In this document: piece after piece, positions 1 through 64,000 of the stretch
Layout: every line of letters starts with the position of its first letter
Numbering within the stretch: position 1 is the first letter of the stretch
From: Salinispira pacifica
GTDB taxonomy: Bacteria > Spirochaetota > Spirochaetia > DSM-27196 > Salinispiraceae
Length of the DNA stretch: 64,000 nucleotides
Reading direction: 5' to 3'
Assembly: GCF_000507245.1 (NCBI RefSeq)
Contig: NC_023035.1
Location: 3,205,570 to 3,269,569, forward strand
Notes under the pieces: generated by a model
Seen by the model: only the letters and a program-made list of their open reading frames with translations
The model's database searches: none
Told to the model about the DNA's origin: nothing
Position numbers and translations under genes: made by a program

Positions 1-571
1 TCAGATCAGCGGGAGAAGCAGGTTCCAGGCGGGTTACTCCCCTGCCGTCGTAGCCGCCGGCCCGGGTCTTTTGTATGCAGGGTAAGCCGAAGTTTTCAAG
101 CTCACCGGCCAGCTGCTCGTCAGCTAACGTCTCCGGGTCGTCCAGAGCCCGGAATGCAGGAACAGCAAGTCCCGCATCCTTGAAAAGCTGCTTCTGGACC
201 AATTTGTCCTGGATTATCTCCAGAGCTCCGGGCCGGGGGTGGACCCGGGTGCCTGCAGCCTGGGCTTCATACAGGGCATTCACATCGATATGTTCAATTT
301 CATAACTCAGCACATCAACCCGGGCGGCAAGCTCAAGAATTGCACGGGAATCGGTGAGACTGCCCTGGATGCACTCATCGGCAATACCGTATGCGGGAGG
401 TCTGGGGGAGGGATCCAAAACAATGGTGTGAATTCCCATATTTCTCGCTTCCTGGCACACCATTCTGCCCAGCTGTCCGCCGCCCACCAGCCCAAGACGG
501 AATCCCAGGGGGAAACCCTGAGAATCGAGCTGAGAAACACCCTGAGAAAACCTCTGATTGCTGCCGGCCAT
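1..571 (-). CDS. purK: N5-carboxyaminoimidazole ribonucleotide synthase (PurK), 5' part only
   Basis: This is a purine biosynthesis ATP-grasp enzyme that makes N5-CAIR from AIR, bicarbonate and ATP. The reading frame is open from the ATG at 571 to the window edge (190 codons, no stop), so the C-terminal half lies outside. The nucleotide-fold signature GLVGGGQLGRM is at about residues 27-37. YEIEHID occupies the position of the family's YEFENV motif. QDKLVQKQLF marks the start of the ATP-grasp domain, followed by the glycine-rich QKTRAGGYDGRG stretch. The first ~20 residues are a Q/S-rich extension not typical of the family. The start is supported by GAGGGGG a few bases upstream. No purE precedes it; it is divergent from the DHH-CBS gene. 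Confidence 0.88.
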   Translation of the reverse strand, partial: MAGSNQRFSQGVSQLDSQGFPLGFRLGLVGGGQLGRMVCQEARNMGIHTIVLDPSPRPPAYGIADECIQGSLTDSRAILELAARVDVLSYEIEHIDVNALYEAQAAGTRVHPRPGALEIIQDKLVQKQLFKDAGLAVPAFRALDDPETLADEQLAGELENFGLPCIQKTRAGGYDGRGVTRLEPASPADL

Positions 572-705
572 AGCACCCCCTCGTTCTCGTTGCCGTGAAA
601 CACCACTATGGTAAAAATCCTTTGGGTGGTCAAGAAAGCTTCTTCAGCGGCGGCGGGCATATGTGCATAGCCCTGCCCCTGGATTCCGGTGCAGCCCGGG
701 GATGA

Positions 706-2085
706 ATGGAAAAACGTTCTGGACATACCGGCGGGAACGTTGCAGACTTATACATTATGGGTGAAAAAATCATGTTCGGTCACAGCAATATGGACCTGGA
801 CTGCTTTGGAAGTCTCAGCATGGCCCGGTATCTGTATCCCGGTCACCTGATGGTCAGAAGCGGCCGGATCCATCCTGTGGCCAAGAATCTGTATACCGTC
901 TACCGGGATCATCTGGAGATGATTACTGCAAAAGAGCTGAAAAAGCACAGCATCGATGAGGTGGTGATAATGGACACCCGGCAGTACGACAGGGTTAAGG
1001 AGTACTTCCGGTTCATTCCCGACTTCAGTGGAAAAATCACCGTGTACGATCATCATTGCGAAACGGATTGCGATATTCCCGGTGCCAGCGTCTACGACGG
1101 CGATTTCGGAGCCAACACCTCCATGCTGTGCATGGAACTGCTGAAGCGCGACATCCATGTTGATGAGAACGACGCAACCATCGCTCTGGCGGGAATCTAT
1201 GCGGACACCGGAAACTTTTCCCACGGCAACGTTACCGGCAGGGATTTTCAGGCCGCCCAGTATCTCATGGAACACGGTGCCTCGCTGAATGCCGTGGGAA
1301 AACTTCTTTCCAAGCTGAGAGAAGAACACCAGGTGAGCTTGTTTCACCGCCTGCTGAACACCATTCAGTTCCACAATATCCAGGGATATTCCATCATCAC
1401 CAGCTGGATGAAACTGGAGGGCCAGATGGCGGGGCTTGCCGCGGTAATTGAGCGGATTTTTGAAGTTGAGGACGCAGATGCCTACATTGCCGTTTTCGAG
1501 CTTGAAAAAGAGGGTTCCCATCTGCTCATCGGGCGGGCGGGAAATCCCCGTATCGATCTGAATATTATTATGAACAGCTTCGGCGGAGCAGGCCATCCCC
1601 AGGCTGCCAGCGCATTAATCAAGAACTCATCGGGATTTCCCATATACGCACACCTGTTGAACATGCTGGAACAGCGGCTGAAGCACGCTCTTACCAGCAT
1701 GGAGCTGATGCGGGAGGCGGTGACTATTTCCCGGAAGATGACACTCCTGGATTCGGCCCTGCGACTTGAAGAGAGCGGCAATTCCGGGGCGCCGGTGGTG
1801 GATGAAGACGAACGTCTGGTGGGGATGATCACCCTCAGGGACATCCAAAAAGGACGAAAAGCCGGACAGATGAACGCACCGGTCCATGCATATATGACCA
1901 GAAATGTGATTCACGCCGACAGAAACACCACCATCCGGGAGATCGAGCAGATGTTTTACCGCCACGATATCGGTCACCTTCCTATCCTCGAAGATGAAAA
2001 GGTGGTGGGTCAGGTTACACGGTCGGACTATATCAAATTCCTGCAGAACAACGGTGATTTCCGGGAAATCATTCCGCAGGAATAA
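706..2085 (+). CDS. DHH-family phosphoesterase with tandem CBS domains
   Basis: This 459-residue protein has a DHH domain with visible motifs: HSNMDLDCFGS near the N-terminus, VIMDTRQ, VYDHHCETDCD and IYADTGNFSHG. A DHHA1 domain follows, with its GGAGHPQAAS glycine/histidine motif at about residues 285-294. A C-terminal pair of CBS domains follows (about 335-455, for example APVVDEDERLVGMITLRD and LPILEDEKVVGQVTRSDY). DHH proteins of this group cleave phosphodiester or pyrophosphate bonds with Mn2+. The DHH-DHHA1-CBS-CBS order matches the N-terminal half of some long bacterial tRNA nucleotidyltransferase-type proteins, but the poly(A)-polymerase head domain is absent. The CBS pair suggests adenine-nucleotide control (inference). 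The ATG at 706 follows GGGG; ATGs at 757 and 772 are alternatives. The substrate is unknown. Confidence 0.85.
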   Translation: MEKRSGHTGGNVADLYIMGEKIMFGHSNMDLDCFGSLSMARYLYPGHLMVRSGRIHPVAKNLYTVYRDHLEMITAKELKKHSIDEVVIMDTRQYDRVKEYFRFIPDFSGKITVYDHHCETDCDIPGASVYDGDFGANTSMLCMELLKRDIHVDENDATIALAGIYADTGNFSHGNVTGRDFQAAQYLMEHGASLNAVGKLLSKLREEHQVSLFHRLLNTIQFHNIQGYSIITSWMKLEGQMAGLAAVIERIFEVEDADAYIAVFELEKEGSHLLIGRAGNPRIDLNIIMNSFGGAGHPQAASALIKNSSGFPIYAHLLNMLEQRLKHALTSMELMREAVTISRKMTLLDSALRLEESGNSGAPVVDEDERLVGMITLRDIQKGRKAGQMNAPVHAYMTRNVIHADRNTTIREIEQMFYRHDIGHLPILEDEKVVGQVTRSDYIKFLQNNGDFREIIPQE

Positions 2086-2124
2086 ATCAGCCGCCAGCTT
2101 TCCATCGGCTTGGTCCCCAGGTCA

Positions 2125-3918
2125 TTACTCTCTGCGCTGAAGCTTCCGGGTCTTATGCTGGAGCCAGATGCGCTGCTCCTGTTCCAGATGGGGGGAAAGA
2201 TTTCTCCATACCATGTCGTGATAATCATTCAGCCAGGATATTTCCTCATCGTTCAGAAGGTCCCGCTCTATGAGGCTCAGTTCAATGGGACAGAGAGTGA
2301 GATCCTCAAAACAGAGAAATCCGGAATAGGATTCATGAGGTCCCACCGCAACAAGGTTTTCAATGCGGATACCGTAGGCGCCTTCAAGATAGTAGCCGGG
2401 TTCATTGGAGCAGATCATGCCCGGCTGCAGAGGTGTTGAAATCAGACGGGGGCTGATGCTCTGGGGGCCTTCGTGGACGTTCAGCGCAAATCCCACACCA
2501 TGTCCGGTTCCGTGGCCGTAGTTCAAACCGTTCTGCCACAGGGGGCGGCGGGCCAGACTGTCCAGCTGTATTCCAGGGGTGCCTTCGGGAAACACTGCCG
2601 ATGCAAGATTAATGTGACCTTTCAGCACCAGCGTAAAATGATGTTTGGCTTCACGGTCCACATCATGAACGGCAACCGTACGGGTAATATCCGTTGTTCC
2701 GTCCAGGTACTGTCCGCCGCTGTCAATAAGCAGCAGTCCGTTCCCCTGAATGGGGCTTGAGCTGTTTTCATCCACAGAATAATGAACAACGGCACCATGA
2801 TCGTTGAAGCCTACTATGGAACGGAAGCTGTCTCCCACATAGTTCTTCTGTGTGCTGCGGAATTCTGTGATCTTCCGGGAAACAGCCAGCTCATCCAGAG
2901 ACGAACCGTCCTTCAGCTCATGTTCCAGCCAGTAGAGGAAGTTCACCATTGCCACGCCGTCCCGTATCATCACATTCCGGGTTGATTCAATTTCTTTCGG
3001 ATTTTTACATGCCTTCCAGCTCCGCACAGGGGACGGCAGTTTGACCAGCCTGTCACCCAGGATGGACGCCGTCTCCATGTTGAGAGTCAAAGGATCCGCA
3101 GCAACCTGCCCTTCCGATGATGTGAGCAGCTTCCCGATATCCTGATACCCGTGAATATGCACGTTGTCCGCTTCCAGCTCTCTTCGCAAATCCGGGGAAA
3201 TATTCTCAGCGTGAGTGCAGAGATGCAGAACCGGGCCCCGGGTTTCCAGCAGTGCATATGCGTAAAAAACCGGGTTGAACTCAACATCCCGTCCCCGAAG
3301 CTGAAGCAGCCAGGCAATTTCATCCAGGGCGGTGATCAGGATGCGCTCATAGCCCCTGGAATCGGCGAACTCCCTGAGCCGGGTAATCCGGTCGTTCCGG
3401 GTCTCTCCGCTGAACGTGGAGTCATGGGCGTAAATTTCCTCCGCCGGGAGGCCGGGCCGGTTCTCCCAGATGGTATCCAGAAAATCCGGAGCCGCTTCAA
3501 GGGAGATGTCTCCGTTAGCAAGCTCACTCTGCATGGACTCGAAGCTTTTCAGAGCGAAGGAATCTGCGGCAACCAGAACCCGGGCTCCTTCCTGCTTGCC
3601 CTTCATTTGCATAAGCCACTGTTCAATGGACGGAGTTTCCGGCAATCCCTGTTTCATAAGGGCAATGCCGCTGTTCTTCAGAACCCGGCCGGCTTCCAGA
3701 AAGTAGCGGGAATCGGTCCAGAGTGCCGCATCCTTCTGTGTTACCGCCACCGTACCTGCCGATCCTTCAAAAGCGCTGATCCAGGAACGGCCCCGCCACC
3801 GTTCTGCCACATACTCTGACATATGGGGGTCGGTTGACGGAATTACTGCTGCGAAAGCATTCTGCTTTTTCAGATACTCCTGCAACAGGTGTATGCGTTC
3901 GGAGGGTTTTGACGACAT
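2125..3918 (-). CDS. pepP: Xaa-Pro aminopeptidase (aminopeptidase P, M24B), long form
   Basis: This is a cytosolic metallopeptidase that removes an N-terminal residue preceding proline. The 597-residue length matches the long, eukaryotic-like APP with two N-terminal creatinase-like domains before the pita-bread catalytic domain. Metal ligands are visible in order: DSGGQYLDGTTDITR (two Asp), HGTGHGVGFALNVHEGP (His), EPGYYLEGAYGIRIENL (Glu) and LCFEDLTLCP (Glu). There is no signal peptide. The start codon follows CAGGAG. It is convergent with the DHH-CBS gene and is probably monocistronic. The family assignment is firm. Confidence 0.92.
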   Translation of the reverse strand: MSSKPSERIHLLQEYLKKQNAFAAVIPSTDPHMSEYVAERWRGRSWISAFEGSAGTVAVTQKDAALWTDSRYFLEAGRVLKNSGIALMKQGLPETPSIEQWLMQMKGKQEGARVLVAADSFALKSFESMQSELANGDISLEAAPDFLDTIWENRPGLPAEEIYAHDSTFSGETRNDRITRLREFADSRGYERILITALDEIAWLLQLRGRDVEFNPVFYAYALLETRGPVLHLCTHAENISPDLRRELEADNVHIHGYQDIGKLLTSSEGQVAADPLTLNMETASILGDRLVKLPSPVRSWKACKNPKEIESTRNVMIRDGVAMVNFLYWLEHELKDGSSLDELAVSRKITEFRSTQKNYVGDSFRSIVGFNDHGAVVHYSVDENSSSPIQGNGLLLIDSGGQYLDGTTDITRTVAVHDVDREAKHHFTLVLKGHINLASAVFPEGTPGIQLDSLARRPLWQNGLNYGHGTGHGVGFALNVHEGPQSISPRLISTPLQPGMICSNEPGYYLEGAYGIRIENLVAVGPHESYSGFLCFEDLTLCPIELSLIERDLLNDEEISWLNDYHDMVWRNLSPHLEQEQRIWLQHKTRKLQRRE

Positions 3919-4168
3919 ATAAACTCCTGGTAGATCTTCGTTTTTTTAATGCTCCCGGTGCAATGTTCCGGAAGATTCCCCCGGAGCCAGGTTCTCATAG
4001 GAACTGAACAGCCATATACCCCGGGGAGTAAGAGAAATATACTAACATAGTTTTTGACCTTCCACCATCATGGGGGCTGCAGCAGAGCCGATATGCCCTT
4101 TCCGGGTCTTGAGAAAAACCCCGCACCCCGATAGACTCCCGGGCATCAATTTTGCAGGGGGCTCTTCA

Positions 4169-4864
4169 GTGACACAGGGCAAACATGGGGTAATTTTTGA
4201 TCTGGACGGTACGATTCTCTATACTCTGGAAGATATCCGCAGATCCCTGAATCATAGTTTAATCACCCACGGGCTGCAGGAGATGGATCTGGTGACGGTT
4301 CGGCGGCTGGTGGGCCATGGGCTTATTCAGCTTGCTCACGATGCCGTTGAAGAGCATGCCCCGGAACTGGACGCTGCCCGCCGCAGTGAACTGGGGGAAG
4401 CCATTGCAGACGAACTCCGGGAACATTACCGCAAAGATCCCCTGGGAGTAAGCGCCTCCTACCCCGGCATTCCCGGGCTGCTGAAAGAGCTGAGAGAACG
4501 GGGCCTCCTTCTGGGGGTGCTGAGCAATAAAGATGACGTGCTCGTTCAGCAGATTACCGACGAACTGTTTCCCGGAACCTTTCATGCCGTTGCCGGCCGA
4601 AAGGATCACATACCCCGAAAGCCCGATCCCCGGGGCCTTGAGCTCATTGCGCAGCAGCTTGGGCTCGGGATGAGCCGAATTCTCTATGTTGGAGACTCGG
4701 AGGTGGATTACCGCACGGCTGCGAACGCAGGGGTGCCCTTCGCCGCCGTGGGCTGGGGATACCGGGATGCGGAACTGCTGCAGTCATTGTCCCCGGACTA
4801 TTTCACCCCGGACAGCGGAGAGCTGAAATCGGTAATTTTCCGCCATTTTTCATCCACGGTCTGA
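4169..4864 (+). CDS. HAD-superfamily hydrolase, phosphoglycolate-phosphatase-like
   Basis: This HAD phosphatase of about 231 residues carries motif I FDLDGTI at residues 10-16 (nucleophile Asp11, acid/base Asp13), motif II LGVLSNKDD, the motif III lysine in RKPDPRG, and motif IV ILYVGDSEVDY. The helical cap between motifs I and II fits the Gph/PGPase subgroup, which dephosphorylates 2-phosphoglycolate and related small phosphoesters; the exact substrate is not readable. The frame stays open up to an ATG at 4070, but a GTG at 4169 is preceded by AGGGGG at good spacing and gives the normal family length, so GTG is preferred. The 3' end overlaps the convergent galM end by 15 bp. Confidence 0.82.
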   Translation: MTQGKHGVIFDLDGTILYTLEDIRRSLNHSLITHGLQEMDLVTVRRLVGHGLIQLAHDAVEEHAPELDAARRSELGEAIADELREHYRKDPLGVSASYPGIPGLLKELRERGLLLGVLSNKDDVLVQQITDELFPGTFHAVAGRKDHIPRKPDPRGLELIAQQLGLGMSRILYVGDSEVDYRTAANAGVPFAAVGWGYRDAELLQSLSPDYFTPDSGELKSVIFRHFSSTV

Positions 4865-6009
4865 AACCTGGCTGAAACGGTGCACCGTAAGATGTTCATA
4901 CACCTCCCCGGGACGGAGAACGGTGGAAGGAAATGATGGCTGGTTGGGGGCATCGGGGAAATGCTGAGTCTCAAGACAGACGGCTCCATGCCTGGAGAAA
5001 TGCTTCCCGTCCCGGCCCGCTTCGATATCCAGGAAATTTCCCGTATACACCTGAATACCGGGATAGCTGGTGTACACTTCCATGCTGCGGCTGCCGGGAA
5101 TCTCAAGACGGGCACCCAGCCGGGGACCCAGATGCTCCACAAGGGCGTCCAGAGCCCCTCCATGCCCCGGCGGAGTAAGCTCCGACGAACTTTCATCCAC
5201 CACATAGCAATGATCAATTCCATTGGGCAATGAAGCCTCAACCGGAACGCCTTCGATTCCCGGGCGGGGGCACATCACTTCCCGAAGCATCCGTGGGGAG
5301 GTGAAATCCATGGCACCTCTCCCGCAGTCCGGCGGCAGTATCGTGCCGTTGGGTATTGCCCGGGAGTCCACGTCCACGTACCCGGAAGCATGGAGCTGAA
5401 GCCTGTGGTCGTACACCGCTCCTGATGACTCTCCGCTCAGGTTCCAATAGGCGTGATTGGTGAGGTTTACTACAGTGGGTCGGTCGCTTCCCCCCGGTAA
5501 TAGATATACAGATAGCCGTCTTCGCTGAGATAATATTCAACACGCACCTTCAGATTTCCCGGGTAGCCCCCCTCCATATGGGGAGATTCAAGTTCGAAGC
5601 CCACCCCGGCAACGGCTTCCGATTCACAATCAAGGATTTCACCCTTCCATGCCCTGTGAGAAAACCCCGCATTGCCTCCATGAAGACTGTTATCCCCGTC
5701 ATTTTTCTGGAGAGTAAACCTCTCACCATCAAGAATAAACTCTCCGTTATGGATGCGGTTGGCATAGCGTCCGCAGGTTGCACCAAGGTAGGCATCCTGC
5801 CTCCGATAACCCTGAAGGTCATCCATCCCCAGACAGACCTGTGTGCCCTCCCACCGCACTGAGGAAATTGCCGCACCGTAGTCAATCAGACTCACGGAGT
5901 CCGGTATTCCCCGGCGGGCTCTCATTGTCCACCGGGTAATTTCCCGGCCGTTTTCCAGTATTCCAAAAGGTTCTTTTTCTACAGTCATTTCAGCTCCGGA
6001 TTCAGGCAT
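4850..6009 (-). pseudogene. galM: Aldose 1-epimerase (GalM), split by a 1-nt frameshift
   Basis: Aldose 1-epimerase interconverts alpha and beta anomers of hexoses. The N-terminal part (from 6009) shows typical GalM stretches: GATCGRYANRIHNGEF, NSLHGGNAGF and the strand YYLSEDGYLYIYYRGEATDP. The frame then stops at about 5472. Shifting by one base restores the expected NLTNHAYWNLSG segment, and the second part runs to 4850 with PNGIDHCYVV (general base region), YPGIQVYTGN and CLETQHFPDAPN. The break sits at a three-G run on the + strand (5477-5479), where one extra base would restore GEATDPTVVNLTNH. Either the gene is broken or the sequence lacks one base. It starts near 6009 (GAGGAA upstream) or at ATG 5988. 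Confidence 0.87.
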
Positions 6010-6051
6010 TCATTTCCTCGAATCGCCAGATTCGAATAGACAGAATAGAGG

Positions 6052-6081
6052 AAAAAAAACCGCCGGGGAATACCGGCGGTT
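6052..6081 (-). terminator. Intrinsic terminator downstream of the DHOD-like gene
   Basis: A perfect 9-bp inverted repeat, AACCGCCGG / CCGGCGGTT with a 6-nt loop, is followed on the minus strand by eight T residues. It lies about 45 bp past the stop of the dihydroorotate-dehydrogenase-like gene and just before galM. Confidence 0.85.
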
Positions 6082-6125
6082 CAATGCGTAGAGAGTTTTT
6101 CCCGGGCTTATTGCCCGGTATGGAC

Positions 6126-7139
6126 TCAGATTACGTTGGGACGCTCAATATAGTCGTTGCTGCGAAGAAGCATGCGGACATACTGAACTCTGCGGTACGC
6201 CATCTTGTCTTCGTTTTGGGATTCGGAAAGTTTGGCTCTGAAATCCTTAATACCTTTATACCCTTTCGTATCCATCCACTTTTCAATTCCATTCAGAATA
6301 TCGCCGATCTTTTTCAGCTTGTTCTTGTAGAGAGTGCTCACCACCTGAAAGCTGCTCGCTCCGGCCAGAAGCATGGCAATGGCGTCTTCCGCTTCATGAA
6401 TACCGTTGGAGGCACAAATATCTGCGGAAACCTTATCCGCCATCATCCCCACAAAACGGAGAGGCAGACCGGCATCCTGGGGAGTGGAAAGGTTCCATGG
6501 GTAGCTGCTGCTTTCGTTTTCAACATCGATCGCCGGGTGAAAGAACCGGTTAAAAAGAACCAGACCGTCTGCACCTGCATCCGCAAGTTTGGATATAAAC
6601 TGATACGGGCTGGTGTAATAAGGGCTCAGTTTAATGGATACGGGAATTTTCACCGCCTTCTTCACCGCTTTTATGGCTTCAATCTGGCCCGCTTCAATAT
6701 CAGCGGCGGCTTCGGTACGGTCACCGGGAATGGCGAAAAAGTTCAGTTCCAAACCGTCCACACCGGTGTCCTGAAGCTGCTTGGCCCATTCCGACCAGGT
6801 TGCGGTATTTATGGCGTTGAGACTGGCAATGACCGGGATCTTCACCGCCTCCTTGGCCCGCTGAGTCCACATGAGATGCTCATCCGGACCGGCATGCTCA
6901 ACCTCGGGAAAAATGCTGTGCATTTCCGCGTGCCAGTTATCGTACATATGCAGATCCTGGTCGTGGTTATGGCTCTTGTACTGAATCTGCTCTTCAAACA
7001 GACTCTTGATAATTAATGCGCCGGCTCCGTTATCTTCGATCTTCCGGATGGCATCCATATTTGATGTCAGGCTGCAGGCACCGACAATCAGGGGGTTTTT
7101 CAGGTCCATCCCCATATAGCTGCTTTGCAATTTGGACAT
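6126..7139 (-). CDS. Dihydroorotate dehydrogenase-like FMN protein
   Basis: This 337-residue TIM-barrel flavoprotein belongs to the dihydroorotate-dehydrogenase-like family. Its N-terminus, YMGMDLKNPLIVGACSLT, is the family's conserved opening. IPVIASLNAI, GLELNFFAIP, IPVSIKLSPYY and GADGLVLFNRF fit the strand-end FMN and substrate positions. This subgroup often differs from true PyrD and its substrate is not established; no pyrimidine genes are adjacent. The start codon follows AAGGAG, and a strong terminator lies downstream. It appears monocistronic. Family assignment is firm; annotation as pyrD itself would be unsafe. Confidence 0.85.
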   Translation of the reverse strand: MSKLQSSYMGMDLKNPLIVGACSLTSNMDAIRKIEDNGAGALIIKSLFEEQIQYKSHNHDQDLHMYDNWHAEMHSIFPEVEHAGPDEHLMWTQRAKEAVKIPVIASLNAINTATWSEWAKQLQDTGVDGLELNFFAIPGDRTEAAADIEAGQIEAIKAVKKAVKIPVSIKLSPYYTSPYQFISKLADAGADGLVLFNRFFHPAIDVENESSSYPWNLSTPQDAGLPLRFVGMMADKVSADICASNGIHEAEDAIAMLLAGASSFQVVSTLYKNKLKKIGDILNGIEKWMDTKGYKGIKDFRAKLSESQNEDKMAYRRVQYVRMLLRSNDYIERPNVI

Positions 7140-7264
7140 AATGACTCCTTGGTTAATGGTACATAGGTATTCTAGGGGCTGCCGGGGCAGAAGTCAATGA
7201 AGTAATCAACAGCTCACGACCTCCTGCATATTGAACTCCCGGGCCGGCATGAGTACTATGCCCC

Positions 7265-8125
7265 ATGGACATGGAAAATGCGATTATTTCACTGAAAGAT
7301 GTAAGTTTTTTTTATATTGATGCTGACGCACCGGAGAATCCGAAGGAACTGACAGAAGATGACATTCACTTTGTCTTCAGAAATCTGGATCTGGATCTCC
7401 CCGCTGGCGTCCTCAGCATTATCGGCGAGAATGGAATCGGGAAAAGCACCCTCATGCTTCTGGCAGCCGCCCGCCGCTTCCCCGTTCAGGGCTCAATAGA
7501 GATCCTCGGACGGAACACCGAAAAATTCCGGAAAGCGGCCCAGGATCCCGCCATTGAAGCCGAGCGGAACGCCCTGGTTTCCGTGGTGTATCAGAATATG
7601 GAGTTTGAAACCGAAGACAATCTGGGCACCGTGCTGGAACAGGTATTTGACCAGGGCATCCACACATCCAAAACCGACTGGATTCTGGAAGAAAGCAGCC
7701 GCGCCCTCCACCTGGAACAGGTGAAGAACAGAAAATTCCAGGAGCTGTCCAAGGGTGAAATGCAGCGGGCTCTTATCGCCATATCAATGGCATACGGATC
7801 GGCAATCACGGTATTGGATGAACCGGTTTTCGCCATGGAGGAGAAGCAGAAGGAGGAGTCCCTTGCCTTCCTTCAGGATTACGCCCACCGGACAGAGCGG
7901 AGCGTCCTTTTCTCCGCTCACAACATTCATCTGTGCCGGGATTATGCAGACAACACTCTTCTCATGCGGAAAGACGGCGATTTTGTGCTGGGGGATTCCA
8001 AGGCAGTATGCTCAAAGGAAGAGCTTGAGGCCGCCTACCAGGTACCCATGGAATATCTGCACAGGAAAGAAGCCCTCTACCGGGATCTTCTCATTAAAGG
8101 TGACGAAACCCGCCGCAGCAACTGA
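7265..8125 (+). CDS. ABC-type ATP-binding protein without a membrane partner
   Basis: This single ABC nucleotide-binding domain of 286 residues has Walker A GENGIGKST, a signature of LSKGEMQRA in place of LSGGQ, Walker B ITVLDEP and the switch His in LFSAHNIH. An acidic insert (about residues 20-33) precedes the A-loop region. No permease or binding protein is adjacent: the next gene is a convergent MFS transporter and the upstream one is the divergent DHOD-like gene. It may energise a transporter encoded elsewhere or act in a non-transport role; the sequence does not decide this. Confidence 0.8.
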   Translation: MDMENAIISLKDVSFFYIDADAPENPKELTEDDIHFVFRNLDLDLPAGVLSIIGENGIGKSTLMLLAAARRFPVQGSIEILGRNTEKFRKAAQDPAIEAERNALVSVVYQNMEFETEDNLGTVLEQVFDQGIHTSKTDWILEESSRALHLEQVKNRKFQELSKGEMQRALIAISMAYGSAITVLDEPVFAMEEKQKEESLAFLQDYAHRTERSVLFSAHNIHLCRDYADNTLLMRKDGDFVLGDSKAVCSKEELEAAYQVPMEYLHRKEALYRDLLIKGDETRRSN

Positions 8126-8245
8126 GCCAAACCGGTTCCGGGCGGTACAACTGCCGCCGCCGGACCATGCTGCTCCGGTGTGCAGTGGCGAGCCCCCCCG
8201 CCGGGCTGGGACGGGTCGCAGAAGACTCAAAGCCGGCGCCCCGGC

Positions 8246-9580
8246 TCAGCGTCCCCGGCTGCGGAGTCTCAGGCTGAACAGTTCGCTCAAAGACCTGCGA
8301 AAGCTCAAGGCGCCCAGCCGCTCCATTCTGGCGGCAAGGAAAAAAGCCAGAACCAGAATCGCCAGCACTCCTGCAAACAGATACACATGACTCATCCGAC
8401 CCTCCACACCCAGGGGACCCTGAAGAAGGTCCAGAAACATTCCCGCCAGGCTTGCCCCGGCTACTCCGGAGGCACCTACTGTGAGAAAATACACAATTCC
8501 GAAACTCAGCTGCTGCTGGGGCTGAAGGAGTGAGAAAAAGTAGGTCTGGGCGGTATTGTCGGCACCGTTCCAGCCCATCATGGCAATGAAAAACAGGAGC
8601 AGCAGAAACACCCAGCTCAGCGCACCTGCGGTGAGAGGGACAAGTACAATTGCAAGTGCTCCTGCCGCCATCAGAAGTATCCAGATCATCATGAAGGGCT
8701 TCGCACCAACACGGTCGATAAATTTCCTGCTGATCACTCCCATGGCAATGGCGCCCAGACTGCCGGCAACCGTGAGAAAAAGCACTCGGTTATCGGAAAA
8801 CTGATACACATCTTTTGCATATACCAGCAGGAAGGGCTTCACTATTCCCAGGGAGAAGCCCACCACCGGGAGTGTGGCAAAGTACTTCCGGAATTTCCGC
8901 TCCTTCCAGATATCCCGGAAACTTTGCTTCAGCCCCTGATCGCTGTGTCCTTCGGGCCTCCGGATTTCCGGAATCCGGGAAAGGGAGTACACTCCGGCGT
9001 AGCCCAGCACAATTCCCGCGGCGAAGGAAATAAGATATTTCATCAGCGGAGCATCATCCCCCAGAAACAGCGCTACAATGAGCACGCCGAACAGAATGGA
9101 TATGTTGGAAAGAATCCGGGAAAGAGACAAAAACCGCCCTCTGTCACCGCCGTGGGACAATTCGGTAAGGAGGGGTGAAAGACTCACCATCCCAGAACCC
9201 CGTATCATCTGAAAACCAAAATATGAGCCCACAACAATGATAAGCGCCAGGGTATTGGCATCAGCCACGCCGGACAAGGCAATAAACGGTGCAAGAAGGA
9301 GCGGACTGATGGCAAGGTAGCGAACCATCCAGGCCATATGAAAACCCTTCACGATCCCCAGTCTTCTGGATAGCAGTCGGCCCACCGGCATGATAAGATA
9401 GGAAGCATGGAAGAATGAAGACACCACTCCCACAACGGTCTTGCTGGCACCCAGGCGGATGATAAACAGGATAATCACGTTTCCCGCCAGGAACTGGAAG
9501 GAGAAGGTGTTGATGATGGAGAATATGAGCCACCAGCGTCTGCCGGTGGTTTGCTCTTCCGGGCTGTAATGTCCGCTCAT
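8246..9580 (-). CDS. Major facilitator superfamily transporter
   Basis: This is a 444-residue polytopic inner-membrane protein with about 12 hydrophobic segments in two halves and a central cytoplasmic loop near residues 190-215 (rich in R, K, E and Q). MFS features include the short charged loop SRRLGIVKG after TM2 and the repeated SRKFIDRVGAKP in the second half, both matching the loop 2-3 motif. The substrate cannot be read. The start is set at the ATG at 9580 (MSGHYSPEEQ), because the further upstream extension would overlap the divergent J-domain gene and lacks membrane character. It is convergent with the ABC ATPase. Confidence 0.82.
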   Translation of the reverse strand: MSGHYSPEEQTTGRRWWLIFSIINTFSFQFLAGNVIILFIIRLGASKTVVGVVSSFFHASYLIMPVGRLLSRRLGIVKGFHMAWMVRYLAISPLLLAPFIALSGVADANTLALIIVVGSYFGFQMIRGSGMVSLSPLLTELSHGGDRGRFLSLSRILSNISILFGVLIVALFLGDDAPLMKYLISFAAGIVLGYAGVYSLSRIPEIRRPEGHSDQGLKQSFRDIWKERKFRKYFATLPVVGFSLGIVKPFLLVYAKDVYQFSDNRVLFLTVAGSLGAIAMGVISRKFIDRVGAKPFMMIWILLMAAGALAIVLVPLTAGALSWVFLLLLFFIAMMGWNGADNTAQTYFFSLLQPQQQLSFGIVYFLTVGASGVAGASLAGMFLDLLQGPLGVEGRMSHVYLFAGVLAILVLAFFLAARMERLGALSFRRSLSELFSLRLRSRGR

Positions 9581-9620
9581 TCGACTTAGCCTAATATCTG
9601 CAGGGAGGCTTGTCCAGAGG

Positions 9621-10637
9621 ATGGGAATACTGGTGGAGAAAGTTCGCAGCGGCGAAATACGCAGCAGAAGCGGGCTGGAGGCGGCATTCAGACAGCTGAG
9701 CAAACGCTATCACCCCGATACATCGGGCTTGGATCACCGCTACTTCGTTTCCATCTGCATGGACCGGGACGACGCCATCATATTGCTGGAAGAGTATGCC
9801 GCCGGCTCTGTTCCCGGTGAACAGGATTCCCCCAAAGCTGATACGGATTTCTGGTATCTGTATTATCTATACAGCTCAAGAATGCAGTATCAGCATAAAG
9901 ACAGGGACGGCTCTGCCCGGTTAACATCCGAACTTATTGCATCAGCAGGATCAGTATCTGATGAATTTATGGCGGGGATATTCATTTACACTAAGCATCA
10001 CTCCACAACGAACTATGCAGATATGTACAGCATACCAACCTGTCAGCAGATCCATATGGGTATGGCCAATTTTCTTGAATGGAAGGAGCGGTCCTCCGGC
10101 GATACCCCTGCACATATTATTCGGCGGTCTTACAATATTGCCCGCACCATGCTGAGTGAAGCGGAAGAACGGCTGGGGAAACCGGCGGGTGAGGACTATC
10201 TGCATATGTATCCCCTGATCAGGCTTGCTCTCCTGGATTTATCCCGGGGACAAATATCCAACTCAAGGCCGCCTGTCCCGGAAGATTTATACCGTCCGCT
10301 GTATACCCTGGCGTGCCGCCTCCATGAAGAGTGGAACCCTGACGCCATACCGCCGGATTCCTCCAAGGAACCGCTGAGGCAACGGGCGGAATGGATTCGC
10401 AAGGCGTTAATACACCTGGGGCTGGTGGAGAAACAGTATGCGTATATTCGTGCTGTATTCTCCCCCGACACAATGAGGGAGATTCGCCGGTTTAAAGGAG
10501 CCGAAGGCGAGATAGCCGTTCCGGAATACTACGGGGAACTTCTTTCCAGGCATAAAAAGATTCTTGTGGAGATTCAGGAAATGAGCCTACAGCGCCAGAG
10601 GCTTTTGGAGAGATTAACCCGGAGCCGGCATAGGTGA
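9621..10637 (+). CDS. J-domain-containing protein of unknown function
   Basis: This 338-residue protein has an N-terminal J-domain-like segment: a helix AAFRQLSKRY followed directly by the HPD tripeptide (HPDTSG, at about residues 31-33) and a further helix RDDAIILLEEY. The HPD loop is the element by which DnaJ proteins stimulate Hsp70. Helix I and the spacing are not canonical, so this may be a diverged J domain. The remaining ~270 residues are helical, with no zinc-finger or G/F region, and are not recognised. It is divergent from the MFS gene (41-bp gap). A co-chaperone role is an inference. Confidence 0.65.
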   Translation: MGILVEKVRSGEIRSRSGLEAAFRQLSKRYHPDTSGLDHRYFVSICMDRDDAIILLEEYAAGSVPGEQDSPKADTDFWYLYYLYSSRMQYQHKDRDGSARLTSELIASAGSVSDEFMAGIFIYTKHHSTTNYADMYSIPTCQQIHMGMANFLEWKERSSGDTPAHIIRRSYNIARTMLSEAEERLGKPAGEDYLHMYPLIRLALLDLSRGQISNSRPPVPEDLYRPLYTLACRLHEEWNPDAIPPDSSKEPLRQRAEWIRKALIHLGLVEKQYAYIRAVFSPDTMREIRRFKGAEGEIAVPEYYGELLSRHKKILVEIQEMSLQRQRLLERLTRSRHR

Positions 10638-10646
10638 TGCATTGAT

Positions 10647-10788
10647 AGTGCACAGAAGCTTGTGAAAAATAATGATTTTTCACAGGGAAGCGGAAACCTC
10701 CCCTCCAGGTAGTGCGGCGTAAAATTTGACGCCGCCATATCTGGAACCGATTTCCCGGATTTTTTTGTTTTACAAGCTTCTGTGCACT
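10647..10788. mobile_element. MITE-like element with 17-bp terminal inverted repeats
   Basis: A 142-bp non-coding segment is bounded by perfect inverted repeats, AGTGCACAGAAGCTTGT at 10647-10663 and its complement at 10772-10788. Inside are further hairpins: GTGAAAAA/TTTTTCAC and GCGGCGT/ACGCCGC. The terminal sequence matches the left end of the insertion sequence at 63033 at 15 of 17 positions, so this looks like a non-autonomous derivative of that element. It lies 9 bp after the J-domain stop and just before the tRNA-Pro promoter. No clear target duplication is visible. Confidence 0.65.
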
Positions 10789-10813
10789 GGTTACGATTTT
10801 TCTCCACCCATCC

Positions 10814-10841
10814 TTGACGAAACCGTGAATTTTCTTATAAT
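10814..10841 (+). promoter_or_regulatory. Sigma-70 promoter of tRNA-Pro
   Basis: TTGACG (10814-10819), a 16-bp spacer and TATAAT (10836-10841) form a near-consensus promoter. Predicted initiation is near 10848, giving a 5' leader of about 70 nt before the tRNA. The leader contains an ACGGAATC/ATTCCGT hairpin and a longer CTGAATG/CATTCAG hairpin. Confidence 0.75.
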
Positions 10842-10918
10842 GATCCACTCAATAACGGACGGAATCTGATTCCGTTCGCTGAATGCATTTGCGCACTGCG
10901 CTTCTGCCATTCAGAAAA

Positions 10919-10992
10919 CGGGCTGTAGCGCAGTGGTTTAGCGTACTTGTCTGGGGGACAAGGGGTCGCCGGTTCAAATCCGGCCAGCCCGA
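10919..10992 (+). tRNA. tRNA-Pro (anticodon GGG)
   Basis: A 74-nt cloverleaf is seen. The acceptor stem is CGGGCTG/CAGCCCG, with discriminator A. The D-arm is GCGC...GCGT. The anticodon stem is CTTGT/ACAAG with loop CTGGGGG, so the anticodon is GGG and decodes CCC/CCU. The T-arm is GCCGG-TTCAAAT-CCGGC. CCA is not encoded. A strong promoter precedes it. Its last 18 nt are duplicated in tandem downstream. Confidence 0.95.
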
Positions 10993-10998
10993 TTATAC

Positions 10999-11030
10999 AA
11001 AAAGGCCGATCCTTCGGGGTCGGCCTTTTT
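10999..11030 (+). terminator. Intrinsic terminator of tRNA-Pro (first of the series)
   Basis: A 9-bp stem, GGCCGATCC / GGGTCGGCC, closes on a TTCG tetraloop (C-UUCG-G, very stable) and is flanked by A5 and T5. It lies 7 nt after the tRNA 3' end. Near-identical copies occur at about 11191, 11379, 11569, 11758 and 12039. Confidence 0.9.
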
Positions 11031-11040
11031 GTATATATTG

Positions 11041-11217
11041 AATGAATCCGGATTTGAAGCCCTGAACCGGCGCGAAAACCTGGAGCGCTGAGGCCTCTGG
11101 ATGAGGCCGAAAGGTGAAGGGACGGGTCGAAGGGAGCCTGCTGGATGCAGGCGACTGGAGACCAAATCCGGCCAGCCCGATTATACAAAAGCCGATCCTC
11201 AGGGGTCGGCCTTTTTT
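11041..11217 (+). ncRNA. Candidate small RNA encoded by each repeat unit (first unit given)
   Basis: The segment between consecutive terminators could form a discrete RNA. CCGGATTT (11048-11055) can pair with AAATCCGG (11164-11171), enclosing two 6-bp hairpins with pentaloop TGGAT (11092-11108 and 11136-11152). The RNA would end at the terminator at 11191-11217. GGA in short hairpin loops is the known CsrA/RsmA recognition element. Four near-identical units follow (one first-hairpin loop is CGGAT). No clear promoter is seen inside the unit, so expression would need read-through from tRNA-Pro or processing. This is inferred from structure only. Confidence 0.35.
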
Positions 11218-11950
11218 GTATATATTGAATGAATCCGGATTTGAAGCCCTGAACCGGCGCGAAAACCTGGAGCGCTGAGGCCTCTGGATGAGGCCGAAAG
11301 GTGAAGGGACGGGTCGAAGGGAGCCTGCTGGATGCAGGCGACTGGAGACCAAATCCGGCCAGCCCGATTATACAAAAAGGCCGATCCTTCGAGGTCGGCC
11401 TTTTTTGGTATATATTGAATGAATCCGGATTTAAAGCCCTGAACCGGCGCGAAAACCTGGAGCGCTGAGGCCTCTGGATGAGGCCGAAAGGTGAAGGGAC
11501 GGGTCGAAGGGAGCCTGCTGGATGCAGGCGACTGGAGACCAAATCCGGCCAGCCCGATTATACAAAAAGGCCGATCCTTCGGGGTCGGCCTTTTTTGTAT
11601 ATATTGAATGAATCCGGATTTGAAGCCCTGAACCGGCGCGAAAACCTGGAGCGCTGAGGCCTCTGGATGAGGCCGAAAGGTGAAGGGACGGGTCGAAGGG
11701 AGCCTGCTGGATGCAGGCGACTGGAGACCAAATCCGGCCAGCCCGATTATACAAAAAGGCCGATCCTTCGGGGTCGGCCTTTTTTGGTATATATTGAATG
11801 AATCCGGATTTGAAGCCCTGAACCGGCGCGAAAACCTGGAGCGCTGAGGCCTCCGGATGAGGCCGAAAGGTGAAGGGACGGGTCGAAGGGAGCCTGCTGG
11901 ATGCAGGCGACTGGAGACCAAATCCGGCCAGCCCGAGATCTATGCAAAAA

Positions 11951-11976
11951 CGGAATCCGGTTGGATTCCGTTTTTT
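11951..11976 (+). terminator. Intrinsic terminator after the fifth repeat unit
   Basis: A perfect 8-bp stem, CGGAATCC/GGATTCCG with loop GGTT, is followed by T6 and preceded by A5. Its stem resembles the hairpin in the tRNA-Pro leader (ACGGAATC...), and it differs from the TTCG terminators of the other copies. Confidence 0.85.
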
Positions 11977-11990
11977 ATTGGTAGATCCGC

Positions 11991-12026
11991 CGGTTATCGC
12001 ACTCCGCGATAATCCGGCCAGCCCGA
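11991..12026 (+). repeat. tRNA-tail copy with an enlarged hairpin
   Basis: Here the tRNA tail is preceded by GCCGGTT, as in the real T-arm, but the T-loop is replaced by ATCGC-ACTCC-GCGAT. The result is a single long hairpin (GCCGGTTATCGC paired with GCGATAA-T-CCGGC, one bulge). It may be a remnant of a second tRNA-like copy. No full cloverleaf can be formed upstream. Confidence 0.45.
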
Positions 12027-12153
12027 TTATACAAAAAAGGCCGATCCTTCGGGGTCGGCCTTTTTTGTATATATTGAATGAATCCGGATTTGAAGCGAAC
12101 CCTCGGCGCGACCGCAGAGGGATTCGTTTGGCGAAATGATCTCAATTGAGTCT

Positions 12154-12810
12154 TCAGCGCTGCATGAGGTTTCGCTGAACATCAGCAGCAGGAGCTTGTA
12201 TTGAGTAAAAGCCGCTTACAGTTTCTGCAAGTCCGTCGCTTTCCTCGTAAACCCGGGCTTCATTTTCACCTATCAGAACACCGCTTGGATCGGCGTCTTT
12301 CTCAGTAAGGATAAATGCAAACTGAAAATCCTCAATTCCCGATGAGGTGTAGGTTCCGCTGTACACGTAGGCGGAGGTGTAATCAATCCCGGATGCTGTT
12401 CCTTCCTGCTCTATATACACGCTGAACTGGTTATTCTCTCCGAAAATATACGCTCCTTCACCGGATGCGGAATCTGTTTGGTATAAGTTTTCATAATCGA
12501 TGAGGAGTTCATTATCTGTCTGTCCGTAGAACCGGAATATGTAATCCAGGTTCTGTGGGAATTGCTCGGTAGTATCGCCGATTGCGTCAAGGTCAGTTCC
12601 CCGATAGTACCCTTCGATATCCGGAGGATTTTCACCGGAATTGAAAGTCATCCCCAATTCATCAAGAATATCGAGCTGATCATCATTGAGAATCCTTCCC
12701 ACAACCCTCTCTTCCTGACTTCCGAATAAGCCAAGGATCATGTCGCAGGAAGTGAGGCTGAATACAAACGGCAGAACGACAACAATTAATATGCGTCCAG
12801 GATATTTCAT
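12154..12810 (-). CDS. Lipoprotein of unknown function
   Basis: This 218-residue protein has a signal peptide (MKYPGRILIVVVLPFVFSL) and lipobox LTSC, so Cys23 is probably lipidated. The mature part is acidic, with many Tyr, Asp and Glu, beta-rich in appearance, and contains an IEGYYRG motif early and a repeat of short aromatic strands. No family is recognised. It lies downstream (same strand) of the second small lipoprotein, with about 170 bp between them including a terminator, so they are probably separate units. The start follows AGGAG. Confidence 0.7.
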   Translation of the reverse strand: MKYPGRILIVVVLPFVFSLTSCDMILGLFGSQEERVVGRILNDDQLDILDELGMTFNSGENPPDIEGYYRGTDLDAIGDTTEQFPQNLDYIFRFYGQTDNELLIDYENLYQTDSASGEGAYIFGENNQFSVYIEQEGTASGIDYTSAYVYSGTYTSSGIEDFQFAFILTEKDADPSGVLIGENEARVYEESDGLAETVSGFYSIQAPAADVQRNLMQR

Positions 12811-12921
12811 ATACCCGCTCCTTTTCCCGAATTACTGATGCTACAAAGGTGGGTAATGCCGTCCGGTAGTAATGATGTAAATATTATAAGTATTATCAGA
12901 ATACCCTGCAATGGAGATGAT

Positions 12922-12959
12922 AAAAAAAGAGGATGTTAAATAGAATTTAACATCCCCTC
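12922..12959 (-). terminator. Intrinsic terminator of the small lipoprotein gene
   Basis: On the minus strand, GATGTTAAAT pairs with ATTTAACATC (10 bp, loop TCT), extended by GAGG/CCTC, and is followed by a run of seven T. It lies about 25 bp past the stop of the gene ending at 12985. Confidence 0.8.
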
Positions 12960-12984
12960 AAAGCGGCTTCAATCGATGACTACC

Positions 12985-13317
12985 TTAATTGGCGTTCCAG
13001 GTTCCCCCGATTGCTTCGCAGGCGGTTTCAGCAGTTGAAGCATCACCGATTTCTTCATAATACGTAGCCGAGAAGGATTCACCTTCAATAGTTGTGTAGT
13101 CTTCGCAGGTACCGAGTGCACCTTCAGTGGGGCAGGGACCTTCACTGTATCCTGCAGCTTCTGCAGCATCCTGAACATCTTTATCACTGGTTGTAATTTC
13201 CACACAAACCCCGAAGGACTCAAAGCTGTATGTTTTCTGTCCACCGAACAGACTACATCCGCTTACAATCACTGCCAGCAGAACAACCATTGTAACGAGA
13301 AAAAGACCTTTGCGCAT
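12985..13317 (-). CDS. Small cysteine-containing lipoprotein
   Basis: This 110-residue protein has a signal peptide and lipobox IVSGC (Cys about 21), followed by SLFGG. The mature domain has four further cysteines (VCVEI, GPCPT, GTCED, TACEAIGG), which probably form two disulfides in the periplasm or outer leaflet. No family is recognised. The start codon follows GGAGG. The divergent DsbA-like gene starting 155 bp away could act on such disulfides, which is a neighbourhood inference. Confidence 0.7.
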   Translation of the reverse strand: MRKGLFLVTMVVLLAVIVSGCSLFGGQKTYSFESFGVCVEITTSDKDVQDAAEAAGYSEGPCPTEGALGTCEDYTTIEGESFSATYYEEIGDASTAETACEAIGGTWNAN

Positions 13318-13472
13318 ACACGCCTCCTAATAGTATCTTCCTATATTCTATGAGCCTGCAAATTCAAAGTAAAGGAATCAAACCGCCTTTTTTGATTTTT
13401 TCGGACATTTATTTGTTTAGTTATTTTATATGATATTGATGGGACTTAGCTAAAAACGATAGAATAGTATTC

Positions 13473-14189
13473 ATGAAAAACACAGTGACTCAAAAAACCA
13501 TAAATATTGTACTTCTGATAATGATTGCAGGAATCGCAATCTCCCTGATCTTCATGCAGCTTAGCATAAACCGTCGGATCGATGAGTTGGGGACAGCGGT
13601 AATACGTCTGATTCAGACCCAGTCCGATGAAGGGGCAAGGACAGGTCAGTCGGCGGAAACCGCCCCCCGAATGAATATCGGAGATTTGAAAGATTACAGC
13701 TACCTGGGAAGCCAAACAGCCGATGTTGAGATGATTCTGGTTCTGGATTTTCAGTGCACGTTCTGCATTCGGGAGTACCGGGAACTGTTCCCCCGCATTC
13801 GGGAAGATCTTGTATCATCCGGTGAGGTGAAAATTTCATACCTTCCCTTTCCCCTGGACAATATCCATGAAAATGCCATTGAGGCCGCTCTGGCAGCATC
13901 GGCAGCCGAGGAACAGGATATGTTCTGGGATTTTTTCGATTTCCTGTTTGAAAACATTCAGGAGCTCAGCCGTGAATCCGTCCTCGAACACGCAGCCGGC
14001 CTGGGAGCAGATCTGGCACAGTTTGAAGCTCATATGAACAACGAAGCCAATCTTCGGCGTATCAAGGATATCCAGAAAGAATTGTCTGAACAGGGTGTTA
14101 CCGGAACTCCGTCACTCATCATCAATGACCGGCTTTTTATTGGGTATAAATCATACGGTCAACTGCAGCAGATAATTAACTCCCTGTAA
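13473..14189 (+). CDS. DsbA/DsbG-like thiol-disulfide oxidoreductase, membrane-anchored
   Basis: This 238-residue protein has an N-terminal TM anchor (about 11-30) and a short linker. A thioredoxin-fold domain of the DsbA-like (Thioredoxin_4) type follows, with active site CTFC at 95-98 after VLDFQ. The cis-proline loop GVTGTPSLIIND lies near the C-terminus. The inserted helical part between them (DNIHENAIEAALAASAAEE and after) fits the family. It likely forms or isomerises disulfides in the periplasm. It lies between two cysteine- or secretion-related small proteins and is followed, after a separate promoter, by a secreted repeat protein. Confidence 0.82.
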   Translation: MKNTVTQKTINIVLLIMIAGIAISLIFMQLSINRRIDELGTAVIRLIQTQSDEGARTGQSAETAPRMNIGDLKDYSYLGSQTADVEMILVLDFQCTFCIREYRELFPRIREDLVSSGEVKISYLPFPLDNIHENAIEAALAASAAEEQDMFWDFFDFLFENIQELSRESVLEHAAGLGADLAQFEAHMNNEANLRRIKDIQKELSEQGVTGTPSLIINDRLFIGYKSYGQLQQIINSL

Positions 14190-14198
14190 TGTGGGAAT

Positions 14199-14227
14199 TT
14201 GACAGATTGTTTTCAATCGCCTAGATT
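14199..14227 (+). promoter_or_regulatory. Sigma-70 promoter of the secreted two-repeat protein
   Basis: TTGACA (14199-14204), a 17-bp spacer and TAGATT (14222-14227) predict initiation near 14234. This is 22 bp upstream of the ATG at 14256 and downstream of any longer start, which supports the shorter reading. Confidence 0.65.
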
Positions 14228-14255
14228 GGAGTCAAGATTTTCCGGAGGACTAACA

Positions 14256-14864
14256 ATGAAGAACTCCATGTTGTGTATTCTGCTGTCTTTGCTGGCCGTC
14301 GCTCCTGCATTTGCCTTTGACGGATATGTGGATATCACAAACGGGACCAATGTTCCTATGGAAACGCTTTTCGTCAGTCATTCGGATGCGGAAACCTGGG
14401 AGGAGAATCTTCTCCCGGGGGATGTTCTTGCCCCGGGTGAAACTATCCGGGTTGATCTTGAGGGCTATCCTGATTCACGTTTCGATATTCGGGCAGAGGA
14501 TCAGGACGGCCTCATTTACACCCTGTGGCAAGTGGATACCGCTGTAGAAGATGTAATACTCAATTCCCAACACCTGGATTCAGATTCTTTCAGCGGATAT
14601 GTGGATGTGACAAACCGTACCGGTTCGGATATTCTGCATCTGTACATCAGCCACGAGAATTCCGGCAGCTGGGAGGAAGATGTGCTGGGTTCAGATATGC
14701 TTGAAGAGGGAGAGACGGTGCGTGTGGATATCGACGGCTATCCTTCCTCTGTATTTGATATTCACGCCGAGGATGACGCTGGCGGCAGTTACACGGTTTG
14801 GAACGTGGATGTTGCCTATGACGATGTCACCATCACAGCAGAGGATCAGGACCAGAATCCCTGA
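14256..14864 (+). CDS. Secreted protein with two tandem ~80-residue repeats
   Basis: This 202-residue protein starts with a cleavable signal peptide (MKNSMLCILLSLLAVAPAFA). Two homologous modules follow: GYVDITNGTNVPMETLFVSH and GYVDVTNRTGSDILHLYISH. Each continues with a W-E-E-N/D segment, a GE[TI][IV]RVD turn, a GYP[DS]S..FDI[RH]AED segment and a final Y-T-[LV]-W strand. Both modules are acidic and beta-rich. The repeat is unfamiliar, though its opening recalls small extracellular beta-sandwiches. The start is well supported by GGAGG eight bases before the ATG and by the promoter at 14199. Function is unknown. Confidence 0.72.
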   Translation: MKNSMLCILLSLLAVAPAFAFDGYVDITNGTNVPMETLFVSHSDAETWEENLLPGDVLAPGETIRVDLEGYPDSRFDIRAEDQDGLIYTLWQVDTAVEDVILNSQHLDSDSFSGYVDVTNRTGSDILHLYISHENSGSWEEDVLGSDMLEEGETVRVDIDGYPSSVFDIHAEDDAGGSYTVWNVDVAYDDVTITAEDQDQNP

Positions 14865-14886
14865 GCATCAGTCTATATAGCGGAAA

Positions 14887-15804
14887 TCAGGACCGATCTG
14901 TGTGAGATCCTTCTTCATCATCCCCCGGATCCGTTACCCTGAGGATGAAATACCTGATCATCTCTCTGGCCTGCTGAGCTTCCGGAAGGAGGTCAAAAAG
15001 CATCCAGACATGTACCATCTCGGAAAATTCATGATACTCCATTTCCAATCCTTCCCGCTCAGCCTTTTTTCTGAACAGCCTGGCGTCGGGGTTCAGAATG
15101 TCACGATCTCCGGTGAGCAGCATGGTTGGAGGCATTCCTTCCAGGGTTTCATGAATAGGACTCACGATAGGATCTGAGGTGCTGAGTTTTCCGGCATATT
15201 TCACGGCGTATCCTCGCAAACGTTCTGCATCCAATACAGGATCCGCCTGTGCAAGTTCGTCAATGTCCGGATTATCCATCTGAAGATCCAGCCAGGGGGA
15301 AAGTAGCACCATTCCCCGGGGAATGCCCCGTCCTTCACGTATTGCATGGCGGGTCACTCCCAGAGTCAGATTTCCCCCCGATGAATCACCCATGATGATT
15401 CCCGGTAATTCCTGGTGGGCGGCGTCAAAAGCAAAGTACACGGGCATGAGATACTCGTACACGTCGCTTACAGTATATTCGGGGGCAAGAGGATAGTCGG
15501 GGAGCAGCACGATGCAGTTCAGGGTATCAATGAGATAGCGGATAAAGAGCACATGAAATGGGTGAATACCGTTCACAAAGCCGCCTCCATGAAGGTAGGT
15601 CAGCTTCATGACCGGTTGCGCCCGGCGTGAGGAAAGGATAAGCCAGCCATGTGTACCGTTGCTGTGTTCCTTAACCTCATACTTCAGACCGAACAAAACC
15701 AAAATTTGCTCGGGACGCTCCCTGTTCCGGGGCTTGTCCAGGAAGCGTTTTAATTGGAGCCGGTCCAATAGGTAATTGATAAATCTGCTTTGAGGACTCG
15801 GCAT
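14887..15804 (-). CDS. Alpha/beta hydrolase, hormone-sensitive-lipase-type esterase
   Basis: This 305-residue carboxylesterase of the HSL/acetyl-esterase group has the oxyanion motif YLHGGGF, nucleophile elbow GDSSGG (family GDSAGG), acid region LTGDRDILNPDA and terminal His in EMVHVWMLFDLLPEAQQA. There is no signal peptide, so it is probably cytoplasmic. It acts on short-chain esters in characterised relatives; the natural substrate is not readable. It lies 24 bp downstream of the acetyltransferase gene on the same strand, so the two may be co-transcribed. Confidence 0.87.
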   Translation of the reverse strand: MPSPQSRFINYLLDRLQLKRFLDKPRNRERPEQILVLFGLKYEVKEHSNGTHGWLILSSRRAQPVMKLTYLHGGGFVNGIHPFHVLFIRYLIDTLNCIVLLPDYPLAPEYTVSDVYEYLMPVYFAFDAAHQELPGIIMGDSSGGNLTLGVTRHAIREGRGIPRGMVLLSPWLDLQMDNPDIDELAQADPVLDAERLRGYAVKYAGKLSTSDPIVSPIHETLEGMPPTMLLTGDRDILNPDARLFRKKAEREGLEMEYHEFSEMVHVWMLFDLLPEAQQAREMIRYFILRVTDPGDDEEGSHTDRS

Positions 15805-15828
15805 AGAAAACCTGGAAATTCCGGACCG

Positions 15829-16272
15829 CTACAGCGGTTTGGACATGATTATATTACCATCTTCTTCCAGGCCTGTAGCTTCAAATCCAAGTTTTTCATA
15901 GAAGCTTCTGGGCCCGGATTCTTCCCTGGGATATGAGGTGAGAAGCTCACGGGCGTCTGGAAGGCTCTGTACAAAGTCTGCAACCTGTTCCATTGCAAGG
16001 GTGCCATACCCCTTCCCCTGATGCTTCCGGTCGATCATCAGTGTTTTAAGAAAATACTGAGCCTTATGGGCATCCAGATGAAGAATCACAAACCCAACAG
16101 GATCCCCATTCACGTAAATCGCCCTGAACCAGGACTCCTTGGAAAAATAGGCACGTGCAATGGAGACGGCATTTGATGGTACAAAGGACTTCTGATCATC
16201 GGTGACTTCCAGATCCAATACGGCGTCGAGGGTATCTTCGGTAATCTCTTCCAGAGAAACCTGTGGTTTCAT
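15829..16272 (-). CDS. GNAT-family N-acetyltransferase
   Basis: This 147-residue protein is one GNAT fold. Motif A is RKHQGKGYGTLAMEQV (the acetyl-CoA pyrophosphate loop Q-G-K-G-Y-G), preceded by the strand FLKTLMID. The C-terminal SFYEKLGFEATG is motif B. The N-terminal EEITEDTLDAVLDLEV and DPVGFVILH resemble diamine/spermidine acetyltransferases of the PaiA/BltD type, but the substrate is not established. The start codon follows AAGGAG. It is immediately upstream of the esterase gene and divergent from perR. Confidence 0.83.
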   Translation of the reverse strand: MKPQVSLEEITEDTLDAVLDLEVTDDQKSFVPSNAVSIARAYFSKESWFRAIYVNGDPVGFVILHLDAHKAQYFLKTLMIDRKHQGKGYGTLAMEQVADFVQSLPDARELLTSYPREESGPRSFYEKLGFEATGLEEDGNIIMSKPL

Positions 16273-16434
16273 ATACGTATCTCCTTATGTCATTATAAAC
16301 GATTGCGGTACACTGTGGAGTAATAGTGTGAACAATCCAGAAGAAAACTGCAAGCGATTTCATACTGTCGGCAAAAGGAAAGGGATACTGCAGAAGTTGT
16401 TGCTGATTCCGGCGGAATTTCTTAGGTTATAGCT

Positions 16435-16890
16435 GTGAGTGAATTAAAAATCGAATCCATAAGTGACGAGCTCCGGAGGCACAATGTAAGCCCCTCGTAT
16501 CCCCGAAAGCGGATACTGGAGTATCTTATTCAGCGTCACAACCACCCTACGGTAAATACCATATATGATGATCTGATTGATGAGATTCCCAGTCTCTCCA
16601 AGACGACAATCTATAATAATTTACGGCTGTTCGTGGAAAAGAAGCTGGTTGAAGAAATTACCATTGAGGGAAACGAAAAACGATACGATCTATACAACCC
16701 CGAGTCACATGCCCATTTTCGTTGTATCAGCTGTGGAAAACTGTATGATATCAGGCTGGATTATGCAGATCCATTCAACGAGCTGAAAGATTTTCAGGTT
16801 CACAACCTCTCCATACATCTCAACGGAGTTTGCCCGGACTGTATCAATACGGCGTCCGCAGCGGAAACGAATTCCACATCTCGTACTTGA
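16435..16890 (+). CDS. perR: Fur-family peroxide/metal regulator (PerR-like)
   Basis: This 151-residue protein has an N-terminal winged helix (SYPRKRILEYL...PSLSKTTIYNNLRLF) and a C-terminal dimerisation domain. The latter has structural zinc motifs CISCGK and CPDC and metal-binding His in SHAHFRC and NLSIHLNGVC. The pattern H-A-H-F-x-C-x-x-C fits PerR or Fur; PerR is preferred because a dps gene follows, with a PerR-box-like palindrome in front of it. The start appears to be GTG at 16435 with a weak ribosome-binding site. It represses peroxide-defence genes in characterised relatives; direct control of dps here is an inference. Confidence 0.83.
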   Translation: MSELKIESISDELRRHNVSPSYPRKRILEYLIQRHNHPTVNTIYDDLIDEIPSLSKTTIYNNLRLFVEKKLVEEITIEGNEKRYDLYNPESHAHFRCISCGKLYDIRLDYADPFNELKDFQVHNLSIHLNGVCPDCINTASAAETNSTSRT

Positions 16891-16925
16891 CGATAGCCTG
16901 CATCATGAGTACATTGATCTTAAGA

Positions 16926-16942
16926 ATTGTAATGATTACAAT
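16926..16942. promoter_or_regulatory. PerR/Fur-box-like operator upstream of dps
   Basis: ATTGTAATGATTACAAT is a perfect 17-bp palindrome with a central G. It closely resembles the PerR box pattern TTATAATNATTATAA. It lies about 90 bp before the dps start and just after the Fur-family gene, next to an A/T-rich stretch containing TATAAT. Confidence 0.65.
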
Positions 16943-17028
16943 TTTATAATTATTTCATATTTATTTGTGGACGATGGACTGCAGCTTTAGTATATTTTGC
17001 AGTATCAAACCACAAAAAGGAGTTACAC

Positions 17029-17499
17029 ATGAGTACCACAATCGGATTGGACAGTAAAAAGCTTGAACCCGTTGCAGCAGGACTGAATCAATATCTAGCG
17101 GATCTGGGAGTGCTGTACATCAAGATTCACAACCTTCATTGGAATGTTGAAGGGCCCCAGTTTTTTCAGCTCCATGAAAAACTTGAAGAGTTTTACGATC
17201 AGACGGCGGAGCAGCTGGATGATGTGGCTGAACGGATTCTGACCATCGGTTTTCGTCCTGCAGCCAGCCTCAAGGAATACCTGAATGTTGCAAAGATCAA
17301 GGAACTTGACTCCAAGCCCTTCGGACGGGATGAAGTTCTGAAAGAAGTGACCCAGGATTTCACCTACATGCTTGCGGAATCCAGAAAGGTTCTCAGTCAG
17401 GCTGAAGAAGCTGACGACCAGGGAACCGTTGATCTGATGGCGGGATTTATCTCCGGCTATGAAAAGACACTTTGGATGCTCAGAGCCTTCAATTCCTGA
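17029..17499 (+). CDS. dps: Dps/ferritin-like iron-storage and DNA-protection protein
   Basis: This 156-residue protein is of the Dps family: a four-helix bundle assembling into a dodecamer that oxidises Fe(II) with peroxide. The ferroxidase signature is seen as KIHNLHWNVEGPQFFQLHE with FYDQTAEQLDDVAERILTIG; the H, D and E ligands lie at the subunit interface in the family. There is no lysine-rich N-terminal tail, so DNA binding may be weak. A clear AAAGGAG ribosome site lies 10 bases upstream of the ATG. Control by the preceding PerR-like protein is likely. Confidence 0.92.
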   Translation: MSTTIGLDSKKLEPVAAGLNQYLADLGVLYIKIHNLHWNVEGPQFFQLHEKLEEFYDQTAEQLDDVAERILTIGFRPAASLKEYLNVAKIKELDSKPFGRDEVLKEVTQDFTYMLAESRKVLSQAEEADDQGTVDLMAGFISGYEKTLWMLRAFNS

Positions 17500-17522
17500 A
17501 CAGAGGAATCACAGAATTGATC

Positions 17523-17556
17523 AAAAGGGGACCGGGGGAGACTCCAGTCCCCTTTT
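17523..17556 (+). terminator. Terminator after dps
   Basis: AAAAGGGGAC pairs with GTCCCCTTTT (10 bp, 14-nt loop) and is followed by a short T-rich tail. It lies 24 bp past the dps stop and before the convergent hexosaminidase gene. Confidence 0.7.
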
Positions 17557-17575
17557 GTATTTCAGCTGCTGAGTG

Positions 17576-19222
17576 TCAGCGCCGCCCCTCTCTTTTCAAC
17601 TCTTTCAGCGTGCCCAGAAATCTGCTCCATGAGATGGGAACGAAGAACCGGAATAATTGGAAAAAGGCCCGGATTCCACCGGGGCTCGCCTTCCTGACCG
17701 GAGTTCCCGAATAACCTATTCGGGCAAGCATCAGCTCAAGTCTTTCCAACCGACGCAGTACATTTTTAAACTTCTCCGGAGATTTTCTTCCCCATGCAGT
17801 TTCCGCAAGTGCAAATATCCTTGGAAGAATCATTGCATACAGTCTTTCTTCATTGGGTACATATTCTGTCCACAGCGGAGCTTCTATGCCGATAATCCTC
17901 TCTGCATCTTCCGGCTTCATGTTGGGGATTCGGGGAATGTAGGACCATGTCTTGTTAAATGGAGTCATTCCATGGGGGTAATCAAGGTAATAATGCCAGA
18001 AATCTGATAATATCACCTTCCTGTCGCCATGGAGAGCCGTATTGCTTAATTGCGCCCCGCCATCTTCCCGCCAAAACTGCATGATCGCCGAATCTTCCAT
18101 TGCCGGAGAGTAGAAAGCTTCATTCCATGCCACACAGGTTTTCCCGTGTCTGTTCAGTACACGGATCATTGAGTTCATAAAAAAGGCCTGAAGATCCTCT
18201 TCATCCTTCAGGGCTTCGCTGCGGATCTTTTCCTGACAACGGGGACATTCCTTCCATCGGGATTTGGGCACTTCATCCCCCCCAAGGTGCACCCGGGGGC
18301 CGGGAAACAGGGGAAGAATTTCATCCAGAAGCGTGGAGAAAAATCCGTACACTTCATCTTTTCCTGCACAGGCTACATCTTCAAAAATACCGAAATCTCC
18401 AGGCACAGGCCCGTGGACTCCCCGGCAGGACAGCTGTGGAAAGGCTGCCAGAATCGCACTCACATGACCGGGCATATCAAACTCGGGAATAATCTCGATA
18501 CCTCTCATCCCGGCATAGCGAACCACCTCCCGGATCTCATCATGGGTATAGTATCCGCCGACGGGACGGCTTTTGGAGGCAGTCTTTTCCCTCCGGCTGC
18601 TGATAGTGTTCAGTTCCGGGAACGTAAAACTCTCCACCCGCCACCCCTGATCGTCACTGAGGTGCCAATGGAATACATTCATCTTCAGCACAACCATAAG
18701 ATCGAGAAGCTTCTTAACGGTACTGACATTGAAAAAATGTCGTGATACATCCAGCATCAGCCCTCTGTGGGAAAAAACGGGTGAATCAGAAATTTCCATG
18801 GCAGGCAGACCGGCTCCGTTCCCGCCTTCGGAGGCACAGAGCTGCAGCAGTGAGGAAAATGCATAGATCATGCCCGAGTGGCCCCCGGCAGAGATTTCGA
18901 TTTCGTGCTCCCCGATTTTCAGGCGGTACGAACTGTCCATATGGGTATGAACATCCCTGGAAAAGCCGTCCCGATCAATTTTCAGGCTGATATGCTCCGG
19001 GCCCCGGATACCCGGCCCGGGCTGACTACCATCGTGTTTTGGTGATCCTTGAACCAGAGGTACAAAGGGTTCGAAAAGAGGGGCAAACACCGATAATACA
19101 TCTTCAACTGTCTTCTTCTCTCCATTGAGATACAAGCGGGAGGAAAGATCATGTGAGGACCGGCCATTCGTTGCAACATGTTTAACTGAGGGGAATACTT
19201 CGTGTGAATTAGTTTTTTGCAT
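17576..19222 (-). CDS. Beta-N-acetylhexosaminidase, glycoside hydrolase family 20
   Basis: This 548-residue enzyme releases terminal GlcNAc or GalNAc. The N-terminal GH20b-like domain runs to about residue 150. The catalytic barrel then begins at SHRGLMLDVSRHFF, with HWHLSDDQGWRVE, EIIPEFDMPGHVSA and the catalytic Asp-Glu pair in HLGGDEVPKSRW. Aromatic sugar-stacking residues are seen in MQFWRED and EAPLWTEYV. No secretion signal is evident, so it probably acts on imported chito-oligosaccharides or muropeptides. It is monocistronic, convergent with dps and divergent from the carbonic anhydrase gene. Confidence 0.92.
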   Translation of the reverse strand: MQKTNSHEVFPSVKHVATNGRSSHDLSSRLYLNGEKKTVEDVLSVFAPLFEPFVPLVQGSPKHDGSQPGPGIRGPEHISLKIDRDGFSRDVHTHMDSSYRLKIGEHEIEISAGGHSGMIYAFSSLLQLCASEGGNGAGLPAMEISDSPVFSHRGLMLDVSRHFFNVSTVKKLLDLMVVLKMNVFHWHLSDDQGWRVESFTFPELNTISSRREKTASKSRPVGGYYTHDEIREVVRYAGMRGIEIIPEFDMPGHVSAILAAFPQLSCRGVHGPVPGDFGIFEDVACAGKDEVYGFFSTLLDEILPLFPGPRVHLGGDEVPKSRWKECPRCQEKIRSEALKDEEDLQAFFMNSMIRVLNRHGKTCVAWNEAFYSPAMEDSAIMQFWREDGGAQLSNTALHGDRKVILSDFWHYYLDYPHGMTPFNKTWSYIPRIPNMKPEDAERIIGIEAPLWTEYVPNEERLYAMILPRIFALAETAWGRKSPEKFKNVLRRLERLELMLARIGYSGTPVRKASPGGIRAFFQLFRFFVPISWSRFLGTLKELKREGRR

Positions 19223-19357
19223 GAACTAATCATATCACTCTCTCATTACGAAGAAAAGGATCATGCCCCGAAGAATGTGAAAATCTGACCCGCCCGGTCC
19301 ACAGAAGATCCGCCGCCATGATGATCTTGGCCCGGTTTTTCTGTATACTCGCCCCAT

Positions 19358-19990
19358 ATGAAAAAAATTTTAAATGGAATTGTTGAATTTCACACTACCG
19401 ACTATGTTTCCCAAAAAGAACGATACGAATCGCTGAGAGATCATCAGCAGCCAAGATATCTATTTATCACCTGCTCCGACTCCCGGGTGGTTCCCGATCT
19501 CATCACCAAGAGCCAGCCCGGAGAACTGTTTATCCTGCGGAATATAGCCAATATCGTGCCTCCATATGAAAAGGCCGAAGAGTACCTTTCCTCCTCATCC
19601 GCAATCGAATATGCTGTGGAGGAGCTGAATGTCCGGCATATCATCATATGCGGTCACAGCGACTGCGGAGGCTGCAAACTCATGCTGCCCGGGAAGGCAC
19701 ATACAGGCGATATGGGATTAACCCGGAAATGGCTGGAACTGGCCGGGGATGTAAAAGCGGATATTCACCGCTTCGCCGAAGAACGGCCGGGACTGGATTC
19801 CCATGCCCTTTCCTGGCATACGGAACAAAGCAATGTTCTCCAGCAGATGAAGAACCTTCTTACCTACCCTTCAGTGGCAGAAAGGTATAACAGCGGGGAG
19901 CTGGGAGTACACGGCTGGCATTATATTATCCAAAGCGGTGATATTTACCAGTATAACCAGGAATCCCGGCGGTTTGAGCTGCGGAATTAA
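19358..19990 (+). CDS. Beta-class carbonic anhydrase
   Basis: This 210-residue zinc enzyme interconverts CO2 and bicarbonate. Zinc ligands are visible in the order C-D ... H-C: TCSDSRVVPD (Cys and the Asp-Arg dyad) and CGHSDCGGCKLM (His and Cys). FILRNIANIVPP is the conserved active-site wall, and GVHGWHYIIQSGDIYQY is a typical C-terminus. It is a cytoplasmic single gene. Its supply of bicarbonate to carboxylases such as the PurK pathway is a general inference, not shown by context. Confidence 0.92.
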   Translation: MKKILNGIVEFHTTDYVSQKERYESLRDHQQPRYLFITCSDSRVVPDLITKSQPGELFILRNIANIVPPYEKAEEYLSSSSAIEYAVEELNVRHIIICGHSDCGGCKLMLPGKAHTGDMGLTRKWLELAGDVKADIHRFAEERPGLDSHALSWHTEQSNVLQQMKNLLTYPSVAERYNSGELGVHGWHYIIQSGDIYQYNQESRRFELRN

Positions 19991-20075
19991 GATGATCTGA
20001 CATGCTCCGGGATTGGCTGGAGAATGAGGAAGCGTGGTGTAATGACGGGGATGGTCTCTTGATTATCCCCCTGTT

Positions 20076-21607
20076 CTAATTCCATCGTCCTTCCTTCAAA
20101 TCCTTGTCTATGGCTGCGGCTGCACGCCGTCCCTCACCCATGGCAAGAATTACCGTTGCAGCACCAAGCACTATGTCGCCGCCGGCATACACTCTGTCCA
20201 TACGGCTTCGGTTTTCATCATCAACTGTGATATTTCCCCATTTATTGGTCTCAAGGTCTTTGGTTGTCTGTCGAATCAGAGGATTGCTCACATTCCCCAG
20301 AGCAGGGATCACCGTATCCATTTCCAGTTCGAATTCGCTCCCTTCAACGGGGATAGGACGGCGACGTCCCGAATCGTCGGGTTCGCCCAGTTCATATTTC
20401 TGAACCTCAATGGCCCGTACCTTTCCCTCATCATCTCCCAGTATTTGTGTGGGATTATGCAGGAAATGGAAGCGGATCCCCTCTTCAATGGCATGCTCCA
20501 CCTCTTCTGCCCGGGCAGGCATTTCATTTCTGGTGCGGCGGTAAATAACATTCACTTTTTTGGCACCCAGACGCAATGCCATACGGGCGGCGTCCATGGC
20601 CACATTTCCGCCTCCCAGTACGGCGACTTTTTCGCTTGGGTAGATGGGGGTATCAACGTGATCCTTATCGTAAGCCTTCATAAGATTGCTGCGGGTGAGA
20701 TATTCGTTTGCCGAGAACACACCCACAAGGTTTTCACCGGGAATGTTCATAAATTTCGGCAGACCGGCACCGCTTCCGATGAATACCGCGTCAAAGCCGT
20801 CCACGGCGATAAGGTCTTCAACAGTTCTGGTCCGTCCAATGAGAAAGTTGAGGTGAAATTTCACCCCCATGGCTTCAAGGGTTGCAACTTCCTTCTCAAC
20901 GATCTTCTTGGGCAGACGGAATTCCGGGATTCCGTAAATCATTACCCCGCCGGGTTTATGAAAGGCTTCAAATATCTCAACCTGATGTCCGGCTTTCCGT
21001 AAATCAGCAGCGGCCGTCAGACCCGCAGGGCCCGAGCCAACCACAGCCACTTTGAATCCGCTGTCAGGGGCAATTTCGGGGATGCTTACCGAATCATTTT
21101 CCCTTTCCCAGTCTGACACAAAGCGTTCGATCCGGCCGATGGCCACAGATTTCATAGGATCTTTCAGGCTTTTCCCCACAGTGCAGTATTCCATGCACTG
21201 GCTTTCCTGGGGGCAGACCCGGCCGCAGATCGCCGGAAGAAGGCTGCTCTCTTTTATGACATTTACCGATTCCTGATACTCACCGTCCAGCGCTTTCTGG
21301 ATAAACGCGGGGATATCGATAGATACAGGACAGCCCTTTATACAGGGTGCGGTCTTGCACTGCAGACAGCGCAGGCTCTCCACCCGGACCTGTTCATCCG
21401 TATACCCCAGCGCAACTTCCTGCTGATTGCCCCCCGCTCAACAGGGTCCTGGGCGGGCATATCCTGCTGAGGGATCGCTATTCTGTCTTTAACCTTCAAT
21501 TCACCCTGGCGATCCTTGTAGTCATTCCAGAGGGCAACCGCTTCGGCTGCCAGGGTTTGGGCTGTTTTATGTGTGTCCTGTGTTTGGCCTGTTTTGGTAT
21601 CGCTCAT
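20076..21607 (-). CDS. nfnB: NfnB/GltA-type FAD-FeS oxidoreductase subunit, with apparent frameshift
   Basis: This is the large subunit of a glutamate-synthase-small-chain-like flavoprotein. Paired with an NfnA-like gene it suggests NADH-dependent ferredoxin:NADP oxidoreductase (electron bifurcation). Visible features are RCLQCKTAPCIKGCP with FeS cysteines, VAVVGSGPAGLTAA (FAD), VAVLGGGNVAMDAARMA (NAD(P)H) and a C-terminal VYAGGDIVLGAATVI. The start (MSDTKTGQTQ at 21607) overlaps the nfnA stop by 4 bp. The N-terminal 57 codons are in a different frame from the rest. The break is at a six-C run (21430-21435): one extra base joins DPVERG to NQQEVALGYTDEQ, matching the family. The alternative is a gltD-like glutamate synthase subunit; no large GltB is present. 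Confidence 0.85.
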
Positions 21608-22473
21608 TGTGCAGCCTCCGCTTTTGATCTTCCTTCTGTGCCGCCGTTAAGGCCGACTTTGCATTTGTGGGCGGCCTTCTGTTCCTGTGCTTTATAGGAT
21701 TTCTGACGGAGCATCATGTTGTCAAAGTCCACCAGATGGGCATCAAACTCGGGTCCGTCAACACAGACAAACTTCGTTTCCCCTCCCACGCTCACCCGGC
21801 AGCCTCCGCACATACCTGTGCCATCAACCATGATGGTGTTCAGGCTTACCTGGGTGTGAACTCCGAAAGGTCTGGTGGTTTCTGCACAGAATTTCATCAT
21901 TATGGGCGGACCGATGGCTACAACCTCATCCACATCTCCGCCTTCACAGAGCTCTTTCAGGGGTTCTGTTACCAGGGCTTTTCGGCCATAGCTGCCGTCG
22001 TCGGTGCATACAATGAGCTCATCACTGTAGGCTTTCATTTCGTCTTCAAGAATGAGCAGATCTTTATTCCGGGCTCCCATGATGGTAATCACCCTGTTGC
22101 CTGCCCGTTTATTGGCCTGAACAATAGGATGAAGGGGAGCTACACCGATCCCGCCCCCGACGCACACAACGGTGCCCTTTTTCTCTATTTCAGTGGGAGT
22201 TCCAAGGGGACCGAGAACATTTTCAATATGCTCCCCTTCATTCATTGCCGCCAGGTTGAGGGTGGTTTTACCCACCGCCTGGAAAATTATGGTGATGGTT
22301 CCCGCATCTTCATCCGCATCTGCTATTGTAAGCGGAATCCGTTCACCGAAGTTGCTGTCCAGCTGAATTATGAGGAACTGCCCGGCCTTTCTTGCCCGGG
22401 CAATATAGGGTGCCTCAAATATCATTTTGAACACATCATCTGAAAGCTGTTCCTTGCTGATAATTTTATTCAT
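21604..22473 (-). CDS. nfnA: NfnA-type ferredoxin-NADP reductase / electron-transfer subunit
   Basis: This 289-residue protein has a ferredoxin-reductase fold. GERIPLTIADAD is the flavin-binding motif. CVGGGIGVAPLHPI and ITIMGARNKDLL are in the NAD(P)-binding domain. A C-terminal [2Fe-2S] motif, MCGGCRVSVGGETKFVCVDG, is as in PyrK and sulfide dehydrogenase beta subunits. It is the first gene of a two-gene unit with nfnB (4-bp overlap), and that pairing favours NfnA over PyrK. In fermenters the complex balances NADH, NADPH and ferredoxin. The C-terminal ~30 residues are a lysine/alanine-rich extension. Confidence 0.87.
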   Translation of the reverse strand: MNKIISKEQLSDDVFKMIFEAPYIARARKAGQFLIIQLDSNFGERIPLTIADADEDAGTITIIFQAVGKTTLNLAAMNEGEHIENVLGPLGTPTEIEKKGTVVCVGGGIGVAPLHPIVQANKRAGNRVITIMGARNKDLLILEDEMKAYSDELIVCTDDGSYGRKALVTEPLKELCEGGDVDEVVAIGPPIMMKFCAETTRPFGVHTQVSLNTIMVDGTGMCGGCRVSVGGETKFVCVDGPEFDAHLVDFDNMMLRQKSYKAQEQKAAHKCKVGLNGGTEGRSKAEAAQ

Positions 22474-22665
22474 TTGTACTTCCTAATAAGCTGCGTCAAT
22501 GGCACATGTATGGAGAACGGGAATCGCTGTTTCCCCTTCCTATGAAAAGACTCTCGATTATACTGGCAGGAAGGAAATCACTTTTCCTGCTTCAGTTCAA
22601 TATTCAGTCAACTATTAACCTGAACATCTGTCAAGAAATGGCGATACAGAATAATGCCCGTTGGA

Positions 22666-23466
22666 TTACTCAGACGTATACCAGGGAATAACAACGCGTT
22701 GGAGACCGTCCAGAAGGAGCAGAATCAGCGAGGAAAGCAGTCCCAGGGCGAGTATTCCTGCGAACATCCGGGGATAGCTAATCATCACCCAATTATTCAT
22801 GATGAAGTAGCCCAGTCCGTATTGGGTTGCATAGTTTTCAGCCAGGAAAAGGACTGCCATCCCGATACCCACGGTTATCCGCAATGCACTGAATACCCGG
22901 GGCAGAGTGCTCGGCAAATAGAGGGTGGTGAAGCGCTGAAAGGCTGACAGCTGGAGAACCCGGGCTGCCCGGTGAAGTTCAACCGGGATACTCTTCACCC
23001 CGTCCCGTGAGGCAATCGCCAGCTGGAAAACTATCACCGAGAACAGAAGAATGATTTTTGAGTTGTTGCCCAGACCGAACAAAATCATGAAGAGAGGAAG
23101 AAAGGCAATCTTCGGAACCGGGTACAGAACATAGAGAAGAGGGGAAATCACCCGGTTCCCGCTTCTGCTGACACCGGCCCAGATTCCAAGAGGAAGTGCA
23201 GCCATCAGTCCAAGCACCATTGCGCTCAATAGCCGGATCAAGGTTGCAGCGGCATGTCGCAGAAGTACCCCTTCCCCCAACAGCCGAAGAAAAACCCGGA
23301 GAGTACTCAATGGGGAGGGCACCAGCTCGGTTCCCAGCAGCAGGCTTCCGCCCTGCCACAGCAGGGCAACAAGAATTAAACCGCTGGCAGCCATTGCAGC
23401 GGATCCGGTGAGAGGCTTTGGGGATCTCTTTTCCCCCGGGGGAGCCTTCCCTGGTTCATTCCTCAT
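22666..23466 (-). CDS. ABC transporter permease (SsuC/TauC/NrtB type)
   Basis: This 266-residue inner-membrane permease has about six TM segments. The EAA-type cytoplasmic loop is seen as ELHRAARVLQLSAFQRFTTL with the following LPSTLPRVFSALRITVGIGM. It is the third gene of a binding protein-ATPase-permease unit, with overlaps of 11 bp and 4 bp. This family imports sulfonates, nitrate, cyanate, pyrimidine precursors or similar; the ligand here is unknown. Confidence 0.85.
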   Translation of the reverse strand: MRNEPGKAPPGEKRSPKPLTGSAAMAASGLILVALLWQGGSLLLGTELVPSPLSTLRVFLRLLGEGVLLRHAAATLIRLLSAMVLGLMAALPLGIWAGVSRSGNRVISPLLYVLYPVPKIAFLPLFMILFGLGNNSKIILLFSVIVFQLAIASRDGVKSIPVELHRAARVLQLSAFQRFTTLYLPSTLPRVFSALRITVGIGMAVLFLAENYATQYGLGYFIMNNWVMISYPRMFAGILALGLLSSLILLLLDGLQRVVIPWYTSE

Positions 23467-24304
23467 GATTCCGCTCCGACCTTTGGTTCAGTATGCTGTA
23501 TTCTTCTTTCCGTTCCGTTGCCGCCGCATCCAGAGCAGGGGCGGCCTCATCCAGCACCCTTCGAAGTTCCAGCACCCGGGCATAGAATTCCTGTCGGGTC
23601 CTGGCTCCGCTGTCTGGAAACATAGAATTTTCGACCATGGCATGAACGCGCCCCTGCCCCATCACCATAATTCTCGGAGATAAAAACAGTGCCTCTTCAA
23701 TATTATGCGTAATGTAAATGGCCGTCAGCCGGCGCTCCTGCTGCAGTTCCAGCAGTAAATCCTGCAAACGTTCCCTGGTAAATGCATCCAGAGCCGCGCA
23801 GGGCTCATCCAGGATCAGAATATCTGCGCCGCTCATCAGGGCCCGGGCGATGGAGACTCTCTGCCGCTCTCCTCCGGATAACTGAGCGGGATAGCGGTCC
23901 ATGCATTGGGAGATACCCATCTTCCGGCTTAAGTCATTCGCCTGGGCTTTGAACTGATCCTGTCGGCCTTCCCCGCCCCGCCGCCGGTGCCCTCCGGCAC
24001 CCAGCTCAATATTTTTTCTTGCGCTGAGCCATGGGAACAAAGCATCTTTCTGCTGAACCAGAGAAATCCGGTGACCAGTCGGGATTGTACATTTCCCGCT
24101 TTGGGCTTCCAGTAATCCGGCGATCAGGTGGGCAAGGGTGGTTTTGCCGCAGCCTGATGAACCGATTACCGAAAGGCTCGACCCTTCAGGTACTGAAAAG
24201 GAAACAGAAGATATACCTCCGCCTCCAGTATAGCGCATGGTCAGTTTTTCAAGATGTATGACTCCGGTAGCTGTGCTCATTGTATCCGTCGCAGCTGCCC
24301 TCAC
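23456..24304 (-). CDS. ABC transporter ATP-binding protein (SsuB/TauB type)
   Basis: This 282-residue ATPase has Walker A IGSSGCGKTTLAHL, Q-loop LVQQKDALFPWLS, signature LSGGERQRVSIARAL, Walker B DILILDEPCAALD and H-loop IYITHNIEEA. It follows the binding-protein gene with a 4-bp overlap and precedes the permease. The C-terminal tail after residue 225 (RTRQEFYARVLELRRVLDE) is typical of this subgroup. The first codons encode MRAAATDTMSTATGV; a start at the second Met is possible. Confidence 0.87.
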   Translation of the reverse strand: MRAAATDTMSTATGVIHLEKLTMRYTGGGGISSVSFSVPEGSSLSVIGSSGCGKTTLAHLIAGLLEAQSGKCTIPTGHRISLVQQKDALFPWLSARKNIELGAGGHRRRGGEGRQDQFKAQANDLSRKMGISQCMDRYPAQLSGGERQRVSIARALMSGADILILDEPCAALDAFTRERLQDLLLELQQERRLTAIYITHNIEEALFLSPRIMVMGQGRVHAMVENSMFPDSGARTRQEFYARVLELRRVLDEAAPALDAAATERKEEYSILNQRSERNHEE

Positions 24305-25353
24305 TTGCGCTGAATAAATCGCCCGTCGGTGAGCTGAGAGGGCTCGATTTCCAATTCTCTGCCTACGGCGTTTTCCGTCCAGCTGATGACCTTTTGCAGG
24401 TACGCAGGGTCCGGCAGTCTGGGCTGATGATACTCGGGTAAATCGATGCTGTTGCCAAGGTCGTCCGGCAGGTTGGGAATATGTTTCATGATTGCATCTC
24501 TGGCAAGGGAGGGATCCGAGGAAATATCTTCCACAGCCCGGGCGTAGCCGCGATGAAATGCAAAGATCGCTTCCTCTTTGGCTGAGATTGCCTCGCGTGT
24601 AAACACCATTACATCGGGGCTGAATCCGTCCACCGGTTCGAAAATCAGCTTGTCCAGCCCCCGGGAGGCCCCAACGCTTGCAATTGGCTCGGGGAAAACG
24701 CCCATATCAAGCTGACCCGAAGCAAGCGCCTCAAGGCGTGCAGGAATTGCGTTGATGTAGGTCTTTTCCAGGATGTAATCCGACGCCAGCCAGTTATCTG
24801 CCAGGAAATTGGTGACGCTCACCTCCATGAGACCGATCTTCACCCGTTCCTGCTCCGATGCACCGGGGCGGCTCAGTACGGGAAACATTCCGTCGGTAAG
24901 CATGGTGGCGTACAGCTCAAAGCCGCCGGCGGCGTTCACTGTCACAGCCACAAGATCGGTCATGGAACCGTCAATCTGGCCTGTCTGCAAAGCGGACTGA
25001 CGATCCTGGGCGTTGGTGAAAAGTGTGAACTCCACATCTATGCCCTCATCATCGAAATATCCCGCATCCTGGGCGTGAAACATGGGTGCGGTATCTACGG
25101 CGGGCATCAGTCCGATATCAAGGCGGACAGGTGCGGCACTTATGCTGGGAACACTTTCACCGCTTTTTTCCTGGGCATTGGACCCGGAATTGCCGGTGCC
25201 TGCAGCTTCTGCTGACGTTGAACTGCCGCCGCCCCCGCATGCGGCCAAAATCAGCAGTGCAGCCGTCAAAACGACAAAAAGACTTCCCCGAAGAGCGGGA
25301 GAGCCGACCTTCCCCCGAAACATTATGGGTGTATTGATACGGTTTTTTCTCAT
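24301..25353 (-). CDS. ABC transporter substrate-binding lipoprotein (NMT1/SsuA-like)
   Basis: This 350-residue lipoprotein has a signal peptide ending at lipobox ILAAC (Cys about 40), then a Gly/Ser/Ala linker. A periplasmic-binding domain follows: LDIGLMPAVDTAPMFHAQ, GYFDDEGIDVEFTLF and ALQTGQIDGSMTDL are the hallmark segments of the NMT1/SsuA/ThiY group. SGQLDMGVFPEPIAS is the second-lobe signature. The ligand is not identifiable; neither thiamine nor sulfonate genes are adjacent. It is the first gene of the three-gene import unit. It is divergent from a membrane protein gene across an A/T-rich 105-bp promoter region. Confidence 0.87.
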   Translation of the reverse strand: MRKNRINTPIMFRGKVGSPALRGSLFVVLTAALLILAACGGGGSSTSAEAAGTGNSGSNAQEKSGESVPSISAAPVRLDIGLMPAVDTAPMFHAQDAGYFDDEGIDVEFTLFTNAQDRQSALQTGQIDGSMTDLVAVTVNAAGGFELYATMLTDGMFPVLSRPGASEQERVKIGLMEVSVTNFLADNWLASDYILEKTYINAIPARLEALASGQLDMGVFPEPIASVGASRGLDKLIFEPVDGFSPDVMVFTREAISAKEEAIFAFHRGYARAVEDISSDPSLARDAIMKHIPNLPDDLGNSIDLPEYHQPRLPDPAYLQKVISWTENAVGRELEIEPSQLTDGRFIQRK

Positions 25354-25458
25354 ACCGCCACATTAGCACGGCAGCCTGTTCTGAACAATTGGACTTGACC
25401 TTATTGTCATTATATGGAATTATTTGAGTAATAATATTTTTTAGAATAAGGATAGACA

Positions 25459-26337
25459 TTGAATCCTTCGACGTCCCGGATTACCACTTCCAGCCCCCTG
25501 GCGGTTATCGGACAGAGCTTTGAAATCTATTTTTCAAATTTCGCAGCGTTGATGAAGCTTGTAGGGGCAACTCTTACCATCCCCCTTCTCTATGGAATCT
25601 TTGTTATTTCGCTGACGTTCACCTCTGGGGATTCCCCTCTCCCGGTACTTCCGGAACAATGGCGCATAGCTTTGTATCTTGGGGGAATTGCTCTCTTTTT
25701 TACCCTGTACGCAGCATACCACATCGCAGTGGTATCCTGGGTTCGCAACCTGATCCTGTTTAACGGAGAAACCCCGCCGATACATTTCACCGTGGAATAC
25801 AAAGCAATAGCCGGAAAATACATCGGCGCACAGCTCCTTGTGAGGTTCTTTATAAACCTGGCCACCAGGCCCCTGGAGATGATCATCGAATCGGGAGCAC
25901 CTGATGCAATGGCATATTTCACCGACCCGGTTACCGTATTTCTGGTGCTGATAAACACTGCCGTCGAACTGTATGTGTGGTCCGGACTGTTGTTCACCCT
26001 GATTTTGGTGATTATCCAGGGAAACGGCGTGTGGAACTCAATAAAACGAAGCTGGGGCATCAGCCGCGGCAAGCGGCTGATGATCATTGCAGTATTTGCG
26101 GTAATAGCAGTGATGATCCTTATGGTGGGACTGATCATCGGAATCTGCGTTCTGCTGTATCTGCCGGGCAACAGCCTGGCTGAGGGCGCATTTTCTTCCC
26201 AGTTTCGAACCGCCGCCGGATTCGGCATGACAGCCATGCTTCTGGTTCTGACTTTTTTCAGTCCGGTTCCGATCATCTCCGCGGTGTTGCTCTATCTCGG
26301 GAATACTGAACTCGGCACTCACAGCCTTCAGCCCTGA
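25459..26337 (+). CDS. Multi-pass membrane protein of unknown function
   Basis: This 292-residue protein has about six TM segments (near 40-58, 72-92, 110-130, 165-195, 215-245 and 260-285). Soluble parts are short, with GKYIGAQLLVRFFINLA and WNSIKRSWGISRGKRLM as amphipathic cytoplasmic loops. The layout recalls the glycerophosphodiesterase-membrane-domain/DUF975 type of integral proteins, without a firm match. The start is taken as TTG at 25459, preceded by AAGGAT. It converges on the epimerase gene with a 10-bp overlap. Confidence 0.6.
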   Translation: MNPSTSRITTSSPLAVIGQSFEIYFSNFAALMKLVGATLTIPLLYGIFVISLTFTSGDSPLPVLPEQWRIALYLGGIALFFTLYAAYHIAVVSWVRNLILFNGETPPIHFTVEYKAIAGKYIGAQLLVRFFINLATRPLEMIIESGAPDAMAYFTDPVTVFLVLINTAVELYVWSGLLFTLILVIIQGNGVWNSIKRSWGISRGKRLMIIAVFAVIAVMILMVGLIIGICVLLYLPGNSLAEGAFSSQFRTAAGFGMTAMLLVLTFFSPVPIISAVLLYLGNTELGTHSLQP

Positions 26338-27299
26338 GTTTTCAGGGCTTCATACCACTCGATGGTTTCCGTAACCGCCTTCCGGGGTTCGGTAAGCACA
26401 AAATCGAATTGTTGTTCAAAATGTCGCCCCGAAACTTCATAAGGTTCTTCTTTCTGATACAGCATTTCCAACAACTCCCTCATTACCGGGTCGGCCAGCC
26501 CCATCAGCCTGATGATCCAGGTCGGCAAGCGGCGGAGCTTCCCGCTCTTTCCACTCATATCCATAAACAGTTCAGCCACATTTCTGCTTGTCATGCCTGA
26601 GGTACCCCCGATTATCCACGACTGACCCAAAGCCTCCGGTTCGTGGGCTGCTCTGGCCAGCGCTCTCCCAAAATCTCCCACATAGCTGTAGCAGTGGGGG
26701 ATGTCAGGGTTTCCGGGCATCAGCATGGTTTTTCCCGTATACAGGGGATCCAGAAAATACGTTGGCCCGAACAGTGACTGATCGCTGCTCCCCGGACCGT
26801 AAAAATCGGATGCACGGATACTCGTCCATTGCAGGCCCTTCTCCCTGCCCGCAGCCAGCAACGCTTCGTGGAGTTCCAGCCTGATGCGGCCCTTCCTGCT
26901 GGGAGGGTTTACCGGCGTTTCCAGATCAATGAGATCCACTCCCCGGGCATACATGTACAGATTTTCCGATACAGCCAGCACCGCATCATTCTCCAGGGCC
27001 GCCTCGATCAGGTTGGTCTGCACCGGGGGCAGCACCTCAGCCCATTGGTGATACAGGGGGTTCACGCAATGATAGATGGTTCCGGCCCCCCGGGAAGCTT
27101 CGAGAACCTGGCTTCGGTCACGGGCATCGGCCTTTCTCAGTTCGTACAAGTGGGGGTCAAACTCGGCGAGAACAGATCTGCGCAGTTCGTTCAATGTGCC
27201 GCTGCGGTTCACCAGTCTGACCGGGTATCCCCGGCGGATCAGGTTCGCCGCGGTGTGAAGGCCTACCGGCCCGGTTCCGAAAATCACCTCTGTCTTCAT
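26328..27299 (-). CDS. NAD-dependent epimerase/dehydratase-like extended SDR
   Basis: This protein of about 323 residues has a Rossmann dinucleotide site FGTGPVGLHTAANLI and a substrate-loop region. The usual YxxxK is replaced by a local SENLYMYARG, typical of atypical SDRs. IRASDFYGPG is the conserved strand found in sugar and flavonoid-type reductases. The substrate is unknown. The start at 27299 (MKTEVIFG) follows AAGGAG; a longer frame upstream would run into the operators. It is divergent from a TetR gene, with three copies of a palindromic operator between them, so it is probably the regulated target. Confidence 0.78.
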   Translation of the reverse strand: MKTEVIFGTGPVGLHTAANLIRRGYPVRLVNRSGTLNELRRSVLAEFDPHLYELRKADARDRSQVLEASRGAGTIYHCVNPLYHQWAEVLPPVQTNLIEAALENDAVLAVSENLYMYARGVDLIDLETPVNPPSRKGRIRLELHEALLAAGREKGLQWTSIRASDFYGPGSSDQSLFGPTYFLDPLYTGKTMLMPGNPDIPHCYSYVGDFGRALARAAHEPEALGQSWIIGGTSGMTSRNVAELFMDMSGKSGKLRRLPTWIIRLMGLADPVMRELLEMLYQKEEPYEVSGRHFEQQFDFVLTEPRKAVTETIEWYEALKTQG

Positions 27300-27370
27300 A
27301 CTTTGCTCCTTTGAAAATCTGTCTGGATAGATGCACCGGGGAACCATGCAATAAGCCTGCAACCCAGCAT

Positions 27371-27441
27371 TGTTGGCACCGCCAACACTACAAATCTACG
27401 TGATATTGTTGGCACTGTCAATATTGTTGGCGTCATTAACA
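27371..27441. promoter_or_regulatory. Three 17-bp operator copies between tetR-type and epimerase genes
   Basis: TGTTGGCACCGCCAACA (27371-27387, perfect palindrome), TGTTGGCACTGTCAATA (27407-27423) and TGTTGGCGTCATTAACA (27425-27441) share the half-site TGTTGGC, with progressively diverged second halves. Starts are 36 and 18 bp apart. Such clustered dyads between divergent genes are the usual binding pattern for a TetR-family repressor. Confidence 0.72.
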
Positions 27442-27482
27442 TTAATTATTGCAGATTTTCCCTGTTAAGGATAAAATGAGCC

Positions 27483-28082
27483 ATGTCGGAAAAGAACTCC
27501 TATCATCACGGCAATCTTCGTGAATCTCTCATTTCAATCGCCCTGGAAGAGCTGGAAAAAACCGGGCTGGATGAACTCAGTCTTCGCGCCCTTGCCGACC
27601 GACTGGGGGTATCCAAGACAGCGCCGTACAGACACTTCGCCACCAAGCGGGAGCTTTTGGCATCTCTGGCCGCTGAAGGGTATGAACTCTTTGCGAATAT
27701 GCTGGAAGAACGGGAAGAGGAAGTGCTGGCCCTGGAGGGGAATGATCGGGTGAGGAGAATGTATGAGTTGTACGGAGAGTTTGCACGAACCCGTCCGGAA
27801 CTCTACCGGCTGATGTTTTCTCGGCTGGGGAATAGTCTTCACTCAGAGCGCTGCCGGACAAATGCAGAGCGGGCATTTGCTTCCCTCATACGCATGAGCG
27901 TTTCTCTTCTCAGACCCCCCGACCAGGACCCCCGACCTGCGGCGCTCTCTCTCTTCGCCTCAATGCACGGATGGGCAACCCTGCTTATGGACGATCTGAT
28001 TCCCCCGGATACGGGCGTGGACTGGTCCAATTGGCAGAACTTTGTCCAAACCCTGAATATCAACACCACAAAGAGCTCCTGA
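27483..28082 (+). CDS. TetR/AcrR-family transcriptional regulator
   Basis: This 199-residue regulator has an N-terminal HTH: SYHHGNLRESLISIALEELE, then ELSLRALADRLGVSKTAPYR as the DNA-recognition helix region and HFATKRELLASLA. The opening matches the YHHGNLR-type TetR subgroup with a WHG-type ligand domain; MHGWATLLMDD at the C-terminal side fits. The effector is unknown. It is divergent from the epimerase gene with the operator array between them, so it probably represses both itself and that gene. Confidence 0.87.
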   Translation: MSEKNSYHHGNLRESLISIALEELEKTGLDELSLRALADRLGVSKTAPYRHFATKRELLASLAAEGYELFANMLEEREEEVLALEGNDRVRRMYELYGEFARTRPELYRLMFSRLGNSLHSERCRTNAERAFASLIRMSVSLLRPPDQDPRPAALSLFASMHGWATLLMDDLIPPDTGVDWSNWQNFVQTLNINTTKSS

Positions 28083-28118
28083 GCAACAGCCCGATGCCCA
28101 CCCCGTCATTCCCGGCCC

Positions 28119-28154
28119 CGAAAAACCGGAGAGGCCCGAAAAACCGGAGAGGCC
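28119..28154 (+). repeat. Two direct copies of an 18-bp sequence
   Basis: CGAAAAACCGGAGAGGCC occurs twice without spacing in the 111-bp gap between the TetR gene and the convergent thiolase. No coding or terminator function is evident. Confidence 0.7.
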
Positions 28155-28193
28155 GGAACGGAGGTGGTGCGGAGGTGCGGCGGCGGCAGCATG

Positions 28194-29468
28194 CTATTCG
28201 GGACTTTCAAGAATGGCGGTAACGCCCATGCCTCCGGCGGTACAAATGCTTATGAGCCCCCGTTTTCCCTTCTCTTGGCTGAGGAGTTTCCCCAGGGTTG
28301 CGGTAATCCGAGCGCCGGTTGCGGCATACGGATGCCCCAATGCGATACTTGAACCGTGAACGTTCAGTTTACTCCGGTCAATGCTTCCCAGAGGCTTGTC
28401 CAGACCCAGTTTTTCCCGGCAGTACTCTTCACTTTCCCAGGCATTAAGGGTGGCGAGCACCTGTGCGGCAAAAGCCTCATGAATTTCATAGAAGTCAAAA
28501 TCCTGAAGCTTCATGTTGTTTCGTTGAAGCATTTCGCTCACCGCATATGTTGGTGCAATCAGCAACCCTTCCCCGTTTACAAAATCAACCGCTGCAGTCT
28601 GGGCGTCCACAATTTTCGCCAGGATGGGCCAGCCCCGTTTTTTGGCTTCCTCTTCACTGGCTAACAGCACCGCTGCAGAACCGTCGCTCAGGGGAGATGA
28701 GTTGGCGGCGGTGAGTGTTCCGTTCTCCCGGTCAAACGCCGGCCTGAGGGAGGAGATTTTTTCAACACTGGTTTTGGGACGGAGGAAGGTATCCCGGTCG
28801 AGCCCCTGGAAAGGAATTACCAGGTCATCGAAAAAATTGTCTTCATACGCCTTCGCCGCCTTATGATGACTCTCAACCGCAAGCGTATCCTGGTCCTCCC
28901 GGCTGAGCTTCCAGTCTTTGGCCATCATTTCCGCATGATCGCCCATGCGCTTGCCGGTACGCCGCTCTACAACCGCAGGAATGCGGGGCTTCAGCATACC
29001 CAGACGGAATTTCAAGGCCTGTGTGAACCGCTTCCACCCGCCTTTGGCAGCATTCAGCCGCATAAGATAGTGTGTAAACCTTCGGGTGAACTCAACGGGG
29101 ATATCGCTGTTGGTATCCACACCGCCAGCAATCCCCACTTCAATCTGGCCCAGCGCAATCTTGTTCGCTACGGCAATCACACCCTCGAGACTGGTGCCGC
29201 AGGCCTGCCGTACATCGTAGGCCGGGGTGTGGGGATCCAGACCGCTGTCCAGGGCTGCTTCCCGGGCAATGGCAATCTCATCGCTGTGGCCGATTACCGC
29301 ACCCATAACCACTTCACCAATCCGCTCACCTTTCAGATCATACCGCTCCACCAGTGCTTTCAGGGGGGGAACTGCAAGCTCATGGTTTGTTTTCCCGAAA
29401 TAATCGGTAAATGACCTGCTGAAGGGAATTCTTGCCCCTCCGACGATAACAACGTTTCTTGATTTCAC
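28194..29468 (-). CDS. Acetyl-CoA C-acyltransferase (thiolase, FadI-like)
   Basis: This 424-residue thiolase catalyses CoA-dependent cleavage or condensation of acyl-CoA. The nucleophilic Cys is in VRQACGTSLEGV. The central GQ/D region and the His in YEIHEAFAAQVL are present. ALGHPYAATGARI and the second catalytic Cys in SICTAGGMGV complete the set. Length and the N-terminal RIPFSRSFTDYFGKTNHEL favour the FadI (trifunctional beta-chain) type. No FadJ partner is adjacent. The start follows GGAG. It may serve beta-oxidation along with the acyl-CoA ligase at 44-46 kb, which is an inference. Confidence 0.9.
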   Translation of the reverse strand: MKSRNVVIVGGARIPFSRSFTDYFGKTNHELAVPPLKALVERYDLKGERIGEVVMGAVIGHSDEIAIAREAALDSGLDPHTPAYDVRQACGTSLEGVIAVANKIALGQIEVGIAGGVDTNSDIPVEFTRRFTHYLMRLNAAKGGWKRFTQALKFRLGMLKPRIPAVVERRTGKRMGDHAEMMAKDWKLSREDQDTLAVESHHKAAKAYEDNFFDDLVIPFQGLDRDTFLRPKTSVEKISSLRPAFDRENGTLTAANSSPLSDGSAAVLLASEEEAKKRGWPILAKIVDAQTAAVDFVNGEGLLIAPTYAVSEMLQRNNMKLQDFDFYEIHEAFAAQVLATLNAWESEEYCREKLGLDKPLGSIDRSKLNVHGSSIALGHPYAATGARITATLGKLLSQEKGKRGLISICTAGGMGVTAILESPE

Positions 29469-29618
29469 ACTTCACTCCTTATGTAATAAAAATGCAGAGT
29501 CCCGATAGAACCGAGACCCTCCGGGCCAAAATTATTGAATGACCGTTCAATAGACAAGTGATTTTATCAGGTATTTCTTTACTTGACGACCTTTTTTTTG
29601 AAAGACGATACTGAAGGT

Positions 29619-30071
29619 ATGGAGGCCGAAAAAATTATGAAGACTGTTTGTGCTTTTGAAACACGGGATCATTTTACGGCACTCAGCGCCAAAGAACTTC
29701 TTGAATCCAACGGGATTCAATGTTTAATTCCCAACATGTTTCACGGCGGCCTTCAGCCTCACCTAAGTCTTTCGGCAGTCAGCTACCGCGTTCTTGTGGA
29801 CCCGGAAGATCTGGAAGTCGCCAGGGATCTGATTCAGGGTTTTTCGGTGAAGATGCAGGATGAGCATCCCGAATGGTCGGAGTCCGAACAGCTGCACCGG
29901 CTGGTCTACCACTGTCCCGAATGCAAAAGCACAGATATTTCAGAATCTCCGGCCATTCGCGGCTTTTCGGATCTGATGAAGCTCATAATCCGTATGTCCC
30001 CTGAATCCAGCAAATACCTCAAACTCCGCTGCCGCAGCTGCGGCTTCAGCTGGGAGATCATGAGAACATAG
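29619..30071 (+). CDS. DUF2007-like protein with C-terminal zinc ribbon
   Basis: This protein of about 150 residues opens with a DUF2007-like domain (KTVCAFETRDHFTALSAKEL, SNGIQCLIPNM, YRVLVDPEDLEVARDLI). This is a signal-transduction-type fold seen in many bacteria. A zinc ribbon follows, CPECKSTD ... CRSCGFSW. The function of the family is unknown. The ATG at 29619 is chosen; a later one at 29637 is possible, and a longer frame to 29583 has no ribosome site. Confidence 0.7.
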   Translation: MEAEKIMKTVCAFETRDHFTALSAKELLESNGIQCLIPNMFHGGLQPHLSLSAVSYRVLVDPEDLEVARDLIQGFSVKMQDEHPEWSESEQLHRLVYHCPECKSTDISESPAIRGFSDLMKLIIRMSPESSKYLKLRCRSCGFSWEIMRT

Positions 30072-30128
30072 CGCTGCTGTCCCTCCGGGAGACTTGACCC
30101 GGCAGGTTCATCAGGCAATACTGGTCTA

Positions 30129-30563
30129 ATGAAACGTATTACAGCTATTGTGTTTTTTCTGATATTGGCGTTCTCCCTCTCCGGCCAGAGCAAGGCGGAC
30201 GATATCCAAACCCTTCTGGAGCTCACAAATTCTGCGGATCTGAGTCGTCAGGTAATTGAAATGCTCATTCCTCAGTATCAGTCAATGGTTCCGGATGTTC
30301 CCGGTGAATACTGGCAGGGTCTCATAGACGAATTCAACGGGGACGAGCTGATGGGGCTTATTATCCCCATATACGACAGAAATTTCACCCACGATGAAAT
30401 CAAGGATCTGATTGCCTTTTACGAGAGCCCCACCGGACGGCGTTTTATTGAGCTACAGCCGAAAATTATGCAGGAGTCCATGGAAGCGGGACAGAAATGG
30501 GGTATGGAGCTGGCTCAGCGGATTCAGCAGCGATTGGTTGACGACGGGCATTTAAGCCTCTGA
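30129..30563 (+). CDS. Secreted DUF2059-family protein
   Basis: This 144-residue protein has a signal peptide (MKRITAIVFFLILAFSLSG) and an all-helical DUF2059 domain. LIPIYDRNFTHDEIKDLIAFYESPTG is interrupted by no gap and matches the family core (the F-Y-x-S-P-x-G segment), followed by RRFIELQPKIMQES. It is periplasmic, with unknown function. It stands between the zinc-ribbon protein and a PH-like membrane protein, all on the same strand. Confidence 0.75.
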   Translation: MKRITAIVFFLILAFSLSGQSKADDIQTLLELTNSADLSRQVIEMLIPQYQSMVPDVPGEYWQGLIDEFNGDELMGLIIPIYDRNFTHDEIKDLIAFYESPTGRRFIELQPKIMQESMEAGQKWGMELAQRIQQRLVDDGHLSL

Positions 30564-30702
30564 GGCCGTCAACCGGCACATTCCGGGATCCGCCCCACCC
30601 GTATCACCGTGAAAATGCCGTCCTGTACGGTATATTTCAGGACGGTATCCCCCGGGAATTCCCGCACATACCCATCTATGAGTCAGAAAAGAGGGAGGAA
30701 GC

Positions 30703-31098
30703 ATGACCATCCAGAACCCAAGAACTCTACGGGCTGCAGGCGCATCTCTCGGCCCGCTTGTAATCGCCCTGGGCCCGATGTTTCAGGACGGACGGGAGAT
30801 CTGGTACGGATTTGTTCTGCTGATTATCACTCTGTTTGTGTTTCTCATATTCCAGCGAATCCAGCCCAAATACCTTTTCCGATCAACCGACCAGGGCATT
30901 ATTGTTACCGGGGGAAAAACCGGGCTGTATGATCCGGATTATGTTCCCTACTCCGACATCAATGACGTGGAATACAATTCAGGACTGATTATCATCAAAC
31001 GGAAGCTTCACCCGCCCATCGAACTGCGCATACCGGGAAAACACCGGCAGGCTGTTGTGGATGAAATTCGCTCAGGTATCAGCGGCACAGGGGAATAA
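30703..31098 (+). CDS. Membrane protein with PH-like C-terminal domain
   Basis: This 131-residue protein has two hydrophobic segments near the N-terminus (about 14-27 and 34-52). A cytoplasmic beta domain follows (YLFRSTDQGIIVTGGKTGLY, VPYSDINDVEYNSGLIIIK), which reads like a bacterial PH domain. Function is unknown. The stop is one base before the next start (31100), so it is co-transcribed with the DUF1697 gene. The start codon is preceded by GGAGG. Confidence 0.65.
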   Translation: MTIQNPRTLRAAGASLGPLVIALGPMFQDGREIWYGFVLLIITLFVFLIFQRIQPKYLFRSTDQGIIVTGGKTGLYDPDYVPYSDINDVEYNSGLIIIKRKLHPPIELRIPGKHRQAVVDEIRSGISGTGE

Positions 31099-31099
31099 C

Positions 31100-31642
31100 A
31101 TGCAGTGGGTTGCATTACTCAGGGGAATCAATGTCGGCGGGCGGAACAAAGTTCCCATGAAAGAGCTGCGGCACAGTCTTGAGAAAGAAGGTTTCAGCCG
31201 GGTGAAAAGCTATATTGCTTCGGGAAATATTATTCTGAACTCATCCAGCCATACCGGCCGGGAGTTGACCGGGACAATCGAAACCATTCTGCAAAGGGAT
31301 TTTTCTGTTGATACAAGGGTGTTGATCCTCCGGGGATCGAAGTTTCAGCAGATTGCCGAAGCAATACCCGGAGATTGGGAGAACGATAAGGAACAGAAAA
31401 GCGATGTTTTGTTCCTGTTTCCCGAAGACGACTCCCGGGATATTCTCAGCCGGGTTCCACCCCGGGAGGGCATAGATACGGCTCATTATGTTCCCGGCGC
31501 CCTCCTATGGAATGTTTTACGCCGTAATCAGGGAAAAACAGGCCTCCAGAAAATTACTAGCACAGATATCTATAAAAGCCTCACGATCCGGAACGTCAAT
31601 ACCGTCAGAAAAATATCTTCAATGCTGAACCAGGACTCCTGA
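31100..31642 (+). CDS. DUF1697-family protein
   Basis: This 180-residue protein starts with the family's hallmark WVALLRGINVGGRNKVPM. It continues with SYIASGNIIL, SDVLFLFP and a C-terminal T-S-T-D-I-Y-K-S-L-T-I-R-N segment. DUF1697 proteins are small cytosolic proteins of unknown function. The ATG at 31100 follows AGGGG and is preferred over a longer frame overlapping the previous gene. Confidence 0.82.
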   Translation: MQWVALLRGINVGGRNKVPMKELRHSLEKEGFSRVKSYIASGNIILNSSSHTGRELTGTIETILQRDFSVDTRVLILRGSKFQQIAEAIPGDWENDKEQKSDVLFLFPEDDSRDILSRVPPREGIDTAHYVPGALLWNVLRRNQGKTGLQKITSTDIYKSLTIRNVNTVRKISSMLNQDS

Positions 31643-31699
31643 GCTTCAGGGGTGCCATAGATACCTCCAAGGTGTAAAAGCTGCATGTATTCATTGAAC

Positions 31700-31854
31700 A
31701 GTGCACCGAAGAGTGTGGAATCTGGACCTGGTAGTTACTGATTGGGCAAAACTCACATTTCCCGCCATCAGTACCGGTCTGAAAAGCGGCATTTTTTCAT
31801 TTATATAGCTGTATTCTTCCCATTCTGCGTCCATTCCACACTCTTTGGGGCACT
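31700..31854. mobile_element. Second MITE-like element with 22-bp imperfect inverted repeats
   Basis: The left end is AGTGCACCGAAGAGTGTGG at 31700 onward; the complement of the right end (31854 inward) reads AGTGCCCCAAAGAGTGTGG. They match at 20 of 22 positions over the full repeat. The outer AGTGCACC[AG]AAG is shared with the insertion sequence end at 63033 and with the element at 10647. The 155-bp segment is non-coding and lies in the 297-bp gap between the DUF1697 gene and the NAD(P)-binding protein gene, whose promoter it abuts. Confidence 0.5.
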
Positions 31855-31911
31855 CTTTGCACTATATATCCCTTGCCTTCCGGATCAAAACTGTTTACCT
31901 TCTATATATAG

Positions 31912-31923
31912 TTGCGCACGCAA
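31912..31923. promoter_or_regulatory. Palindromic operator candidate
   Basis: TTGCG-CA-CGCAA is a perfect palindrome 16 bp upstream of the start of the NAD(P)-binding protein gene, next to a TATATA stretch. A MarR-family regulator is encoded just downstream of that gene and is a plausible ligand (inference). Confidence 0.45.
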
Positions 31924-31939
31924 TTTTAAGGAGGACAAC

Positions 31940-32575
31940 ATGACACTTACCATATTCGGATCAACCGGAAAAACCGGACAATATCTGGTAAAAATGGCAC
32001 TTGAAGCCGGGTACAGGGTACGAGCCTTTGCACGGACTCCGGAAAAGATGGAAATTCGCCACGACAATCTCCAGGTGGTGGCAGGTAATGCTCTGGAGTA
32101 TTCTTCGGTACGTGAGGCAGTGAAGGGCAGCGATGCAGTGTTCAGTTTAATCGGCGTCACCCCCGGGAGTGAGCAGAACAGTTTTCTCATGGCTATGCAG
32201 AACATTGTGGCCGGGATGAGGGAAGAGGGCGTTTCACGACTGATAATGTCTGCAGGGGCAGGGGTGGGAGATCCCAACGATCGCCCCGATTTTATGGGCA
32301 GGCTGATGGGAGGGCTCATACGGCTCATTGCACCGAAAGCATACCATGACGGACTGGAGACCGCATCCTACATCAGAAGCTGTACGGACATTCAATGGTC
32401 CATGATCCGGGTTCCCATGCTCAGCGATAAAGCTCCCCGGCAGCCGCAGATCCGGCAGGGATTTCTGGGAGTAAATACCGGACATTCCCTGTACCGAAAA
32501 GATATGGCTGATGTGATGCTCAGAGAACTCAAGGAGGGAAAACACATTCACCAGGCTCCGGTTTACTCCAACTGA
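31940..32575 (+). CDS. NAD(P)H-binding atypical SDR (NmrA/YwnB-like)
   Basis: This 211-residue protein has the dinucleotide motif IFGSTGKTGQYLVKMALEAG and the short-form NAD(P)H-binding fold (AFARTPEKM, VVAGNALEYSSVREAVKGSD, DAVFSLIGVTPG, RLIMSAGAG). Members are flavin- or quinone-reductase-like or NADP sensors. The ATG at 31940 follows AAGGAGG; a longer frame exists but lacks a ribosome site and crosses the repeat element. It is followed 49 bp later by a MarR gene; the two probably form a redox- or drug-responsive pair. Confidence 0.82.
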   Translation: MTLTIFGSTGKTGQYLVKMALEAGYRVRAFARTPEKMEIRHDNLQVVAGNALEYSSVREAVKGSDAVFSLIGVTPGSEQNSFLMAMQNIVAGMREEGVSRLIMSAGAGVGDPNDRPDFMGRLMGGLIRLIAPKAYHDGLETASYIRSCTDIQWSMIRVPMLSDKAPRQPQIRQGFLGVNTGHSLYRKDMADVMLRELKEGKHIHQAPVYSN

Positions 32576-32624
32576 CAGCTCGGCGGCACAGACGATCCGG
32601 TGTGTCTCATGCTATAGTTTGAAG

Positions 32625-33092
32625 ATGAGCGGATTGGAACGGGATTACCCCATGCATGCAAAAATACCGGAAGACAGCAAAGGAAGCTTCGGATTGTGGA
32701 TTTCCATTATCAACCGAAGTGCCCAAAGTTATTTTTACCATAAACTCGAGCCCTTCGGACTGGGTACCGGCCAGCAGGCATATCTGCTGGCCCTGCTGCC
32801 CGGCGAAGAGATTGTCCAGGATCAGCTGGCCCAGCGTCTCCAGATAGACCGGGCAAATGTGACACGGGCCTTGGGGTCGCTGATCAAATCCGGATATGTA
32901 CAACGGCGAATATCACCGGAAGACCGCCGGGCACGCCTGGTATCCCTTACCGAAAAGGGTACTGAGGTGCGCCGGGAAGTGGAGGGCATTGCGTCCCAAT
33001 GGATCGAAACATTGCAAAAGGCAGTATCTGCCGATGAATGGAACCAGAGCGAACAGACCCTTCGGAAAATTGCCCTGAGCCTTCATGAGTAA
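32625..33092 (+). CDS. MarR-family transcriptional regulator
   Basis: This protein of about 155 residues has a winged helix (QLAQRLQIDRANVTRALGSL, recognition helix; wing SPEDRRARLVSLTEKG). The flanking helices LEPFGLGTGQQAYLLALL and EVEGIASQWIETLQ serve dimerisation. No redox-sensing Cys is present, so it is unlikely to be OhrR. The start is uncertain (ATG 32625 or 32652). It probably controls the preceding NAD(P)-binding gene through the palindrome at 31912. Confidence 0.82.
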   Translation: MSGLERDYPMHAKIPEDSKGSFGLWISIINRSAQSYFYHKLEPFGLGTGQQAYLLALLPGEEIVQDQLAQRLQIDRANVTRALGSLIKSGYVQRRISPEDRRARLVSLTEKGTEVRREVEGIASQWIETLQKAVSADEWNQSEQTLRKIALSLHE

Positions 33093-33143
33093 ACCTTCCC
33101 GAAGTCTACGATACGGGCGTAAAGCCCCGCTATAGCGCATAAA

Positions 33144-33172
33144 AAAAGGCTGCCCGAAATCGGCAGCCTTTT
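33144..33172. terminator. Bidirectional terminator between marR and groEL
   Basis: AAAAGGCTGCC pairs with GGCAGCCTTTT (11 bp, 7-nt loop), with A7 on one side and T4 on the other. It can stop both the MarR transcript and the convergent groEL transcript. Confidence 0.8.
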
Positions 33173-33270
33173 CTGTCTGCATGCCGGGGAATAAATATCC
33201 GCCGGCAGTGCAGAACCATTGTGTATGTATGATATCCGGACAAGCTTTTACCGCTGTCGGACTCACAGCA

Positions 33271-34929
<1,659 letters not shown>

Positions 34930-35074
34930 TCACTTAGAGAGTGTTTTATAGAGACAGTAATGAAAATGTCTTAGATTGACAGTAAAATACAGAAATTTAG
35001 CGGAAACATCAACAAAAAAAATCCTGACCATTCGTGATTTTTATGATACAAAGTGAGAGTCAGCTGCGGAATGC

Positions 35075-36856
35075 ATGCAGCCGAGTATTTTTTCACCAAA
35101 AGGCCCTGGTATGACGACTGAGATTCTACCTCTTATCTCAATATACGGAGAAACCGAACAACAGATCCAACAGCTGATTGAATTTCTCCACCGGGAAGGT
35201 AACTCCATTCGCGTAGCCGTCCGCTGTCCTCTGAAGGATCTGGAGTCCCTTGGCACAGACACCTGGGATCAGCTGAAACCCTTTCTGAACTCAGGCAGCA
35301 TTCATTTTTTTCCCGATAGTCTCTCTGGAAGCTACCACGGACTTATGAACAAACGGCAGCTGAAATCCGAATTGAAAGAGACACGGAAGCGTTCATCAGA
35401 GATTTTCCCCGACCGCAAGCTGATGTTCATGCCCAGGTGGCACGATGTTTTCCGCCCGGAAGCCCGGGAAATGTACCGGGATATTCTCACCAACGTTCTC
35501 ATCCCCCACAGGTATTACGGAAATTTTCACTGGTACTCACTTCTCGGTTCGGAACAGCACCTGGTACCGGCACTCAAACCGGAGGTTGACGAATACCAGG
35601 GAAAAATCGGACTCTTCTTCCTGCAGCATAGACTGAACCACATAGAAAAGAAGATTCAAGAGATGATCCAGCACCGTGAACTTCACGCAAGCGGAACAAC
35701 CCAGATCATCCTGGAAATCGAGACTTCCGGCACGGATTTTCCCTCCGAGATGCTCCAGCAGATTCTGGAACTCAGAGAAAAAGGAAGGGAATTCACATCA
35801 GGCTTCGAACAGCTTTCCTTCCTGTCATACTCGGGAACTGATAACACCCATTCACGCAGCCTGCCGCCGGGAACCATACTGCCTGCCCTCTTTGATCCGC
35901 CGGCTAATACCCCGGGTTTTACCGCCCAGCTGTTTCCCGCATCAAGGCTGCAGCAGGAAGAAAAGCATGCACCGGTATTCAGCAGCCTCTCCCGGGTGCC
36001 CCATCCTGAACAGCGGGTTGAGCCAGAACGGCCCAAGCGGGAAATAACCTCCAGCATGATCGGTCAGGCACGGCTGAAAGAACAGGAACTGGAGGCGGTC
36101 TTCCTCAACGGCAACATCACCGCACTTTCTAGTGGGGGCAAGGCATTTCACCTTAGTCCGGGAATATCGAGCCGGATTGACTTCAACGGTCAGAGCAGAA
36201 ATAAACCGGCACGTTTTGAAATGGAAAGCGCCTTCGCAGTTGAGGATGAACACAGCCGGGGTCTGCGTCAAACCCTGCACCTGAAACACGACTGGGTGCA
36301 GATAGCCGGCCGAATTGTCAATGACTTCCTGCTGATCGGAGATAACCGTCAGCTGTATCTGGACAGCTACATTCAGCACCCCTGGCTGAAGGACGGCAGA
36401 CAGTTCAGCGAATACATTCCCCAGATGATCACCCTTTGGGATTCCCTTGAACGGAACAGACGGGTAGTTCTCCGGTCAATGAATTCCGATGCCAGCGAGC
36501 GAAATATCAACATCGATCTCAGTCTTATCGAATCCAGGGAGTGTATTCTCCTGCCCGGAAGCAGCTGGGTGTTCAGCAGCGGAGATCAGCATCTGGGTAT
36601 GGATTTGATATACGGGAGTAAAAACCGGATAAACCTGCCGGCGGCCTGTATTATTGAACCAGAAAAGAAAGGGCAGTTTCGAATATCATTCGCTCCCGCA
36701 GGAATCTACATCAGACCGGATTCCAGACTGGTAAACGGCCTTCTTGAACATTACAGCCTGAGACTGATACCCAATATCAGTAAATTCGAGGATTTCGGCG
36801 CTATCGAAAGGAAGGTATACCGAAGGATTCACGATCCCTTTGTGATTTATTACTGA
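35075..36856 (+). CDS. Large protein of unknown function, possible carbohydrate-active enzyme
   Basis: This 593-residue soluble protein shows no signal peptide or TM segment. The N-terminal ~200 residues contain strands and helices like a TIM-type or beta/alpha barrel (TEILPLISIYGETEQQIQQL, PDRKLMFMPRWHDVFRPEA, HRYYGNFHWYSLLG). The C-terminal ~230 residues look like a beta sandwich (FEMESAFAVEDEHSRGLRQT, DFLLIGDNRQLYLDSY). That layout faintly recalls GH57/GH38-type amylase or mannosidase relatives, but no catalytic motif can be named. Start is ATG 35075 or 35111. It is divergent from groEL and convergent with the FapA gene. Confidence 0.6.
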   Translation: MQPSIFSPKGPGMTTEILPLISIYGETEQQIQQLIEFLHREGNSIRVAVRCPLKDLESLGTDTWDQLKPFLNSGSIHFFPDSLSGSYHGLMNKRQLKSELKETRKRSSEIFPDRKLMFMPRWHDVFRPEAREMYRDILTNVLIPHRYYGNFHWYSLLGSEQHLVPALKPEVDEYQGKIGLFFLQHRLNHIEKKIQEMIQHRELHASGTTQIILEIETSGTDFPSEMLQQILELREKGREFTSGFEQLSFLSYSGTDNTHSRSLPPGTILPALFDPPANTPGFTAQLFPASRLQQEEKHAPVFSSLSRVPHPEQRVEPERPKREITSSMIGQARLKEQELEAVFLNGNITALSSGGKAFHLSPGISSRIDFNGQSRNKPARFEMESAFAVEDEHSRGLRQTLHLKHDWVQIAGRIVNDFLLIGDNRQLYLDSYIQHPWLKDGRQFSEYIPQMITLWDSLERNRRVVLRSMNSDASERNINIDLSLIESRECILLPGSSWVFSSGDQHLGMDLIYGSKNRINLPAACIIEPEKKGQFRISFAPAGIYIRPDSRLVNGLLEHYSLRLIPNISKFEDFGAIERKVYRRIHDPFVIYY

Positions 36857-36877
36857 TATTCCCGGACCCTGGTCCGC

Positions 36878-38320
36878 TTACAGATCTTCAGTGAGTATGC
36901 GGTCACCTTCTTCACTTACGGTAAAACGTTTCTTCTGTAGATCTTCACGAATGATCAGCTCCAGGTTGGCAAATCTGATAATTACCCCGGGATGAACCCT
37001 GCCCTGAACCTCGATGGCCGAATCGGGCATGGAGGCCGTGTTCTCCAGTGCCTGGGCGATCTCTTCCTGAATAGATGCTTTTTCCTCAGCCAGGCGTCGA
37101 ATCAGATCGGGAATGCGTTCATGGGGGATATTTCCGGATACCGGGCCCTTTGGTTCATGGGCCGCCCGTTCCCGTAGCTTTTGTTCCTTGAGTTCCAGTT
37201 CCTGGTAGCGCTGTCGGTTGTACTCAAGCTTCCGCCGGGCCACAAAATCCACCCCGGCATGAATTACCGTTCGAAGCTCCGCATCGTTTCCCAGTTCATC
37301 TGCCCGGAGAAGTCCCGAAAGGGTGGTTGAGCCTCCAACAATCTTCCCTTTTTCGCAGGTGATATTCCCCCTGCAGTTCACTCTGGACTGAACAATCGCC
37401 CTGGCAATGGAGATATCATCAAACACATCCACCGTGCAGTGTTCAATGAATTTGGCGCTGAGCTTGCCCTTGGCCCGGACCACTGCTTTGCCCCGGCCGA
37501 TGATTCCCTCTGCGCAGCTGATATCTCCCTTGCAGAAAATTTCAAACGCATCGATGGTGGATTTGGACTCCAAATTCCCCCCCACCCATATGCGGAAACC
37601 ATCCTGAACCTGCCCTTTGAGAATTATATTGCCGGGAAAGCGGATATTTCCGGTGGCATACCCCACATCTCCGGATATTTCTATGTTGGTATCCACACCG
37701 AAACGTTCCTTATCCCATATGAGACGGCCCGAAACCCCTGCGTAGACGTTTCCCCCGTCATCAACCCGGGTATTAAGTCCCGGTTCAAGGGATTTCAAGC
37801 CAACCTCACCGAAGGGAAGGGTTTCACCCCGCACAGTATGCCCCTCTTTGCCGGGACGTATCGGAACGGGCTTGGCCAGGAGCTGATTTTCATGGATCAC
37901 TTCGATACTTTTCGTCTCCCGGTGATCGACCTTCCCCTGAATGCTGTGGACATCCTTCTCATAAATTTCTTCATCGTCTCCCGGAGGATGATACTCACCC
38001 GAACCGTCGATCTGGCGGAATATTCTGCTTTGGCTTCTGAGTACCGGGCTGAAAAGAAGCGTTGCGGGTATCTGATCTTTCGGAGGCGTGCCCCTGGCAA
38101 TTACCACTCCGGTAATACGTACATGTTCGTGGTTGCTTCGGTACAGGCTGCTCCTGATCTGTTCCCAGTCCACACCGTGGACAATGCCTTCTGCCTGCAG
38201 TTCCTTTTCAATATCTTCTATATTTAAAGCACGCCCGCCCTTTGCCGGCGGTGTGAAGCTTCCGTGGGCAATGAGACCATCCTGTGAGACAGAGAAACTG
38301 AATTGTCCATCCACTACCAT
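36878..38320 (-). CDS. FapA family (DUF342) polymerization-domain protein
   Basis: This 480-residue protein of the DUF342/FapA family is common in spirochaetes, clostridia and Vibrio. Its long right-handed beta-helix is visible as repeated hydrophobic-Gly patterns (NIEISGDVGYATGNIRFPG, ILKGQVQDGFRIWVGGNLES, EIFCKGDISCAEGIIGRGK, VDVFDDISIARAIVQSRVN). A coiled-coil follows near YNRQRYQELELKEQKLRERA. The N-terminal part contains the FapA-N segment. Its role may be in envelope or flagellar assembly; the sequence does not decide. The ATG at 38320 follows AGGAG; a longer frame to 38404 is not favoured. Confidence 0.8.
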   Translation of the reverse strand: MVVDGQFSFSVSQDGLIAHGSFTPPAKGGRALNIEDIEKELQAEGIVHGVDWEQIRSSLYRSNHEHVRITGVVIARGTPPKDQIPATLLFSPVLRSQSRIFRQIDGSGEYHPPGDDEEIYEKDVHSIQGKVDHRETKSIEVIHENQLLAKPVPIRPGKEGHTVRGETLPFGEVGLKSLEPGLNTRVDDGGNVYAGVSGRLIWDKERFGVDTNIEISGDVGYATGNIRFPGNIILKGQVQDGFRIWVGGNLESKSTIDAFEIFCKGDISCAEGIIGRGKAVVRAKGKLSAKFIEHCTVDVFDDISIARAIVQSRVNCRGNITCEKGKIVGGSTTLSGLLRADELGNDAELRTVIHAGVDFVARRKLEYNRQRYQELELKEQKLRERAAHEPKGPVSGNIPHERIPDLIRRLAEEKASIQEEIAQALENTASMPDSAIEVQGRVHPGVIIRFANLELIIREDLQKKRFTVSEEGDRILTEDL

Positions 38321-38493
38321 GCACGCACTCCTGTCTTCAAAGTTTCTCACTCTCAGTATCGACAAATTTACCGAAAAAATGGAGAGTGGCGGGGCATTAA
38401 TCATAGGCCGGTCGGTTTTTCGACAAAATTGTCGCTTTTTTGTTCATTTTATTGAACAGAACTGTTGCATAAAACACCCGATCCGCCATATAT

Positions 38494-38503
38494 TTATGCA
38501 TAA
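38494..38503. promoter_or_regulatory. ARG-box-like palindrome upstream of argR
   Basis: TTATGCATAA within an A/T-rich stretch (ATATATTTATGCATAAG) lies about 30 bp before the argR start. ArgR boxes are 18-bp A/T-rich dyads such as AATGAATWWTTATTCA. The match is partial, so autoregulation is an inference. Confidence 0.4.
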
Positions 38504-38532
38504 GAACGGTATATTTATTTACAGAGGTTGTA

Positions 38533-39003
38533 GTGAAAGAACGAACTCAGCGACTCAAAGCGATCAAACGGATAATCCGAAGCCATCGGATCAACAGTCA
38601 GGAAACACTTCTAAACCACCTCGTACGTGATGGGTTCAACGTCACCCAGGCCACCCTTTCCAGGGATTTAAAGCTCCTGAAAGTGGGGAAAATTTCCGAA
38701 GGGGCTGACGGCTACTACTACAGCCTTCCCAGTGAGGAAGAACGCAAGGAATCTGAACACAGCTATGTCCTGGATTTCCAGCGCGGATTTGTATCCATCG
38801 ATTTTTCCCAGAACATGGGAGTGATCCGTACTCTTCCCGGCCATGCAGGCTCTGTGGCCCTGGCTCTGGACAGCATAGCGTTCGAGGATGTGCTGGGGAC
38901 CATTGCAGGAGACGACACCGTGGTAATAATCATCCGGGAAGGTGTCAGCAATGCCCAGATGATGGAGATCCTCAGAGGTAAATTCCCGGATCTGGACGAA
39001 TGA
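38533..39003 (+). CDS. argR: Arginine repressor ArgR
   Basis: This 156-residue protein has an N-terminal winged helix (LKAIKRIIRSHRINSQETLL, FNVTQATLSRDLKLLKVGKI) and a C-terminal hexamerisation and arginine-binding domain. The latter has LPGHAGSVALALDSIAFEDV and GTIAGDDTVVIIIREG, the G-T-I-A-G-D-D motif that contacts arginine. The start is GTG at 38533. It opens the arginine operon, the stop being one base before argC, so it is expressed with the genes it would repress. Confidence 0.93.
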   Translation: MKERTQRLKAIKRIIRSHRINSQETLLNHLVRDGFNVTQATLSRDLKLLKVGKISEGADGYYYSLPSEEERKESEHSYVLDFQRGFVSIDFSQNMGVIRTLPGHAGSVALALDSIAFEDVLGTIAGDDTVVIIIREGVSNAQMMEILRGKFPDLDE

Positions 39004-39004
39004 T

Positions 39005-40051
39005 ATGAAAGCTGCCGTTATCGGGAGTACCGGCTATACCGGCCAGGTTCTTCTGAGACTTCTCTCCCATCATCCCAATATCGACACAATATATCCGGTT
39101 TCCCGGAGTAAGGCGGGGACATCCCTGTTTGAAGAGGATCCGGGGCTCGATCCCTCTGCAGCCGGCAAATTTTCAGCCCGCCGGGGAACATATATCTCCA
39201 TGGAAGACTTCCGGAGCATTTCCCCCCCTGCAGATGTGGTTTTTGCCGCCCTGCCCCACCTCAAGTCCGCAGAAACTCTTGAAGGACTGTTCCGCAACAC
39301 GGTGATAATTGATCTTTCTGCCGATTTCCGTATTCCCGATCACCGGATTTTTCAATCCGCCTACGGCGTGCAGCCTCCCCGGCCTGATCTCCTGGAATCT
39401 GCGGTGTACGGACTCAGTGAAATCAACCGTGAACAGATTGCCGGGGCCGATCTTATTGCAAATCCAGGCTGCTACCCCACAGCGACCATGCTCCCGCTGC
39501 TTCCCCTTGCCCGCGAAGGCCTGGTGGGTTCGGATGTGATCATCAATGCAATGAGCGGGATTTCCGGGGCCGGAAAAAAGGAACGGGAAAACCTTCTGTA
39601 TACCAGCAGAACGGAAAACGCCGCAGCCTACGCTCCCGGCCGGAGCCACCGTCATTGGCAGGAAATAGATTTCCACCTGAACCGTCTTTCCGGGAACACC
39701 AGGCTCAACTGCTATTTCACACCTCACATGATCCCCATGCATCACGGTATGGCCGTTACCACAAGCTTCACCCTTGCACCAGGATGGGAAGCGGGACGAA
39801 TATCGGAAATTTACCATGGCAGGTATGAACGTTCGCCGTTTGTACGCCTGAGTACAAAGATCCCGGAAACCAAGGATGTTCGGGGAACCAACCGCTGCCA
39901 CATCCATTGGCACGTGGAAGGAGACAGAATCTTTCTGATGTCCGTGATTGACAACCTCTACAAAGGGGCGTCGGGACAGGCGGTTCAGAACATGAATATC
40001 CGCTTCGGACTGGATGAACACGCAGGTCTGAACCTCAACGGTGAAGTGTAG
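39005..40051 (+). CDS. argC: N-acetyl-gamma-glutamyl-phosphate reductase
   Basis: This 348-residue enzyme performs the third step of arginine synthesis, NADPH reduction of N-acetylglutamyl phosphate. It has an NADP site IGSTGYTGQVLLRLL, catalytic Cys in IANPGCYPTATML (about residue 155), the region AMSGISGAGK and His in FTPHMIPMHHGM. It directly follows argR (1 bp) and precedes argB by 6 bp. Type 1 ArgC by length. No break or oddity. Confidence 0.95.
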   Translation: MKAAVIGSTGYTGQVLLRLLSHHPNIDTIYPVSRSKAGTSLFEEDPGLDPSAAGKFSARRGTYISMEDFRSISPPADVVFAALPHLKSAETLEGLFRNTVIIDLSADFRIPDHRIFQSAYGVQPPRPDLLESAVYGLSEINREQIAGADLIANPGCYPTATMLPLLPLAREGLVGSDVIINAMSGISGAGKKERENLLYTSRTENAAAYAPGRSHRHWQEIDFHLNRLSGNTRLNCYFTPHMIPMHHGMAVTTSFTLAPGWEAGRISEIYHGRYERSPFVRLSTKIPETKDVRGTNRCHIHWHVEGDRIFLMSVIDNLYKGASGQAVQNMNIRFGLDEHAGLNLNGEV

Positions 40052-40057
40052 GTTCCC

Positions 40058-40822
40058 ATGCGAAAACCGGGAATCATCAAAATCGGCGGAAGATGCGCTT
40101 CCGATATGAAACTCATCCGAGGCCTTCTCCAGGAAATCCGGGATGCGGGCCCTGACCGGCCATGGATTCTTGTACACGGAGGCGGGGATGTTGTCAGCAC
40201 AATTTCCCGGAAATACGGTGTGGAACCCAGGTTCATAGACGGAATCCGGCAGACCGGGCCCCACGAGATGGAACTGATCGATATGGGGCTGGCGGGTGTT
40301 GTAAACACCTCCATTCTCAGAATGGCCGCTGCTCTGGGGATACCGGCGGTGGGAATCAGCGGTGTGGACGCAGGACTCATCTCCGCTGAACCCCTCAGCC
40401 ATGACAATCATACCGGCAGGGTGACCAATTGCAGACCTGATGTAATTTTTCATCTGCTGAACGGCGGATACCTGCCGGTGATCAGCCCGGTGAGCAGCGG
40501 CAGCGACGGCAGCGGTTTGAACGTCAATGCAGACGATGCAGCCCTGGCCATAGCCGGTGCAATCCGGCCGGAAAATCTGGTGTTTATTTCAGATATTCCC
40601 GGGGTAATGAATAACGGAGAGCGCATCCCCGAACTGAATGCGGACATGTCGCATCAGCTGATTCAGGACGGAATTATTTCCGGGGGGATGATACCAAAGG
40701 TGCAGAATGCACTTGCAGCGGTTGAATCGGGATGCGGTGAAGCAGTGATCGGCGATCTTCAGGAAGGACTGGCCGGACTGCTTGCAAACCGGAGAGGCAC
40801 CCGCTTCCCGGGGAGGAGTTGA
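40058..40822 (+). CDS. argB: Acetylglutamate kinase
   Basis: This 254-residue amino-acid kinase phosphorylates N-acetylglutamate. It shows IIKIGGRCASD (phosphate loop; K and GG), LVHGGGDVVS, FIDGIRQTG, GISGVDAGL, LNVNADDAALAIA and ISDIPGV with GGMIPKVQNAL at the C-terminus. It is shorter than the arginine-inhibited hexameric form and lacks the N-terminal arginine-binding helix extension, so feedback inhibition is doubtful. It overlaps the spacing before argD. Confidence 0.93.
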   Translation: MRKPGIIKIGGRCASDMKLIRGLLQEIRDAGPDRPWILVHGGGDVVSTISRKYGVEPRFIDGIRQTGPHEMELIDMGLAGVVNTSILRMAAALGIPAVGISGVDAGLISAEPLSHDNHTGRVTNCRPDVIFHLLNGGYLPVISPVSSGSDGSGLNVNADDAALAIAGAIRPENLVFISDIPGVMNNGERIPELNADMSHQLIQDGIISGGMIPKVQNALAAVESGCGEAVIGDLQEGLAGLLANRRGTRFPGRS

Positions 40823-40824
40823 AT

Positions 40825-42093
40825 ATGAAGCATACGGATCAGAATTCAGGAAACGGCGGCTACACCCGGTCCCACAGGATGCCCAGACAGTATGCCGACA
40901 GCCTGCTGATTATGGCAGAAGGCTCCGAGGTACGGCTTAAAGATGCCGGCGGCCGGGAGTACCTGGATTTCGCTTCGGGTATTGCCGTGAACGCCCTGGG
41001 GTACGGACGCAAAGAGCTTGCGGAAATCATGGCCGCTCAGGCGGAAAAACTCATCCATATCAGTAATCTGTTCACCACCGCCCCGGCCCTGGAACTGGCG
41101 GAGAAGCTCTGCAGCTCCTCTCCCCGGCCTGAGGATCAGCCCTGGAAGGCCGGAATGAACCCGGGATACTTCAATGCCGTTCACTTCGGGAACAGCGGAA
41201 CAGAAGCAAATGAAGCCGCCCTCAAATATGCCCGGGCCTATCAGATTCGAAGCGGGCGAAAACGCAGAAATAAATTTCTGGCTTTCAGCAACAGTTTTCA
41301 CGGCAGGACCATGGGGGCCCTCTCGGTCACATCAACAGAAAAATACCGGAAACCCTTCTCTCCCCTGGTGCCCGGTGCGGTTTTTGCCGAATACAACAAC
41401 CTGAAAGACCTGAGGCGGAAGCTTAAATCATCCATTGCAGGGGTCATTGTAGAGGTAATTCAGGGTGAGGGCGGGATCATCTCCATGGACCGGGAATTTG
41501 CCGCCGAGCTGAACCGTATCTGCAGGGAAAAGGATATTATCCTCATTGCCGACGAAGTTCAGACCGGTCTGGGCAGGACCGGAACTCTCTTCGCCAGCGA
41601 AGCCGTAGGCCTTGAGCCGGATATTATCACTCTTTCAAAACCTCTGGCAGGAGGGCTGCCCCTTTCGGCGACCCTGATTACCGAGCATGTGAATGACCGG
41701 CTGCATCCAGGGGATCATGCCAGCACCTTCGGCGGAGGACCGGTAACCACGGCAGCAGGATCATTTATCTGGGACGAGATCAACCGCCCGGGCTTCCTCT
41801 CCTCGGTGCGCACCATATCGGATTTCCTGGAAGAGCGCCTGGAAGCGGTAAGCCATGCCTTCCCCGGCGTTTTCCGTGAAGGTGAAGTGAGGGGGCGGGG
41901 TATGCTCCGGGGACTGGTGGTCCGGGATCCGGAAGTTCTTCCCCGAATCCTTTCCGGTGCAATGGAACAGGGGCTCCTTCTCTTGAGGGCGGGAACTGAT
42001 GTGCTGCGCTTTGCACCACCCCTGATTATCAAGAAAGATGACATCAATGAAATGGAACGAAAATTACGGACAGTATTAGGGAGTCTCAAATGA
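40825..42093 (+). CDS. argD: Acetylornithine aminotransferase
   Basis: This class III PLP aminotransferase of about 422 residues produces N-acetylornithine. It has NSGTEANEAALKYAR (PLP phosphate), FHGRTMGALSVT, LIADEVQTGLGRTG, the Schiff-base Lys in ITLSKPLAGGLP and FGGGPVTTAAG. The ATG at 40825 sits 6 bp after GGAGGAG and is preferred to the TTG at 40819. An internal segment (RPEDQPWKAGMNPGY) is a small insert. The stop overlaps the argG start by 4 bp. Confidence 0.93.
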   Translation: MKHTDQNSGNGGYTRSHRMPRQYADSLLIMAEGSEVRLKDAGGREYLDFASGIAVNALGYGRKELAEIMAAQAEKLIHISNLFTTAPALELAEKLCSSSPRPEDQPWKAGMNPGYFNAVHFGNSGTEANEAALKYARAYQIRSGRKRRNKFLAFSNSFHGRTMGALSVTSTEKYRKPFSPLVPGAVFAEYNNLKDLRRKLKSSIAGVIVEVIQGEGGIISMDREFAAELNRICREKDIILIADEVQTGLGRTGTLFASEAVGLEPDIITLSKPLAGGLPLSATLITEHVNDRLHPGDHASTFGGGPVTTAAGSFIWDEINRPGFLSSVRTISDFLEERLEAVSHAFPGVFREGEVRGRGMLRGLVVRDPEVLPRILSGAMEQGLLLLRAGTDVLRFAPPLIIKKDDINEMERKLRTVLGSLK

Positions 42094-43364
42094 GTGAAAA
42101 ACAGGATACCAAAAAAATCGTCCTGGCATATTCGGGAGGTCTGGATACCTCTATTATCATCCCCTGGCTGAAAGAAAACTACGACAACCCGGAGATCATC
42201 GGGGTGTGCGTTAATGTGGGCCAGGAGGAAGACTGGGACGCAATGGAGGATAAAGCCAAGGCCTCCGGCGCCAGCAAGCTTTACATTATCGATGCCCGGG
42301 AAGAATTCGCCAGGGAATATCTCTGGCCCATGCTCCGGGCCGGCGCTATCTACGAAGGAAAATATCTGCTGGGGACTTCCATTGCCCGGCCATTGCAGGC
42401 GAAGCATCAGGTGCAGGTGGCGCTGGAGGAAGGCGCCTGGGCTTTGGCCCACGGCTGTACCGGGAAGGGGAATGACCAGGTCCGTTTCGAGCTGACCTAC
42501 AAGGCCCTTGCACCGGAGCTGGAAATAATTGCGCCCTGGCGTCTGTGGGCAATCAGGAGCCGTGAACAGGCCATCGAGTACGCTCAGCTTCATAAAATTC
42601 CCATCGGAAATATCAGCAAAAAAAACATCTACAGCAGGGACTGGAACATCTGGCATATGAGCCACGAAGGCGGAGACCTGGAGAACACCTGGAACCGGCC
42701 GCAGAAGGATATGTTTCAACTCTCCGTGGATCCCAAGGATGCCCCGGATGAAGAAACCGAACTGATAATCGAGTTCGAAAAAGGCTACCCCGTGGGGGTG
42801 AACGGAAAGCACCAGTCGCCCATGGAAATCCTTGAACTTCTCAACCGCATCGGCGGAGCCAACGGCGTGGGGAGGGCCGATCTGGTGGAAACCCGGCTGG
42901 TCGGAATGAAGAGCCGTGGTGTGTACGAAACCCCGGCCGGAACCATTCTCCACACTGCTCTTCGTGAGCTGGAAATGATCACCCTTGACTTCGACACCCT
43001 CTCAATGAAAAACGTTCTGGCCCTCCAGTATGCGGATATGGTGTATGCCGGTAAATGGTTCGGACATTTCCGGGAAAGCATGGACGCATACATGGAAGAA
43101 TCCATGAAATACTGCAGCGGCGAAGTACGGCTGGTTCTGTACAAGGGAAATATCAGCATCGTGGGACGTAAGAGTCCCTACAGTCTTTATCTGGAGGATC
43201 TGGCAAGCTTCGGAGAAAGCAGCTATGACCACCGGGATGCAACAGGGTTTATCAACCTGTACGGACTGTCCACCGGTGTACAGGCTATTGTCCATGAAAA
43301 ACGGGGAGCGCTCAGCGGTCCCGCCGCCGATATGCGTGCCATGGCGGGATTCAGTGAGAAATAG
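42090..43364 (+). CDS. argG: Argininosuccinate synthase
   Basis: This 424-residue enzyme ligates citrulline and aspartate with ATP. It has the PP-loop LAYSGGLDTSIIIPWL near residue 12, GVCVNVGQEEDW, the citrulline/aspartate sites in TGKGNDQVRFE, GNISKKNIYSRD and SREQAIEYA. It closes the operon; the argF (ornithine carbamoyltransferase), argH (lyase) and argA or argJ functions are not in this window. The start follows GGGAG and overlaps argD. Confidence 0.95.
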   Translation: MSEKQDTKKIVLAYSGGLDTSIIIPWLKENYDNPEIIGVCVNVGQEEDWDAMEDKAKASGASKLYIIDAREEFAREYLWPMLRAGAIYEGKYLLGTSIARPLQAKHQVQVALEEGAWALAHGCTGKGNDQVRFELTYKALAPELEIIAPWRLWAIRSREQAIEYAQLHKIPIGNISKKNIYSRDWNIWHMSHEGGDLENTWNRPQKDMFQLSVDPKDAPDEETELIIEFEKGYPVGVNGKHQSPMEILELLNRIGGANGVGRADLVETRLVGMKSRGVYETPAGTILHTALRELEMITLDFDTLSMKNVLALQYADMVYAGKWFGHFRESMDAYMEESMKYCSGEVRLVLYKGNISIVGRKSPYSLYLEDLASFGESSYDHRDATGFINLYGLSTGVQAIVHEKRGALSGPAADMRAMAGFSEK

Positions 43365-43399
43365 CTCAGTGCAAAACTGAACAGATCGTTCCCGGAGAT

Positions 43400-43438
43400 A
43401 AAAAAACTCCTGATGATGAGATCCATCATCAGGAGTTT
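43400..43438 (-). terminator. Strong hairpin after argG with a minus-strand T-run
   Basis: A 15-bp perfect stem, AAACTCCTGATGATG / CATCATCAGGAGTTT with a 5-nt loop, is seen. On the minus strand it is followed by a seven-T run, including three in the stem; on the plus strand only TTT follows. It may end argG, but its orientation better suits a transcript coming from the right. Confidence 0.7.
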
Positions 43439-43570
43439 AATCCCATGGCGCCTGACAGGCGCACAAAAACGGTAACACGACGTCCTTCGTCTTGTACCAA
43501 CCGGGCTCTCCGGGAATTCATTTGAATCCAGAGGGAATGGAGGAAAAGAGAACTTCCCGCAAAGTTATCT
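43439..43570 (-). ncRNA. Possible structured RNA in the 444-bp argG-tRNA-Arg gap
   Basis: No convincing gene lies between 43365 and 43808. On the minus strand, hairpins line up before the terminator at 43400: GGATTCA/TGAATTCC, then GGTACAAGACG-AAGGA-CGTCGTGTTACC and GCGCCTG/CAGGCGC. This is the arrangement of a small RNA ending at its own terminator. No known riboswitch motif was recognised. A short hydrophobic frame upstream (43571-43660, minus) lacks a start. The 5' end is a guess. Confidence 0.3.
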
Positions 43571-43808
43571 TAAATTCCTTCAATATCTTGCTAACCACCA
43601 CAAGACCGGAAAGCCCGAAAAAGATTGTGTATCCCCCAATCCTGACGGAATTGTAACATGACCCCCATGGCTTGCAAAGCAAAACTTGCCGTTTTGTTGA
43701 TACATCCCGAATCCTGCGGAGTTGAAAGATTCCCTGTTTCGTTGCATTTTTTCACCGGGTCTGATATTGTTTCAGTTCCGTAATTCAATTCGGGTATGTG
43801 TATAATTC

Positions 43809-43882
43809 GCTCCGGTAGCTCAGCTGGATAGAGCAGCTGCCTCCTAAGCAGCAGGTCGGACGTTCGAATCGTCTCCGGGGCA
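43809..43882 (+). tRNA. tRNA-Arg (anticodon CCT)
   Basis: A 74-nt cloverleaf is seen. The acceptor is GCTCCGG/CCGGGGC with one G-U pair, discriminator A. The D-arm contains AGCTCAGCTGGATAGAGC. The anticodon stem is GCTGC/GCAGC with loop CTCCTAA, so the anticodon is CCU and reads AGG. The T-arm is GGACG-TTCGAAT-CGTCT. CCA is not encoded. No duplication of its 3' end is seen downstream. Confidence 0.95.
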
Positions 43883-43943
43883 TAGTTTTCCAGTCAGCCG
43901 CACCCCGTTTCACCGGGATCCAACCCTGAAACCCCTTCTGCTC

Positions 43944-44234
43944 TCAGCTCTTCCGGCCCCGTGCAAGTCCGAACAGCAAGGCGCCTGCAATCGCACCCAC
44001 AAGTCCTGATATGAGAATGTTTCTGCGGATGGTTTCGATGTCCAATATGATGTTCTGAATGGAATTTCCCAATGACTGGATGGCTTCCGAAAGGTTTGCC
44101 GGATCCTCGTTTGCACCGAGGGCAATGATAGTCTTCACCGGAATGTACTCCCCGCCGATCTGGGCAAAAATAAAATAGCCCACAACAAGCCCCGCAACCA
44201 ATCCAATAACAATAAGCAGTAATAATCTGGACAT
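43944..44234 (-). CDS. Small membrane protein with two TM helices
   Basis: This 96-residue protein has TM1 MSRLLLLIVIGLVAGLVVGY at the N-terminus and TM2 (LISGLVGAIAGALLFGLA) near the C-terminus. A short periplasmic helical stretch lies between them. The ATG at 44234 follows AGGAGG at ideal spacing. Gly-zipper-like patterns (GLVAGLVVG, GLVGAIAGALLFG) suggest helix packing. The family is unknown. It lies after tRNA-Arg on the opposite strand. Confidence 0.6.
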   Translation of the reverse strand: MSRLLLLIVIGLVAGLVVGYFIFAQIGGEYIPVKTIIALGANEDPANLSEAIQSLGNSIQNIILDIETIRRNILISGLVGAIAGALLFGLARGRKS

Positions 44235-44350
44235 GTGTCCTCCTTGTAATCTCAAGGATATGCACAAACCGATGCCGAAATCAAGTTTGCCAAGTTACCG
44301 GCACCGGTCTATGGTTCTTCCTCCCAGTCTACGTTCTGCTCGTCTTTTTG

Positions 44351-46036
44351 CTATTTCTCCCGGTCTTCCTTCCGCTCTTCCTTCTGGTCTTCCTTTTGGG
44401 AGGTGTAGAGAAAGCGGCGGATTTTCTTGGTTGGAGTTTTTTCGAATTCATCCTTCTGTTCAATAACCTTGTGCAGCCGGGAAAAATTACTGAGCTGACG
44501 GTTCACCTGCTCCTGAACATGCTTCAGGTACTCTCCGATATCTCTGGGAATATGGGAAGCATTCTCCGCAAGGTTATCCACACTCTCTGCCAGCTCCTGG
44601 TAATTCAGGTGAATTCGGGCAACCAGGGACTGCTCTTCCTGATACACAAGTGATTCCTCAACGAAATCCATGTTATTCACCAGGGATTCTATGGCTTCCG
44701 GGTAGATATTTTCACCGCTGGGCCCGAGAATCACATTCTTCAGTCTTCCCTTGATATACAGATAATCTTTTTTTCCGAAACTGCCCAGATCTCCGGTGTA
44801 AAACCAGCCGTCTTCATCAAGTACTTCACGGGTCTTTTCTTCGTCCCGGTAGTAGCCCTGCATGATGCTGGGTCCCCGCACCGCAATCTGCCCCACCCCT
44901 TCCTCATTAGGTTCCAGAAGCCGCACTTCAAGCCCGGGAACTATGGGACCGGTGGAACGGTACCGGGATTTTTTTGCATTCGCACCGGCAATAAGAGGAG
45001 ATGTCTCGGTGAGGCCGTACCCGATGGCGTATGGAAATTTCGCTTCCCGGAGAAACTGCTCCACTTCCGGATCCAGGGCCGCCCCGCCGATACCGAAGAA
45101 AAACAGTTTTCCGCCGAACATTCTCTTCAGTTTCTTGCCTGCAAGACGGTTGAGAATTTTCCTGAATAAGGGCTTTGTATAGAGCTTACCCGCCAGATTA
45201 TCCTTGGAGAAACGGGGCAGCACCGACTGCCGGTAAATCTTTTCAATAAGGAGTGGAACGGAAAGCATGAGATGGGGACGCACATGAGCCAAAGCGGGCA
45301 GAAGCACCGTGGTGGAGGGCGGCCGCTTCAGGTAAAACACATGAGCTCCGGAAACAAGAGGCAAAATCATCCCCAGGGTACACTCATAGGTATGGGAAAG
45401 GGGGAGGATGGAAAGCATCCGGTGATGCCTGCGCATGGGAGGAATTTCCTTTGACGCAAGGGCATTCCAGACCAGGTTCTTGTTGCTGAGCATCACTCCC
45501 TTGGATTGGCCGGTGGTGCCCGATGTATAGATAACACAGGCGGTATCTTCTTCCTCCACCTGGTGAAATTCGGTTCGCGAGCCTTCCGTGTCATCACCCT
45601 GACCCGATTCTCCGGCCCCAGGGCCTTCCACCAGGCCTTCTATGTCGTACACCTTGCAGAAGGAGGCAATCTGGGCGGTTTTTCCCTTGAGACGTCCGCT
45701 TACGATAATCGCCCTGCTTTCGCTGTGATCCACAATATTGATCACATCGGCAGCGGGAAAATCCGGAAGGATGGGTACAATAATCCCTCCGATATTGTTG
45801 ATGGCGAAATATGTCATGGCCCATTCGGGACGGTTCTCCGAAAGGATGGCAACCCTGTCCCCCGCTTTGATTCCCTGATCAGTGAGAAACCGGGAAATTG
45901 ATTGTATGGCTTCTCCAAGATTCCGGTAGCTGTACTGAGTTTCGTCAACAAATCCCAGAGCAGGAAGTTCAGAAAAATCCCGGGTAAAGCTTTTCCAGGC
46001 GTGCTGGAGTGTATATTTTGTATAATTATGGTTCAT
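44351..46036 (-). CDS. Long-chain acyl-CoA synthetase / AMP-dependent ligase
   Basis: This 561-residue adenylate-forming enzyme activates fatty acids. It has the P-loop ACVIYTSGTTGQSKGVMLSN, A4/A5 region YGLTETSPLIAG, YRSTGPIVPG, A7 motif GWFYTGDLGSF and A10-like lysine region NVILGPSGENIYPEAIE. C-terminal residues KKIRRFLYTS precede a basic/acidic tail rich in K, E, D and R. The ATG at 46036 follows GGGAGAG. It is divergent from the aldehyde dehydrogenase gene, which may supply fatty acids from aldehydes (inference). Confidence 0.88.
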   Translation of the reverse strand: MNHNYTKYTLQHAWKSFTRDFSELPALGFVDETQYSYRNLGEAIQSISRFLTDQGIKAGDRVAILSENRPEWAMTYFAINNIGGIIVPILPDFPAADVINIVDHSESRAIIVSGRLKGKTAQIASFCKVYDIEGLVEGPGAGESGQGDDTEGSRTEFHQVEEEDTACVIYTSGTTGQSKGVMLSNKNLVWNALASKEIPPMRRHHRMLSILPLSHTYECTLGMILPLVSGAHVFYLKRPPSTTVLLPALAHVRPHLMLSVPLLIEKIYRQSVLPRFSKDNLAGKLYTKPLFRKILNRLAGKKLKRMFGGKLFFFGIGGAALDPEVEQFLREAKFPYAIGYGLTETSPLIAGANAKKSRYRSTGPIVPGLEVRLLEPNEEGVGQIAVRGPSIMQGYYRDEEKTREVLDEDGWFYTGDLGSFGKKDYLYIKGRLKNVILGPSGENIYPEAIESLVNNMDFVEESLVYQEEQSLVARIHLNYQELAESVDNLAENASHIPRDIGEYLKHVQEQVNRQLSNFSRLHKVIEQKDEFEKTPTKKIRRFLYTSQKEDQKEERKEDREK

Positions 46037-46224
46037 TGTACTCTCCCAAAAAGCTGGGCTCATAGTAGCACGACTTCGCAGGTTTTGCTCGGATACCCGG
46101 TGAGAATCCCCAGGAAAACGGCTTCAAATTTCTCCAGCCATCCCTGGGGAAAGGACAAATGTATCCATTATCACCGGTAGGTCATCCATGCCGGTTCCAA
46201 ACCAATATTTTTCAGGAGATTCAA

Positions 46225-47625
46225 ATGGTCCAGGTTCTTGAAACCTCATCACATAAAATTCAGGAAATTCGACAGAGACAGAGGGAATTTTTCCGCAGCG
46301 GTCAAACCCTGGATATTGCATTCCGGAAACGGCAGCTCATGGGGCTGAGGAACAGCATTCGGGAGCACGAGGAGGAATTGCTTCGTGCTTTGGAAAAGGA
46401 TCTGGGCAAATCGGAATTTGAAGCCTTCAGCAATGAGATCGGCCTGGTGTATGCAGAAATCAGACATGCCCTGAAAAATCTGAAACGCTGGAGCAAAGCC
46501 CGGAGGATCGGCGTTGAACTCTATTTGCGGCCGGGTACCGGGAGAATATTTCCCGAACCCTATGGTTCCGCACTGATTATCGGACCCTGGAACTATCCCA
46601 TGCAGCTTCTGTTTCTCCCTGCAGTGGGCGCCATTTCAGCCGGAAACTGCATTGTTCTCAAACCGTCGGAACTGGCTTCCCATACCGCCGAGGTGAGCCG
46701 GAAAATCATTGAATCGGCTTTTCCCCCGGAATACGGGGCGATTGTTCAAGGAGGCCCGGAAGTCAGCAGGGAGTTAATAGATCAGAATTTCGATTACCTG
46801 TTTTTCACCGGAAGCGTGGGAGTGGGGAAGAAAGTGATGGAAGCGGCATCTGTCCATCTTACACCCTTAACCCTTGAGCTTGGGGGCAAGAGTCCGGCCT
46901 TTGTTCACAGATCGGCGGACATTGAGCTTGCTGCGAGAAAGATCGCGTTCGCAAAATATAACAATGCAGGGCAGACCTGCGTTGCCCCGGATTATGTGCT
47001 GGTGGATACGGCAGTTGAACGGCCGTTTCTTGAGGCCCTGGACCGGACAATTACTGAATTCTACGGAGCCCGGCCCCGAAACAGCACCGCATACGGTCGG
47101 ATCATCAACATGAAAAATTTTAACAGACTGGAAACTCTCATGAACAGGACTGAAGGGAAACTATTCCATGGGGGAGAAAGAGACTCCGGAGAATTGTATA
47201 TTGAGCCCAGCGTCTACGATAACATCAGCTGGGATGATCCGCTTATGGAGGATGAGCTGTTCGGACCCATTTTGCCGGTTATCAGCTATACATCTTTGGA
47301 AGAAAGCATACGCCGGGTTGCAGACGGGCCCAAACCTCTCGCAGCATACATTTTCGCCAGAGACAGCAAGGCTGCCTCCAGCATCTCCCGGGCTTTTCCC
47401 TTCGGAGGCGGGGGAGTGAATTCGGCACTGCTGCATGTTGCCAGCCACAAGCTGCCATTCGGTGGAGTAGGCTCCAGCGGCATGGGAAGATACCACGGGA
47501 AGGCCAGCTTCGATACCTTCAGCCATTATAAAAGCATGCTGCATCAGCCTTCGTCATTCGACATGAAGCTGGCATATCCCCATAAAAAGCTTTCGATGAG
47601 CATGGTGCGAAAGATCTTTTCCTAG
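46225..47625 (+). CDS. Aldehyde dehydrogenase, class 3 (fatty-aldehyde type)
   Basis: This protein of about 466 residues has the short class-3 ALDH length without the N-terminal oligomerisation arm. It has YGSALIIGPWNYPMQLLFLP, KPSELASHTAEV, FFTGSVGVGKKVME, the general-base Glu in LELGGKSPAFV and the nucleophilic Cys in NAGQTCVAPDYV, then LPFGGVGSSGMGRYHG. It converts aldehydes to acids with NAD(P). The ATG at 46225 follows CAGGAG. No membrane anchor is seen at the C-terminus. Confidence 0.9.
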   Translation: MVQVLETSSHKIQEIRQRQREFFRSGQTLDIAFRKRQLMGLRNSIREHEEELLRALEKDLGKSEFEAFSNEIGLVYAEIRHALKNLKRWSKARRIGVELYLRPGTGRIFPEPYGSALIIGPWNYPMQLLFLPAVGAISAGNCIVLKPSELASHTAEVSRKIIESAFPPEYGAIVQGGPEVSRELIDQNFDYLFFTGSVGVGKKVMEAASVHLTPLTLELGGKSPAFVHRSADIELAARKIAFAKYNNAGQTCVAPDYVLVDTAVERPFLEALDRTITEFYGARPRNSTAYGRIINMKNFNRLETLMNRTEGKLFHGGERDSGELYIEPSVYDNISWDDPLMEDELFGPILPVISYTSLEESIRRVADGPKPLAAYIFARDSKAASSISRAFPFGGGGVNSALLHVASHKLPFGGVGSSGMGRYHGKASFDTFSHYKSMLHQPSSFDMKLAYPHKKLSMSMVRKIFS

Positions 47626-47690
47626 CTTTCGCCCTGCTCAGGTTTTAATTCAGGCTTAGGTTTTGCTGCAGATTCAGGTTTGCTTCAGGT

Positions 47691-48302
47691 TCAGGATGAC
47701 CGTTTCACTGCCAGCACCTGTACGACTGCGCTGAGCCCCTGATGATAGGGCCCCTCATCCACCTTGCGGTTTACATCCCGGAGGATGCTGAACTCCATTC
47801 CCTGGAGCTCTTCCCGGAGCATGGCGGTGGTATACAGCATCTCAGGGCGATGAGCCGGCCCTCCGGTTCCGGGCATGTCGCTTTGGCGGCTGCTGTACCC
47901 TTCCAAAAGATAAATTCCGCCGGGTTTCAGCGCGTCTGCGATCCGGGAATGGAGGGGTTTTCTGACATCCGGAGGGAAATGCGCCGCTACAGCTGCAATC
48001 GCTCCCCATTTTTCTTCTCCCAAAGGATAATGGGCAAGATCCGCAGGTATGGTCTGTACCTCCACATTCCTGGCCTCGGCCAGTTCACGGGCGCGACTCA
48101 GGCCCACCTCGGACTGGTCCAAGGCATACACCTCAAGCCCCTTCCCTGCCAGAAAAACGGCATTTCGTCCCTGGCCCTCGGCGAGGCAGAGAACCGGCCC
48201 CCGGGGGATTCGCTCCCAGTTTTCGGATATCCAGGCATTTACTTCGGTGCCGTAGGCGTAATCGTTTTCACGATAACGGCTGTCCCAAAACCCTTTCATC
48301 AA
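47691..48302 (-). CDS. SAM-dependent methyltransferase, TehB-like
   Basis: This 203-residue class I methyltransferase opens with FWDSRYRENDYAYGTEVNAW, typical of TehB/thiopurine-type proteins. The SAM motif is VLCLAEGQGRNAVFLA, followed by VYALDQSEVGLSRA and LADALKPGGIYLLEGY-like segments. The substrate is unknown; TehB relatives methylate tellurite and similar oxyanions. It overlaps the 3' end of the DUF2834 gene by 4 bp, so the two are translated together. Confidence 0.82.
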   Translation of the reverse strand: MMKGFWDSRYRENDYAYGTEVNAWISENWERIPRGPVLCLAEGQGRNAVFLAGKGLEVYALDQSEVGLSRARELAEARNVEVQTIPADLAHYPLGEEKWGAIAAVAAHFPPDVRKPLHSRIADALKPGGIYLLEGYSSRQSDMPGTGGPAHRPEMLYTTAMLREELQGMEFSILRDVNRKVDEGPYHQGLSAVVQVLAVKRSS

Positions 48303-48709
48303 CTTCTCCCGTTGTCTGCTTTACCGGTGTTTCGGACTACACCGGTGTTTCGAACCTCCCCTTTGTTGCGGTTTTCCACTGCAGAGTCCGCCGCCCGGGA
48401 ACGGAGAAACAGAAAGAACGGCAGCCCGAATGAGATACCCACCATGAACGTTCCCAGCAGGGAAATCCACCAGAAAGGAATCCTGTTCCGCCGGATCTCA
48501 ACCAGCATAAACGCCAGGAATGCGATACCCGTAACCGCCAGATCCCAGCCGAAAAAGGCGGTCTCGGGAGTTGCGTATACTGCGGCAAAATGTTCAATGA
48601 GAGAATACTCCCCGTCCGCAAGCATGGCGGGCATTTGGCTGTAGGGCGCTGCTATTCCGATAATTGATATAACAAGAAAAAGGACCTGAATGGGTGACAG
48701 CCTTTTCAT
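48299..48709 (-). CDS. DUF2834-type small membrane protein
   Basis: This 136-residue protein has three or four TM helices: residues 7-25 VLFLVISIIGIAAP, around 48-68 (FFGWDLAVTGIAFLAFMLVE) and 78-100 (WWISLLGTFMVGISFGLPFF). DUF2834 proteins share such a layout, with the aromatic W-D-L centre. The C-terminal tail is hydrophilic and contains RNTGVVRNTGK, a short repeat of N-T-G. Function is unknown. It is co-transcribed with the methyltransferase; the start follows AGGAGG. Confidence 0.65.
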   Translation of the reverse strand: MKRLSPIQVLFLVISIIGIAAPYSQMPAMLADGEYSLIEHFAAVYATPETAFFGWDLAVTGIAFLAFMLVEIRRNRIPFWWISLLGTFMVGISFGLPFFLFLRSRAADSAVENRNKGEVRNTGVVRNTGKADNGRS

Positions 48710-48809
48710 CTGGAACCTCCTGAAATCCGGGGGGTTGCCCGGATGTGTAGAGGCTAAATATAGTAACGGGTAGGAGAAAGGGCAATGATGCAGTACATAA
48801 TCAGGCGGT

Positions 48810-49427
48810 TCAGCGTTTGGTGATGATATACACCGAACCGAGGATGGCCTGGCCGGAAACCTGAACCCGGGCAGCAGGATGGGAATGGGGGTTTACGGGC
48901 TCAATTTCATTTCCTTCGCCCAGGAAGCTGGAAATGAACCCCTTTACCTGCTGGAGTAACTTCTGATCTTCATTTTGCCGCTTCACTTCACCCAGAACCG
49001 GCGTCACATCCACGGTGACTTTTACTCCCCTGGGGACGATAATTTTAACATCTCCCAAAACCGCGGTAAGGGTGATGGTGGTGAGGGGACCGAGAACCGG
49101 TCGCCGAAGATCCAGAGTGGTGGAACCGAATACTGAATTAACCTGTACATGGTCATGAACCAGCCAGTCTCCGTCCATCTGCTGACTGGAGAAGATACTG
49201 CGCACCGTCTGCATTCCGGGATCGGGATATCGCTGGAGAGCAGTACTTCCGCCGCCCAGTCCCTGGACATCAGATACCAGCTGATTCAGCTCCTCAACGC
49301 TGTTGCGCCGGTTCGCCTCTTCAACCCGAAGCTCGTATTGCTCAGTGCCGATAATATCCCTGGAAAACGCATCTGTGAGAATATCAATCACCTCTTCCCG
49401 GCGTTGTTCCACAAAAGAATCAGACAT
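48810..49427 (-). CDS. DUF1707/LiaF-like C-terminal domain protein
   Basis: This 205-residue protein has an N-terminal DUF1707 (SHOCT-like) helical hairpin: RREEVIDILTDAFSRDIIGTEQYELRVEEANR. The C-terminal half is the beta-helix-like domain of LiaF/DUF2154 (SVFGSTTLDLRRPVLGPLT, AVLGDVKIIVPRGVKVTVDV). No TM segment is seen, unlike LiaF. In Firmicutes such domains sense envelope stress. It lies on the same strand after the VWA/FHA genes, and may belong to that signalling locus. Confidence 0.78.
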   Translation of the reverse strand: MSDSFVEQRREEVIDILTDAFSRDIIGTEQYELRVEEANRRNSVEELNQLVSDVQGLGGGSTALQRYPDPGMQTVRSIFSSQQMDGDWLVHDHVQVNSVFGSTTLDLRRPVLGPLTTITLTAVLGDVKIIVPRGVKVTVDVTPVLGEVKRQNEDQKLLQQVKGFISSFLGEGNEIEPVNPHSHPAARVQVSGQAILGSVYIITKR

Positions 49428-49547
49428 ATACCATCCCCCTCAATACGCTGAGTATAGCACATGCCCGATCCAATCTGGAATATACAGATGTCATTTCCGC
49501 TCGGGACAATTCCCCGGATCTGTTATCCCGTCGGTTTCAGAGGCAAT

Positions 49548-49925
49548 TCAGCCATCCTGGTGCTTTTTCCGTGCGGATGTATCCCCATCGGTTTTGTTTG
49601 TGCCGGATGTGCCCTTCCCGGCGGATTCAGCGGAAGGAGCGGAAGAAGCGGAAGAAGCGGACATTCTGGTCATATCCTCATCAAATACCAGGGTGGTGCC
49701 TTCCATCCGGATTACGTCTCCGGCTTCAAGTTTTCGCCGGGCGGTCTTGCGGTTATTCACCCATACCGGCTGCTCTGATACCAGCGTGAACCCGTCCTCC
49801 CCTCTCTGGATGGTGGCATGCTCTCCCTGTATCCCCGGTTCCCCGGCAATGGTCAGATCGGCCTTCCGGGAGGAGCCGATAACCGTTGCATCCTGTTGAA
49901 GCTGAACGGTAAAATTTCCTCCCAT
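49548..49925 (-). CDS. FHA domain, probably the C-terminus of the preceding VWA protein
   Basis: This frame has 125 residues. An FHA domain spans about residues 4-85: FTVQLQQDATVIGSSRKADL, GIQGEHATIQRGED, WVNNRKTARRKLEAGDVIRM. FHA domains bind phosphothreonine. A Ser/Ala-rich, then Lys-rich tail follows. The domain starts right at the Met, and the frame overlaps the VWA gene by 73 bp. One additional G in the G5 run at 49933-49937 would fuse them through a Gly-rich linker. It is therefore read as either a separate overlapping gene or, more likely, the last part of a VWA-TM-FHA protein. Confidence 0.7.
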   Translation of the reverse strand: MGGNFTVQLQQDATVIGSSRKADLTIAGEPGIQGEHATIQRGEDGFTLVSEQPVWVNNRKTARRKLEAGDVIRMEGTTLVFDEDMTRMSASSASSAPSAESAGKGTSGTNKTDGDTSARKKHQDG

Positions 49926-51028
49926 GCGGCCGCCCCCAGATTCTGGAGCTGAGGAGAAGACGCTGCATGTTCAAATGACAGGAGGAAGAGAATCAGCATG
50001 ATGATTAACACAGCTGCCAGCAGAATAAGAGGCAGCAGGTAGGATATTCCGGAGGCTGCACCGAAAATCAGGGGAATTCTGTATTCCCGGCTGGCCTCAA
50101 GTCCTGCGTAGCGTACGGTCAAGGTTCCGCTGAGCTCCCTGATTCCCGGAACCGGTATACTCAACCTGTGCTCCGACAGGGTTCGCTGGCGGATATCTTC
50201 ATACACCGCCTCCAGTTGGGCCGCATTTCGGGGCTCATACACCGCACCGCCGGTCTCGGCTGCCAGACGCCGGAGGGCGGGGTCGGGAGTGTCGGAAAAA
50301 CTGGCGGCGTACAGACTCACACCTGCCTGGCTGAAGGCTGCAGATACCCGGTCCGCCCCCGGTGCATCTTCCCCCCACTCAGGGTGTGGCTGGCCGCTGT
50401 TACGAAATACGCTGTAGTTCTCTCCGTCGGACAACAGGATTACAACCTTTCTGCCCGGTCCGGTGGGCAGGGAATCCAGGCTGCGGATAAGACTGTTGTA
50501 CAGCTCAGTGTAGCCCTCTCCGGCTGCCGGAGGCTCAATGAGGGATACCCCTCTAATCAATCGCCCGGTATCTTCCTCGGGATATACGAGTACCTGATAA
50601 TTCGTATTGAACACCGCCAGCGCAAAGCGATCCTTGTTTCCAGGTACGGAGCCTAAAAACCCTTCCAGAGCCCTGGTTGCATTCACATAGCGGCTTCTGC
50701 CTTCCAGCAGCTCATCGTGCATTGAACCCGAATTATCCATGAGAAAAAGAAAGGTAATGGGTTCATCCCGAAGGGGAAACTCCTCCAGTGAACCGATACG
50801 GATGGGATCTCCTTCCTGGTCCAGAACCTCAAGTCCTTCTTTGTTCATTGCCGGATAGGCCAGATTTCCTCCGCTGCTTCTGCTGTAGGAAAGATATATT
50901 TCAAGCTGACCGTCAAGCAGCGCCCGGGAACTGTCAATTTGAGTAATATTCAATTCCTGGGCGAACATGGATGCCGCCGAGGAAATTATCAGTAAAAATA
51001 CCAGGTATTTTCCAATATTCTGTTTCAT
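49853..51028 (-). CDS. VWA-domain membrane protein
   Basis: This protein of 391 residues as read has a signal peptide (QNIGKYLVFLLIISSAASMF) and an extracellular beta domain. A von Willebrand A domain has MIDAS motif DNSGSMHD (D-x-S-x-S), the T in GEGYTELYNSL and D in VVILLSDGENYSV. A TM helix lies near 338-362 (SYLLPLILLAAVLIIMLILF). After the TM the frame goes into a non-conserved 35-residue end, while the alternative frame gives an FHA domain. VWA domains bind protein ligands through a metal. It belongs to a five-gene kinase/phosphatase/FHA unit. Confidence 0.83.
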   Translation of the reverse strand: MKQNIGKYLVFLLIISSAASMFAQELNITQIDSSRALLDGQLEIYLSYSRSSGGNLAYPAMNKEGLEVLDQEGDPIRIGSLEEFPLRDEPITFLFLMDNSGSMHDELLEGRSRYVNATRALEGFLGSVPGNKDRFALAVFNTNYQVLVYPEEDTGRLIRGVSLIEPPAAGEGYTELYNSLIRSLDSLPTGPGRKVVILLSDGENYSVFRNSGQPHPEWGEDAPGADRVSAAFSQAGVSLYAASFSDTPDPALRRLAAETGGAVYEPRNAAQLEAVYEDIRQRTLSEHRLSIPVPGIRELSGTLTVRYAGLEASREYRIPLIFGAASGISYLLPLILLAAVLIIMLILFLLSFEHAASSPQLQNLGAAAWEEILPFSFNRMQRLSAPPGRPI

Positions 51029-51106
51029 GGTTTCTCCCTTTCTTTCCTGTGGTTCTTCCTTCAGGAAAACACGTCATTTCCAGTGAAGAACGACTCCCTT
51101 GCCCGG

Positions 51107-52036
51107 TCAGGGCTGAAGAAGAAGCAGTTTGGCCTGTCCCAGCTGAATGACATCCTGATATTTCAGGATGGAGGATCCTTCCAGACCCCCGTCATTAATC
51201 CGTACATCCCCGGCATCGGACTTGAGGATCATATCCTCTCCATTCCGGACAACCAGAGCATGCCGGGGCAGAATCTTCTCATAATCACCCAGGTATACCC
51301 CTGCGTTCATGTGGGATCCGATTGCCGTTTCCCGGCCGCTGAGGAGATACTCCCGGTTTTTGTTCGCCCCGGTGAGCACTCTCAGCCGGGCAAAGCTCAG
51401 CCTGCGCTCAAACTCGCCCAGGGCAAAGCCCAGAACCGCACCGAGAATGAGAAAACCGCTGAGCCGTGCAGTCATGGCGGAAAGTCCTCCCTCTGCGCTC
51501 CTCAGCAGAAGCTCCAGAACCACCCCGCCGATGAGACCGCCCAGGGCTCCGCCCAGAATTCCCGCCCAGAATCTGCGGGAAGAACCCCTCCTGAAACCCG
51601 AAACCGCTCCCGAAGCCATTCCGATAAGCATCCACCCTGCAGAACGGCTTACCAGGCTGAGAAACTCCGGAGACTGAAGGGACGAGTCCCCTGCGGGAGC
51701 ACCTGCAAAACTGTCGAAGCGTACTGCATCGGCGGCACCTGCCAGGAGAAGATACAGCTGGGCGGCCAGGACCATGACTCCGGCGGAGATCACTGCGGTA
51801 AGAAGTCCGGATACACTTCCCCGGATAATTCCCAGCTTCAGCCGGGAATAGGCAATATCATCAACCACCCCCAGGCTGAGCCCCAGAGCCGCACCCACCA
51901 CGGCGCCCTGCAGCAGGGTAAAGAGAAAATATCCCGGCGAATTCAGGAAAAAGAGAAGTTCAATACCTGCAAAGGCCAGAACCCCGCCAAGAATTCCCGA
52001 GACAATATACAATATGCGCTTCTTTCCACCACTCAT
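51107..52036 (-). CDS. Polytopic membrane protein with C-terminal FHA domain
   Basis: This 309-residue protein has about six hydrophobic segments in the first 210 residues (for example VSGILGGVLAFAGIELLFFL and AGILGGALGGLIGGVVLEL), with many small-residue repeats. A cytosolic FHA-like domain follows (LSGRETAIGSHMNAGVYLGD, HALVVRNGEDMILKSDAGDV, GQAKLLLLQP). FHA domains read phosphothreonine, and the upstream neighbour is a Ser/Thr kinase, so recognition of a kinase product is plausible. The ATG at 52036 follows GAGGAT. Confidence 0.75.
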   Translation of the reverse strand: MSGGKKRILYIVSGILGGVLAFAGIELLFFLNSPGYFLFTLLQGAVVGAALGLSLGVVDDIAYSRLKLGIIRGSVSGLLTAVISAGVMVLAAQLYLLLAGAADAVRFDSFAGAPAGDSSLQSPEFLSLVSRSAGWMLIGMASGAVSGFRRGSSRRFWAGILGGALGGLIGGVVLELLLRSAEGGLSAMTARLSGFLILGAVLGFALGEFERRLSFARLRVLTGANKNREYLLSGRETAIGSHMNAGVYLGDYEKILPRHALVVRNGEDMILKSDAGDVRINDGGLEGSSILKYQDVIQLGQAKLLLLQP

Positions 52037-52068
52037 AATCAATCCTCACACGTTCTATCTACCACGTT

Positions 52069-53940
52069 TTAGCGAAGCAATCGGATACGCCCGCTTTCTG
52101 TATCAATTTCCACCCGGATATCTGCGCCGGACTCAAGTTCAAGGGAAAGGGCCTCCTCCCAGCTGTTTCCCTCTGAGTCGGCGCCGGAAGCTTCCAGCAG
52201 ATATCTGCCGGGCAGAACCGCATACTCTTCCCTGCTTTCCGGAACAATATCGCTTTTCACCACGGCTCCGTCGTCTATGGTGCTGATTCTGGAACTTCCG
52301 TTTATGCGGATACGATAGGCACCTTCTCCCCTGAGCTCAATGGAAAGCTGTGACGGAACCGGGATGAGATCCGCTGCCAGCGTGAGTCTGTCCTGGGCAA
52401 CATCCAGCCTGAGCACGAAGTCCTGGCTGAGATACCCCGGTGCATTCACCCGGAAATGCCGAACATCTCCGCTCAACAGCCGGGCGTCATCAAGGGGCAG
52501 CTCCCTTCCTCCCCGCACCAGTGTGAACCGGGCCAGCCCATCGAGATTCCGCCCGGTAAGGGCGTTCCGGGCTATGGTTTCCACCCGAACAGGCCTGGGA
52601 GCCGGTGCCAGCGGAGCGGAAAAAATCCTCAGTTCCTCTTTGCGGTTGTTCCATGGGGGAAGATAAAAGCTCTTCCAGATAACCTGACCGTTTACCGTGG
52701 TTTTCAGTCTGTACCGGCCCTTGGGAAGCACCAGAGGAAGGCTGGAAAAACTCTTTCCCCCGCCTGTGTCGTTTTCCCGGTATATAATCCGTTGGGGAAG
52801 TCGGGGAATTTGCTCATCATCATCCTGGAAAATGCTGCTTTCGGGATACAGTTCACTGCCGCTTCTTTCCCCGGCGGTATCGGCGTTTTCAAGGACAAAT
52901 CGCACCTGACCGTAATTCGACGGAAACAGCACCCGGTTGTGCATATTTGTCAGGAGAGCAAGACTGATACCCCCGCCAAGCACCAGGACTCCGCCGGCGA
53001 TTCCAATGGTACGGATAATTCCCGGCTGCTGCTTTCGAACCGTCAGATGGGGAAGATCCCGGCCCTGAACAAATGCGGCCAGGCGGTTCCTGATCTGATC
53101 AGGATAGTACTGTCTGAGAAACCGCTCCAGCCGCTTTTCCAGCTGCCGGGCATCTTTCACCCGTCTGCGCTCATTGGGCCGTATCAGCTTCCGGATAATT
53201 CGCTCAAGAGGCCGTGAGATGGCAGGGTTAAGTTTACGGGGACGGGGATATTTCCCCTTTTGGATCTGCTGTATCAGCTCAGGAGAAAAGCCTCCCCCGT
53301 AGGGTTTCCTGCCGGTGAGCATTTCATAGAGCATCACCCCCAGGGAATACAGGTCAGCACGATAATCCACCTCCCGTGAGTTGCGGAATTGCTCAGGTGC
53401 CATGTATGAGGGTGTGCCCAGGGTCATTCCTTCGCTGGTAAGGGTTTCATCGCTTGATTCCCTGCTGGAAGCAATACCGAAGTCCGCCAGTTTTATATCC
53501 CCGTCCCGGGAAATCAGGATGTTCCCCGGTTTAATATCCCGGTGTATCACCGATTTCCCGTGGGCATAGGATAATGCCCTTGCAGTATACAAAGCAATGT
53601 ATGCAGCACTGGCATTATCGATATAGCGCTGGGTTTCCAGAAGATCCTTTACAGAAATTCCGTCAACAAATTCCATGACAATGTAGTTGCTCCGGCCTTT
53701 TACGAAATGGTCGTGTACATCCACAATATGATCGTTCCGGAAATCCATGAGAATACGGGCTTCCCTGCGGAACCGCTCGGTAAGGGTGGCAGTACTGCCC
53801 AGACTCAGTTTCTTAATAATCACCGGACGCTTCAGCGTGGGATGCTCCGCTTTATAGACCTGCCCCATGCCGCCGCTGGCAATGAGGGACTCAACCCGGT
53901 ATTTGTCTATCGATTCAGGTAACCTGGCCATCTGTTTCAA
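52069..53940 (-). CDS. Transmembrane Ser/Thr protein kinase (Hanks type, PknB-like)
   Basis: This 623-residue protein has kinase domain residues about 10-275: Gly loop ASGGMGQVYKAE, ATP-lysine in VIIKKL, HRDIKPGNILIS, DFG in LADFGIASS, and GTPSYMAPEQ with DYRADLYSLGVMLYEML. All catalytic residues are present. A TM helix is near 315-338 (IIRTIGIAGGVLVLGGGISLA). The 290-residue extracytoplasmic part has no PASTA repeats and consists of beta segments of unknown type (PEGA-like LPKGRYRLKTTVNGQ and LPGRYLLEASGADS). The start overlaps the phosphatase stop by 4 bp. Confidence 0.93.
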   Translation of the reverse strand: MKQMARLPESIDKYRVESLIASGGMGQVYKAEHPTLKRPVIIKKLSLGSTATLTERFRREARILMDFRNDHIVDVHDHFVKGRSNYIVMEFVDGISVKDLLETQRYIDNASAAYIALYTARALSYAHGKSVIHRDIKPGNILISRDGDIKLADFGIASSRESSDETLTSEGMTLGTPSYMAPEQFRNSREVDYRADLYSLGVMLYEMLTGRKPYGGGFSPELIQQIQKGKYPRPRKLNPAISRPLERIIRKLIRPNERRRVKDARQLEKRLERFLRQYYPDQIRNRLAAFVQGRDLPHLTVRKQQPGIIRTIGIAGGVLVLGGGISLALLTNMHNRVLFPSNYGQVRFVLENADTAGERSGSELYPESSIFQDDDEQIPRLPQRIIYRENDTGGGKSFSSLPLVLPKGRYRLKTTVNGQVIWKSFYLPPWNNRKEELRIFSAPLAPAPRPVRVETIARNALTGRNLDGLARFTLVRGGRELPLDDARLLSGDVRHFRVNAPGYLSQDFVLRLDVAQDRLTLAADLIPVPSQLSIELRGEGAYRIRINGSSRISTIDDGAVVKSDIVPESREEYAVLPGRYLLEASGADSEGNSWEEALSLELESGADIRVEIDTESGRIRLLR

Positions 53941-54962
53941 TCCTGTATTTCATATATATTCTGTTCCGGCAGGAAATTTTTCATATCATCCACGTAGGCT
54001 ATAACATGCCGATTGGGTGTGTTGATCTGCACGTAGCGTCCCTGTTGGCGCAGATCATACCGCCCGGATACCGGCCTGTGACCACCGAAAATCCTGCCTC
54101 CGTCTCGGCTGCCAAGAAAATTGCTCAAGGTTCCTTCAGCGCTGTACTCTTCAGCCTGACCGTTGTCCACCCAGGTCAGACTGTGGATAACCCCCGGTCT
54201 CAGATACGCATTAATTACATCGTCCTCACTGAGCACCCGGGCGGGTTCCGCGTGGGTGACCAGAAAATCTTCGGCCCGGGTCATCAGAGGCAAAGCTTTT
54301 TCCCATTCATATATCATACGGAAAATTTCTTCCCCCATGAATTGCTGTACCCAGCGTTTCACCATGTCACCTTCATACACAAACTTTCGGAACGGATGAT
54401 TTCCCTCACCCTCTTCATTGGCGATATTCTCATGATTGCCCTTCAAAAAAAAGAACCCAGCCGGGGCAGCATCCTGTAAAATGCAAATCATTGCCAAAAG
54501 ACCAAGGTTCTCCCGCATCTCCTGATCCATGGCTCCGTGGCGCTTGAATCCGTCTATGAACTCTTCCATGGCCTGCTGCCACCGCTGTCTGCCCCGGGAT
54601 TCGGAATGAAAGGCATCTCCCACACAAATAATTTGCGCCCTGCCCGCCAAAACATCAGAGAGAACCGGTCCCCGGGCGGGATAATCCCCCGGCGGCCGGT
54701 GTCTGAGCACTTTCAGCAGAAAATCCATTCTCCCGTGAAGGTCCGGAACAATAATGCGGTATTCCGCCTGAGGAAGTTCCACAAGGCCTCCCGGCACCCC
54801 CCGTTCATCCAGAGGCCGGATTCCCGGTGCCGGCGAGCTGACGCTGTACAAAGCTGCGTTGAGAACCTGGATCAACTCCCCGGGGGGAATAATCCCCGGA
54901 TCTTTGAGAATTTTCCGGAGGCGGTTATACAGTTCCCGCCCCCGGGAGTCCGATTGGGCCAT
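53937..54962 (-). CDS. Calcineurin-like metallophosphoesterase
   Basis: This 341-residue protein has metal-binding motifs in the order typical of PPP-type phosphatases: VPDLHGRMDFLLKV, ICVGDAFHSESRGR (in place of GDxVDRG), LKGNHENIANEEG, LVTHAEPARVL and IFGGHRPVSG. It is therefore likely to remove phosphate from Ser/Thr or a small phosphoester. It overlaps the kinase gene by 4 bp and could be the opposing phosphatase. The divergence GDAFHSE for GDxxDR is unusual and might change the substrate. Confidence 0.83.
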   Translation of the reverse strand: MAQSDSRGRELYNRLRKILKDPGIIPPGELIQVLNAALYSVSSPAPGIRPLDERGVPGGLVELPQAEYRIIVPDLHGRMDFLLKVLRHRPPGDYPARGPVLSDVLAGRAQIICVGDAFHSESRGRQRWQQAMEEFIDGFKRHGAMDQEMRENLGLLAMICILQDAAPAGFFFLKGNHENIANEEGEGNHPFRKFVYEGDMVKRWVQQFMGEEIFRMIYEWEKALPLMTRAEDFLVTHAEPARVLSEDDVINAYLRPGVIHSLTWVDNGQAEEYSAEGTLSNFLGSRDGGRIFGGHRPVSGRYDLRQQGRYVQINTPNRHVIAYVDDMKNFLPEQNIYEIQD

Positions 54963-54976
54963 ATACGTTTTCCCGT

Positions 54977-55504
54977 CTATTCGTCGATGAGTGTTTTGTT
55001 GATATCAACAAAGTCCTGTGTAAGCATCATTGTAACATCCCCAAGGACTTCAAGTCCCTCATCCTCGCTTAAATCTTCTTTCAATACCGCAATGGCATAC
55101 ACCGGGCTGGATTTGGTGATTGGTCCGCCGGAGAATTCGGCGGCGACACCCAGTTTCAGATCGACGCTGAGATTTGAATGCTCCGCCGAAGCGCTCTCGG
55201 GAACATCCTGACGGAGCCCGATACTCACATATTCAACCTCACGGCCGTCTTCTCCCATGGGTCCCAGACTGATCAGTGAACCGGAGTAGGTGAGAATTAA
55301 TGCGCCCCGGGCATCCTGCTCTTCAAGTTCCTCAACCTCTTCCATCTCCCGCTGCTTGGTTTGTTCAAAAAAGGCACTTTGCTTTTCCAGCCAGGCTCCA
55401 GCAAGCTGTTCCAGGGGATCATCCCCGGCTATCTCAGCGGTCTTCACCAGTTTGCTCAGGTGTTCCTGAATTTCTTTTTCTACACTATCGAATTGTTCAC
55501 CCAT
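54977..55504 (-). CDS. Unrecognised domain protein, paralogue of the HU-fusion protein
   Basis: This 175-residue acidic protein has a helical N-terminus (EKEIQEHLSKLVKTAEIA, coil-like EMEEVEELEEQDARG) followed by beta segments. ALILTYSGSLISLGP, YVSIGLRQDVPES and KSSPVYAIAVLKEDLSEDE have direct counterparts in the divergent gene at 55650. No family recognised. It is first in the unit with the phosphatase, kinase and FHA genes. The start follows AAGGAG. Confidence 0.65.
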   Translation of the reverse strand: MGEQFDSVEKEIQEHLSKLVKTAEIAGDDPLEQLAGAWLEKQSAFFEQTKQREMEEVEELEEQDARGALILTYSGSLISLGPMGEDGREVEYVSIGLRQDVPESASAEHSNLSVDLKLGVAAEFSGGPITKSSPVYAIAVLKEDLSEDEGLEVLGDVTMMLTQDFVDINKTLIDE

Positions 55505-55649
55505 TATGTGCTCCTTACTTCAACTATAGTATTGGCAGCTGCTTTGAACAAACTACAACATCTTTCCATGTTTTTCCAATATTTCCGTCTTTTTTTGAAA
55601 ATTATTCTTCTCTGTTGAAAAAAACCGGGGGAGGGGCTATTCTCTTATT

Positions 55650-56603
55650 ATGGCGAGCACAGACAAAGGCATCAGTTTAAACGACAACAGCATTCCCGAA
55701 GCAATCCGCAAACATCTCCATTCTCTGGCTGAGGCTGAAGGAAAACACGACAACCCGGAATATCTCGACGAACTATACCGGGTTTGGCAGAAAAAGGCCG
55801 TGGTTTTTCACCAGGCCTGCGACGATGCCGGACTGCAACTCCTGGACAGCCTTGAGCTGCAGGATGAACGGGGTTTTCTGGTGCTCACCTACTCCGGCTC
55901 TCTGCTCAGCATGGGACCTAGGGTCTTCAACACCCAGGGCCGCGGAGGGCGGTGGAGCGAATATTCATCCATCAAGCTTCGCACCGATGTTCCTGACATT
56001 ATCATGGAAAAAGATGCGGATATCGCTGCAAATGTCAGCCTTGAGTACGGGGTGAAGCTCAACGCCCAGCGGCTTAAATCCACCAGTCCGGTGTACATAC
56101 TGGCCGTGTGCCCGCCGGGTATCAGCAGCGAAGAGCAGGACAAGCGTATTCGGGAAAGCAGCATATATATTACCACTGCCTTCATGAAATACAACCGGAC
56201 ACTCCAGCTGGACAGGGATAATGTACCCGACCAGTTCACCATGAAGTCAATGACCAGATACATTGCGAAAAAGCATAACCTCACAGGAAACGAGGCACGT
56301 CTCCTTATTGATGATTTTCTCACACTGGTGGAAACCGGCATGCTACTGGGCGAGTCGGTTCCCCTGGGGAAAATCGGACGATTCTCTGTAAAGATCCGGG
56401 GGGCTCAGAAAGCGCGGAAAGTGAAGCACCCGGGCACCGGGGAAGAGATGGTAATTGAAGCAAAGCCCTCAATGGGAGTTCCGAAAATATCTTTCAGCTC
56501 ATACTTGAAAGAACGGGCCGCCACCCTTGGGGACCGCCCCGGACAGGAACCCGGCGGGGACTACGCACCGGAACGGGATGATGACGACAGCGGTGAAGAT
56601 TGA
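55650..56603 (+). CDS. Unrecognised domain fused to an HU/IHF-type DNA-binding domain
   Basis: This 317-residue protein has an N-terminal half (about 1-185) that parallels the divergent gene at 54977: LVLTYSGSLLSMGP, YSSIKLRTDVPD and KSTSPVYILAVCPPGISSEE. The C-terminal half is a histone-like domain (about 195-285): TMKSMTRYIAKKHNLTGNEA, LLIDDFLTLVETGMLLGESV, PLGKIGRFSVKIRGAQKARK, PGTGEEMVIEAKPSMGVPKI. This matches HU/IHF topology with the beta-arm tip. It ends in an acidic Asp/Glu tail. It is possibly a nucleoid output protein of the adjacent kinase unit. Confidence 0.78.
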   Translation: MASTDKGISLNDNSIPEAIRKHLHSLAEAEGKHDNPEYLDELYRVWQKKAVVFHQACDDAGLQLLDSLELQDERGFLVLTYSGSLLSMGPRVFNTQGRGGRWSEYSSIKLRTDVPDIIMEKDADIAANVSLEYGVKLNAQRLKSTSPVYILAVCPPGISSEEQDKRIRESSIYITTAFMKYNRTLQLDRDNVPDQFTMKSMTRYIAKKHNLTGNEARLLIDDFLTLVETGMLLGESVPLGKIGRFSVKIRGAQKARKVKHPGTGEEMVIEAKPSMGVPKISFSSYLKERAATLGDRPGQEPGGDYAPERDDDDSGED

Positions 56604-56619
56604 GCAGACTTGCTGAAGC

Positions 56620-56946
56620 TCAATCTTCAGACAGCCACTTCATGGCATCTTCTTCACTTTCAAAAGCCTGAATCTTGCGTCCGGTGACCATCTTCACCCC
56701 CGCCAGGGCCACTTTGATCATTCCGCTGGCTCCCACAACGGCGGACTTGTGTACATGGGGTCCAGCGCTCTTGGAGAATTGCCGCTGAATGCTGTTCTTC
56801 ACGTGATTGGTTTTACCGCCGTTTTCGATAACGGTAAGAAGATTCACCTCACCTTCACGCTTGATCTCCTCAAGCCGGGAATCAAGAAGGCTCTGCATTT
56901 CATTGTCTCTGATTTCAGCCGGATAAAATATTCTGATAATTTTCAT
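56620..56946 (-). CDS. Small protein, possible STAS-like fold
   Basis: This protein of about 108 residues begins MKIIRIFYPAEIRDNEMQSL. It has a helix-strand alternation (VNLLTVIENGG, GPHVHKSAVVGASGMIKVAL, AGVKMVTGRKIQAFESEEDA) ending in MKWLSED, a pattern seen in SpoIIAA/STAS-like small proteins. The assignment is weak. The start is set at ATG 56946, since a longer frame lacks conserved features. It is downstream of the lipoprotein gene on the same strand (59-bp gap), convergent with the HU fusion. Confidence 0.55.
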   Translation of the reverse strand: MKIIRIFYPAEIRDNEMQSLLDSRLEEIKREGEVNLLTVIENGGKTNHVKNSIQRQFSKSAGPHVHKSAVVGASGMIKVALAGVKMVTGRKIQAFESEEDAMKWLSED

Positions 56947-57005
56947 AAAGATTATTGTAGCCGGAATTTCATCAATTGTAGAGGATTTTTTTCCGGTCCC
57001 TGAAA

Positions 57006-57656
57006 CTATTGAAACGTAATCTCCACCGGAAGCATCTCCGTACTGGTCATCCACAGCATGAGAGGCATTTCCACAATCAGAACATCGTCCATGGGGATAA
57101 TGGCGGCCACACCTTTCTCACCTCCCACCAGCACCTCATCCACGGCTTCCCGTCCTGCTTCCCGGGAGATAAACAGCTGATATTTGGCGCTGCCGAAAAA
57201 CATCATGGTCATCTCATCCATCTCCTGGCTTTCCTCATTGGGAGGAAGGAGAATGGTCATGCTCTTGTCCCGGATAACCGGGAAGAACACCCTGTTCATG
57301 GGATCGGCCTCGGCAAGATCACGGGAGTCGTATTCCGCATCTATTTCCACACCGTAGTCGTACTCGCTGTCGATTGGGGATGTTTTGACCCTTGCTCCGG
57401 GAATATCGGTATTCACCAACCCTTCCTCGCCGGTAAAATCCGGAAGATCACCATAATCCGGCTGCTCGCCGGTCATTGATGCCGCCCCCTCAACCAGAGC
57501 TTTGCTGAACGTCATTCTGATTCGGGTTCTGGTGGCCGTCTCATCCCCCTCAACAGTCTGTACAACATTCAAACAGGACGACAGGAGAAAAACTGTCAGG
57601 ACAACGATTATGATTTGCCGGAAATTCCGGTTTCCCAAGGGAAGTATTTTGTTCAT
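57006..57656 (-). CDS. Lipoprotein of unknown function
   Basis: This protein of about 216 residues has a signal peptide with lipobox LLSSC (MNKILPLGNRNFRQIIIVVL then TVFLLSSC). The mature part is acidic, contains many Met residues (EMDEMTMMFFG, VEMPLMLWMTSTEML) and is predicted beta-rich. No family known. The ATG at 57656 follows AGGAGG with ideal spacing. A longer frame starts inside the neighbouring flavoprotein gene and is rejected. Confidence 0.7.
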   Translation of the reverse strand: MNKILPLGNRNFRQIIIVVLTVFLLSSCLNVVQTVEGDETATRTRIRMTFSKALVEGAASMTGEQPDYGDLPDFTGEEGLVNTDIPGARVKTSPIDSEYDYGVEIDAEYDSRDLAEADPMNRVFFPVIRDKSMTILLPPNEESQEMDEMTMMFFGSAKYQLFISREAGREAVDEVLVGGEKGVAAIIPMDDVLIVEMPLMLWMTSTEMLPVEITFQ

Positions 57657-57684
57657 GTTGATGCCTCCTGTTGATAAGTATGCA

Positions 57685-59007
57685 TCAGCGGTCAGTATTC
57701 TGCCACCGTGAGGCATTAATTGCTGACTCAGCTGCAGTCCAGGCTGTGGACCAGCACAGCTGAAGTGAGTATCCTCCGCTCGGGCGGTTAATATCCAGCA
57801 TATCACCAATAATATATAAACCAGGAACCTTCTTGCTCTCCATGCGGCGAAAATCCACCTCATTCACCGGAATGCCGCCTCTGGCAACCACGGCGTGATC
57901 CGGAGAAAGTCTTCTTTTGTAGTGAAAACTGAGCCGTTTCATGGCATGCACCAGCTGTCTGCGGTTTTGCCGGGAAAACTCCCCGCCCCTTCCTTCCAGT
58001 GCGGATTGGAGCTGTGATGGAAGAAATTCCTGGTAGCGTCTGGAATAGAGGGGATCCAGGATATTGGCGGCAAGCTTTTTCGGTGCGGCGCCCAGAAGCT
58101 TCACCACATTCCTGTCCAGCTCGCCTTCGTCTCTTCCCGGGAACATATCCAGCTCTATCCGGATGGTGTGCCCTGTGGACAGTTCATCCCGGTACTCCTG
58201 TTCAAGTTCGCCCAGCCGGGCGCTGAGATTCAGTATCCCCGGTCCTGAGAGACCGAAATGGGTGAACAGCAGTTTTCCCCTGCGCTTCTCCAGGAGCTTT
58301 CCTGCTTCACCTGTCGGGGGTTCCAGATACAGACTGATTCCGCAATCCTGAATGCTCACCCCCATCAGCCTGCTCACCCGCCGTTCTTTTACCTCAACAG
58401 GAACCAGAATTGCATCGGGAGTGCGAACAGTGTGCCCCAGGGCTTGAAGCATGGGGAATACCGAACCGTCTGAGCCGGTATCCTTCCGGGCAAACCCGCC
58501 GGAGGCGGCAATGATCCGGGTACCGTGAAATGTCTGGCTTCCGCAGTCGATTCGAAATCCCGTATCGTCACGGTACACAGCCCCTGCCCTTGTCTCCAGC
58601 TTCAGCTCAACCCTTCCCTGGCGGATGTAGTCCAATAATGCTTCAAGAATGCTCCGGGAATCATCGCTTCGGGGAAAAGCCCGGTTCTCTGCTTCCACTT
58701 TCACCGGCACCTGTTGATTCTCAAAAAAGGATATGCAGTCATTGGGTGAAAAACGGCGGAACGGCGATATGAGAGCCTTCCCTTCACGGCCGTAGCAATT
58801 GGCAAGGGCAATCATATCTGTCTGTACATTGGTAAAATTGCATCGGCCGCCCCCTGAAATGACCAGCTTTCTTCCAGGTTCAGGATTAGCCTCAAGAATG
58901 CAGATCTTCGGGGCAGGCAGTCCGCACTCTGCTGCATACTCCGCTGCTCTGCCCGCAGTCATCAGTCCCGACGGACCCCCGCCGATGACAAGAATATCAT
59001 AATGCAA
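57685..59007 (-). CDS. HI0933/BaiN-type NAD(P)/FAD-dependent oxidoreductase
   Basis: This 440-residue flavoprotein of the HI0933 family has FAD motif DILVIGGGPSGLMTAGRAAE, the family signature GRKLVISGGGRCNFTN, GTRIIAASGGFA, and a C-terminal VPGLYIIGDMLDINRPSGGY, with SLQLCWSTAWTAAE. Members include ketosteroid or bile-acid dehydroxylation enzymes and proteins of unknown substrate. It begins 5 bp after the CrtZ stop, so it is probably translated with it. Confidence 0.88.
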   Translation of the reverse strand: MHYDILVIGGGPSGLMTAGRAAEYAAECGLPAPKICILEANPEPGRKLVISGGGRCNFTNVQTDMIALANCYGREGKALISPFRRFSPNDCISFFENQQVPVKVEAENRAFPRSDDSRSILEALLDYIRQGRVELKLETRAGAVYRDDTGFRIDCGSQTFHGTRIIAASGGFARKDTGSDGSVFPMLQALGHTVRTPDAILVPVEVKERRVSRLMGVSIQDCGISLYLEPPTGEAGKLLEKRRGKLLFTHFGLSGPGILNLSARLGELEQEYRDELSTGHTIRIELDMFPGRDEGELDRNVVKLLGAAPKKLAANILDPLYSRRYQEFLPSQLQSALEGRGGEFSRQNRRQLVHAMKRLSFHYKRRLSPDHAVVARGGIPVNEVDFRRMESKKVPGLYIIGDMLDINRPSGGYSLQLCWSTAWTAAESAINASRWQNTDR

Positions 59008-59012
59008 ACTGC

Positions 59013-59471
59013 TTACTTCTTGACTTCATACTTTTTCGGAGCCCACAGAAAACCGAACGCTTCAGTGGGGTTTTTCTTTGTGGTTTTATGATGGGATCTG
59101 TGTGCATTAATAATTCTCTGGAAGTAGGGACTCTTGTGTGGAATTTTCAGCCATTTGATCCGTTTGTGGAACATCACATCGTGAAAAAGCGTGTAACCGA
59201 TGCCATAAAGAGTAATTCCGATACCTGCAGAGATCAAAGGCCAGATCATATAGCGGATGCCGAATACCAGCGCCAGTATGGCAGGAGTTGCGAACCAGAC
59301 AACGAACAGATCATTCAATTCAAATTTTCCCTTGTGTGGCACATGATGATCCTTGTGAAGAACCCACAGGAAACCGTGCATAATATACTTATGGGTAAAC
59401 CATGCCACAAATTCCATAAATGCAAAGGCTCCGATTGCAATGGCAACATTCAGAATTATTTCTAAAATCAT
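59013..59471 (-). CDS. crtZ: Beta-carotene hydroxylase (CrtZ-type)
   Basis: This 152-residue membrane di-iron enzyme of the fatty-acid-hydroxylase superfamily adds 3-OH to beta-ionone rings. Histidine boxes are visible: HKYIMHGFLWVLHKDHH, HDVMFHKRIKW and HRSHH. Hydrophobic helices MILEIILNVAIAIGAFAFM and WFATPAILALVFGIRYMIWP fit four TM segments. The ATG at 59471 follows GGAGGAG. No phytoene synthase or desaturase gene is in the window; other carotenoid genes would lie elsewhere. It is adjacent to a flavoprotein that might act in the same pathway (inference). Confidence 0.87.
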   Translation of the reverse strand: MILEIILNVAIAIGAFAFMEFVAWFTHKYIMHGFLWVLHKDHHVPHKGKFELNDLFVVWFATPAILALVFGIRYMIWPLISAGIGITLYGIGYTLFHDVMFHKRIKWLKIPHKSPYFQRIINAHRSHHKTTKKNPTEAFGFLWAPKKYEVKK

Positions 59472-59539
59472 AATGCTCCTCCAGAACATTTTTAGGGTAT
59501 AATATACTCACGGAAAGACCGGGGGAAAAAGAGATTTTG

Positions 59540-59579
59540 CCGGTAATTACCGGTAATCCGAAAGCGTCGGTAATCCGGC
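59540..59579. repeat. Palindrome with CGGTAAT repeats before crtZ
   Basis: CCGGTAATTACCGG (59540-59553) is a perfect 14-bp palindrome. It is followed by a third CGGTAAT and TCCGGCG, in the gap of 114 bp between the sulfotransferase stop and the crtZ start. It may be a regulatory dyad or a weak terminator. Confidence 0.4.
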
Positions 59580-59585
59580 GATTCC

Positions 59586-60743
59586 CTACTCCAGAGAAAA
59601 CGAAAAACGATGGAACACCGGTTTAAAGCGCTCATAGATTTCCTCGGTGGTGAACCCGTCAATCTCTAAACTGTGATTCTTGGGTCTCCAATTTTTTTTG
59701 GCTCTGGCTTTCTCATGTGAGAGTACCTCACGGTACTCCGACGGCATCTCAATTTCCAGCCAGGAGTAGATGGATTCAACCGTATGAAACGGATCTGCCA
59801 CCAGATCATCGTAGGGAACAATTTTCACCTGGTCAGGGGGGAATTTCTCAAGCTCATTCAGGGTATCCACATACCAGTGATGAACAAAATCCACCACAAA
59901 ATCCCGGTAGGGAAAACGGATCCCCGGTTTTTCGATTGAATTCCACACCTCGGTGAACCAGCGCATGAGGGACGGGAGAACATCCAGAGGATTTCTGGCA
60001 AGATACACAAAGCGGGCATCGGGAAATTCCTTCAGCAGACTGGCCGCCCGGGAGCTGAAGGTTGGGCTTTTGGACAGGTAATACTGGGACTCGGGATGCG
60101 CGAACATATGCCGCTGAATTGCCGCCCGGTAATATCTCATTGCCCGCCGCTTCTGGCGCGTATTTTCCCGCCGGTCATATTCATAGAATTTCACCGCTTC
60201 ATCCAGAAACGGATTCACAAAAAAGACAAATGGACTTGCGTATGTATGGATAAAAAACGCCTCATCTTCCTCATGATGCATCAGGCCCATGGTATGGGAT
60301 GTTTCTGTATGAAAGACCTTTCCCTCAGCCCAGGAAAGAAGTCGGCGCAACGGTCTGCCGAACCATCTGTCTGCAATAAAAATACCCCTGACCAGTTTCC
60401 TGGCACTTACACTGGGTGCGAACATCATTTCCCATGTTGTCCCCGAGGAAAAGGTATCAACATCCTTCCCCATCATCCGCTGGAGAAAAGTGGAACCGCT
60501 GCGGAAACTTCCGATAATAAATACCGGTTTCTTCACTTCCTTTTTCCGGATTGCCGGACGGGTGATTCGATCAAGGGCATAAAATAGCCAGATAGCCAGT
60601 TCATACACAGGAAACACAAAGATCATACTGAGTGTCCATATTGTGTGGGCGGTATGGGTTCGATACCTGGTGTCCGGTCCGTGGAAAAGATTCCGCATCA
60701 GCTGACGGAAATATGCGGCAAAGTCAAAGGCAAGAATATTCAT
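59586..60743 (-). CDS. Sulfotransferase-family protein
   Basis: This protein of about 385 residues has the 5'-phosphosulfate loop PVFIIGSFRSGSTFLQRMMG and the 3'-phosphate region RFVYLARNPLDVLPSLMRWF. IVPYDDLVADPFHTVESIYSWL is also typical of PAPS-dependent sulfotransferases. Two N-terminal hydrophobic helices (about 40-68) suggest membrane association. The substrate is probably a lipid or carbohydrate. The ATG at 60743 was chosen because the longer frame overlaps the response regulator gene. It stands next to crtZ, so a sulfated carotenoid is conceivable but not shown. Confidence 0.8.
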   Translation of the reverse strand: MNILAFDFAAYFRQLMRNLFHGPDTRYRTHTAHTIWTLSMIFVFPVYELAIWLFYALDRITRPAIRKKEVKKPVFIIGSFRSGSTFLQRMMGKDVDTFSSGTTWEMMFAPSVSARKLVRGIFIADRWFGRPLRRLLSWAEGKVFHTETSHTMGLMHHEEDEAFFIHTYASPFVFFVNPFLDEAVKFYEYDRRENTRQKRRAMRYYRAAIQRHMFAHPESQYYLSKSPTFSSRAASLLKEFPDARFVYLARNPLDVLPSLMRWFTEVWNSIEKPGIRFPYRDFVVDFVHHWYVDTLNELEKFPPDQVKIVPYDDLVADPFHTVESIYSWLEIEMPSEYREVLSHEKARAKKNWRPKNHSLEIDGFTTEEIYERFKPVFHRFSFSLE

Positions 60744-60804
60744 GTCTCTACAATACAGAATACACCGATGTGTAACAAGAAGAATCTGCCCCCCCTGGAC
60801 GCAG

Positions 60805-61158
60805 CTATGGGCAAACCCGCTGGATTTCCTCATAGAAAAAATGTTCCTGAATCGGTTTGGGGATGAGCCCATGCATGCCTGCTTCCCTGATTTTTTTCCT
60901 GTCTTCCGGATAATCATAGCCGGTAACCGCAAGTATTTTGACATCAAGTCCATGTTCCTGTACGGACTTGGCAATCTCATAGCCGTCTTTTTTCGGCAGC
61001 CCCAGATCCAGGAGAATCAGATCGAAGCGTTCGTTCTCCAATGCTTTCAAGGCCTGTTCCCCGTCTGCCGCCTCGTGAACGCTCCAGCCTTTTTTTCGGA
61101 TGAGATTGCGGATATACAGCCTGTTGATGGCTTCATCTTCTGCAAGCAGAATGTGCAC
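60805..61158 (-). CDS. Single-domain response regulator (CheY-like)
   Basis: This 117-residue receiver domain alone has an acidic pair in LLAEDEAINR, phosphoacceptor Asp in LILLDLGLPKKDG, Thr in LAVTGYDYPED and Lys in GLIPKPIQE. There is no output domain. It is divergent (about 190 bp) from a receiver-histidine kinase gene, which is a plausible phosphodonor. Confidence 0.9.
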   Translation of the reverse strand: MHILLAEDEAINRLYIRNLIRKKGWSVHEAADGEQALKALENERFDLILLDLGLPKKDGYEIAKSVQEHGLDVKILAVTGYDYPEDRKKIREAGMHGLIPKPIQEHFFYEEIQRVCP

Positions 61159-61343
61159 AGGTCCTCCCGATGTGGATGTGGAATAGTATTTCTACTTTCA
61201 ATTATATGGACATCCGGGGTGTGATGCCAGATACTCTCTGAAGGCCGGGATTAATTTTCTGCTTGGGCACAGTTTGCATCCGGGATTCGATAATCCTATA
61301 CTGGTTTACAGAGACGAAGCGTGGAGATCCAAGGAGGCGTAGA

Positions 61344-62456
61344 ATTTCTCAGAATCAAATGCAGGTGCTGATAATTGATGACGTGCCGGAAATTGTGGAA
61401 CTTGTCCGCCTCATTCTGGAAGATCAGGGAATTGTGTGCATAAGCAGCTTTAACGCTACGGACGGTCTGGACATTGCGCGCAACGGTTCCGTGGATCTGA
61501 TTTTGCTTGATATTCTCATGCCCGGGGAGGACGGCTTCGCCCTGTGCAGAAGGCTGAAGAGCGACGAGGCCACCAAAGAGATCCCGATAATCTTCATAAC
61601 CGGAAAAGGAGATGACGAATCCATTGTGAAGGGATTCGAACTGGGTGCGGTGGACTACATCCCCAAACCCTTTAATCGATACGAATTACTCAGCAGAGTG
61701 CAGACCCATCTCAAACTGATCAACAGAACCCGGGAACTCAATTCGATTATCAGCGTGAAAGACAGGGTGCTGTCCATCATTGCCCATGAGCTGAGGAATC
61801 AGTTTTCATCCCTGATGAACATGTACGAGCTGTTCAGTGCCGATCTCGAGGGAATGGAGAACCCCCAGCTTCAGCGTCATCTCCACAGTCTCAGCTACGG
61901 GCTGTCGGAAACCCACGATTTATTTGACAATCTCATTACCTGGTCCAGAAATCAGCGGGGAAAATTCCGCATGAAATATGCGAAAATCCATCTCTACAGC
62001 GTCATCCAGGAAATAGAAAACGGTATTCTTAACGGTCTGGAATATAAGGAGCTGACTCTGGATAACAGGGTTGATCCAGCACTATTCGCAGTAAGCGATG
62101 AAACCCTGGTTCGGCTGATTATCAGGAATTTCATTACCAACGCAATTAAATTCAGCTACCGGGGGGGGACCATTACCGTAAGCTCCATGAAAGAACAGGG
62201 ATGCGCGTGCATAACCGTGCAGGATGAAGGCACGGGAATAGATCCTGAGGTAAAAAACGACCTTTTTCACATCGATAAAAATCCCACAACCGCAGGAACT
62301 GAAAAAGAAAAGGGAACAGGTATCGGCCTGATAATCTGCAGGGATTTTGCGAAAAAGATCGGCGCATCAATTGATCTGGAATCTGATCCCGGGGAGGGAG
62401 CCGCATTCACCCTGCATATCCCGGTCTACCCTAGTCCCGGCGAAGATCCGAGTTAA
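61344..62456 (+). CDS. Response regulator-histidine kinase hybrid (REC-HisKA-HATPase)
   Basis: This cytosolic protein of about 370 residues has a receiver domain (VLIIDDVPEIVELV, LILLDILMPGEDG, FITGKGDDESIV, DYIPKPFNRY). A HisKA-like H-box follows (SIIAHELRNQFSSLMNMYEL), then an ATPase domain: N-box RNFITNAIKFSYRGG, G1 VQDEGTGIDPE, G2 GTGIGLIICRDFA. There is no TM or sensor domain. AAGGAGG lies 6 nt before an in-frame ATT (61344) but 21 nt before the first ATG (61359), so an ATT start is possible. It is divergent from the CheY-like gene. Confidence 0.87.
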   Translation: MSQNQMQVLIIDDVPEIVELVRLILEDQGIVCISSFNATDGLDIARNGSVDLILLDILMPGEDGFALCRRLKSDEATKEIPIIFITGKGDDESIVKGFELGAVDYIPKPFNRYELLSRVQTHLKLINRTRELNSIISVKDRVLSIIAHELRNQFSSLMNMYELFSADLEGMENPQLQRHLHSLSYGLSETHDLFDNLITWSRNQRGKFRMKYAKIHLYSVIQEIENGILNGLEYKELTLDNRVDPALFAVSDETLVRLIIRNFITNAIKFSYRGGTITVSSMKEQGCACITVQDEGTGIDPEVKNDLFHIDKNPTTAGTEKEKGTGIGLIICRDFAKKIGASIDLESDPGEGAAFTLHIPVYPSPGEDPS

Positions 62457-62988
62457 AGTCCACCCCCAGAAATCCGGCGAGAGCCCTGCCGCTTGCATCC
62501 AACTCCTCCGCAGCAGTTGAATCTTCGATGGTAATTCGGCTGTCCACTTCATCCCGGTTATCCTCAAGCTTTTCCAAATTCATAACAACCTGGAGCTTAT
62601 AGATTCCCGGGTTCTGTCGGCGGCTGGATTTAAGATCAAATTCCACACCGTTCAGGGCCACGAAACTGATGGCAGACAGGGGCAGTTCAATCTTTTTCAA
62701 GGGAAGAGCCAGAAAACTGTGTATGAGGATAAATGTGCCGTTTTGACGGGAGAAACGGTAGATCTTGTTTTCCCCGGTGTTGAACAGGGTGACTGCAAAA
62801 ACCAGGGTAAAAATGATAATTCCCCCGGTGTTAAACACCGTGGATTCGCTTACCACAGCGGTAATCACAGCTCCGCTGAGAATTACCAGCAGGACTGCAT
62901 TGAAGATGCGGGAGATCCGCTTGCGCTGCACCACGAAATCACCGTTTTTATCGTATCCTTCCTGGATTCTGCTGCGTATTTTAATCAT
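62431..62988 (-). CDS. Membrane protein of unknown function
   Basis: This 185-residue protein has two close TM helices near residues 30-45 (FNAVLLVILSGAVITAVVSE) and 52-68 (NTGGIIIFTLVFAVTLFNTG). A cytosolic beta domain follows (YRFSRQNGTFILIHSFLALP, YKLQVVMNLEKLEDNRDEVD) and an acidic C-terminal tail. The layout recalls PH-domain membrane proteins such as that at 30703. It is convergent with the histidine kinase (26-bp overlap). Confidence 0.6.
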   Translation of the reverse strand: MIKIRSRIQEGYDKNGDFVVQRKRISRIFNAVLLVILSGAVITAVVSESTVFNTGGIIIFTLVFAVTLFNTGENKIYRFSRQNGTFILIHSFLALPLKKIELPLSAISFVALNGVEFDLKSSRRQNPGIYKLQVVMNLEKLEDNRDEVDSRITIEDSTAAEELDASGRALAGFLGVDFNSDLRRD

Positions 62989-63032
62989 ATGGCATCATAG
63001 CAAATTTTCTGTGAGTTCACAATTGCAAATTC

Positions 63033-64000
63033 AGTGCACCAAAGCTTGTAAAAAAACACAGCGAATTCAAGCAGCAGTAATTCTTTTCCGGTGTATGGTT
63101 TATGAACACATTACAACCATACATTACCAGACTGTTGACGGAATTCAGCACAAATTCCCTTGATTTTACTCACCACAGCCCGGTCCCCCACTGCTCAAAC
63201 CCCCATTGCCCCCGGTTTGCAGACCAGAAACCCCATGATCAGTCATGGTTCAGGTTTCATGGATGCTACTTCACCAAGGCCTTCGGCAGAGTTCCCCGCT
63301 ATCGCTGTCAGGATTGCGGAAAGACCTTTTCCCTCCAGACATTCCGCATGGACTACTACGTGAAAAAACCGGTGGACTACATCCCGCTGATCCGCCAGCT
63401 TGTCTCTTCCAGCGGACAGGGCAACATGACCCGCTTCACCGGTATGCGCTATGAGCAGATCCAGAACAGATACGAGCGCATCTGCCGGGTGCTTCTGGCC
63501 ATCCATTCTGATATGCGCAATCTGATCAAGCCGGAAGATGAGTTCGCCCTGGACGGCTTTGAATCCTTCAGCGTGAGTCAGTTCTTCCCCAACAACATCA
63601 ATATCCTGGTGGGAAGCGGCTCAGAGTTGATATACGCAATGGGCTACTCCCAGCTGAGGCGTAAAGGACAGATGACAGATAAACAGAAGCAGAAGCGAAC
63701 TGACTTGGAGCAAACCCTGGGCAAGGCTCCGGGAAATGCCGTTGAGAAATCGGTCCAGTCCATCCTTACCCACTTGTGTAAATACATGAAAGATAAAGAC
63801 ATACCGGATGTTACGCTGAATACCGACTATCACAAGGCGTATGTTCGGGCCCTTTCGAAGGTGCCTGAGGGCAGGTCCCGGATACATCATCGTCAGCATT
63901 CATCCACCCTGCCGCGCACCCCGTCAAACCGGCTGTTCCCGGTGAATTATGTGGACCGGCAGTTTCGCAAAGATCAGGCGAACCACGTGCGGGAGTCGGT
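63033..64000 (+). mobile_element. Left end of an insertion sequence (continues beyond the window)
   Basis: AGTGCACCAAAGCTTGT with a following A-rich stretch begins at 63033, 69 bp before a transposase start. It matches the 17-bp termini of the element at 10647 at 15 of 17 positions and the outer part of the element at 31700. The right end is outside the window. No known IS name could be assigned. Confidence 0.7.
63102..64000 (+). CDS. Transposase with N-terminal zinc ribbon (partial)
   Basis: The frame is open from the ATG at 63102 to the window edge (299 codons, no stop). The start reads MNTLQPYITRLLTEFSTNSL. A zinc-ribbon-like segment follows (PHCSNPHCPRF and RYRCQDCGKTF). Acidic residues in EFALDGFESFSVSQ and LNTDYHKAYVRAL are candidates for the first and second catalytic Asp of a DDE or DDD core; VNYVDRQFRKDQANHVRESV is near the edge. 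This architecture resembles IS1/IS1595-type transposases, but the family is not certain. It lies inside the terminal-repeat element starting at 63033. Confidence 0.78.
   Translation, partial: MNTLQPYITRLLTEFSTNSLDFTHHSPVPHCSNPHCPRFADQKPHDQSWFRFHGCYFTKAFGRVPRYRCQDCGKTFSLQTFRMDYYVKKPVDYIPLIRQLVSSSGQGNMTRFTGMRYEQIQNRYERICRVLLAIHSDMRNLIKPEDEFALDGFESFSVSQFFPNNINILVGSGSELIYAMGYSQLRRKGQMTDKQKQKRTDLEQTLGKAPGNAVEKSVQSILTHLCKYMKDKDIPDVTLNTDYHKAYVRALSKVPEGRSRIHHRQHSSTLPRTPSNRLFPVNYVDRQFRKDQANHVRES

Follow-up and report, generated by a model that had tools for sequence, protein, structure and literature searches.

Tandem repeats behind tRNA genes in spirochaetes: a conserved structured RNA that may act through CsrA

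The tRNA-Pro(GGG) locus

The DNA analysed is a 64-kb window of the Salinispira pacifica genome, and coordinates without a prefix refer to this window. It contains a tRNA-Pro(GGG) gene (10919-10992, plus strand; ARAGORN, and Rfam tRNA at 64.9 bits), which is the source of the tail copied in every unit of a tandem array on the same strand. A probable tRNA promoter, TTGACG-16-TATAAT, lies at 10814-10841 (plus strand; 11 of 12 matches in a consensus scan), and a terminator hairpin at 10994-11035 (inverted repeat I18) separates the tRNA from the first unit.

TRF describes the array as 5.1 copies with a period of 190 and 97% matches (10975-11936). The exact 18-nt tail is found at 10975, in the tRNA itself, and again at 11163, 11350, 11540, 11729 and 11919, and the units measure, in order, 188, 187, 190, 189 and 190 bp. 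This confirms the original prediction of five units of 187-190 bp bounded by the last 18 nt of the tRNA. Each unit extends from one tail copy to the next; in between come, in order, a terminator hairpin, an antisense strand that can pair with the tail, and a GC-rich core.

The RNA cores (stems P1 to P3, all on the plus strand) occupy 11046-11175, 11233-11362, 11423-11552, 11612-11741 and 11802-11931, with tail copies at 11163-11180, 11350-11367, 11540-11557, 11729-11746 and 11919-11936. They score 105.5 bits with covariance model R1 (see below), apart from unit 3 (103.4 bits); unit 1 scores 103.2 bits with a second model, R2. In unit 1, hairpins P2b (11092-11108) and P3 (11136-11152), located from sequence and structure, both have the loop UGGAU, a GGA loop that in P2b is of the CsrA type. 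The fold of unit 2 has an energy of -60.8 kcal/mol (z -4.6), and the core of unit 1 is identical to it in sequence.

Terminator hairpins, all detected as inverted repeats, follow unit 1 (11187-11216, with a variant loop), unit 2 (11374-11405), unit 3 (11564-11595), unit 4 (11753-11784) and unit 5 (11946-11975, I23); those behind units 1 and 3 were also reported by the consensus scan, and the last is unrelated to the others. A C(UUCG)G hairpin had been proposed for every unit: the hairpins are there, but the loop is not universal (CTCAG in unit 2, TTCGA in unit 3). Similarly, variation had been thought to be confined to loops and T-runs. Two of the nine variable columns across the five units are in the core, the others being in the terminator stem, loop or T-run.

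The repeat region had been drawn to 12097. There is no sixth full unit in 11937-12097, which contains, besides the different terminator, a degenerate mini-unit (11987-12026, from sequence and fold) made of a hairpin and a 16-nt tail copy (12011-12026) without a core, and then a last terminator with the first bases of a truncated unit (12028-12097; sequence, DNA search and inverted repeat). Since a single 3.78-Mb contig carries seven arrays of differing copy number, an assembly artefact is unlikely.

Two other interpretations of the array were rejected. A promoter in each unit (TATATT after the terminators) proved to be the lower terminator stem; it is absent in some relatives, and the promoter consensus scan reported no promoter-like site inside the repeats. 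A coding repeat was considered because minus-strand ORFs of 235-240 aa cross the array, yet the pattern of conservation is that of RNA helices. These ORFs (10835-11921, minus strand), which lie antisense to the array, overlap one another, are repetitive and reach 240 aa; they probably do not code for protein, and they recall the tpr ORF of E. coli rttR.

A family of units across spirochaetes

When the genome was searched at the DNA level, tRNA-Pro(CGG) proved to be followed by an array as well. Among 60 relatives that were searched, units were found singly or in groups downstream of tRNA-Pro and tRNA-Leu. R1, built from nine units, then gave at least 25 copies in this genome. They form seven clusters, and every cluster immediately follows a tRNA gene, namely Pro(GGG), Pro(CGG), Leu(GAG), Leu(CAG), Leu(TAA), Met(CAT) and Asn(GTT). 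There are 2-6 units per locus here and often only one in relatives.

R1 matched 28 of the 46 genomes searched in the order and at least 76 of 392 in the phylum, the latter being a lower bound because only eight candidates were scored per genome. Some of these genomes are MAGs, counts of genomes without units are unreliable, and the E-values of home-made covariance models such as R1 and R2 are rough. With a degenerate DNA pattern applied to GTDB genomes, nearly all of the matches listed were in spirochaetes (Treponema, Brucepastera, Breznakiella and Sediminispirochaeta). Three of the listed loci are in groundwater MAGs labelled Deltaproteobacteria, directly behind tRNA-Ser (L172:1153-1505, L186 and L229); in L229 the tail copy includes the encoded CCA, as in E. 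coli. One unit lies behind a tmRNA (L079).

A same-strand tRNA or tmRNA, of 14 kinds in all, was found upstream of 129 of 140 units; most of the remaining 11 have little upstream sequence (for example, at contig ends). The check proposed with the original prediction, a search for repeats beside tRNAs in related spirochaetes, was thus strongly positive in both order and phylum. The array as a peculiarity of this one tRNA, or as a by-product of duplication, is not borne out, as tRNAs or tmRNAs of at least 14 kinds are followed by a conserved, covarying core. The near-identity of the five units can be put down to unequal crossing-over, as was also suggested, but the family cannot.

A related reading is that the units are passive or selfish tRNA-linked repeats, produced by recombination or slippage between tail copies, which always leaves an intact tRNA, with the core as a harmless stable spacer. 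The near-identical units, the copy number of 2-6 among loci of one genome and the core-less and truncated units at the end of the array all agree with this. So does an orphan unit, probably a relic, which is preceded by a terminator but has no tRNA (L130:808-937; G000:C1:2447807-2447936). We nevertheless consider passive repeats rather unlikely, on the evidence of the fold and of the tail copies given below.

In an Rfam scan of the window only the tRNA itself exceeded the cut-off, and no family matched the repeat RNA. Matches to Thr_leader were rejected as an identity for the repeats, being mere terminator hairpins. A search of the literature on Treponema transcripts found nothing on the repeat loci.

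Secondary structure and covariation

The unit RNA is about 130 nt long and is closed by stem P1, in which the antisense strand pairs with the copy of the 3' end of the neighbouring tRNA. P1 is followed by a three-way domain, formed by P2 together with the two stems within it, P2a and P2b, and by P3, a hairpin arm with GA-rich internal loops. P2a is a GC stem and in many units has tandem G-A pairs.

The three-way domain covaries. In the alignment of 133 distinct units, both partners change in 40 of 41 pairs, there are 1501 compensatory cells, and 91.8% of cells are paired. The covariation score is 0.658, compared with 0.05-0.09 when partners are slid. The alignment of these 133 units was fitted to the model and is thus biased towards structure. 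A MAFFT alignment of nine units, read against a hand-drawn structure of 41 pairs, agrees with it: 16 pairs changed on both sides. The unit is almost certainly a conserved structured RNA. This speaks against passive repeats: compensatory changes occur in every helix throughout the class, and loops remain constant while stems vary, so that selection on the RNA is needed.

Mimicry of an acceptor minihelix of the RNase P type was also considered and is not supported, since the 10-bp core of P1 spans the T-loop and T-stem but reaches no further than the beginning of the acceptor, and since inserts disrupt the acceptor part of P1 in L009 and L013.

Correspondence between a unit and its own tRNA

The tail copy agrees with its own tRNA at a mean of 16.4 of 18 positions (exactly in 69 of 129 units), compared with about 10 for other tRNAs. 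From 57 to 73 the identity per position with the own tRNA is 0.78-0.99; with other tRNAs it comes to 0.2-0.5 where positions are variable. The limits are sharp: identity with the own tRNA is no more than 0.02-0.05 at T54-T55, and beyond 73 it is about 0.5. The antisense strand follows the same rule, its longest run of complementarity having a median of 12 nt to the own tRNA and 5 to other tRNA types.

At L014 the tail stays exact even where the following terminators are completely unrelated. A tract this short, lying between differing terminators, is too short for ordinary gene conversion, which is a second argument against passive repeats.

The same correspondence bears on another possibility, namely that the unit is a small mobile element which inserts at the 3' ends of tRNA genes and restores the tRNA tail as it does so. 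One core is found behind 14 kinds of tRNA or tmRNA, the insertion point (57/58) resembles that of tRNA-targeted elements, and on a viral contig a unit follows a tmRNA-like 3' end, which suggests a prophage junction (L276:4287-4520). But tail copy and antisense strand both fit each host tRNA, which simple insertion cannot produce, and this contig is the only match in 2.9 million viral contigs. We regard a mobile element as very unlikely. An origin from a phage or plasmid was rejected, as matches in the phage set cover only the tRNA.

Units in clusters of seryl-tRNA genes lie between tRNA genes, some just 15-34 nt behind one, which makes co-transcription very likely. In loci with a single tRNA the gap between tRNA and unit usually holds a terminator-like hairpin; for all loci together, a hairpin was called in 59 of 91 first gaps.

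What sets the correspondence may be an exchange of tRNA 3' halves. The antisense strand of the first unit would capture the tRNA's own tail (from T54 to the acceptor), and the tail copy would replace it in the T- and acceptor stems. The precursor would then be bistable, and the unit would control folding, 3' processing or read-through of the tRNA. This would explain why both tail and antisense strand track their own tRNA. When the tRNA is folded with the first two units, the optimum is the swapped form, the 5' strands of the tRNA pairing with the tail copy and the antisense strand with the tRNA's own tail. In all 33 loci tested, the cloverleaf plus P1 is less stable than this form, by a mean of 8.8 kcal/mol. 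In addition, GAA, which is complementary to T54-C56, is part of the antisense strand in 116 of 129 units, though the tail copy itself has no TTC, and the antisense strand does not consistently extend into the 5' strand of the T-stem (position 53), which is the limit an exchange would need.

When GAA is barred from pairing, the swapped fold is still favoured by 5.6 kcal/mol (30 loci having GAA). GAA is thus worth only 3.2 of the 8.8 kcal/mol and the remainder comes from loop terms, so that the preference is partly generic; GAA may simply be structural. Nearest-neighbour energies omit the tertiary contacts and modifications of the tRNA, which also folds first during transcription, and for these reasons we treat the exchange as hypothetical. 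It is also silent on the conserved core and its loops. On these folding models, the exchange, taken together with its consequence for the tRNA, seems unlikely.

Comparison with known repeats and small RNAs

First described in 1978, the E. coli tRNA-linked repeats (TLRs) have yet to be assigned a function (PMC8144298). The spirochaete units share several of their features: a same-strand position behind a tRNA, identity with its tail (over 18-19 nt in TLRs and 18 nt in the window) and units of about 180 bp (187-190 bp here). TLR loci are defined as having one to five units; those of this genome have 2-6. As in RtT/rttR behind tyrT-tyrV (RF00391), tandem units follow the tRNA and each carries its last 16-19 nt from position 58. 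The likeness to E. coli tyrT, with a different tRNA in a different phylum, had been pointed out from the sequence. It is correct and goes deeper, as in both cases a multibranched RNA is closed by pairing between the tail copy and an antisense strand upstream of it. The tyrT units also share a module (stem-GA-GC-loop-GC-GA-stem) followed by a hairpin.

There are differences. In the E. coli TLRs a P3 arm is not clearly recognisable and the P2b-like hairpin lacks a GGA loop; they are known at ten loci, whereas the spirochaete family spans a whole class and at least 14 kinds of tRNA or tmRNA. RF00391 gave no match in this genome (G000) or in genome G007 (the E. coli control was positive), and none in the window at E-values up to 5. 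R2, applied to the tyrT and rrnB regions of E. coli, ranks four E. coli copies at the top in the correct register, but at marginal scores (9.5-16.2 bits, E 0.08-0.002). From sequence and predicted fold the family appears to be TLR-like, of the same kind as the E. coli TLRs, with homology by model being marginal.

A second group of E. coli TLRs, the rRNA-linked RrA, RrB and RrF, also lies between terminators next to stable RNA genes and has GGA hairpin loops (CAGGACG); these repeats are transcribed by read-through, and their GGA loops bind CsrA in vitro (PMC8144298). They are unlike the spirochaete units in being linked to 5S rRNA, with one unit per operon, and the fold is not recognisably shared.

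CsrB/RsmZ-type sRNAs resemble the units in having hairpins with CAGGA(U/A/C)G or ANGGAN loops, and tandem units would multiply such sites. CsrB-type RNAs are free-standing genes. The spirochaete units differ in lying within tRNA transcription units, in having one or two conserved loops each and in their tRNA-matched closing stem. The Rfam CsrB model scored 15.7-17.4 bits on the window, with a cut-off of 71.

CsrA as a candidate ligand

The best single guess for a ligand of the units is CsrA, and we put the probability that its binding is a main function at roughly 40%. In P2b the stem varies freely, but 124 of 133 units have the loop C-A-(N)-GGA-N-G. In most units the P3 loop is C-A-[G/C]-GA-N-G, of the GGA type in 77 of 133 and of the CGA type in about 50 of 133. 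Hairpins from the gap between tRNA and unit have GGA in only 3 of 96 loops. The repeats of CsrB have the sequence CAGGA(U/A/C)G, and the loops bound by RsmE are ANGGAN (PMC7652899; PMC5027483). RrB, the rRNA-linked repeat of E. coli, binds CsrA in vitro through GGA motifs, and binding is lost when three GGAs are changed (PMC8144298). Its loop, CAGGACG (as read from the rrnB region), is also common among the spirochaete units. The match of the P2b loop to the CsrA-binding motif of CsrB, with RrB as a precedent, favours a CsrA-binding RNA co-transcribed with tRNAs. The csrA gene is present in this genome and in 76 of 80 carrier genomes.

Under such a scheme, read-through from the tRNA promoter would transcribe the units, so that their amount would follow tRNA transcription and growth rate. 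Processing of the tRNA 3' type, together with the terminators, would free the units, and the exposed GGA hairpin loops (P2b, often P3) would bind CsrA. Tandem units would then act as a growth-coupled CsrA sponge, beside the protein antagonist FliW.

Evidence against CsrA comes from four carriers without csrA and fliW that keep the RNAs. The loss of csrA looks real, as fliW is missing too. These genomes mostly retain GGA loops (16 of 22 units in P2b and 20 of 21 in P3), which weakens the case for CsrA. Loss of the P2b loop is only marginally more frequent, in 6 of 22 csrA-less units compared with 2 of 33 in csrA-positive members of two of the same genera (p = 0.049), and p is 0.0025 against a wider csrA-positive set; the test is small and carries no phylogenetic correction. 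Loss of the P3 loop shows no effect of csrA absence in the same small sample. The CGA form of many P3 loops and the low score of the Rfam CsrB model also count against CsrA. For the E. coli tRNA-linked repeats, the prediction is that they do not bind CsrA (PMC8144298). Finally, CsrA sponging leaves the identity of the tail with the neighbouring tRNA unexplained.

The two ideas could be combined. The unit would be a cis-acting exchange switch that controls tRNA maturation or read-through, with CsrA or a similar protein on the GGA loops of the core setting the balance. Judged from the models, we think this combination quite improbable.

The spirochaete units provide a second and far larger TLR-like set, with a conserved fold, covariation and a candidate protein ligand. 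With these, and with csrA-minus genomes as a natural control, the question of TLR function becomes directly testable. Going by sequence, the E. coli repeat looks like part of a broad RNA class that may act through CsrA. If the units do bind CsrA, tRNA transcription, and hence growth rate, would be coupled to a global post-transcriptional regulator; if they exchange 3' halves, tRNA genes would carry their own refolding switches.

Other repetitive elements

Two dispersed hairpins have copies inside tail copies of units. One, CATGGCCGAGC-(stem-loop)-GACCAGG, has seven exact copies in the genome, all on the plus strand, and by its look is a REP-like mobile hairpin. Its sites include L009:1290-1320, L130:1498-1540 and G000:C1:1166146, 1556181 and 1563886; three copies are inside tail copies of the Pro(CGG) array and at least one is seemingly in a coding region. 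The other, GTACCGCA-(stem-loop)-GAGGAAC, is absent from the window and occurs at L130:1380-1455 and L013:1100-1723 (reverse strand), with one copy inserted in the tail copy of a relative's unit. Within the window, a 142-bp MITE-like element with 26-bp inverted ends (AGTGCACAGAAGCTTGTGAAAAATAA) lies at 10647-10788, between an ORF ending at 10637 and the tRNA.
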